Source: Pirellulales bacterium
GTDB taxonomy: Bacteria > Planctomycetota > Planctomycetia > Pirellulales > JAEUIK01
Assembly (NCBI GenBank): GCA_019745975.1
Contig: JAIESQ010000138.1
Span: 1-32,950 of the forward strand
Reading direction: 5' to 3'
DNA: 32,950 bases
A model generated the notes under the pieces. It saw only the letters and a program-made list of their open reading frames with translations. It made no database searches and was not told the origin of the DNA. The position numbers and the translations under genes are program-made. Shown piece after piece: positions 1-32,950 of this stretch (positions are counted from its first letter, which is position 1; every line of letters starts with the position of its first letter).

Positions 1-176
1 GGTTTTAGGTGAGTTAACGCTACACCGTGTTTAAACCACCAGGAGCCCTCTTTCATAGAATCAGGCTCCGCCAGTGCGCTGCAACGCTGGCCCCGCGCGC
101 GTGTTCGCCGTCACTCCTTCACCGCGCAGCGATACAATCGGTCGTGATCTGCCAACTGCTGCACTCGGGTTCCCTT

Positions 177-1007
177 ATGCTCATCCTGGCGACGACTGAT
201 GTTACCGAGTGGATCGGCATGGCGTGCCTCGGCGCGTGCCTAGGCGCGAGCATCGGCCTCATGCTTCACGCCATCGTCGCCCGGCGTGTACGAACACCTC
301 TAACCCAAGTCGGTTGGAAAGCCGCCCTGGTGCGTGCCGGTGTCGAGCTCGTGGCGCTTTGGCTCTGGCTGTCCGCCACGCTGCCGCTATTGGCCTGGGG
401 TTTCTGGATCGGTGACAACGATCACTGGTTTTATCACTACGCGTGGTTATTTGCGGCGTTCATCGCTGCAGGAATCGGCGCCCTTTCCGTTTGGCGCTAC
501 CTGCGAGGCGCCGCCTCCAAAAGCTACCGCGCCGTTCATTTGTGGATTCCGATCGGTTTGATTGCCGCGATGGCGGGAGTTCGCTTCTACGACTTCGCCT
601 ACCGGATTGAAGGGTGGACTGCCGAAGACGCTGCGCACAACATTCTCGCGCGCATGCCATACGACGAGCCGGTCCGCCTGGTGGAAATGACGGCCGCCGA
701 GGGTCGCGACGTCGATCCAAGCCGTCGTAGGGTTTATTTGATCATGGGAGCCGACGAGCCGCGCGGTCGCATCGTCGTCGGCCGCTACCGTCGCTTCTGG
801 TGGACTTTTGGGAGCAATGAAGGATTTCCCCCGTCGCGAGAAGCGTTATCGCGCGCGAAAGAATTTTTGGAGAAGACCCCTTGGGACAAGGACGGGGCGA
901 GGTGGAGTTTGCAGACCATCGTGGAAAACTACCCGAACACCCCAGCCGCGGCCGAAGCCGGCGCGCTGCTCGAATCGCTCGAGCAGTCACCGACCAAGAC
1001 ACCGTGA
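177..1007 (+). CDS. Small polytopic membrane protein of unknown function
   Basis: A 276-residue protein I do not recognise. Hydrophobic stretches lie near residues 12-34, 52-77, 87-106 and 118-137, giving about four membrane segments, followed by a soluble C-terminal half of roughly 135 residues. The far C-terminus (IVENYPNTPAAAEAGALLE) resembles the end of a tetratricopeptide/YbgF-like repeat, where a residue pattern of the type YPNTPAAAEA is common. The frame is open from a GTG at 27, but that extension is Arg-rich and lacks a convincing ribosome site; the ATG at 177 starts directly before the first hydrophobic segment, so I prefer it. The gene stands alone: the downstream 770 bases are repeat-rich and non-coding. 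Function cannot be inferred. Confidence 0.7.
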   Translation: MLILATTDVTEWIGMACLGACLGASIGLMLHAIVARRVRTPLTQVGWKAALVRAGVELVALWLWLSATLPLLAWGFWIGDNDHWFYHYAWLFAAFIAAGIGALSVWRYLRGAASKSYRAVHLWIPIGLIAAMAGVRFYDFAYRIEGWTAEDAAHNILARMPYDEPVRLVEMTAAEGRDVDPSRRRVYLIMGADEPRGRIVVGRYRRFWWTFGSNEGFPPSREALSRAKEFLEKTPWDKDGARWSLQTIVENYPNTPAAAEAGALLESLEQSPTKTP

Positions 1008-1095
1008 TTCTTCGTCAGCCGGTAGGCCCGGCAATGCGCCAGCGCAGGCCGGAAACGACTCCCGTCCCCCGCGCGGCGCTGGGCAGGGCGCTACG

Positions 1096-1127
1096 ACAGG
1101 AGCCACCTGGCGCGCCAGCCTGCGTGC
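1096..1127. repeat. Dispersed ACAGGAG..CTGGCGCGCC element, copy A
   Basis: A 32-base segment beginning ACAGGAG and containing the perfect 12-base palindrome CTGGCGCGCCAG (1107-1118). It matches 19526-19557 with about five substitutions, one of which breaks the outer part of the palindrome. It sits just before the REP-like pair in both places. Confidence 0.5.
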
Positions 1128-1156
1128 TGCGGCGAGAGCCATCGCGAGACCAATTG

Positions 1157-1190
1157 GTTAGCTGCGGGATTTATCCCGCGCGCTAGCTCG
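1157..1190 (-). repeat. REP-like palindrome A1 (inverted orientation)
   Basis: Core hairpin GCGGGAT-TT-ATCCCGC (1164-1179) flanked by GTTAGC on the left and GCTAGC on the right, so the whole unit is an interrupted palindrome. It is the reverse complement of the type seen at 19774-19803. Together with 1240-1269 it forms a facing pair about 83 bases apart, as in bacterial BIMEs. Confidence 0.6.
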
Positions 1191-1239
1191 TAAGACGTCG
1201 CGCTACCACTGCGCGAGTTTTGATGTCGCGTCGAGCGTG

Positions 1240-1269
1240 CTAGCGCGCGGAGCAAGCTCCGCGGCTAAC
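1240..1269 (+). repeat. REP-like palindrome A2 (direct orientation)
   Basis: Core hairpin GCGGAGC-AA-GCTCCGC (1247-1262) with TAGC on the left pairing to GCTA on the right. The arms differ from A1 but compensate on both sides (GGAGC/GCTCC in place of GGGAT/ATCCC), so the fold is conserved more than the sequence. Confidence 0.6.
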
Positions 1270-1283
1270 AATCGCCCACGAGT

Positions 1284-1614
1284 ACCCGGACGCAAACTGC
1301 GCGATGTTACATTCGCCCCAAGTTGTGCCCACAATTTGAGTTCGGGTCCAATAGCAAAATACCCGGACGCAAACTGCGCGGTGTTACATTCGCCCAAAGT
1401 TGTGTTCTCTATTCGAGTTCGGGTCCAATATCAAAACACCCGGACGCAAAATGCGCGGTGTTACACCCGCCCCAAGCTGTGCTGTCCATTCGAGTTCGGG
1501 TGCAATGGCAACACACCCGGACGCAAACCGGACGATCACCCGGACGCAAATCGCGCGGTGTTACACCCGCCCCAAGCTGTGCTGTCCATTCGAGTTCGGG
1601 TGCAATGGCAACAC
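1284..1614. repeat. 77-bp tandem repeat array, four units plus a partial insertion
   Basis: Units start at 1284, 1361, 1438 and 1538, each exactly 77 bases, all opening with ACCCGGACGCAAA. Between the third and fourth full units a 23-base partial copy of the unit start (1515-1537) is inserted. The units at 1438 and 1538 are almost identical (only two or three differences, near the start), so that duplication is recent; the first two are more diverged. In each unit the opening ACCCGGAC can pair with GTTCGGGT about 60 bases later (8 pairs, one G-U), leaving a short CAATxxCAAxAC linker. No spacers are present, so this is not a CRISPR array, and 77 is not a multiple of three. Confidence 0.85.
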
Positions 1615-1628
1615 ACCCGGACGCACCC

Positions 1629-1662
1629 GGACGCAAATTCCCGGACAAACTTATTCTGGGGG
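1629..1662. repeat. CCCGGACAA-CTTATTCTGGGG dispersed element, copy A
   Basis: A 34-base element that begins GGACGCAAATTCCCGG and ends in a G-run. It matches 19930-19963 with a single mismatch. CCCGGA (1640-1645) can pair with TCTGGG (1655-1660) through a 9-base loop with one G-U pair, so it may be a small hairpin. Its opening motif is shared with every unit of the adjacent 77-bp array. Confidence 0.7.
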
Positions 1663-1740
1663 ATCCTCGATACCCCCCGATCGCGGCCCGCGACGTGATC
1701 GTGGGTCGTGCGCTCGCGCGATCGCTCTTTCCTCTCCACT

Positions 1741-1769
1741 GAACACCGAAAACTGAACACTGAACACTA
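1741..1769. repeat. TGAACAC short-repeat tract abutting a stop codon
   Basis: A 29-base tract built from GAACACCGAA, AACTGAACAC and TGAACAC-like words. It lies directly 3' of the lipoprotein gene ending at 1774: on the minus strand the TAG is followed by GGGTTAGTGTTCAGTGTT. A near-identical tract occurs at 19490-19518. Confidence 0.65.
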
Positions 1770-1773
1770 ACCC

Positions 1774-4212
1774 CTACTCCGTCACGCTCCAGGCCGTCAG
1801 TCCTTCGGTGGTCGAGATCAAGAGCACCGCTTGACCGTTGATCGTCGCCGTGGCGATGCCGCACGGGGCCGCGCCCAGCGTCCAGCGATCGACCAAGGCG
1901 CCGTCGGCGGCCAGCACGTGAATGGCCCCGTCGGCGCTGGCGACAATCCACCGGCCGGTGCTGCCGACGCGCCCGCCGGTAACCGCTTCGATCGGATGCT
2001 GATGCAAGCCTGGCGGAAGCTCATAGGTCCACAATTCCTTGCCGTCGAGCGCGAAACCAACCAGCGTGTCGCGGACCTGGTCGACCGGCGCCAAACCACA
2101 CCATTCCACCTGACCGTCGCCGTCGAGATCGGCGCTGGCGATCGAACGAATGAACCGTTTGCCCACGGTGATCTCAGCGCCAGCTTGACCCGTGGCGTCG
2201 AGGTTCACCAGCGTGCCGCGGCCATGAGCCGCCAGCACGCGCCGCTTGCCCTCGGCATCGCGGCCGGTCGTTGCCAGACGAAAGACGTTTTCGAGCGAAG
2301 CATGCTTCCAGCGGTCCTCACCTGCCAGCGAGACCACTTCGATACCGCGATTGCCCCAGTAACCGGAGACGACTTCCAATTGTTCGTCGCCATCAAGATC
2401 GGCCAACAGCACGTCGGCCACTTCGGCTTCGTCCTTGGGCAAGCTGAGCACGGTTTTCCAGGCGTCGTCGAACAAGTGCCACTGGCGCTGGGCGCTGGCA
2501 CAACCGACGAACCAGCGCCGTCCGTCGGCACCGGCGGCCGTGCGCAGCGAGCTCACCACGGCCGCCTGACCGACGTTCAGATCGTGCGTGGCGGCGACTG
2601 TGCCATCACCCTGGAGCTCGACGACCTTGTTCCAACCGTCGTTGACGAAGATCGAGCCGGCCGCTGGGCCCTCGTCGATCACCAGGATGTTGCCTGGTTG
2701 ATTGATGCCTTGCGCGGTCCAGAGCTTCGCGAGCTTGAGCGTGGTCGGTTCCGTGGCCGGCGCGATCTCGGCTTTGGCCGGTGCGTCGCTGGCGGCCGTG
2801 GCGGTAGTCAACGGTTCCTTGAGCCACGCTTCGTGTTCGCGCTTGCGTTCCTCGTAGCGCTCGCGCGCCAGGGCGTGCAGGCTTTCGCCGGCCAGCAGCG
2901 TTTCGATGCGCGTCGGCAGCTCGGTCGCCAGTTGCGGATTGAAGCCGACTTCGTTGTCTTCGACCGTACCGTCGGGCCCGAGCACGAAGAGATTGGGAAT
3001 GCCTTCGATGCCAAACACCTGGAACGCTGCCTGATTGTGGTCGCGGGCGATCGTCACACCGACCTTGATCTTGTCGAAGGCTTCGCGGAGCTTGGCGTCG
3101 TCGATATCGGGTCGATCGATGCTCACGGCCAGAAACAGTACCTTGTCGTTGCCGGCGAATTTCTGTTTAGCCGCGTCCAGGTTCGGCAGGCTAGCCAGGC
3201 AGGGCTCGCACCAGGTCGCCCAGAAGTCGACGATCACGATCTTGCCGGCCAGCGAGTCGCGGGTGAGCGGCGTGCCGTCGAGCCCTTTGAACTCGAAGGC
3301 GTCGATCTTGCTGCCCAGCAGCTTCGATGGCTCGGGTGGTCCGGGCACCAGGGCACGCGTATCGAATTGCGCGACGATCTTGGCGTCGCTCGGCACTTCA
3401 AAGGCGAAGGCCACGTCCTCGATCGGACGATTCACCTGCGCGGCGTGCAACTCAGCGGTCAGCGTGGCGTCTTTGACCGCGGTGCCGGTTTGTTGTTCGA
3501 GATACTTGGCCAGATCGCCTGCCGGAAAGTCGACACGCAACAGCAAGTGGCTCTTCTGGCTAACCCAGAAGATCAGCTTGCCGCCGGCGCGGTCGATCTC
3601 GACGCGATCGCAGGTTTCCTCCTCGAACTTCTCCGGCGTAAGCAGTTTCGGCGCGAACGTCCCTTCGAGGATCTGCTTCAAGAAGTCTTCAGTCAAAAGC
3701 AACGTCAACTGCGGCAGACTGCCGGCGATCTGCGCGGTGAGGGCCTGCCCAAGCGACTCATCGGCGTAGAGCGCCTCCTGCGTTAGGGTGGCCGGAGTGT
3801 CGAACTCGAGCACCTGGCCCGCGAGGTCGCCAATGGTAGCACGGACCTTACGACCATCGCTGGCGACCATGGCGCGGTAGCCCTGAATGCGCACGCGATT
3901 CGGTCGGGCAAACGAGACGGCAAACGGCACCTGCTCGGTGACCGGCTGCCCGTCGCTTCCGGTGAACTTGAGCCGCAGCTCGCCCGAGTCGGCATAGGTC
4001 TTGGCAGCTCGATACGTGGCACACATGTCGCGCAACACTTGTTCGGCTGCCGGACGCGCCGACGATCCGCCGCCAGGAGCACAGCCGGCAATGGCCGCGA
4101 GCAGCGCCAGTGCCGCGACGGCGCCGTGCCACGTCGATCGACGGCCCACTCGTTGCGCGCGGTTGGACGTATTTGCGTTGAGCGGCAAGTGGGTAGCGAC
4201 GCGATCCGTCAT
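1774..4212 (-). CDS. Lipoprotein fusing LolA-like, TlpA thioredoxin and FG-GAP/propeller domains
   Basis: An 812-residue exported protein. A positively charged N-terminus and hydrophobic stretch (about 30-43) end in a lipobox with Cys44 (IAGC), so it is probably lipid-anchored. Residues about 55-290 resemble LolA/DUF2092 domains (RPNRVRIQGYRAMV, then a beta-rich fold). Residues about 300-445 are a TlpA/redoxin domain with the active site WCEPC (Cys336, Cys339), predicted to reduce or isomerise disulfides in the periplasm. A charged linker (about 448-495) leads to a C-terminal region with FG-GAP/VCBS-like repeats (LLADLDGDEQLEVVSGYWG, ASADLDGDGQVEWCG). The combination is typical of planctomycetes; substrate unknown. 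It is divergent from the LarA-like gene, separated by about 240 bases. Confidence 0.88.
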   Translation of the reverse strand: MTDRVATHLPLNANTSNRAQRVGRRSTWHGAVAALALLAAIAGCAPGGGSSARPAAEQVLRDMCATYRAAKTYADSGELRLKFTGSDGQPVTEQVPFAVSFARPNRVRIQGYRAMVASDGRKVRATIGDLAGQVLEFDTPATLTQEALYADESLGQALTAQIAGSLPQLTLLLTEDFLKQILEGTFAPKLLTPEKFEEETCDRVEIDRAGGKLIFWVSQKSHLLLRVDFPAGDLAKYLEQQTGTAVKDATLTAELHAAQVNRPIEDVAFAFEVPSDAKIVAQFDTRALVPGPPEPSKLLGSKIDAFEFKGLDGTPLTRDSLAGKIVIVDFWATWCEPCLASLPNLDAAKQKFAGNDKVLFLAVSIDRPDIDDAKLREAFDKIKVGVTIARDHNQAAFQVFGIEGIPNLFVLGPDGTVEDNEVGFNPQLATELPTRIETLLAGESLHALARERYEERKREHEAWLKEPLTTATAASDAPAKAEIAPATEPTTLKLAKLWTAQGINQPGNILVIDEGPAAGSIFVNDGWNKVVELQGDGTVAATHDLNVGQAAVVSSLRTAAGADGRRWFVGCASAQRQWHLFDDAWKTVLSLPKDEAEVADVLLADLDGDEQLEVVSGYWGNRGIEVVSLAGEDRWKHASLENVFRLATTGRDAEGKRRVLAAHGRGTLVNLDATGQAGAEITVGKRFIRSIASADLDGDGQVEWCGLAPVDQVRDTLVGFALDGKELWTYELPPGLHQHPIEAVTGGRVGSTGRWIVASADGAIHVLAADGALVDRWTLGAAPCGIATATINGQAVLLISTTEGLTAWSVTE

Positions 4213-4347
4213 GGTCGTGCTTCCTTCGAATTCTCTGTGCGGTCAAAGTCGCCGGCCGCGCGCATTGCAGCCGGCGATAGTCGGCAAAAGTGCAATGTGG
4301 GGGCGGCATTATGAAAAAGCCTGCCCGATGCGTAAAGCTCGGTATCC

Positions 4348-4377
4348 TTGACCGGCTGGCGCATGCGTCGATAAGAT
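4348..4377 (+). promoter_or_regulatory. Sigma-70-like promoter candidate for the larA-like/ygfZ pair
   Basis: TTGACC (4348-4353), 18 bases, then TAAGAT (4372-4377), about 78 bases before the ATG at 4455. The -35 box matches consensus at five of six positions, the -10 at four. It lies in the gap between two divergent genes. Position and spacing support it; there is no experimental evidence. Confidence 0.4.
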
Positions 4378-4454
4378 TCAACGTCTTGGGGCGCTTAGCT
4401 TTGTGCGCTGGGAAACCGCCCGCATTTGAGTTGACCTGTCGTCAGAAGTTCGCC

Positions 4455-5687
4455 ATGGACACTGTTTTGCGCTACGGCTCCGATTCAACGCTGCGGCTCG
4501 AGGTCGACGACCGCGCGCTGGTGGCCGATTGCCTGGCTCCGCGCGGCAGCGGCGCTCTTGGCACGCGCGAGCTAGTGCGCGAAGCGATTGCCAGGCCGCT
4601 CGATTTTCCGCCGCTGACCAGTGCCGCCACGCCGGGCGATCGCGTTGTGCTGGCGATTGGTCCTGAAGTGCCGCAGGGAGCGGCGATCGTCGGGCCGATC
4701 ATCGAGGCCCTGCTGACAACGGGAGTTCGACCGGCTGATATCACGCTTCTGCTGGATACCGCCGCGACAGGACGGGACACCGATTTCCTCCGCCGCGACC
4801 TGCCGGTGACCGTCGGTGCGGGCCTGCGAATCGCGGTGCACAACCCAACTTCGCGCCAGGATGTTGCCTATCTGGCGGCGACAGCCGCCGGTCAGCCGAT
4901 CTATCTCAATCGTGTCCTGTGCGATGCCGACCTCGTCGTGCCGATTGGCTGCTTGCGCTGCGGCACGGCTCCGGGATACCACGGTGCCGCTGGGGGATTG
5001 TTCCCCACGTTCTCCGATGCCAAGACACTCGCACGCTATCGCGATCCGCGGCTGGCCCGTGCCGGCGCGGCGCTGGTCGAAACGGCGCGCCAAGAAGCCG
5101 AAGAGGTCGCCTGGCTGCTAGGCGTGTTGTTCAGCGTGCAAGTGGTCCCCGGTGCTGGCGACGAAGTCGTGGCCGTGTTGGCTGGCAATCTGAAGTCGGT
5201 TGCCCAACAGGGGCAGGTCGCTTGCGACGCGGCGTGGAGCCATTCGGTTCGGCGGCGCGCTAGCCTGGTCGTGGCGGCCGTTGAAGGCCCGCCGCAGCAA
5301 CAGACGTGGGAGAATGTCGGCCGCGCCTTGGCCGCGGCGGCCAGCGTGGTCGCGGATCATGGGGCAATTGCCCTGTGTTGCGATCTGACCGATGAGCCCG
5401 GCCCGGCCGTGCAGAAAATCGCCGGCGCCGAGAATCCTCGCCGCACCGTGCGCCAGTTGCGGCAGGATCGTCCCGCCGATCTGATCCCGGCGCTGCAGTT
5501 GGCCGCGGCACTCGAACGCGCGAAAGTCTATCTGCTCAGCCGACTGGACGACGAAACGGTCGAAGAGTTGGGTTTGGCACCCGTCGAAGATGCCGCCGAC
5601 ATCGCCCGACTCGCCCAGCGTCACACCAGTTGCATCGTGCTCGAAAGCGCCCAGCGCGCAATCGCCACGGCCGATGAAGACGCCTGA
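4455..5687 (+). CDS. LarA-like (DUF2088) protein lacking nickel-pincer residues
   Basis: A 410-residue protein of the lactate racemase (LarA, DUF2088) fold; the N-terminal half aligns through LVREAIARPLD, the Rossmann-like VVLAIG and the segment PGYHGAAGGLFPTFSDAKT (about 173-191). In true LarA the equivalent segment is GFSGGRKSVLPGIxSYKT, whose Lys (Lys184 in Lactiplantibacillus) binds the nickel-pincer nucleotide. Here that Lys is replaced by Gly, the later His200 position reads Arg, and the DHTRPxP and GxHR motifs are absent. Racemase activity is therefore doubtful; this is a diverged family member of unknown activity. I chose the ATG at 4455 because the upstream extension is not family-like. 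It ends five bases before ygfZ, so the two are probably cotranscribed. Confidence 0.75.
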   Translation: MDTVLRYGSDSTLRLEVDDRALVADCLAPRGSGALGTRELVREAIARPLDFPPLTSAATPGDRVVLAIGPEVPQGAAIVGPIIEALLTTGVRPADITLLLDTAATGRDTDFLRRDLPVTVGAGLRIAVHNPTSRQDVAYLAATAAGQPIYLNRVLCDADLVVPIGCLRCGTAPGYHGAAGGLFPTFSDAKTLARYRDPRLARAGAALVETARQEAEEVAWLLGVLFSVQVVPGAGDEVVAVLAGNLKSVAQQGQVACDAAWSHSVRRRASLVVAAVEGPPQQQTWENVGRALAAAASVVADHGAIALCCDLTDEPGPAVQKIAGAENPRRTVRQLRQDRPADLIPALQLAAALERAKVYLLSRLDDETVEELGLAPVEDAADIARLAQRHTSCIVLESAQRAIATADEDA

Positions 5688-5692
5688 AGCAC

Positions 5693-6700
5693 ATGAATGA
5701 TCCGACCACCGCGGTTGACCTGGATCTCCAGATCGACGCCCTGCTCGACGGCGTCGGCGTGGCCGATCTTTCGTCGCGCGCCCAGATCGAAGTCACCGGA
5801 CGCGACCGGGCGACTTTCCTGCACAATCTGTCGACAAACGAGATTCGCAAATTGCCGGTGGGCTCAGGCTGCGAGGCGTTCTTTTGCGACGCCCGCGGGC
5901 ATATTCAGGCGCATGCTTTCATCTATTGCCAAGCCGATTCGCTAGTGATCGACAGCGTGCCGGGGGCGAGCAGTTTGCTGCCGCATCTCGATCGCTATTT
6001 GATTCGCGAGGACGTGCAGCTTGTCGACCGCACCGGAGAGTGGTGCCAACTGCTAGTCGCCGGGGCGCGCAGCGCCGAGCGGATTGGGCGACTAACGGGC
6101 CTCGACGTGGCGACGTTGCCACGGCCGCTGTCGATTGCCGCGGCGACCCTCGATGGCATCGAGGTGCAGGTGCGCCGCCACGATTATGCCGGGCCCGCTA
6201 GCTTTTCGATCGTCGGCCGAAGCGAAGACCGGCCAGCGCTCCTCTCCGCGATCAGTGCGGCCGGCGCGACGCCGTGCGGTGACGAAGCCGTCGAAGCGGC
6301 GCGGATTGCTGCCGGAAGTCCGTTATTCGGAGTCGACATCACCCCGCGCCATCTGCCGCAGGAGGTTGCCCGCGGCGCGCGGACAATCAGCTTTGTGAAG
6401 GGCTGCTACCTGGGGCAGGAGACGGTCGCCCGGATCGATGCCCTGGGGCACGTGAACCGGCTGTTGTGTGGATTGCGGTGTGTCGATTCAGGGAAGTCGT
6501 CGGATTCGCAGTTTGCGCCGGGCGCCGCGTTAACCGTGGACGCTAAGCAGGTTGGCGAGGTGACGTCGTCGTCTCGTTCGGCGCGTCTGGGGACGATCGG
6601 ATTGGGCTACGTGCGACGCGAGAACGCTTTGCCAGGGAGCCGGCTTGAGTCGACGTCGGGCGCGGTCGAAGTGGTTCAACTCCCGCAGTTGAGGCGGTGA
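5693..6700 (+). CDS. ygfZ: YgfZ/GcvT-type folate-binding protein
   Basis: A 335-residue protein with the GcvT-like fold of the YgfZ/IBA57 family, which uses tetrahydrofolate to help maintain or assemble iron-sulfur clusters. The hallmark signature KGCYLGQE is present at residues 236-243, with the conserved Cys238, followed by the usual VARIDALGHVNRLL segment. The length is typical. The ATG at 5693 lies five bases after the stop of the LarA-like gene, suggesting translational coupling. Nothing appears truncated. The neighbour does not explain the role; YgfZ genes move freely between contexts. Confidence 0.9.
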   Translation: MNDPTTAVDLDLQIDALLDGVGVADLSSRAQIEVTGRDRATFLHNLSTNEIRKLPVGSGCEAFFCDARGHIQAHAFIYCQADSLVIDSVPGASSLLPHLDRYLIREDVQLVDRTGEWCQLLVAGARSAERIGRLTGLDVATLPRPLSIAAATLDGIEVQVRRHDYAGPASFSIVGRSEDRPALLSAISAAGATPCGDEAVEAARIAAGSPLFGVDITPRHLPQEVARGARTISFVKGCYLGQETVARIDALGHVNRLLCGLRCVDSGKSSDSQFAPGAALTVDAKQVGEVTSSSRSARLGTIGLGYVRRENALPGSRLESTSGAVEVVQLPQLRR

Positions 6701-6780
6701 GCGGCCCTGTGCGCCACGCGCCGCTATCGGCACCGGGATGACGGACCGCGGAACGCGTAAACCACGGCGATATTCCCCCT

Positions 6781-6807
6781 TTGCGCCGGGGTTGGCGGTC
6801 CTATAAT
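6781..6807 (+). promoter_or_regulatory. Promoter candidate for the rpmI-rplT-pheS-pheT operon
   Basis: A perfect TATAAT (6802-6807) preceded by TTGCGC (6781-6786) at a short 15-base spacing; an alternative -35 is not obvious. It would give a leader of about 85 bases. The leader contains CCCCGT/ACGGGG arms (6818-6823 and 6843-6848) and a perfect 14-base palindrome CCGCCGGCCGGCGG (6875-6888) ending nine bases before the rpmI ATG, where it could limit ribosome access. Confidence 0.5.
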
Positions 6808-6897
6808 GAGCGATTCACCCCGTCCCCCCTGGTGTGTGGTCAACGGGGCGCAAATGGCCTAGCTGTCAGCGGTTCCGCCGGCCGGCGGTTGACGAAC

Positions 6898-7101
6898 ATG
6901 CCCAAGCAAAAGACGCATAAGGCTTCGAAGAAGCGCTTTCGGGTCACCGGCACTGGCAAGGTTAAGCATCGCCACGCCGGCACAAGCCACCGCGCGACGC
7001 GCAAGACCCATAAGCAAAAACGACACCTGCGCGGCACCACGACGCTTTGTGACGTCGAGGCCAAGCGCATCAAGCGAGCGTTGGTCGGCGGCAGTTATTG
7101 A
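6898..7101 (+). CDS. rpmI: 50S ribosomal protein L35
   Basis: A 67-residue, highly basic protein starting MPKQKTHKASKKRF, the usual L35 opening, with the family's RHAGTSHRATRKTHKQKRHLRG core. L35 is a small component of the large ribosomal subunit that packs against 23S rRNA. The frame is open upstream to 6781, but the ATG at 6898 gives the standard length and N-terminus. It is first in an operon with rplT, pheS and pheT; infC, often upstream, is not adjacent here. Confidence 0.97.
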   Translation: MPKQKTHKASKKRFRVTGTGKVKHRHAGTSHRATRKTHKQKRHLRGTTTLCDVEAKRIKRALVGGSY

Positions 7102-7207
7102 GTTCGAGTTCACCCAGCGGAATCCAACTCTCGCCAAGCACCACGTCAGCGAAACGGGCGGCAACAACACAACGCGCCGGCGCGACGGCCCCGAATGGGC
7201 TCGAACT
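7101..7207 (+). promoter_or_regulatory. Long-range RNA stem between rpmI and rplT (possible L20 autoregulatory leader)
   Basis: The bases just after the rpmI stop, AGTTCGAGTTCA (7101-7112), can pair with TGGGCTCGAACT (7196-7207) over 12 continuous pairs, two of them G-U, enclosing 83 bases. The closing arm ends 24 bases before the rplT AAGGA site (about 7232-7236). In other bacteria L20 represses its own operon by binding mRNA that mimics its 23S rRNA site, and in E. coli this involves long-range pairing between rpmI and rplT regions. The pairing is seen directly; the regulatory role is inferred. Confidence 0.4.
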
Positions 7208-7245
7208 GCCTGGCGGGCCTTGCTTTCGCCATAAGGACCGCGGTC

Positions 7246-7608
7246 ATGCGTACCACCAAAGGCGCCGCTCGTCGTAAGGCCAAGCGCCGACTGTTCGGCA
7301 AGGTCAAGGGCTTTCGCGGGGGCCGCAAGCGCCTCTTGCGCACCGCCAAGGAAACGCTGGTGCGGGCAGGCAAGTTCGCGTTTCGCGATCGGCGCACGCG
7401 TCGCCGCAACTTGCGGGCGCTTTGGATCATCCGCATCAATGCCGCTTGCCGGCAGCGCGGATTGAGGTACAGCCAGCTCATGGCCGGGTTAAAGCTTGCG
7501 CAGATCGAACTCGATCGCAAGATCCTGGCCGACATGGCCGTCAACGATCCGACCGCCTTCGATGCAGTCGTCGCCGAGGCTCAAAAGTCGCTGGCGGCTA
7601 GCAATTAG
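7246..7608 (+). CDS. rplT: 50S ribosomal protein L20
   Basis: A 120-residue basic protein with the L20 pattern: an extended Arg/Lys-rich N-terminus ([25 protein letters not shown]), then the globular domain with [23 protein letters not shown]20 is an early assembly protein of the large subunit and in several bacteria a translational repressor of its own operon. The ATG at 7246 is preceded by AAGGA at a good distance (about 7232-7236). It follows rpmI after 144 bases, a gap large enough to hold the stem described at 7101-7207. Confidence 0.97.
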
Positions 7609-7635
7609 CGCGGCTCCCGGATCACGGAGCGCACG

Positions 7636-8652
7636 GTGTCGCTGGCGGCTTTTCTTGCTGAGCTCGACGAGTTGCAGTCGGCTGGGCAGCGCGCCCTGGA
7701 CGAGGCGCAAGATGCCGCCGCGCTCGAAGCGGCGCGCGTCGAATTCTTGGGTGCTAAGAGCGGCCGACTCAAGGCCCTGCAAAAGCAACTCGGGGCCGTT
7801 CCTCCATCTGACAAGCCAGCCGCTGGCAAACGCTTCAACGAGTTGAAGCAGGCCTTGGACGCCGCACTCGAAGGCGCCCGGCAGCGCGTGGAAAGCCAGC
7901 GCGCGGCCGCTGTCGATACCACGTTCGATCCCTCGCTGCCTGGCAATACGCGCCCCCTGGGTCGGCTGCATCCGCTGACACAAACGATCCAGGAACTGCA
8001 GGAGATCATGGGGCGGCTTGGCTTCTCCGTCGCCGACGGGCCCGAAGTGGAAGACGAATTCCACAACTTCGAGGCGCTGAACATCCCGGCGGCGCATCCG
8101 GCCCGCGATCCACTCGAGAACTTCTACCTGAGCACGGCTGGCAAGGTCGTCGGCGGCCCCTATTTGTTGCGCAGTCAGACGAGCACCGTGCAGATTCGAG
8201 TGATGGAGCAGACGCGGCCACCGGTGCGCGTGATTTCGCTGGGACGCGTTTACCGCCCTGACACGGCCGACGCCACGCACTACCCGATGTTCCATCAAAT
8301 CGAAGGCTTGCTGGTCGATCGCCGGGTGACGATGGCCGATCTCAAAAGCGTGTTGCGACTATTCGCGCAGAGTTATTTCGGCGGCGACGTGCACATCCGC
8401 TTTCGCCCCTCTTTCTTTCCGTTCACCGAGCCAAGCGTCGAAGTCGACATGACTTGGCACCAGGGTTGGATTGAGATGGGCGGGGCCGGCATGGTCGATC
8501 CGCATGTGCTGGCCGCCGTGGGCTACGACCCCGACGAGTACACGGGCTTTGCCTTCGGACTGGGCGTGGAGCGCGTCTGCGCTCGCCGGCATGGGGTCGC
8601 CGATATTCGAGACTTCTATCGCAACGACGTCCGCTTCCTGCGGCAGTTTTGA
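7636..8652 (+). CDS. pheS: Phenylalanine-tRNA ligase alpha subunit
   Basis: A 338-residue class II synthetase subunit that forms the catalytic core of the alpha2beta2 PheRS and attaches phenylalanine to tRNA-Phe. An N-terminal coiled-coil (about 1-95) precedes the catalytic domain: [19 protein letters not shown], motif 2 around [17 protein letters not shown] with FHQIEG, and motif 3 [18 protein letters not shown] near the end, finishing with DVRFLRQF. The start is GTG at 7636, seven bases after GGAG. The usual motif-3 sequence GVERLAMLRYG is slightly altered (VCARRHG) but keeps the class-defining Arg. Length is normal. It is followed by pheT after 66 bases. Confidence 0.96.
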
Positions 8653-8718
8653 TGGACACGCTGGCGTGCTGCGAACTGAGCAGTGCGGCACTTAGTACAC
8701 TCGATTGAGTCAACGGTC

Positions 8719-10734
8719 ATGAACGTTTCCTGGAACTGGCTGCAAGAGTACGTCCGACCGAATGTCTCGGCCGACGACGTCGCGCGCCGCTTGATGATGG
8801 CCGGGCTGAATCACGAGGAAACAAAAACGGTCGGTGCCGATCAGGCGATCGACCTCGAAGTCACCAGCAATCGGGCCGATTGCCTGGGCCACCTGGGGAT
8901 CGCCCGCGAGATCGCCGTGTTGTATGGGGTTCCGCTCGTGGTGCCGGCCGCGCAACCGGCGGCGCAGGGGCCGCGGGTAACCGAGCTAGCAAAGGTGCGG
9001 GTCGACTGCCCGGAACTCTGCCCGCGCTACACGGCGCGCGTGATCCGCGGCGTGAAAGTGGGGCCGAGCCCAGCGTGGCTGCGCGACCGCCTGGCCGCGA
9101 TCGGCGTGCCGTCGATCAACAATGTCGTCGACGTGACGAATTACGTGCTGTTCGAATGCGGTCAGCCGCTGCATGCCTTTGATCTGGCCACGCTCGCCGG
9201 ACACGAGATCGTGGTGCGCCAGCCGCGAGCCGGTGAACGACTCGAGGCGATCGACCATCGGGCCTACGAACTTGGCGCCGGCATGTGCATTATTGCCGAT
9301 GCCCAACGGCCGGTCGGCATCGGCGGCGTAATGGGGGGCGCCGCCACCGAAGTTACCACGCGCACAACCGACGTGCTGATCGAGGCCGCGGCCTTCGATC
9401 CCGTGTCAATTCGCAATACCGCCCGGTTGCTGAATCTGCATAGCGATTCGTCGTATCGCTTCGAGCGCGGACTCGATCCGGAGGGAGTCGATTGGGCCAG
9501 TCGTCGCTGCTGTGAGTTGATCCTGGCAACGGCCGGCGGACAGTTGGCCCAGGGGGTGCTTGACGTCGGCACACCCCCCAGGGAGCGAAAACCGATCGTG
9601 CTGCGCCTGGCCCAGATACCACGCGTCTTGGGGATCGACATCCCGCACGATCGCGTGCGAACAATTCTCGAAGCGTTGGGCTGCCGTGTCGCGGGCGCCG
9701 ATGAGCGATCGCTCACGGTAACACCTCCTTCGTGGCGGGCCGACTTGTCGCGCGAAATCGATCTCGTCGAGGAAGTCGCGCGCGTGCATGGCTACGAGGC
9801 GATCCCCGAAGACGTGCAGGTGCCGATGGCGGCGTCGGCGCGTACTCCGCTCGACCGCTTGCTCACTGCCGCGCGGCAAGCGCTGGTAGGCTGCGGCTTC
9901 GACGAAGCTTACACGCTCTCGGTGGTTGACGAGAGCTGGTCCGCGGCCTTCAGTCCTTGGACATTTGTGCCAGCGCTTCGGAGCCAGACGCCTGTATTGC
10001 GTCGCGCCGATCAACTACGGCGCAGTTTGATTCCCAGTTTGTTGGGTGCTCTGCGCACGAATGAATCGCTGGCCAACCGCGACGTGCGGCTGTTCGAAAT
10101 CGCCAAGGTTTACTGGCAACAGCCCGATCGCTTGCCAGCCGAGCCGCGGATGATCGCGCTGGCCAGCGGCGGCGATTTTTTCGACATCAAGGGTGTCGTT
10201 GAAACGTTGCTCGCGACCCTGCACGCGAAAGGCGAGCTAACCGTTTTGGCCATCCAGCACGAAATGTTCGAGCCGGGGCGCGGGGTCGAATTGCTGCTGG
10301 CAGGCGAGCGTTTGGGATTCTTAGGTGAGCTCAGTGCGACCGGTCGCAAGCAATTTGAGTTGCGCGAGCGCGCCAGCGTCGCGGAACTGGCGGTCGATCG
10401 GTTGCTGGCCGCCGCCGTGTTGGTGCCCAAGGCCGAGAGCATCTCCCAGTTTCCGTCGATCGAGCGCGACTTGAATCTGGTGGTTGCCGACCAGGTGCGG
10501 TGGGCCGACGTCGAGCGCGTCGTGCGTGCTGCCGCCGGTGCGCTGCTCGAGCGGCTCGAGTATCGCGACACGTATCGCGATCCCCAGCGCCTGGGTGCCG
10601 GCCGCAAGAGTTTGCTGCTGTCGATCGAATTGCGCGAAGCCCACGGGACGCTCACGGGCGCGCAGGCCGACGAAGTTCGCGATCGCATCGTAGCCGCTTG
10701 CCGGCATGAGCTGGCAGCCGAGCTGCGCGAGTGA
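8719..10734 (+). CDS. pheT: Phenylalanine-tRNA ligase beta subunit lacking the EMAP/OB domain
   Basis: A 671-residue PheRS beta subunit. Typical bacterial PheT is near 800 residues because an OB-fold tRNA-binding (EMAP, B2) domain follows the first 40 residues. Here MAGLNHEETKTVGAD runs almost directly into IDLEVTSNRADCLGHLGIAREIAVL, so that domain is absent. The rest is intact: B3/B4 editing domain (about 85-280, with NNVVDVTNYVLFECGQPLHAFD), B5, the catalytic-like core and the C-terminal anticodon-binding FDX-ACB domain (from about FPSIERDLNLVV). The start at 8719 gives the classic WNWLQEYV opening. The frame is uninterrupted, so this is a natural architecture and not a frameshift. Confidence 0.95.
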   Translation: MNVSWNWLQEYVRPNVSADDVARRLMMAGLNHEETKTVGADQAIDLEVTSNRADCLGHLGIAREIAVLYGVPLVVPAAQPAAQGPRVTELAKVRVDCPELCPRYTARVIRGVKVGPSPAWLRDRLAAIGVPSINNVVDVTNYVLFECGQPLHAFDLATLAGHEIVVRQPRAGERLEAIDHRAYELGAGMCIIADAQRPVGIGGVMGGAATEVTTRTTDVLIEAAAFDPVSIRNTARLLNLHSDSSYRFERGLDPEGVDWASRRCCELILATAGGQLAQGVLDVGTPPRERKPIVLRLAQIPRVLGIDIPHDRVRTILEALGCRVAGADERSLTVTPPSWRADLSREIDLVEEVARVHGYEAIPEDVQVPMAASARTPLDRLLTAARQALVGCGFDEAYTLSVVDESWSAAFSPWTFVPALRSQTPVLRRADQLRRSLIPSLLGALRTNESLANRDVRLFEIAKVYWQQPDRLPAEPRMIALASGGDFFDIKGVVETLLATLHAKGELTVLAIQHEMFEPGRGVELLLAGERLGFLGELSATGRKQFELRERASVAELAVDRLLAAAVLVPKAESISQFPSIERDLNLVVADQVRWADVERVVRAAAGALLERLEYRDTYRDPQRLGAGRKSLLLSIELREAHGTLTGAQADEVRDRIVAACRHELAAELRE

Positions 10735-10787
10735 CGCAGAAAACGGCGTGGCTTGCTATAGCGCGGCGCCAAGTATTAGGGGGCAAC

Positions 10788-10879
10788 CTGGGGCCGGGAG
10801 CCGACCGCTCGCCGACGAGCGCCAACTCCCGACCCCCAGCGGCTGCGCGATCCGCGCGGTCGCCTGCGCAGGCGACCGC
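10788..10879. terminator. Stacked hairpins between convergent pheT and the XRE regulator
   Basis: Two clear structures lie back to back. The first pairs CTGGGGCCGGGAG (10788-10800) with CTCCCGACCCCCAG (10826-10839), with an inner GCTCG-CCGA-CGAGC. The second is a perfect 24-base palindrome, GCGGTCGCCTGC followed by its complement, at 10856-10879, whose last base touches the minus-strand stop codon. There is no T-run, so it would be a non-canonical bidirectional terminator, or a REP-type repeat that landed between convergent genes. Confidence 0.4.
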
Positions 10880-11409
10880 TACAGGTCTCGCCATACTCCC
10901 CCCGACAGACGCCGCTCGACGACCGCGCCATATTCTTCCAGGCGCCGCCGCTGCCCGACCACGTGCCAAGGCGTGACATCTTCGAGCTCGGGCATGATCT
11001 CGACGAGTTGATTGATGAGCATTTGCACCAGCCGGCGTAGCGCTGGCGAGTCGGCCTTTTCGCGGATGGCGGCGGTGGTCTTCATGATTTTCAGCAACCG
11101 CGCGCGTTCGAGAATTGGCGCGGAGAGTGGGTCGTCCGACTCGACCAACAACTCGGCCAAGGGTACGTCGAGCACTTTCTGCCAGGCGTATAACACGCTC
11201 AGCGGCAGATCGGTTTGATCGTTCTCCTGGCGACGCACTTCGCTCGGCTCGACTTTGAGCGCGCGAGCAACGCGTCGCAGCGAAACCCCTTGCTGTTGCC
11301 GCACGGCGTGCAGGCGGTGTAGCGGAGCGCGCGCCGGTGGTTCGGGCGCGTGCCCGTTGACAGTCGGCAGGTTCTGGAGCGGCTGTCCATCAAAAGTTGC
11401 GGTGCTCAT
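10879..11409 (-). CDS. XRE-family helix-turn-helix regulator
   Basis: A 176-residue protein with a Cro/CI-type helix-turn-helix at about residues 33-90 (LHAVRQQQGVSLRRVARAL, then VEPSEVRRQEN, then the SVLYAWQKVLDVPLAELL helix), preceded by a 30-residue Pro/Ala-rich tail. The C-terminal half (about 95-176) is helical and unassigned (LLKIMKTTAAIREKADSPALRRLVQMLINQLVEIMPELE). It probably binds DNA as a dimer; no target is evident. The ATG follows AAAGG. It faces pheT tail to tail and its stop overlaps a strong palindrome. The upstream 725 bases hold no gene, so any autoregulation would act there. Confidence 0.78.
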   Translation of the reverse strand: MSTATFDGQPLQNLPTVNGHAPEPPARAPLHRLHAVRQQQGVSLRRVARALKVEPSEVRRQENDQTDLPLSVLYAWQKVLDVPLAELLVESDDPLSAPILERARLLKIMKTTAAIREKADSPALRRLVQMLINQLVEIMPELEDVTPWHVVGQRRRLEEYGAVVERRLSGGVWRDL

Positions 11410-12134
11410 AGATCACGTGCCTTTCATCCACAGGCCCATACCGCGGGTACTGACCCAGCGAACGCGCAAACTGGCCCCCGGCGGTGAGCATCACTACGAA
11501 GCCCGACCGTCGTACCGCTTTAACGCAGCCCTGCGAATGACAGTAACGAGATTAGCCCGACGCGCGTTGCAAGGGGCATGAGCGTCGAAAGGCGACGGGA
11601 GAATTGTCGCCGACAGGCCCAACGCTCTGTTCCGGCCCTGTTCCGCGCGTCTATGTTCTGACGAGAAGCACTAGCGCTTTCGCGCCAACGCCCGTTGATC
11701 GTAATACACGCATTGACACCTGACAAGCACCACTTGGCAACAAAAGTTCACAGGCTCGTTGCGTCATGCCGAGACCGCGATTGCCGCTCGCTGTAGACGA
11801 CGTTGCAATCCCGGTTGGCAAGAGCGCAAGCCTTGTGACGTCAAAGTGCCGCGCAGGCAAACGACGCTGCTCGTCGCAGGATTGTCAGACACTTTGGAAA
11901 TGTTGCGCGTCCCACATCTTGGTCAATGCGCGCTGAAATGATGAGTCGCCAGGCTTGCAATCGTTCGCGGCGAAATCATTTGGGCGCTTTGCATCACCGC
12001 GCTAGCATACGCGAAGGGTTGGCGCTCGTGCCGCTCGGACATGCGCAGGAGTCCACGAGTCCGAGTGAAGAAAAATAAATGCAACCTAGGTGGCGCGAAC
12101 GACGCGCAAGCCTGAGACGAAAGGGCCCACAGGC
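11410..12134. other. Intergenic stretch without a recognisable gene
   Basis: No frame here shows family resemblance, a plausible start or the codon pattern of the neighbours. A small hairpin GGCGAC..GTCGCC (11591-11611) and an AT-rich patch (about 12068-12080) are visible. I found no tRNA-like fold and none of the repeat families seen at 1008-1773 or 19487-20056. Confidence 0.5.
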
Positions 12135-12869
12135 CTATTCGCCAACGGCCAGCCGCTTGAGTTGACCGAGGAAGTTGGGTCGACCAATGCCCGCGCGACT
12201 CGACGCGGGATGGACCCTGCGTTGGGGTGTCCGCGGCGGACGGCCGTGCTGGGCTGCCGCCTGGTAATCGCGTCGGTTTGGCGAGAGGTCCACTTCGGCG
12301 TAAGTTAGATCGCGGTCGGCAGCCGCCGAGAGCAGTTGTTCGCGCGACAGGCTGTCGAGTCGAAGTTGCCGCAGCACGTCGCGCGGGAGCAGGCAGACTT
12401 CGAGTGGGCAAGACACGCCAGACGGCGCGGCTTGGAGCGAACGCGCGAGACGCCGCGTCCAACGTGTCATTCCGCCACGTGGCTGTGCGATGCGTCCGAC
12501 GACAAGATCGTGCGAATCTAGTTGGCTCCACAGGCGATCAAGCTCGCGCAGCGGCGCACTCGAACCGACCGGCCGCAACACCAGGATGCTTCCGGTCGCG
12601 GCGCGGGCCGCCCGCAACATCGCGTCGCCAGCCTCGTTCTGCGCCGGCCCGCAATAGTAGACCTGCGGGTAGATCGATGCCAGCGTGGCCGCTACATCGG
12701 CCGTGTCATCGGTCGAGCCGTGGTCGATCACGCCGATATCGAATTTTCCGGTGTGCTCGGCCAGTACTTCCACCGCCTCGTTGATCGCGCGATCGAGCCA
12801 GGTTTGCCCGTTGCAAATGCCCAAGAGCAAGCTGCACGACGGTAAGATGCTGGAATACAGTGGGGGCAA
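12135..12869 (-). CDS. Family 2-like glycosyltransferase
   Basis: A 244-residue protein resembling GT-A fold, family 2 glycosyltransferases: a first beta strand with SLLLGICNGQTWLDRAINE, then GVIDHGSTDDTADVA, the counterpart of the nucleotide-binding DDGSTDDT motif. The first Asp is His here, and a clear metal-binding DxD is not obvious in the middle region (ILVLRPVGSS), so activity is uncertain. No membrane segment is visible. The start appears to be TTG at 12867-12869, eight bases after GAGGA; there is no in-frame ATG nearby upstream. It is a single gene, divergent from hisI, with a Pro/Arg-rich C-terminal tail. Donor and acceptor are unknown. Confidence 0.65.
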   Translation of the reverse strand: MPPLYSSILPSCSLLLGICNGQTWLDRAINEAVEVLAEHTGKFDIGVIDHGSTDDTADVAATLASIYPQVYYCGPAQNEAGDAMLRAARAATGSILVLRPVGSSAPLRELDRLWSQLDSHDLVVGRIAQPRGGMTRWTRRLARSLQAAPSGVSCPLEVCLLPRDVLRQLRLDSLSREQLLSAAADRDLTYAEVDLSPNRRDYQAAAQHGRPPRTPQRRVHPASSRAGIGRPNFLGQLKRLAVGE

Positions 12870-13231
12870 TGCAATGGTCCTCGGCAGATAGCGTGGACTG
12901 TGAACGGCGTGTCTCGTGGCACGACGCGTTACAGAAGGGGACGGGACGAAGTGACGGGAATCTCGCTTGTAGTCGATCGGCTATCGCTGGCCCAAGCTCC
13001 AGCACGCGCGCCGGGGAACGCTCTGTGCCGAAGCTGTCGAGAGCCGCGCGCTTGTCGGCGGCTTGGCTTTTTCCGGGAGGCGCGATCGCGCCGGTCGTAA
13101 CCGCCCGCTGGCGACGAACCTAGCCGCCTACTATGTTGTCTGTACTGCGTGTACGACCTTCGCGGGCCAGGCTGGCCAGCTTCGGCTCACGGCGTCTGGT
13201 CCGCGGCCGCGCAATGATCGGCGACGAGATA
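12870..13231. other. Divergent intergenic region between the GT2-like gene and hisI
   Basis: About 360 bases separating divergent starts. I see no gene, no strong promoter pair and no repeat. TGGCACG at 12917-12923 matches a sigma-54 -24 box, but the -12 half is missing. Confidence 0.5.
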
Positions 13232-13615
13232 ATGAACAACGCACCGGATTTCGCCTCGAACGATGGACTACTGCCGGCCATCGCGCAGGACGCCGATACT
13301 GGCGACGTGCTGATGCTGGCCTACATGAACGCGGAGAGTTTCGCCGAGACCCTGGCCACGGGTCGGGCCGTGTACTATAGCCGCAGCCGCGGCCGACTTT
13401 GGCGAAAAGGAGAGGACAGCGGCCACGTCCAACAGGTCTGCGGTGTCTTTGTCGATTGTGATGGAGACACCATTCTGCTGCGCGTTCGCCAGGTCGGCGG
13501 AGCGGCCTGCCACGAGGGCTACCGCAGTTGCTTCTTCCGACAAGTCACTGCCGACGGATTAAAGATCATCGCCCAGCGCGTGTTCGATCCGGCCACGGTT
13601 TACAAGCACGACTAA
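13232..13615 (+). CDS. hisI: Phosphoribosyl-AMP cyclohydrolase
   Basis: A 127-residue enzyme opening the purine ring of phosphoribosyl-AMP, the third step of histidine biosynthesis, in the cytoplasm. The family motifs are all present: [16 protein letters not shown] near the start, [18 protein letters not shown], the metal-binding DCDGD (Asp75, Asp77, Asp79) and the zinc cysteines in [11 protein letters not shown] (Cys93, Cys100, with Cys76). It is the stand-alone form, without the HisE pyrophosphohydrolase domain. The ATG at 13232 gives the usual length; another in-frame ATG at 13214 would add six residues. No other his genes are adjacent. It is convergent with the DUF11 gene. Confidence 0.93.
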
Positions 13616-13666
13616 GCTTGCCAAGCACTGGTTTGACACCAGCGAACTGCGCCAGACCGAACTGGA

Positions 13667-15853
13667 CTACTCCTCGTAGACGCGCGTCAGTTCTTCCTCG
13701 ACGGCCGGCCGCGGTTGCTCTTGGCAGCGCACAAATGCCCGGAAGCCAAACTGCCCCACTTGTCCGCAGCCGACGCGCACGTGATACGACTCGACGGCGC
13801 CGGCCTCGAGCACGGCAATTGGCGCGAACACGACTTGTGCCTGCTCGATTTTCCCCGCGGTGGGTCCGTCGCTATCAATCGCTTGGCAGCCGGCGCTCAG
13901 ACGTGCCGCGATCTGCACTTGATGAGCGGGCTGCGAACCGCGATTGCAGACGCGTACCTCGTAGACCGTTTCGCCCCCCAATTCAACCGGGTCCTGGCTA
14001 TCGACGACTTCAATCGCAACGTCGGCGATTCCTTCGACTCGTGTGACAAACTCGGCCAGTTGTCCTTGGCCGTTCTCCAGCGAGGTTTCGACGGCCAAAC
14101 GCTGTTCGCCGGCCGCCACGGCCGTCAGCCGTAGGTTGAACTGGCAGGCCTGGTCGGGTTCCAGTTGTCCGACGAACCAGGTCACCTGGCCGCGCTCAAC
14201 GTCACAGGTGGCGCCGCCGTCGGCCGCTTCGAACCGCATGCCGCCTGGCAATTGAGCGACAACCTGCACGTTGCTGGCGGCAGCCTGACTTGTGTTGTGC
14301 ACGCGCAGCGTGTACTCCGCCGCGTGGTCGACGTAGCGCAACCGCGGGCCGGCTACGCCGACCTCGACGCAAGGACTGACGACCGCCACGGTCATCTCAG
14401 CTTCGTCTTTCAGTTGACCCTGCCCCGCCGCGCACGCCAGCACGCGGCAGGCGCCGGCTTCACTCGCCATAGCAGTGACAGCGATTCGCCGAGTTTCGCC
14501 GGCGGCCAGGCTACCAATCGAGTACGACTTTGGGGGCCCCGCTGGCGAGCTAAGGGCGCCCTCGAATTCCGCGCTAACTTGGACCCCGGCGGCGCGGCCC
14601 GTGCCCACGTTCGAGACCACAATCGCAAAACTGGCTGGTTCCCCCGTGCGGACTTGGGCCGGCCCTTCGATCGTCAGTTGCAACTGCGGTCGCAAAGCCT
14701 GAATGCGCGTCGCGCAACTATGACGAAAGGTCACCGAAGCCACGGGGTTAAAGTCCCCTTCGTCGGTGGCGGTGACAGCGAGATCGATGGCCTTGGTTTG
14801 CCCGGGCGACAACTGTCCCAGTGCCCAGGCAACGCGTCCCTGGTCGTCGCGCACTTCGAGCGACGAGCGCTCGATCCGCAGGTGCTCCGGCAAATCGGCA
14901 TGTACTTCGACGGAATCGACGGCGGCCGCCGCCGTGTTGTGCACAATCAAGCGACAGGCCGTCGGCTGGCCGACGCTGACTTCTGTGGGCGTGATCCACT
15001 GAAGGACCACCGCCTCACCCACGTTGCCGCGCGCCGCGACCGGTGACTGATGTTCGTCGTTGAGTGCTGAGGGCGGTTGAGCGTCCACCATCGAAGCCGC
15101 GCGAGCAGCCTTGGTGCGCGATGTAAGGCGCTCGCCCATGTCAGCGCGGTATGACGAACCAGGCGAGCGACCTGGCTCGACCGGCGCCTCAATGGCTGGG
15201 GAGGCTGGCGATTCGAGAGTCTGTCCGTCGCAGCCTGCCTCGCACCACGGTGCCGTCGGAACACCACCGATGGCCGGGCCCACGCCGGATTGCGAGTCAG
15301 CGTGCCGCGTCACCGCGTGTGCTTCGGCACATTCGTCAGCTCTGCAGTTTTCCGAACAGTCGCCCAAGGGTTGTTCGCCCCGGAAGTCAGGGCAAGCGAC
15401 GCCTTGGCACTCTGTCTCGGGGGACGTCTCGTTAACGGGAGCAACGGCCTGCGGATCTGAAACTAGGATGCCCCGTCGCCGCGAACGGAATCGAGAATCG
15501 CGGGCGTTCACGCGCGGTGTGTCGCGCAGCGGGTGATCGGTCGCGGTTGCCACACCGGCGTCATCCGCCAAGAATGACTGCGCGTCGACTGGAGTATTCG
15601 TGACTTCTGGCTCGGCAGACCAGTAGCTGTGCGGAGCGATCTTGTTTGTGGCCTGTTCCGCGGAATTCGCATCCTCGTCGTTCAATCGCTCCCCTTCGGG
15701 CTCGTCGGCCCGAACCAGGCCGGACGCAAACCATAGTGGCCGCACCGTGGTGGTCGGATCCGTCGCCGAGCTGCCAAACAGCTCGTCGAGAAAGTAGACA
15801 GCGCCACTGAACAAGAGAAAGAGCACCGCAACGAGCGCGAACAGCCGCTTCAT
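13667..15853 (-). CDS. DUF11/COG1361-repeat surface protein
   Basis: A 728-residue exported protein. Residues 3-22 form a signal anchor (LFALVAVLFLLFSGAVYFL). Residues about 30-275 are a low-complexity, presumably disordered linker with a Cys cluster (ECQGVAC, then CSENCRADEC, about 147-180). Four beta-sandwich repeats of the DUF11/CARDB-like kind follow at about 283-385, 392-490, 496-605 and 612-715, with recurring elements such as VSVGQPTACRLIVHNT, GEPASFAIVVSNVGTG, HAAEYTLRVHNTSQ and GETVYEVRVCNRGSQ. Such repeats build cell-surface stalks. A GGGAG precedes the ATG. It is third on the minus strand after the sigma and anti-sigma genes, 128 bases from the latter, and may be cotranscribed or controlled by them. 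Confidence 0.85.
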   Translation of the reverse strand: MKRLFALVAVLFLLFSGAVYFLDELFGSSATDPTTTVRPLWFASGLVRADEPEGERLNDEDANSAEQATNKIAPHSYWSAEPEVTNTPVDAQSFLADDAGVATATDHPLRDTPRVNARDSRFRSRRRGILVSDPQAVAPVNETSPETECQGVACPDFRGEQPLGDCSENCRADECAEAHAVTRHADSQSGVGPAIGGVPTAPWCEAGCDGQTLESPASPAIEAPVEPGRSPGSSYRADMGERLTSRTKAARAASMVDAQPPSALNDEHQSPVAARGNVGEAVVLQWITPTEVSVGQPTACRLIVHNTAAAAVDSVEVHADLPEHLRIERSSLEVRDDQGRVAWALGQLSPGQTKAIDLAVTATDEGDFNPVASVTFRHSCATRIQALRPQLQLTIEGPAQVRTGEPASFAIVVSNVGTGRAAGVQVSAEFEGALSSPAGPPKSYSIGSLAAGETRRIAVTAMASEAGACRVLACAAGQGQLKDEAEMTVAVVSPCVEVGVAGPRLRYVDHAAEYTLRVHNTSQAAASNVQVVAQLPGGMRFEAADGGATCDVERGQVTWFVGQLEPDQACQFNLRLTAVAAGEQRLAVETSLENGQGQLAEFVTRVEGIADVAIEVVDSQDPVELGGETVYEVRVCNRGSQPAHQVQIAARLSAGCQAIDSDGPTAGKIEQAQVVFAPIAVLEAGAVESYHVRVGCGQVGQFGFRAFVRCQEQPRPAVEEELTRVYEE

Positions 15854-15981
15854 GGCCAGACTCCCGAGCCTGATGCGCGCGGCCGCGCGAATGTCGACCG
15901 CTGGGCGAGAGGAGTATCGGCCGGCGGCTCATGTCGATTGAGCAGAATCGGCTGACGTTGCCGATTAGGCGAACTTGATGG

Positions 15982-17148
15982 CTACAAATTAGGCAGGACA
16001 GGCAAGCCAAGCGGAAGCGGGTAAACCGGCGGATGGCTTTCCGGCTCGTACCACACGTCCGGCTGGGGACGCTCGGCAATCAAGTCGACCTGAATGCGCT
16101 CGGGACCCGCCAGCCCTGCAGGCCGGTTCCAGTAGAGCACGATGTGTTGCGCCACGCCGGTTTGCGGGTGAGCCCACAATTCGATGACCTGGCAGCGGTT
16201 GGCATGCGGATCACGCCGCACGCCGCGAATGTGTTGGCACAGCATGCCTGGGTATTCGGGCAACGCTTCGGGGGGCAAAAGTTCCAAGTCGAAATCGTCG
16301 ACCAGGTTTTCGATTAATCCGCGGACCGTGAGATCGGGCAGGGCACAACCTGCCTTGCGGGCCCACCAGACCGACTGCTGTGGGTCGTCGGCCAGGCTTG
16401 GCAGACCCAACAGCGGAACGAACCAAGCGCGGCTGCCGTTGTTGCCGATCGTGACGTGGCCCCCCATCCAGGGATGCTCAAGCACGCATTTTTCACCACC
16501 GCGGACCCACAGCCTGGACTCAGTGCGCGTGATCTTGCCCGACGGGTTCTGAAAATCGGCGATCGCGCGATATTCGCGATCAGCGAGTCGCGCCGCGTCG
16601 GCCGATGCCCGCAGAATGGCTGCGCGCGCGTTGGCTTGCGAGCCTGAATTCCAGTAGATCCCGGCCGCTACGAGCAGCACGGCGGCGGTGGAGAACAGAG
16701 GCCAGACCCACGATGGGACGACCGCGGCAGCCGAGCGCCGCGCGGGTTGCAGATCCAACATCGCGTCGGCGGCGTCAACAGTTGTAACTGCCGCTGGTCC
16801 CAACTCCCTCGCTCGAATCGCGCTCATGACACGACGCACGCGCTGGGCGACAACGTCAGCCTGCGGTTGGTGAACGGTTTCCAACAAGGCGTGCAGGAAG
16901 GCCAGATCGGCGATGCGCTGGCCATCCGCGGCATCGTTGGCGTCGGCTGGCGTTTCGTTGCTGGCAACGTTGGTCGGGCGACTGTCATCGCTAGGATCCG
17001 AGGCATCGAGCCAGCGATCGATCCATGCCTGCACACGTCCATTGGACGAGCTGGCGTCATCCTCAATCCGATTACCATCACTCGCGGCCGAGCAATCGCA
17101 ATCGACGCATTCGTCGTCGTCGCTGCGGTGACAATCTGAATCATACAT
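15982..17148 (-). CDS. Membrane anti-sigma factor candidate with LolA/RseB-like sensor domain
   Basis: A 388-residue protein whose gene starts 22 bases after the ECF sigma gene. The N-terminus is acidic and rich in Cys and His (Cys6, His7, Cys14, Cys17, Cys19); HxxxxxxCxxC recalls the zinc anti-sigma motif HxxxCxxC but with longer spacing. A helical segment (about 75-115) could hold the sigma factor. One membrane helix lies at about 164-186 (WVWPLFSTAAVLLVAAGIYW). The exported C-terminal 200 residues look LolA/RseB-like (EYRAIADFQNPSGKITRTES, then a beta-rich fold with PGMLCQHIRGVRRD and TGVAQHIVLYW). The anti-sigma role is inferred from position and topology; no standard domain is clearly seen. 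Confidence 0.7.
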   Translation of the reverse strand: MYDSDCHRSDDDECVDCDCSAASDGNRIEDDASSSNGRVQAWIDRWLDASDPSDDSRPTNVASNETPADANDAADGQRIADLAFLHALLETVHQPQADVVAQRVRRVMSAIRARELGPAAVTTVDAADAMLDLQPARRSAAAVVPSWVWPLFSTAAVLLVAAGIYWNSGSQANARAAILRASADAARLADREYRAIADFQNPSGKITRTESRLWVRGGEKCVLEHPWMGGHVTIGNNGSRAWFVPLLGLPSLADDPQQSVWWARKAGCALPDLTVRGLIENLVDDFDLELLPPEALPEYPGMLCQHIRGVRRDPHANRCQVIELWAHPQTGVAQHIVLYWNRPAGLAGPERIQVDLIAERPQPDVWYEPESHPPVYPLPLGLPVLPNL

Positions 17149-17170
17149 GGCGTTGACTCTTCGGTTTCAA

Positions 17171-17710
17171 TCAGGACGGTCGACCAGCAGCCGCGAGCTT
17201 GCGCTGGAGGCAATGCATTAGGTGGGCACGTCCGCGCTGTAAGCGTTTCTTGAGAGCTTCGGTCGAAATCTCCAACTTGGCCGCGAGGCTCGTTCCTTGC
17301 AATCCTTCGTTGTATCGCAGTTCCACGGCTTGCCGGTACGTCGCCGGCAGTTGCTCCAGGCAGCGGCGCAATTCGTCGAGCTTGTCGTCGAGGGTATCGC
17401 CCGGTAGCCGCTGCAGCTCCGCGTGCCGATGCTCCAAGTGCTCCAGGAAGCTCTCTTCACACAGGACCATCGCCCGGGCCGACTTGCGACGGTGAGCCAA
17501 GACCAGCTTGGCCGCGATCCCCCGCAGCCAGGGGCCAAACGGCCGGCTGCGGTCGAAGCGGTCCAGCGTGCGCCAGGCGGTCAGCATTGTCTCCTGAAAC
17601 AAGTCGTCGACTAAGCTCGGGTCACGAACGACGCAGCGCAGATAGACCGTCAGCATATCCGCGTGCTCGCGGACGAGGATCTCGAACAGATCCGTCGAGG
17701 ACATCTGCAT
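17171..17710 (-). CDS. ECF-family RNA polymerase sigma factor
   Basis: A 179-residue sigma factor with region 2 (about 8-75: LVREHADMLTVYLRCVVRDPSLVDDLFQETMLTAWRTLDRF, then PFGPWLRGIAAKLVLAHRR) and region 4 (about 112-170: LDELRRCLEQLPATYRQAVELRYNEGLQGTSLAAKLEIS followed by ALKKRLQRGRAHL). It should direct polymerase to a stress- or envelope-specific promoter set. The pattern LVDDLFQETMLTAWR matches sigma groups common in planctomycetes. A second ATG two codons downstream (MSSTDL) is an equally plausible start. The next gene downstream encodes its probable membrane anti-sigma partner, so release of sigma by an envelope signal is likely. Confidence 0.92.
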   Translation of the reverse strand: MQMSSTDLFEILVREHADMLTVYLRCVVRDPSLVDDLFQETMLTAWRTLDRFDRSRPFGPWLRGIAAKLVLAHRRKSARAMVLCEESFLEHLEHRHAELQRLPGDTLDDKLDELRRCLEQLPATYRQAVELRYNEGLQGTSLAAKLEISTEALKKRLQRGRAHLMHCLQRKLAAAGRPS

Positions 17711-17740
17711 CAGTCGCGTACCCAGTCCCTGCTGTTAGTT

Positions 17741-17764
17741 GTCTCCCACGGTTGGGTGGGGGAC
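17741..17764. other. Stem-loop in the leader of the ECF sigma gene
   Basis: GTCTCCCAC (17741-17749) can pair with GTGGGGGAC (17756-17764) across a 6-base loop: nine pairs with one T-G. It lies 30 bases upstream of the sigma start, in the gap of about 200 bases separating divergent genes. It could be a leader hairpin or an operator; there is no T-run on either side. Confidence 0.4.
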
Positions 17765-17916
17765 AAATCGCCCAAACGGCGGTCAGTCTTACCGGCCGCC
17801 GGTGCCGCACTCCAGCCCGAGGACTTTGGTTCTTTCGGCTAGCCAACCCGCTGATTGTGCACCGATTGCCCCGGCCACCGCTCGTCGCGGGCCGTCACTT
17901 CGGCTTTAATCCCGGC

Positions 17917-18549
17917 ATGCTCCTCTATTGTATCCGCCACGGAGAAAGCACCTACAACTCCGAGGGGCGTATCCAGGGACAGGCGAATATCCCGCTCTCG
18001 CCCCTTGGTCGCCGGCAAAGCCAGGCCGTTGGTGCCGCCCTCGTGGGCCTGCCGATCGAGGCCATCTACGCCAGTCCGCTGGTCCGGGCTGCCGAAACTG
18101 CAGACATCATCGGCCAGACCATTGGCCTCGCGGTGACAGTCGTGGATGACCTCAAAGAGATCAACGCCGGCATCTTTCAAGGCCTCAAATGGTCGGAAAT
18201 CGAGACGGCTCATCCGACTTTTGCCCGCAAGTGGCTCGATCAGGAGCCCGATTTCGTCATCCCCAGTGGAGAGTCGCGTCGCGCGCTGATGGATCGCGGC
18301 CGGGCTGCGCTAGCGTCGATCCGCGAGACAGGTCACCGTCAGGTGGTCGTCGTCTCGCACGGTGGGCTGCTATCGGCGGGTTTTAAGGCCTTGCTCGAGA
18401 TCCCGGCCGAACGCAACCCGTTCAGCCTTTACAACGCGTCGATCAACCTGTTGGCTTGGGAGCGACAGGTGAAACTGCTGGTCGTCAACCGCATCGATCA
18501 CCTGCGCGAAGTCAACGGCGATCGCGCACTATCGAGTGGCGATTTGTAG
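17917..18549 (+). CDS. Histidine phosphatase (phosphoglycerate mutase-like)
   Basis: A 210-residue member of the histidine phosphatase superfamily. The catalytic RHGE is at residues 7-10 (nucleophile His8), with the typical continuation STYNSEGRIQGQANIPLSPLG, then YASPLVRAAETA, the acid/base region EINAGIFQGL (Glu82) and the second catalytic His148 in VVVSHGG. It removes phosphate from small molecules; similarity is to GpmB/CobC-like phosphatases rather than the glycolytic enzyme, and the substrate cannot be told. The frame is open from 17587, but that region reads through the divergent promoter area; the ATG at 17917 gives the canonical N-terminus. It is convergent with the RidA gene, 44 bases apart. 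Confidence 0.9.
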   Translation: MLLYCIRHGESTYNSEGRIQGQANIPLSPLGRRQSQAVGAALVGLPIEAIYASPLVRAAETADIIGQTIGLAVTVVDDLKEINAGIFQGLKWSEIETAHPTFARKWLDQEPDFVIPSGESRRALMDRGRAALASIRETGHRQVVVVSHGGLLSAGFKALLEIPAERNPFSLYNASINLLAWERQVKLLVVNRIDHLREVNGDRALSSGDL

Positions 18550-18593
18550 CCGGTCGATCGTCGCCGAATCCGTCGATGACTCGCGACCCGTCA

Positions 18594-19076
18594 TCATGCA
18601 CCGCCGAGATCTTCCACCTCGAAGATGGCCTCGATCTCGACGGGGATGTTCCCCGGCAGCGAACCCATCCCCACGGCGCTGCGGGCGCCAACGCCGGCGT
18701 CCGCGCCAAACACGTCGGCCAGCAGCTCGCTATACCCGTTGATCACGGCCGGATGCTGTTCGAAGTCGGGCGTGCAATTGACCATTCCCAACGACTTGAC
18801 GACGCGCTTGACGTGGTTGAGGCTCCCCAGCCGCGCGCGCAGCGATGCCAGGATCGCCAGGCCGGTTTGCCGCGCGGCCGCTTTGCCTGCTTCGACCTGG
18901 CCTGGCGCCGTGGTCAGCTTGCCGGTGTGCATCGAGCCATCGCTCTTGAGCGGGCCGTGACCGGAGACGTAGGCCAAGTTCCCGGCAATCACGACCGGCT
19001 TGTAGACGCCCACCGGCTTCGGCGCGGGGGGCAATTCGAGCTTCAATTCGGCGAGGCGCTCTTCAGGGCTGATCAT
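18594..19076 (-). CDS. RidA/YjgF/YER057c-UK114 family protein
   Basis: A 160-residue protein of the Rid family, longer than archetypal RidA (about 128) and matching the COG0251 branch that starts ISPEERLAELKLELPPAPKPVG. It shows YVSGHGP, the central LASLRARLGSLNHVKRVVKSLGMVNCTPDF and the end segment GARSAVGMGSLPGNIPVEIEAI, which holds the Arg and Glu that in RidA bind the carboxylate of imine intermediates. RidA speeds hydrolysis of reactive enamine/imine products of pyridoxal-phosphate enzymes; this longer branch is less well characterised. The ATG at 19074-19076 follows GGGAG; the frame upstream runs into repeat DNA. The stop of an IS5-like remnant lies 17 bases upstream of it. Confidence 0.88.
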   Translation of the reverse strand: MISPEERLAELKLELPPAPKPVGVYKPVVIAGNLAYVSGHGPLKSDGSMHTGKLTTAPGQVEAGKAAARQTGLAILASLRARLGSLNHVKRVVKSLGMVNCTPDFEQHPAVINGYSELLADVFGADAGVGARSAVGMGSLPGNIPVEIEAIFEVEDLGGA

Positions 19077-19093
19077 CTTGGCTCCCGTGGTGG

Positions 19094-19270
19094 CTAGAGG
19101 ACATTTCCAAACCGTCTCAAGACGATAACCAGGCCTGCCCATTGGGCAAAGCCCGGGAACCGCTTGGCAGGATACTCGTGTCGCGTAATCAATCGCCGGA
19201 AATACTGCAGCAACTGATCGATCCTTTCGCACACTCGACAAATGTGCGTCGTCGGCGCCACCTGCGGACC
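19094..19270 (-). pseudogene. Remnant of an IS5-like transposase C-terminus
   Basis: On the minus strand this stretch encodes CERIDQLLQYFRRLITRHEY followed by PAKRFPGFAQWAGLVIVLRRFG. That closely follows the C-terminal DDE-domain pattern of IS5-group transposases (ER..AWLQ..RRL..RYEY.A..F.GF..L....ILL..F), including the DDE Glu followed by Arg. Just upstream, an Arg-rich run typical of that position (RRWRRRR) is in another frame, so a small indel seems to separate them. No complete transposase or terminal inverted repeats are visible. The remnant lies between the RidA gene and repeat block B. Confidence 0.5.
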
Positions 19271-19363
19271 ATCCCTTTCTTGCCCGAACTCTTGGCGCCT
19301 CGGCGCTTGAGCGCGAGGTTTTCCGAGGCCGGCAAGCAGGGCGGACGTGGCCATTTTTGACCC

Positions 19364-19391
19364 TTGACAAATGAACATAAATATGTACAGT
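19364..19391 (+). promoter_or_regulatory. Promoter-like sequence with overlapping dyad in an AT-rich patch
   Basis: A consensus TTGACA (19364-19369) is followed 16 bases later by TACAGT (19386-19391). Within the spacer lies an imperfect dyad TGAACAT-AAAT-ATGTACA (19372-19389). On the plus strand there is no gene downstream, only repeats. It may be a relic of the degraded insertion element or a chance AT-rich patch. Confidence 0.25.
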
Positions 19392-19489
19392 AATAGGTGC
19401 TAGACTTGAGTCCTGAGACTTGCGGAGTGCCGACGTCCGCGCGGGTGCCATGCCCACGCTTGTCGTGGGCATGCCTGCGATCGATCCCC

Positions 19490-19518
19490 TGAACACCGAA
19501 CACTGAAAACTGAACACT
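19490..19518. repeat. TGAACAC short-repeat tract, copy B
   Basis: GAACACCGAA-CACTGAA-AACTGAACACTA: the same word set as 1741-1769, with the two central words exchanged. It immediately precedes the ACAGGAG element. Confidence 0.6.
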
Positions 19519-19525
19519 AGCCGTT

Positions 19526-19557
19526 ACAGGAGTCGCCTGGCGCGCCGGCGTGCGCGC
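19526..19557. repeat. Dispersed ACAGGAG..CTGGCGCGCC element, copy B
   Basis: Matches 1096-1127 over 32 bases with about five substitutions; the GGCGCGCC core is retained. Confidence 0.5.
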
Positions 19558-19687
19558 AATTGAAAAACCAACCAGCCCGCATCTCCCCCAGGGGCTTCGC
19601 GATTCAGCGGAATCGTTTGTTTGAGTCGGAGCGGAGAGCTGCGTCCGCCGTGCGCGCGGTCGGAACAAACATCCCGCCGATCGACTT

Positions 19688-19740
19688 GTTAGCCGCGGAC
19701 TTCGGCGAGCTCAGCCGAGCCGAGCTTGCTCCGCGCGCTA
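19688..19740 (-). repeat. REP-like palindrome B1 (inverted orientation)
   Basis: Begins GTTAGCCGCGGACTTCGG and ends GCTCCGCGCGCTAAAG-like; the arms resemble the unit at 1157-1190 but the centre is longer, with GAGCTCAGCCGAGC-type inner dyads. It pairs with B2 about 86 bases further on, close to the 83-base spacing of the A1/A2 pair. Confidence 0.5.
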
Positions 19741-19773
19741 AAGCGTTCGTCGCTAAATCGAACCTCACGCGAG

Positions 19774-19803
19774 CTAGCGCGCGGGATGAATCCCGCGGCT
19801 AAC
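19774..19803 (+). repeat. REP-like palindrome B2 (direct orientation)
   Basis: CTAGCGCGCGGGAT-GA-ATCCCGCGGCTAAC-type unit with a perfect 7-base stem GCGGGAT/ATCCCGC (19781-19796). It is nearly the exact reverse complement of A1 (1157-1190). Confidence 0.6.
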
Positions 19804-19840
19804 GAGTGCTTAGGACGCAAAACCACGCTTAGGACGATCG

Positions 19841-19870
19841 AGGACGCAACGGCTTTGGATTTTGCGTCCT
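19841..19870. repeat. GGACGCAA inverted repeat
   Basis: AGGACGCAA (19841-19849) and TTGCGTCCT (19862-19870) are perfect complements around a 12-base loop. A further direct GGACGCAAA lies at 19813. The same motif opens every unit of the 77-bp array in block A. Confidence 0.55.
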
Positions 19871-19929
19871 AGAATAAATCTTTGCTGCTAAACGACTTAA
19901 CCACTTTTGACAGCCGCTTAGGACGGTTA

Positions 19930-19963
19930 GGACGCAAATTCCCGGACAATCTTATTCTGGGGG
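19930..19963. repeat. CCCGGACAA-CTTATTCTGGGG dispersed element, copy B
   Basis: One mismatch to 1629-1662 over 34 bases. The copy continues into a run of eight G. CCCGGA (19941-19946) can pair with TCTGGG (19956-19961). Confidence 0.7.
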
Positions 19964-20056
19964 GGGTAGTGCCCAGGCTGAGAATCGAGCGCCGGCAAGA
20001 GGCGAACACGAAAGCAAGCCGTCGTGACCCGATGCGCGGTCACTTACCACGAGCCA

Positions 20057-20764
20057 CTAACCACTAACCTTCGCCCCGCGACGCGGCTTCTTGTCGCCAG
20101 CCGCCGGTTTGTTCACGGCGTCGCTGGCCAAGGGAGCCGCCAGGTTGATCTCCACCCCTTTGCACTCGATCTCCCGCTGATTCAGGCCCGAACCGGTCAG
20201 CACGATGTTGTCTCCCTTGCGGGCGACCGAATAGTCGGAGAAGTCGACACGCACCTTGACCTTGTCGGCGAGCTTGATTTTGAACGGCTTGTTGCCGGCC
20301 GTGACCGTCAGCAACCCCTTCTTCAAGGTCTTGACCTGGCCGGCGACCAGACACGGGACACTGATTTGCTTAGGATCGATGGCGTTGTCGGGAAACATGC
20401 CCACCTGATAGCCGTCGCCCGGCAGAAAGAGTGTCACCTCCTCGACCTCGGCCCCTTTGACCGGGGCGAGTCGCTTGGTGACCGGCACGGTGAACCGCGC
20501 GAACGCGCCCGGCACGATCGCCGCCGGCTCGATCTCGCCGGTCACCTGCACTTTGGTTTCCTTCGTGACATAGGCGATGTGCGGCACATTCGACTTGTCG
20601 GTCCAGGTGATCTTGCCCGGTTCGACCGCGACGACTTCCCCTTCGAGGTGATTGAACATGAACTTGTCGGCCGCGGCCGCTAGCGAGCAACTGGCAAACA
20701 GCGCGATGGTCGCTGCGGCCGCCGACAAAGCGATCGATTGGCAAACGAATGGCAGGCGAATCAT
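20057..20764 (-). CDS. Secreted protein of unknown function
   Basis: A 235-residue exported protein. Residues 1-33 form a signal peptide with cleavage probably after SLAAAA. The mature part is beta-rich and Lys-rich (FMFNHLEGEVVAVEPGKITWTD; AYVTKETKVQVTGEIEPAAIVPGAFARFTV; VKTLKKGLLTVTAGNKPFKIKLADKVKVRVDFSDYSVARKGD), suggesting two small barrel-like domains, but I recognise no family. AAGGA nine bases upstream supports the ATG at 20762-20764. The last codons (AKVSG then TAG) fall within a CACTAACC-type repeat, which supplies the stop. The gene is divergent from panB with 228 bases between them. Confidence 0.75.
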   Translation of the reverse strand: MIRLPFVCQSIALSAAAATIALFASCSLAAAADKFMFNHLEGEVVAVEPGKITWTDKSNVPHIAYVTKETKVQVTGEIEPAAIVPGAFARFTVPVTKRLAPVKGAEVEEVTLFLPGDGYQVGMFPDNAIDPKQISVPCLVAGQVKTLKKGLLTVTAGNKPFKIKLADKVKVRVDFSDYSVARKGDNIVLTGSGLNQREIECKGVEINLAAPLASDAVNKPAAGDKKPRRGAKVSG

Positions 20765-20992
20765 CGGCGAATTCCTTCGCTGGTTCCTTGAAAAAGTCGG
20801 GCGCCCGCGGGCGTCAATACGGCATGACGTGACGTACGCCAACATACTTTGCCGCAAGGCCTGAAACCAGCGATTCCACCGTTGTCGAGCGGCGGCGTCC
20901 ACGGTTGCCAGTCTGCGACGCGAAGGCGACAATGCGACAGGATCGCGAAATTCAGGCAGGCAGCGGCGATCGGCCGCGCTGAAAGACTCACC

Positions 20993-21793
20993 ATGACCGG
21001 CCAGCAGCAGCAAATCACGGTTCCACAGTTCGTCGGCTTCAAGCGCGAAGGCCACAAGATCTGCGTGGTCACGGCTTACGACTATCCGACGGCCGAACTG
21101 GTCGATGCGGCCGGCGTCGACGCCATCCTCGTCGGCGACAGCCTGGCCATGGCCGTGCAAGGGCACGCGAATACCTTGCCCGTCTCGCTCGATGAGATGA
21201 TCTATCACGCGGAGATGGTCGGCCGGGCGGTGCGACACGCCTTGGTCGTGGTCGATATGCCGTTTCCAAGCTACCACTTGGGCCCCTACAAGGCGGTGGA
21301 AAACGCCGGGCGCATTTTGAAGGAGACGCGCTGCCATGCGGTGAAGCTCGAAGGGGGCGCCGATCAGGCCGACGTGATCCGGGCGCTCGTCATGGCTGGC
21401 ATTCCAGTGATGGCGCATTGCGGGCTGCGGCCGCAAAGCGTGCACGCGCTGGGCGGCTACAAAGTACAGCGCAACGAGACCCAACTGATGGCCGACGCCC
21501 GCGCGGCCGAAGAGGCCGGCGCGTTCGCGATGGTGCTCGAGTGCATCCCAGCTCAATTGGCCACCAAGATCACCGCGGCGGTGGGCATCCCCACGATCGG
21601 CATCGGGGCGGGCGCCGGCACCGATGGCCAGGTGCTGGTGATCAACGATCTGTTGGGGATCACCAGCGGCTACGTGCCGCGGTTCGTCAAGGCGTACGCC
21701 GATTTGAAGACCACCATCACGACAGCCGTCGGCAAGTACTGTGCCGACGTGCGAGCTGGCGCCTTTCCCGGGCCCGAGCAGACATTCAAGTAG
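20993..21793 (+). CDS. panB: 3-methyl-2-oxobutanoate hydroxymethyltransferase
   Basis: A 266-residue enzyme that transfers a hydroxymethyl group from methylenetetrahydrofolate to ketoisovalerate, giving ketopantoate for pantothenate and coenzyme A. Key residues are in place: Asp49 in VGDSLAM and Asp88 in VVDMPF (magnesium ligands), Glu120 in VKLEGG, and the catalytic Glu183 in LECIP; GIGAGAGTDGQVLVINDLLG is also typical. The ATG at 20993 gives the standard length. The downstream DUF255 gene follows after 74 bases in the same direction. panC and panD are not nearby. Confidence 0.96.
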   Translation: MTGQQQQITVPQFVGFKREGHKICVVTAYDYPTAELVDAAGVDAILVGDSLAMAVQGHANTLPVSLDEMIYHAEMVGRAVRHALVVVDMPFPSYHLGPYKAVENAGRILKETRCHAVKLEGGADQADVIRALVMAGIPVMAHCGLRPQSVHALGGYKVQRNETQLMADARAAEEAGAFAMVLECIPAQLATKITAAVGIPTIGIGAGAGTDGQVLVINDLLGITSGYVPRFVKAYADLKTTITTAVGKYCADVRAGAFPGPEQTFK

Positions 21794-21867
21794 ATGCGCA
21801 CGCCGCGCGGTCGACTTGGCCGGACGCCAGTGCGCCACGCTCACGGATTCAACGAAAGTAGTGCGCG

Positions 21868-23949
21868 ATGCCGAATCGACTCGCCGGCGAATCCAGTCCG
21901 TACCTGCTGCAGCACAAGGACAATCCGGTTGACTGGTATCCATGGGGCGCCGAGGCACTCGAGCGGGCCAAGCGAGAAGGCAAGCCGATCTTTCTGTCGA
22001 TTGGCTACTCGGCCTGCCACTGGTGCCACGTGATGGAGCACGAGAGCTTTGAAAACGCCACCATCGCCAAACAGATCAACGATGAGTTCGTGCCGATCAA
22101 AGTCGATCGCGAGGAGCGCCCCGACCTCGATCAGATCTACATGAATGCGGTGCAGATGATGACCGGCCGCGGCGGCTGGCCCATGTCGATGTTCCTGACG
22201 CCGGATCTACAGCCCTTCTTCGGTGGCACTTATTGGCCCCCCACCAGCAAGCACGGGATGCCAGGCTTCGACCGCGTGCTGGCGGCTGTTGCCGATGCCT
22301 GGCGCACGCGTCGCAAGGAGATCGTCGAGCAAGCGGGCCAACTGACCGAACAGTTGCGCGATATCGGTAGGGCCGAGGGCGCCGTGGGCGACGTGCCCGA
22401 CGATCTCGTCGAGCGGGCCGCCGCTGAGCTCGAGCGCACCTTTGACGCGGTGCACGGCGGCTTCGGACAGGCGCCCAAGTTTCCGCATCCGATGGACTTG
22501 CGGGTGCTGCTGCGAGCCTGGCGGCGTCTGCCGAAGGGCGACGCGCGGCGGGCCACGCTCTTGAACGTCGTCACCCACACGCTCGACAGGATGGCGGCGG
22601 GCGGCATTTACGATCACCTGGGCGGTGGCTTTCATCGCTATTCGGTCGACGAGCGCTGGCTCGTACCGCACTTCGAGAAGATGCTCTACGACAACGCCCT
22701 GCTCGTGCCGACGTATCTCGAAGCGTTTCAAGCGACTGGTCGCGACGACTACGCGACCATTGCTCGCGAAACGCTCGACTACCTGCTGCGCGAGATGAAC
22801 GATCCGGCCGGCGGCTTCTACAGCACGCAAGACGCCGATAGCGAAGGGGAAGAAGGAAAGTTCTACGTCTGGACGCCCGCCGAACTCGAGACGGTGCTAG
22901 GCCCCGCGCGGGCCAAGGCGGTCGCGACCTTTTACGATGTTTCGGCGGCCGGCAACTTCGAGGGGCACAACATTCTCAACCGCACGCGCTCGTTCGACGA
23001 TTGTGCGAAGCTGCTGGGGCGCGAGCCGGGCGAGTTGGCGACCGAGATCGACGAATCGCGCAAGCTGCTCTTGGCCGCTCGACTCAAGCGCGTGCCGCCC
23101 GGCCTCGACGACAAGGTACTCACCGGCTGGAACGCGCTGGCGATCGAGGCGTTCGCGCAGGCCGGCGCGATACTTGCCGAACCGCGATACATTGAAGCGG
23201 CGCGCCGCGCGGCCGATTTTCTGCTGACCAAGCTGCGTGGCGACAATGGCCGACTCTTGCACACGTGGCGCGCGGGGCGTGCCCGCTTCGACGCCTATCT
23301 CGACGACTACGCAGCGCTCGCCGCGGCGCTGGTCACACTTTATGAAACGACCTTCGACGAACGTTGGATCGACGAAGCCGTGATGCTCGTCGAGACAATG
23401 CTCGACGAGTTCGCTGATGTCGAAGCTGGCGGCTTCTTCTATACGGCGGACAATCACGAGACCTTGATCGCCCGCACCAAGGACGCGCAAGATTCATCCG
23501 TCCCCAGCGGCAACGCGCTGGCCGCCACGGCATTGGTGCGCTTGGGGAAGTTGACTGGTCGTGGCGACTGGCTCGATGCGGCACGCCGCACGCTCGAGTG
23601 CTTTGCCCGCATCTTGCGCCGCGCTCCGACGGCGAGCGGTCAGATGGTGCTCGTGTGGGACGAACTTGTCGGGCCCACGCCCGAATTGGTGTTTACTGGC
23701 GGGAACGATTCGCAACGAGCGGCGGCCGCGGCGCAGGTCTGGCATCATTTCTTGCCGAACCGCGCCCTGGCGAGCCGGCCGGCTGCGACCACGACACAGT
23801 CACCGGCCCTGGCGCCGATTTTTGAGGGAAAGGATGTGACCGCCGCCGAACCAACGCTGTACGTGTGCGAAGACTTCGCCTGTCAAGCGCCGGTGAGTGG
23901 CGTGCCGGCGATCCGCGCGGCGGTCGAGAAACTGGCAACAGGCGGCTGA
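21868..23949 (+). CDS. DUF255 thioredoxin-domain protein (YyaL/SPATA20-like)
   Basis: A 693-residue protein of the widespread YyaL/SPATA20 family. The N-terminal thioredoxin-like domain (about 1-165) opens [25 protein letters not shown] and carries the CHWCH motif (Cys50, Cys53), then [19 protein letters not shown] and [25 protein letters not shown]. The rest is an alpha/alpha barrel related to N-acylglucosamine 2-epimerases ([64 protein letters not shown]). The length is complete. The enzymatic reaction of the family is not established; a redox role is only inferred from CxxC. It is cytoplasmic, without a signal peptide, and follows panB closely. Confidence 0.93.
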
Positions 23950-24001
23950 CGTACTGAACACAAATAAAGCGGCGCACGAAGGGGACTGGCGATTACATCA
24001 A

Positions 24002-25183
24002 TCACTCGGCCGCAAACGCGCGCCGAGCTGCGTCGAATACCGTTTGCAGGGGAACTCCGCGTTCGGCCGCCACCCGCGCGCAATCGTCGTACTCGGGAGC
24101 GAACGCGGGTGGTTGTCCCTCGACGCGTCGCAGTTTGCCAGCGATCTTTCCGAAGGGAGTGTCGATCACGAGAGCGCTCCGCTCGAGCTTATGGCGCTGC
24201 GCCAGCCAGCGGCGCACGCCCAATGTGGTCGTCTCGCGAAACAGAATCGGCTCGATCTTCTCCAATTCGGCATGGGCACAGAGGACCGTCAGCTTGACCC
24301 CTGGGCGGTTTTTCTTCATGCCGATTGCCGTCGTGTAGACATCGAGCGCGCCGGCCTCGAACAAGCGCGTGGTCGTGTAGCCGATCACCTCGCCGGTGAC
24401 GTTGTCGAGGTTGGTTTCCAGGACCCAGACCGTGTCGTTGGTGTCGGCCGCGGCCGTGGGTTCAGCGACCGCTTCGCCGACCAACAGCCGCAGCACGTTC
24501 GGCTGTTCGGCCAACTCGCGCTGCCCCGCGCCGTAGCCGATCGATTCGATCTTCATCGCCGGCACGGGGCCAAAGACCTCGGCCAGAGCCGTGGCGATCG
24601 CGGCGCCAGTCGGTGTCGTCAACTCGCATTCGACACTCGAAGACGCCAGCGGCACTCCACGCAACAGCTCCGCGGTCGCCGGCGCTGGCACACTCACGCG
24701 GCCGTGCGCGATCGTGATAAAGCCTTGCCCGGTAGGCACCGGCGAGCAGACGACCCGCTCGATGCCCAACAGATCGAAGCCAATCGCCGCGCCCACCACG
24801 TCGGCGATGGAATCGACGGCACCGACTTCGTGAAAGTGCACCTTCTCGATCGTGCTGCCGTGGACCTTGGCTTCGGCTTCGGCCAGGCGACCGAAGATCC
24901 GTTTGGCGAGCTCCTGCTGCCGCGGGCTCAAACCGCTGCCGTCAATCATCTTGACGATGTGATGCAAGTGGCGGTGCTTATGTTCCGGTTCGTGTTCAAC
25001 GGTGATTTGCGTGGCGCGGAATCCGTGCTTTTTAACCGTCGTGGCGACCAGCCGGCAGCTCGGCAGACCAAGCGAATTGATCAGCGTCTGGATGGCTGCC
25101 AAGTCGGCGCCGGCATCGACCAATGCGCCGAGCGTCATGTCGCCGCTGATGCCACTGAGACAGTCGAGATAGGCAAGTCGCAC
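24002..25183 (-). CDS. larC: Nickel-pincer cofactor biosynthesis protein LarC
   Basis: A 393-residue, full-length LarC (DUF111), the CTP-dependent cyclometallase that inserts nickel into the pyridinium dithiocarboxylate nucleotide. The family opening YLDCLSGISGDMTLGALVDAG is clear, as are a His-rich segment (HEPEHKHRHLHHI, about 63-75), KVHFHEVGAVDSIADVVG, ELTTPTGAAI and VLETNLDNVTGEVIGY. Unlike some LarC genes it needs no frameshift. The start is GTG at 25181-25183 with AGGGA upstream. It follows the galT-like gene on the same strand after 172 bases. LarB and LarE are not in the window, and the LarA-like protein 20 kb away lacks cofactor-binding residues. Confidence 0.93.
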   Translation of the reverse strand: MRLAYLDCLSGISGDMTLGALVDAGADLAAIQTLINSLGLPSCRLVATTVKKHGFRATQITVEHEPEHKHRHLHHIVKMIDGSGLSPRQQELAKRIFGRLAEAEAKVHGSTIEKVHFHEVGAVDSIADVVGAAIGFDLLGIERVVCSPVPTGQGFITIAHGRVSVPAPATAELLRGVPLASSSVECELTTPTGAAIATALAEVFGPVPAMKIESIGYGAGQRELAEQPNVLRLLVGEAVAEPTAAADTNDTVWVLETNLDNVTGEVIGYTTTRLFEAGALDVYTTAIGMKKNRPGVKLTVLCAHAELEKIEPILFRETTTLGVRRWLAQRHKLERSALVIDTPFGKIAGKLRRVEGQPPAFAPEYDDCARVAAERGVPLQTVFDAARRAFAAE

Positions 25184-25355
25184 TTGTGAATCCCTGGCAA
25201 GACGACCGAAAACTTCGCGCTTCGCGGACGGCTAAGCGCGAATCAACACAGCCGGCGACCATACATGGCCATCGACCGGATCGCAAGACGGGCGGCAAGA
25301 GTGCCGACTGCTGCGGCAGTCTAAGCGACAACGAGCGGCAGACTGCAGGGCCTTG

Positions 25356-26405
25356 TCATCCCCCGCCAGTCGCGACTTGGTTGGCCGCGCCGTGGTTCGC
25401 GGTGACTGCCACCTCGCTGAGAAAGGCGACGGCATCCTCGGGCAACACCGTGTTGATCGACATGCCGCTGCCCAGCTCGAAACCGGCAGGCGTGGACAAG
25501 CGCGGCAGAATCCGCAAGTGCCAGGCAAAATACTCTTCGTCCTCCGCGCCGCGCGAGGCCGTGTCGATCGTGAGATTGAAGTCCGGATTGTCCAATGCGG
25601 TGTGGAGCTTGAGCAGCACCACCTTCAGTAGTTCGGCCAGCGACTTGAGCCGTTCGCCCGACACGTGACCGAACGATGCCTGCCGAAGTCGCGGCAGAAT
25701 CCAGGTTTCGAAAGGGACGTGCGAAGCGTACGGGCACAGGGCGACGTAGTCGTCGTTCTGCGCAAGTATCCGCCGGCCAGCGGCTAACTCAGCTTCAAGC
25801 AAAACGCAGTACAGACATTTGCCCGTTTGATCAAAGTACTCGGTGGCCTCGATCTGTTTGAGACGCAGTAGCCGCGGCGTGACCGGCGTGGCAATCAGCT
25901 GCCAATGCGGATGGCGGATCGAAGTGCCGGCGCTGGCACCGTGGTTCTTGAAGATGATGATGCTCTGGAAGCGCCGATCCCCCATCAAGTCGCTGAGTCG
26001 ACGCTGCAGCGTCGCCAGCACCGACTCAATCTGCGAGATCGGCTGCTGACACAGCAAGGCGGTATGCTCTCGCGATTCAACAATCACCTCGTGGGCCCCG
26101 CAACCTCCCATCGAGCGGAACATCGCTCCCTCGTCGCGGCGACTGGGGTCTTCCTCGATGCGCAAGGCCGGAAACTTGTTGGAAACTACCCTCACCGACC
26201 AATCGCTACGCAATCCCCGCGGTGGACGCACAGCAAAGATTTCCGGCGGCGTGAGGGCCTCGTTGCCGGGGCAAAACGGGCAGGTCGCGGGCTCGGCGTG
26301 CCCATCGGCTGAGGGCACGAGGCGGGTGTCATGAGGCCGCAGCGCCCTCGACGGACTGTAGACCACCCAGTCGTTTGTGGTGCGATCAAAACGGAGCAGC
26401 GACAT
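25356..26405 (-). CDS. galT: GalT-family nucleotidyltransferase (galactose-1-phosphate uridylyltransferase-like)
   Basis: A 349-residue HIT-superfamily enzyme. The N-terminal zinc site CPFCPGNE, the glycine-rich FKNHGASAGTSIRHPHWQL with its catalytic HPH (second His forms the nucleotidyl intermediate) and C-terminal EYFAWHLRILPRLSTPAGFELGSGM are all clear. Classic GalT has HPHGQ; the FKNHGASAGTS context is closer to the branch that includes plant ADP-glucose phosphorylase, so the sugar nucleotide used is uncertain. Expected role: exchange of a nucleotidyl group between a sugar nucleotide and a hexose 1-phosphate. The ATG at 26403-26405 follows AAGGTG. It precedes larC; no galK or galE is nearby. 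Confidence 0.88.
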   Translation of the reverse strand: MSLLRFDRTTNDWVVYSPSRALRPHDTRLVPSADGHAEPATCPFCPGNEALTPPEIFAVRPPRGLRSDWSVRVVSNKFPALRIEEDPSRRDEGAMFRSMGGCGAHEVIVESREHTALLCQQPISQIESVLATLQRRLSDLMGDRRFQSIIIFKNHGASAGTSIRHPHWQLIATPVTPRLLRLKQIEATEYFDQTGKCLYCVLLEAELAAGRRILAQNDDYVALCPYASHVPFETWILPRLRQASFGHVSGERLKSLAELLKVVLLKLHTALDNPDFNLTIDTASRGAEDEEYFAWHLRILPRLSTPAGFELGSGMSINTVLPEDAVAFLSEVAVTANHGAANQVATGGG

Positions 26406-26590
26406 GGCAACCGCACCTTGAAAATCAACCCACGCTCGCCTTGAGCGGGAGGTCCTTGGCTAATGCAGAAACTGTGCCGACTAGGTGAGCACCCGTTCTA
26501 CGACGTTTGCCGCGACGGGTTTGGCCTGCAAATTGCTCCGGAATTCGAGTATGAAACCGTTGTGGAAATGTTGTGGTGAGGGTTGGTTCC

Positions 26591-27037
26591 GTGGCTGACG
26601 AAACGGCATATTTGCAGCAAGTGCGGGCAGAGCACTACGATCTCGAGCAACTCGTGCGTCAAATTGAAGAGGCGTTCGGGTCAGCTCGTATCCAAGGGTG
26701 GCCGCCGACGTCGGCCCCGCGGCTGACCGAACTGCTCACCGAGTTGAACGATCAGATTCAGCGGCATTTCGCCCAAGAAGAGGTGGGCGGTTACATGGAG
26801 GAAGCCCTCTCCTTGGCGCCGCGCTTTAGCGGCCAGGCGCAGGCATTACTGAAACAACACGCCGAACTGTCGCAAGCCGTGCGAGAACTACAGGCGAGGG
26901 CCAAAGCCGAAGTGCTCGCTTGGAATAGCTTGCACGCCGACCTGTTGACCCTGCTTAAGAAGCTAAAGGCACATGAGGCAGGCGAAAATCGCATCATCGA
27001 GGCCGCCTTTAACGAAGATTTGGGCCTGGCCGATTGA
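26591..27037 (+). CDS. Hemerythrin-like HHE-domain protein
   Basis: A four-helix protein of about 148 residues with the full HHE pattern: AEHYDLEQ in helix 1, RHFAQEE in helix 2, KQHAELSQ in helix 3 and KAHEAGEN in helix 4. These His and Glu residues typically bind a di-iron centre that senses or stores oxygen, or reacts with nitric oxide. I prefer the GTG at 26591, which has GAGGG about eight bases upstream; a GTG at 26573 would add six residues. No other domain is attached. It is divergent from galT (about 185 bases) and lies 187 bases before the histidine kinase gene on the same strand; a functional link to that kinase is possible but unproven. Confidence 0.82.
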   Translation: MADETAYLQQVRAEHYDLEQLVRQIEEAFGSARIQGWPPTSAPRLTELLTELNDQIQRHFAQEEVGGYMEEALSLAPRFSGQAQALLKQHAELSQAVRELQARAKAEVLAWNSLHADLLTLLKKLKAHEAGENRIIEAAFNEDLGLAD

Positions 27038-27133
27038 CCACTGCCTGGCGCTGGCAACGAACGACAATCCGACCAAGTTGATCTCGAAGTGTGCGAAACG
27101 GCGCGCAACGCCCAAGCGTCCGGTGTGCGGGTA

Positions 27134-27149
27134 TGGCACGCGTGTTAAT
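27134..27149 (+). promoter_or_regulatory. Partial sigma-54 promoter match upstream of the histidine kinase
   Basis: TGGCACG (27134-27140), four bases, then TTAAT. The -24 half is a perfect consensus, but the -12 TTGC is TTAA, so the essential GC is lost. It lies about 85 bases before the kinase ATG, and the downstream regulator is a sigma-54 activator. Weak candidate. Confidence 0.25.
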
Positions 27150-27224
27150 CGCAGTTGAAAGCAGGCCAGCGACTACCTTTCTGCGACACATGAGCTAGGC
27201 ACATCAGCCGGAAGTTCCGCGGCG

Positions 27225-28508
27225 ATGAGTTACGTTTTGACCATCGTTTCCTTGGCGCTGCTGGTCTCAATCGCCGTCTCGGCGTGGCTCGCGTGGCGTC
27301 GTCGATCGTCCCTGGCGGCTGCGCACAAGGCAGCGCAGTCCCAAGCGCACGCGGGTGAGATACTTGAGATCGCCGACGACGGCATTATCTCCGTCGATCA
27401 AGACCAACGAATCATCTTCTTTAATCGTGCGGCGGAACGATTATTCGGCTATCGACGCAGCGAAGTGCTTGGCAAGCCGCTTGACCTACTGATGCCGGAA
27501 CGATACCTCGCTGCGCATCGGCAGCACGTCCGCGAGTATGCGCATAGCGGCAAGACTTCGCGGCGGATGAGCGAACGCGTCGAAGTATACGGTCGACGCC
27601 GCGACGGCATGGAGTTCCCCATGGATGCTTCGATTTCGCGCTTGCAGTTGCAGGATGAAGCGATCCTTACTGTCTCAGTTCGTGACATCACCGAGCGACG
27701 GCGGCACGAAACAGCGCTTCGCGAAATGCAAGAAGAGCTCGAGCGCCGCGTTGAACAACGTACTGCTGAACTGCGGGTGACGACACAGCAGCTTTGGCAA
27801 GCGGCTAAGCTCGCGTCGGTCGGCGAACTCTCAGCGAGCATTGCCCACGAGTTGAACAATCCGCTTTCGACGATTTGCTTAAGGATCGAATCGGCGCTGA
27901 TGCGCACGTCGCCCGACGACCCGCGTCGTCGTGCGCTCGAGGTGGTGCAGCAAGAAGCCAAGCGGATGGGCGATCTCGTGTCCAATCTGCTGCAATTCTC
28001 GCGGCGCGGAGACGACGCGCGTTCGACGGTTAACGTTCCCGAGGAGTTGATCAAGACCACGGAGCTCATCGAGCACTATTTGCGACGACGCGACGTCCGC
28101 ATAGCGCACGAATTCGACCCGCAAGCTCCTTTGATTACAGCGAACCGACAAAAGCTCCGCCAGGTATTTCTGAATTTGCTGACGAACGCCGCCGACGCCA
28201 TGCCGCAGGGAGGTGAATTGCGGTTGCGGGTCAAGCCGACGATACTGCCAGACAAGGAGCGGGGTGTTGTCGTCGAGGTCTGCGACACCGGTCACGGCAT
28301 AGCGGCGGAGCACCTACCGAACGTCTTCGAGCCCTTCTTCACCACCAAGGAGGAAGGACATGGCACGGGATTGGGCTTGGCAATTTGTCGGCGAATTGTT
28401 CAGGAGCACGGCGGCCACCTGGCGATTGACAGCAAGCAGGGCGAAGGAACTACCGTGCGCGTGACTCTGGCAACCGGCCTCAACGATGGACAAGAGACGG
28501 CTCTTTGA
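27225..28508 (+). CDS. Membrane PAS-domain sensor histidine kinase
   Basis: A 427-residue two-component sensor. One membrane helix (about 4-23) with no sizeable outside domain, then a PAS domain (about 43-160: GEILEIADDGIISVDQDQRIIFFNRAAERLFGY and FPMDASISRLQ), a coiled coil (about 160-192), HisKA with the phospho-acceptor His208 in SIAHELNNPLS, and a HATPase_c domain (VFLNLLTNAADAM; EVCDTGHGIA; FEPFFTTKEEGHGTGLGLAI). The PAS domain probably reads an intracellular cue. It should phosphorylate the NtrC-type regulator encoded 60 bases downstream. The ATG at 27225 is the first in frame and leads directly into the membrane helix. Confidence 0.94.
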   Translation: MSYVLTIVSLALLVSIAVSAWLAWRRRSSLAAAHKAAQSQAHAGEILEIADDGIISVDQDQRIIFFNRAAERLFGYRRSEVLGKPLDLLMPERYLAAHRQHVREYAHSGKTSRRMSERVEVYGRRRDGMEFPMDASISRLQLQDEAILTVSVRDITERRRHETALREMQEELERRVEQRTAELRVTTQQLWQAAKLASVGELSASIAHELNNPLSTICLRIESALMRTSPDDPRRRALEVVQQEAKRMGDLVSNLLQFSRRGDDARSTVNVPEELIKTTELIEHYLRRRDVRIAHEFDPQAPLITANRQKLRQVFLNLLTNAADAMPQGGELRLRVKPTILPDKERGVVVEVCDTGHGIAAEHLPNVFEPFFTTKEEGHGTGLGLAICRRIVQEHGGHLAIDSKQGEGTTVRVTLATGLNDGQETAL

Positions 28509-28568
28509 ACAGAATCTCTATTGCATCCGTGCTCTGACGCTTCGCCGCTTTTGTTCGTCTAGGGGACA

Positions 28569-29984
28569 ATGTCGAAGAACCGCCCCGTCCGTCTTCTTAT
28601 CGTCGATGACGAACGCGAGTTGCAGTGCGCGCTCTGTGAGACGCTGAGCGAGCAGGGGTTTGAGACCGTCGGCGCCAATAATGCCGCTGATGGCCTGCGC
28701 AAATTCGGCCAAGGCGAATTCGACGTCGTGCTCAGCGACCTGATGATGCCGGGGGTCGACGGCATTGCCATGCTGCGCGACATGCTCGCACGCGACGCGA
28801 ACACCGTCGGCATCATCATGACGGGCCAGGGCACGGTGCAAACGGCCGTCGAGGCAATGAAGACCGGCGCCTTTGACTACGTACTCAAGCCGTTCGACTT
28901 GAAGATCATGCTGCCGATCCTAGCCAGAGCGGTGGACGTGCGGCGCCTGCGCCTGGAGAACGTGCGACTGCGTGAGTATGTCGAGCGGGTCGTCTTCGAG
29001 TCTCCGCGATATCAATTGGTTGGCGATAGCGCCTCGATGAAACGCGTGCTGGCGCTGATTGAGAAGGTTGCCGGCACCGATTCCACGGTACTGATTCGTG
29101 GTGAAAGTGGCACAGGCAAGGAATTGGTGGCTCGGGCGTTGCATCTTAACAGCCCGCGCCGCTCGCGCCCGCTGGTGGCTGTTAATTGTGCTGCGATGCA
29201 GGAGACATTGCTCGAGAGCGAACTATTTGGCTACGAGAAAGGGGCTTTCACGGGCGCCGATCGCGCGAAGCAAGGCCTGATCGAAGTTGCCGCCGGGGGG
29301 ACCCTCTTCGTCGACGAAATCGGCGAAATGCCGCCGGCGATGCAAGCCAAGTTGTTGAGAGTTCTGGAAGACGGACACTATCGAAAAATTGGTGGCACGC
29401 TAGACTTGTTTGCCCAAGTGCGCGTGATCGCGGCCACTAACAAACCGCTCGAGGAGGCGCAGCGAGCCGGCAGCTTTCGCGAGGACCTTTTCTATCGATT
29501 GAATGTGTTTATGATCGCGCTTCCGCCGCTGCGCGAGCATCCCGAAGACATCCCCGCTCTGGTCGAGCATTTCCTCGCCACGCGGCAACTGGGCGAAGTG
29601 CGCACGACCATCCATCCCGACGCCTTGGCTGCCTTGATGCATTATCGTTGGCCGGGCAATGTGCGCGAGCTTGCGAATGTCCTCGAGCGCGGTCAAATCT
29701 TGGCCGAAGACTACCAGATTACTTTGGACGACCTTCCTGAAGATGTGCTCCGCGCGCCGGCCGCGCCTCTGCCCGCCGCAACTGTCGTTGGTAGCACGGA
29801 TGAAGGGCAGGCGGCCACCTGTAACCTCAAGGAACTCGAGGCTCAAGCGCTGCGACGCGCGCTGGAAGAGCATCAAGGAAACCGTTCTAGAGCGGCACGT
29901 TCCCTGGGGATTAGCCGGCGATCGCTGTACCGATTGCTCGAGAAGTATCGGCTCGTAGACAGTGGCTCCTCGGCCCCATCGTAA
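28569..29984 (+). CDS. NtrC-family sigma-54-dependent response regulator
   Basis: A 471-residue activator with all three classical domains. Receiver (about 8-122): acidic pocket Asp13/Asp14, phospho-acceptor Asp57 in VVLSDLMMPG, Thr86 and Lys108. AAA+ domain (about 148-375): Walker A GESGTGKE (179-186), the sigma-54-contacting GAFTGA loop (226-231) and Walker B LFVDEIGE (Asp250, Glu251), plus FREDLFYRLNVF and WPGNVREL. C-terminal Fis-type helix-turn-helix (about 425-460: NRSRAARSLGISRRSLYRLLEKY). AGGGGAC precedes the ATG. It hydrolyses ATP to open sigma-54 promoters when phosphorylated, presumably by the kinase just upstream. Target genes are not identifiable here. Confidence 0.96.
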   Translation: MSKNRPVRLLIVDDERELQCALCETLSEQGFETVGANNAADGLRKFGQGEFDVVLSDLMMPGVDGIAMLRDMLARDANTVGIIMTGQGTVQTAVEAMKTGAFDYVLKPFDLKIMLPILARAVDVRRLRLENVRLREYVERVVFESPRYQLVGDSASMKRVLALIEKVAGTDSTVLIRGESGTGKELVARALHLNSPRRSRPLVAVNCAAMQETLLESELFGYEKGAFTGADRAKQGLIEVAAGGTLFVDEIGEMPPAMQAKLLRVLEDGHYRKIGGTLDLFAQVRVIAATNKPLEEAQRAGSFREDLFYRLNVFMIALPPLREHPEDIPALVEHFLATRQLGEVRTTIHPDALAALMHYRWPGNVRELANVLERGQILAEDYQITLDDLPEDVLRAPAAPLPAATVVGSTDEGQAATCNLKELEAQALRRALEEHQGNRSRAARSLGISRRSLYRLLEKYRLVDSGSSAPS

Positions 29985-30168
29985 GCCGGCGTCAGGTCTC
30001 CTCCGACCTTCGACGACTCTTGAACGCTCCGATTGTGTCGTGACGAAGTAGACGGCGGTCACTCGACGCACGGCTGTTGCGATGCGATAATCGAACCACT
30101 AGTTCGGGGGGTAGGTGCGTGGTCGTTTCCGGCGCGGCGAGCGGTTCGGTCGTGCTCGGGGTAGCAGC

Positions 30169-31458
30169 ATGCAAGCGTTGCTCATTTCGGACGGCAGTCT
30201 CGGCGACACGCTGCCGTTTCTCGCCTGGGGCCGCGCACTTCAGGCCCGCGGCCATCGCGTCACGATGTTGGTCAACGGCTACTACGGCAAACTCTTCGAC
30301 GAGGCTGGCCTCGAACATGTCCCATTAACCACTGCCGAGCAGCACGCGCAATTCCTCGCCGAGCATACTTCGTGGAAGGATCCAGCGCCGGTCGCCGCTT
30401 TGCCTCACATGGCGCCGCGGTGGAATCGACCGGTGTACGAGTTCGTCGCCGAGCGCTACGTCCCTGGCGAGACGGTCGTGGCCGCGCAGGCCACGTTCGT
30501 GGGCGCTCGCATCGCGCAAGAGCACCTCGGGGTCCCGCTGGCGACCGTGCACCTGCAACCGATGTGGCTGGGTAGCACGTACGATTCGCCACTGGTGGCG
30601 TCGTGGTGTCCGCGAATAATCCCGATCTTGATCGATCGCGTGGTCGACTACTTCTTCGATCGCCTGGTGGGCGAGCCGACGAATCGCTTCCGCGCTGAGT
30701 TGGGATTGCCGCCTGTGAAGCGCGCCAAGCGCTGGTGGAACTCGCCGCAAATGGTGCTAGGCATGTGGCCCGAATGGTACAATCCGCCACAGCCCGATTG
30801 GCCGCGCAATACTCAGGCCATCGGCTGGCTGGCAGGGGGATTGCCGAATCCGAGTTACGACTGCCCAGGGCTTGAGCGGTTTTTGTCGGCCGGCGAACCA
30901 CCGATCGTATTTTCACTTTCCTCGTACACGCAGCATGCACGGCACTACTTCGAAATTGCCATCGAGGCCGCCCGTCGGCTGAATCGCCGCGCAGTACTGT
31001 TGGCACCGCACCAGGACCAATTGCCAGCGCCACTGCCAGCGACGGTAGGCGCTTTTCCGTTCGTTCCACTCGACAAATTGTTGCCTCGCGCTGCCGCCCA
31101 TGTGCATCATGGGGGGAGTGGCACCGTGGCGCACACGCTGGCGGCTGGCATTCCACATGTCACGGTGCCGCAGACCGTGGACCAGGTGGACATCGGCTGG
31201 CGGTTGCGGCGGCTGGGAGTTTCGCAAGACGTGCATCCAAAGCGCTTTAACGCCGAAACACTGAGCGGCGCATTGAGTTCCTTGCTTGATTCACCTCGGG
31301 TTGCCGAGCGCTGCCGTCATTACGCGGCGCGCTGTCGCGAGACGGATACTGTGCAGATCGCTTGCGACGCGCTCGAGCAACTCTGGCTGACGACTGGCGC
31401 ACGCCGCGAGATCGTGGCTGAAGGTGGACCACAACAGCAGGCATCCATGCTCGCCTAA
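30169..31458 (+). CDS. Family 1 (UGT/MGT-like) glycosyltransferase
   Basis: A 429-residue GT-B fold enzyme. The N-terminal Rossmann domain begins MQALLISDGSLGDTLPFLAWGRALQARGHRVTML, typical of macrolide/sterol glycosyltransferases and rhamnosyltransferase chain A. The C-terminal donor-binding domain has the signature HVHHGGSGTVAHTLAAGIPHVTVPQTVDQVDIGWRL (about 310-345), including the HGGSGT that contacts the nucleotide sugar. It probably glycosylates a lipid or small molecule in the cytoplasm. The frame is open further upstream, but the ATG at 30169 starts the first strand directly. It is 43 bases before the aminotransferase gene, so the two are probably cotranscribed. Confidence 0.9.
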   Translation: MQALLISDGSLGDTLPFLAWGRALQARGHRVTMLVNGYYGKLFDEAGLEHVPLTTAEQHAQFLAEHTSWKDPAPVAALPHMAPRWNRPVYEFVAERYVPGETVVAAQATFVGARIAQEHLGVPLATVHLQPMWLGSTYDSPLVASWCPRIIPILIDRVVDYFFDRLVGEPTNRFRAELGLPPVKRAKRWWNSPQMVLGMWPEWYNPPQPDWPRNTQAIGWLAGGLPNPSYDCPGLERFLSAGEPPIVFSLSSYTQHARHYFEIAIEAARRLNRRAVLLAPHQDQLPAPLPATVGAFPFVPLDKLLPRAAAHVHHGGSGTVAHTLAAGIPHVTVPQTVDQVDIGWRLRRLGVSQDVHPKRFNAETLSGALSSLLDSPRVAERCRHYAARCRETDTVQIACDALEQLWLTTGARREIVAEGGPQQQASMLA

Positions 31459-31501
31459 GTTGGCGGCACCAGACCGACCGATGATTGATCCAGAGATTTC
31501 C

Positions 31502-32824
31502 ATGTCGAACAGTCCAGAAACGGCAGCGCCAGCCAATGTCGCTCTGAGTTCTCCTGTGACAGCGGGCCCGCGCTGCGAACGCCCAGTCGATCACCAGTTT
31601 CCTAGCACGAAGTCAACGCTCGACGACTTGGCGATCTTCGGCGGCCCGCCTGCCTTCGCCGAGCGACTTCATGTCGGTCGGCCAAATATCGGCGACGCCG
31701 AACGGTTCATCGACCGCGTGCGAGATGTTTTCGACCGACGTTGGCTTTCCAATCACGGTACCTATCTCGCGCAGCTCGAGGAGCGCGTTGTCACCTTGGT
31801 TGGTTGCCGCCATGCGATCGGCGTCGCCAACGCCACACTGGGACTGCAGATTGCCTGCCGGGCATTGGATTTGACTGGCGAAGTGATCGTGCCTTCCTTC
31901 ACGTTCGCCGCCACGGCCCATTCCCTGGCGTGGGAAGGGCTGCAGCCCGTTTTTTGTGATGTCGCGCCCGCAACGCACAATCTGGATCCCGCTCACGTCG
32001 TCAAGCTGATTTCGCCGCGCACCTCCGCCATCCTGGGCGTGCACCTATGGGGCCTGCCGTGTGCGATTGACGAGCTCGCTGGCATCGCCAGCGATCACAA
32101 CCTGAAATTGTTCTTTGACGCGGCCCATGCGCTCGGCTGCTCGTATCGCGGGCAACCGATTGGCAATTTTGGCGCATTGGAGGTCTTCAGCCTGCACGCC
32201 ACGAAATTCGTTAACGCCTTCGAGGGAGGTATCATTTGTACTAACGACGACGCGCTTGCGCGGCGCGTGCGCATGCTGGCGAACTTTGGCTACGGAGAAG
32301 GCGAAATTCCCGAAATCGTCGGCACGAACGCCAAAATGCATGAAGCCTCAGCGGCGATGGGCCTGACGAATCTGGAGAGCCTCGGTGAATTTGTGGCCGT
32401 GAATCGCCGCAACTATCACGCATATCGTGCACAGCTCGCAAGCGTCGACGGCGTACGGGTCATCGACTACCCGGAGCGTGAGGATCATAACTATCAATAT
32501 GTGGTTGTCGAAATCGACGGCGCCCGCGCTACGCTGACGCGCGACGAATTGCTCGAATTGCTGACGGCCGAGAAGGTACTGGCACGGCGTTACTTCTTTC
32601 CGGGTGTGCATCGGCTGGCGCCCTATCGAGCGACCGACGGTGCAGCGGCGCGATTGCCAGTGACCGAGCGGTTATGTGAGTCGGTGCTGCTCTTGCCGAC
32701 AGGCACGACGGTCTCGGTTGCCGATATACAGCGCGTCGCGGAGTTAATTCGATTCGCGCTGCTGCACGGCGCAAGCATCCGTGCGCGCCGGGCGTCGGAA
32801 ATGGGCGCCGCCGCGACGATCTAA
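31502..32824 (+). CDS. DegT/DnrJ/EryC1 family aminotransferase
   Basis: A 440-residue pyridoxal-phosphate enzyme of the sugar aminotransferase family. It shows WLSNHGTYLAQLEERVVTLVG (substrate entry), CRHAIGVANATLGL (phosphate-binding turn), PSFTFAATAHSL, the cofactor Asp in LFFDAAHALG (Asp206) and the Schiff-base Lys235 in SLHATKFVNAFEGG. Such enzymes convert ketosugars to amino sugars for surface polysaccharides or glycosylated metabolites. About 40 residues of unstructured N-terminus precede the conserved core; I take ATG 31502 as start, though ATG 31481 is possible and a GTG at 31424 would overlap the glycosyltransferase gene. The downstream 126 bases to the window edge hold no visible gene. 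Confidence 0.9.
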   Translation: MSNSPETAAPANVALSSPVTAGPRCERPVDHQFPSTKSTLDDLAIFGGPPAFAERLHVGRPNIGDAERFIDRVRDVFDRRWLSNHGTYLAQLEERVVTLVGCRHAIGVANATLGLQIACRALDLTGEVIVPSFTFAATAHSLAWEGLQPVFCDVAPATHNLDPAHVVKLISPRTSAILGVHLWGLPCAIDELAGIASDHNLKLFFDAAHALGCSYRGQPIGNFGALEVFSLHATKFVNAFEGGIICTNDDALARRVRMLANFGYGEGEIPEIVGTNAKMHEASAAMGLTNLESLGEFVAVNRRNYHAYRAQLASVDGVRVIDYPEREDHNYQYVVVEIDGARATLTRDELLELLTAEKVLARRYFFPGVHRLAPYRATDGAAARLPVTERLCESVLLLPTGTTVSVADIQRVAELIRFALLHGASIRARRASEMGAAATI

Positions 32825-32950
32825 AGCACGCCAGCTTCGTGCGCCAGCGCAGCCAAGTTGGGCTGACGCTCCCCTAGCCCTCAATCAAGCGAAGGCTCGG
32901 GGTTTTGTGGCGTCCGCAGTGGGCGCGCACGGTGTAGGTCCGGTGCGGTG

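Follow-up and report, generated by a model that had tools for sequence, protein, structure and literature searches.

Two blocks of repeats raise the question of whether neighbouring repeats form a single unit, and one tied to the 3' ends of genes, or have come together by independent insertion. Both lie in the window analysed here, a stretch of 32,950 nt from a Pirellulales bacterium. The original prediction held that the same repeat families occur in the same order in 1008-1773 and 19487-20056, and inspection of the sequence bears this out, with every named part of both blocks present in its place and in that order. The left starts were refined to about 1049 in block 1 and to 19364, earlier than predicted, in block 2. 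The right ends had been placed about 95-110 bases before the stop codons of minus-strand genes, and the measured distances are 114 bp in block 1 (stop at 1774) and 96 bp in block 2 (stop at 20057). The parts of the two blocks are as follows.

1049..1069, plus strand: block 1, half of the 'so' hairpin module (CCGGAAACGACTCCCGTCCCC), the recognisable left edge of the block
1096..1127, plus strand: block 1, G module, ACAGGAG..CCTGGCGCGCCAGCCTGCGTGC
1157..1269, no strand assigned: block 1, REP pair, with an inverted unit at 1157-1187 and a direct unit at 1239-1269
1284..1659, plus strand: block 1, E element of subfamily B, four tandem-like units and then the shared right end GGACGCAAATTCCCGGACAAACTTATTCTGG (1629-1659)
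1658..1680, plus strand: G/C-run tract after the E element of block 1 (GGGGGATCCTCGATACCCCCC)
19364..19397, plus strand: block 2, P1 module, promoter-like (TTGACA-16-TACAGT), the left end of the full unit
19445..19473 (about), plus strand: block 2, Q hairpin (GTGCCATGCCCACGCTTGTCGTGGGCATG)
19485..19519, plus strand: block 2, K heptad tract (CTGAACA/CTGAAAA repeats)
19526..19557, plus strand: block 2, G module, ACAGGAG..CCTGGCGCGCCGGCGTGCGCGC
19558..19657, plus strand: block 2, H module, terminating in GCTGCGTCCGCCGTGCGCGC
19688..19803, no strand assigned: block 2, REP pair, with a diverged left unit and the right unit at 19773-19803
19810..19960, plus strand: block 2, E element of subfamily A with six GGACG motifs, five direct and one inverted, and AATTCCCGGACAATCTTATTCTGG at its end
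19959..19966, plus strand: G run directly after the E element of block 2

The GGACGCAA parts of the two blocks belong to one element, E, but to different subfamilies, B in block 1 and A in block 2. In block 1 the GGACGCAA array starts at 1284 and comprises four units spaced 77-100 bp apart, followed by the right-end motif CCCGGACAAACTTATTCTGG at 1640-1659; in block 2 the GGACGCAA part spans 19810-19940 and the right end 19941-19960. The shared block end, GGACGCAAATTCCCGGACAA[A/T]CTTATTCTGG, is 97% identical between the blocks over 34 nt, and the window contains 10 occurrences of GGACGCAAA where 0.47 would be expected, none of 100 shuffles reaching 10. A CTGAACA/CTGAAAA heptad tract is found both inside the unit, at 19485-19527, and at 1735-1773, where it abuts a stop codon and belongs to no unit.

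E is present in many copies across the 7.0-Mb genome. The E motif GGACGCAAATTCCCGG, which is the R6-plus-right-end pattern of the element, has 110 matches with at most one mismatch, and the right-end motif CCCGGACAANCTTATTCTGG has 100 with at most two mismatches, the reversed-pattern controls giving 0 in both cases. The counts below refer to 89 copies returned by a fuzzy pattern in retrieved locus DNA (90 rows, from which one false row in L062 was removed); copies outside this set include L034:2818, L060:5003, one at 3334 on the minus strand of L064, a diverged one at about L090:724 and those in later-retrieved loci. Several copies are cut by contig ends, and the many copies at such ends help to explain the assembly breaks there. 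From the first GGACG to TTCTGG, E measures 148 bp in 41 of 45 A copies, 8 of 9 C copies and 7 of 9 D copies, the deviating copies being partly truncated or having a changed first motif. The GGACG motifs sit at offsets 3, 21-22, 32-33, 111 and 120, with an inverse at 55, alike in subfamilies A, C and D. The letters preceding GGACG are TTA in A, CTT or TTT in C, CCG in D and ACCC in B; within one copy these prefixes mostly vary jointly, and chimeras with mixed prefixes also occur (for example L067 and L088). Subfamily B is modular, consisting of repeated units of about 77 bp with total lengths of 118, 160, 218, 295 or 372 bp, the last being that in the window. E copies have common left and right ends and unrelated flanks, and 85 of the 89 have a run of at least five G or C no more than 20 bp from the right end, versus about 3% expected from other intergenic DNA. 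The sequence GGGGACCCCC is seen only beside E ends, 32 times in the counted flanks and twice more at uncounted copies. Two D-type copies, L066 and L072, have a common right flank as far as the next gene, which suggests a segmental duplication.

The region of 900 bp to the left of E was scanned at the 89 copies, and the modules follow the order P, (cw), Q, K, G (ACAGGAG..CCTGGCGCGCC), H, REP pair and E, all left modules being optional. Core module pairs are concordant in 262 cases and reversed in 0 across the 89 loci, counts that are not independent trials because E copies are related by descent, and asymmetric modules share the orientation of E in 202 of 203 cases. Genome-wide, E lies downstream on the same strand within 800 bp of 16 of 17 P1 matches, 38 of 41 G matches and 24 of 25 H matches; the matches lacking E all run into contig ends, and where the contig permits a test the linkage is 16/16, 38/38 and 24/24. 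E itself often stands without left modules, and the 61 copies with at least 900 bp upstream divide into those with P (24), G without P (9), REP only (1), only N, N2, Y, Z or X (14) and no module (13). Because P1, G and H have E downstream wherever this is testable, the cassette is indeed a single composite unit, with E as its obligatory end. The original prediction of one 3'-end unit thus stands as regards the single unit but fails as regards the tie to gene 3' ends, considered below, and the inclusion of the REP pair.

The REP pair is an optional passenger and not integral to the cassette. REP has 152 matches genome-wide (places are given for the first 100), and a direct REP is matched only 23 times within 900 bp to the left of the 89 E copies; therefore, most REPs lie away from E. 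The REP slot is filled in other copies by N, N2, Y, Z or X modules, and Y is likewise more loosely linked, with E beside 12 of its 17 matches. Several modules, including H and G in most loci, share the ending ..TGCGCGC, by which the array resembles short cassettes with a shared 3' end; an integron cassette array (attC) was considered as a class because the short modules end alike.

Within this fixed order, the left part and E have partly separate histories. On a tree of the region from P to G (33 rows; support is modest, with 4 of 30 inner branches starred), the E subfamily takes 13 changes versus a shuffled mean of 13.1, and 122 of 200 shuffles are as low, so that subfamily is uncoupled from the tree. 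Loci L095 (subfamily A) and L104 (subfamily C) are near-identical from the cw hairpin to G and diverge from a module boundary onwards, beyond which the REP spacer, the E subfamily and the flank are all different. Despite this exchange of subfamilies, left parts always have some E where this is testable. From these mosaics we infer that modules are exchanged by recombination.

Both blocks are probably copies of an interspersed repeat that is composite, non-autonomous and lineage-specific, an intergenic mosaic element. The same parts, order and end piece recur at dozens of intergenic sites, and the cassette therefore looks like a home-grown mobile repeat and not a gene-end signal. E, with its phased GGACG motifs, one of them inverted, is the obligatory right end, and a full unit adds a left part made of the sigma-70-like promoter P, the hairpin Q, the heptads K and then G and H. 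E-ended units would be copied to new intergenic sites by a trans-acting enzyme that recognises E, recombination between copies would swap E subfamilies and passengers such as RAYT-type REPs, selection would clear copies from genes, and transcription through the unit probably starts from the promoter-like left end. Movement is read from copy number and flanks alone. The element is unusual in its promoter-like left end, in its obligatory but exchangeable right end, which is followed by a G/C run, and in showing neither terminal inverted repeats nor a trace of target duplication. With about 110 copies in one genome, it constitutes a natural experiment on the building of mosaic repeats.

The search of the genome and of related planctomycetes that the original prediction proposed recovered the family in its own genome and no homologues in the relatives. 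Among 97 genomes searched as relatives, E is present only in the own genome, bar one match with two mismatches in G048, and it is absent from the six genomes of the same family that are part of the 97. A covariance model of E applied with stricter filters to a 392-genome sample of the phylum, and the G module searched in 57 genomes, likewise found the own genome only. Exact-pattern scans of GTDB contigs, which may omit the genome's own records, and of viral contigs gave no homologue, and a partial literature search found no publication describing an E-ended element.

The cassette is best described as akin in kind to BOX, BIME and NIME elements and is related to none of the sequences tested. 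NIME-type elements are intergenic mosaics of repeat units that accumulate side by side, and E-ended units, too, are intergenic mosaics of neighbouring repeat units. NIME elements are delimited by inverted repeats, as are Correia elements according to PMC3049150, whereas the outer ends of E-ended units lack them. In BOX elements of Streptococcus (boxA-boxB(n)-boxC), short subsequences follow one another in order and the internal units between the end modules vary in number, and those of S. suis contain seven subsequences in particular permutations (PMC3049150); the fixed right end E, the 262:0 order and the variable lengths of B-type E follow the same pattern. Compared by description, the E-ended unit is longer, with more slots, and differs in its obligatory E and its promoter-like left end; no similarity to an insertion sequence was found at its ends, whereas BOX ends are reported to resemble one (PMC3049150).

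The likeness to BIMEs and RAYT-type REPs lies in the pairs of REPs in alternating orientation within a composite (PMC2817692 and PMC3733652) and in the 'cw', 'qq' and 'so' hairpins beside Y1-transposase genes of the own genome. Alternating REP palindromes occur in both window copies, and inverted and direct REPs stand to the left of other E copies, but REPs are not found in all copies, the others having N, Y, Z, X or nothing recognised. Moreover, E is itself no 20-40-bp palindrome, and P, G and H are not REPs. Like CGTC-tagged REPs, the E motif on the other strand (TTGCGTCC) contains CGTC; however, on alignment E lacks the 8-9-bp stem, 4-5-bp loop and CCA tail of those REPs (PMC3733652), and its motifs sit at fixed offsets within a 148-bp element.

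E meets the description of a MITE in being small and non-coding with many intergenic copies. Its left end TTAGGACGCAAAAC and the inward reading of its right end, CCAGAATAAG, show no match that would make them terminal inverted repeats, and flank similarity of the kind left by target duplication was equalled in 115 of 1000 shuffles for 84 copies, in 69 of 1000 for the 26 copies with no module close by and in 650 of 1000 for 18 P1 units. A classic MITE was rejected on both counts, and the non-inverted ends together with the lack of a target-duplication signal indicate no standard transposition mechanism. No transposase domain was found in 10 ORFs near E or in long E-side gaps that might represent an autonomous copy. 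The genome-wide search for mobility genes covered the Y1-transposase only and gave 15 matches, 14 of them above the cut-off; several of these genes are adjoined by 'cw', 'qq' and 'so' hairpin modules, whereas the E right end lies near only 1 of the 15, and E as a RAYT-mobilised REP was rejected for this reason. RAYT loci with their own 'so', 'cw' and 'qq' hairpins are L118, L119, L120, L121, L122 and L124, the 'so' module lying near the RAYT genes of L118 and L121, and some RAYT-locus hairpins recur as passengers inside E units.

If E-ended units spread whole, IS-driven MITE and RAYT-driven REP mechanisms offer no obvious explanation. It is conceivable, if doubtful, that the family represents a distinct class of mobile unit, with a regulated-promoter leader, ordered and interchangeable non-coding cassettes ending in ..TGCGCGC and a swappable but obligatory E cap, whose spread involves neither terminal inverted repeats nor target duplications and leaves a G/C run at the right end of the unit. 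Such a class would imply an undescribed mechanism of assembly or copying.

P1 (17 distinct copies, tallied genome-wide) and P2 (9 copies, a tally not drawn from a genome-wide search) are both built of two hexamers 16 nt apart, the first TTGACA-like and the second TA-rich, and their spacers differ. In a consensus scan the window P1 at 19364-19391 scores 10/12, and shuffled regions contain 0.3 promoter-like sites each; P is promoter-like, resembling a sigma-70 promoter by sequence similarity. By eye, TGNNCA-like half-sites are visible in the P1 spacer (19370-19385 in the window) and a palindrome like TAGCCACCGGTTGCTA in P2 spacers (L045, L069 and L095), as if these were operators.

An alternative reading, which we regard as unlikely, is that the full copies are genes for structured non-coding RNAs that run from P through Q-K-G-H to E and act in trans, and that E is a conserved 3' domain in which the first GGACGCAA motif (R1) pairs with the inverted one (R4) in a hairpin. 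Such a gene would fit the fact that P1 and P2, whose spacers differ, both place TTGACA 16 nt ahead of a TA-rich -10, and that P forms the left end of 24 of the 61 copies with sufficient upstream sequence; against it, 13 of the 61 have no recognised left module, and folding is about as good on one strand as on the other. In the R1-R4 helix 96.3% of cells are paired, and three pairs are altered on both sides; however, in the covariation test proposed with the original prediction this number of both-side changes was reached in 310 of 500 shuffles. Covariation was rejected as proof of the hairpin because direct, unpaired GGACG copies change along with the paired ones. Rfam gave 0 matches in the window at the gathering threshold and 0 in 19300-20056 at E values up to 1, and a known RNA family was rejected for the cassette. 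A CsrA-type sponge was considered as a possible reading of the repeated GGA.

Copying through RNA is very unlikely: here a P-to-E transcript would be reverse-transcribed and inserted, the G/C run would be a non-templated tail, and the putative enzyme would be a resident group II intron reverse transcriptase. The fixed right end followed by a variable run of G or C, the promoter-like left end and, in L001, the presence of group II intron sequence next to E agree with this. Against it, E copies without left modules start at a fixed point, with no random truncations, and the run, which can consist of either G or C, frequently takes the fixed form GGGACCCCC, by which it reads as part of the element. 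The group II intron match in L001 (L001:277-358) lies immediately to the left of E and is Rfam-confirmed, and an intron motif lies 13-80 bp to the left of E in 4 of the 89 copies, those in L036, L042 and L085 being recognised by motif only. Such sequence is found directly to the left of E or of an adjacent Y module, in several cases at contig ends, which would fit entry of group II introns, too, into the slot left of E.

Returning to the composite mobile repeat as the preferred reading, the independent insertion of E and other repeats at common intergenic hot spots has very little probability beside it. REPs, Y modules and group II intron ends do occur near E, REPs and Y occur elsewhere too, and E is found without left modules, but every testable P1, G and H has E downstream and the order and orientation are invariant. 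Independent insertion is thereby largely refuted for P1, G, H and E, a refutation that does not extend to REP, N, Y, Z and X.

None of the 89 E copies overlaps a predicted gene. The gene to the right of E faces it with its stop in 40 copies and with its start in 49, and stops make up 131 of 344 ends (38%) in comparison gaps of at least 150 bp without E versus 45% for E; the tabulation of stop distances called for by the original prediction thus reveals no special tie to stops, and a gene-3'-end function was rejected. Where E faces a stop, its right end lies 31-155 bp away in 36 of 40 copies, a spacing that is consistent with insertion outside transcribed genes and calls for no 3'-end function. 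Gene positions come from an in-house script that missed at least one likely gene, a 497-codon frame beside L096, and so the two distances at that locus, 1501 and 1762 bp, are overestimates. A processing or termination unit at the 3' ends of the flanking minus-strand genes is hardly credible, since, although this spacing holds and both window copies fit it, 49 of 89 copies face a gene start, 45% stops is close to the 38% expected and a scan of the window found no terminator-like site at the E right end. A cassette beside a stop codon in a single window is no evidence for a 3'-end signal. The genes beside the window copies are ordinary: that at 20057-21844, next to block 2, has no Pfam match, and that at 1774-4038, next to block 1, encodes an AhpC/TSA-type protein.
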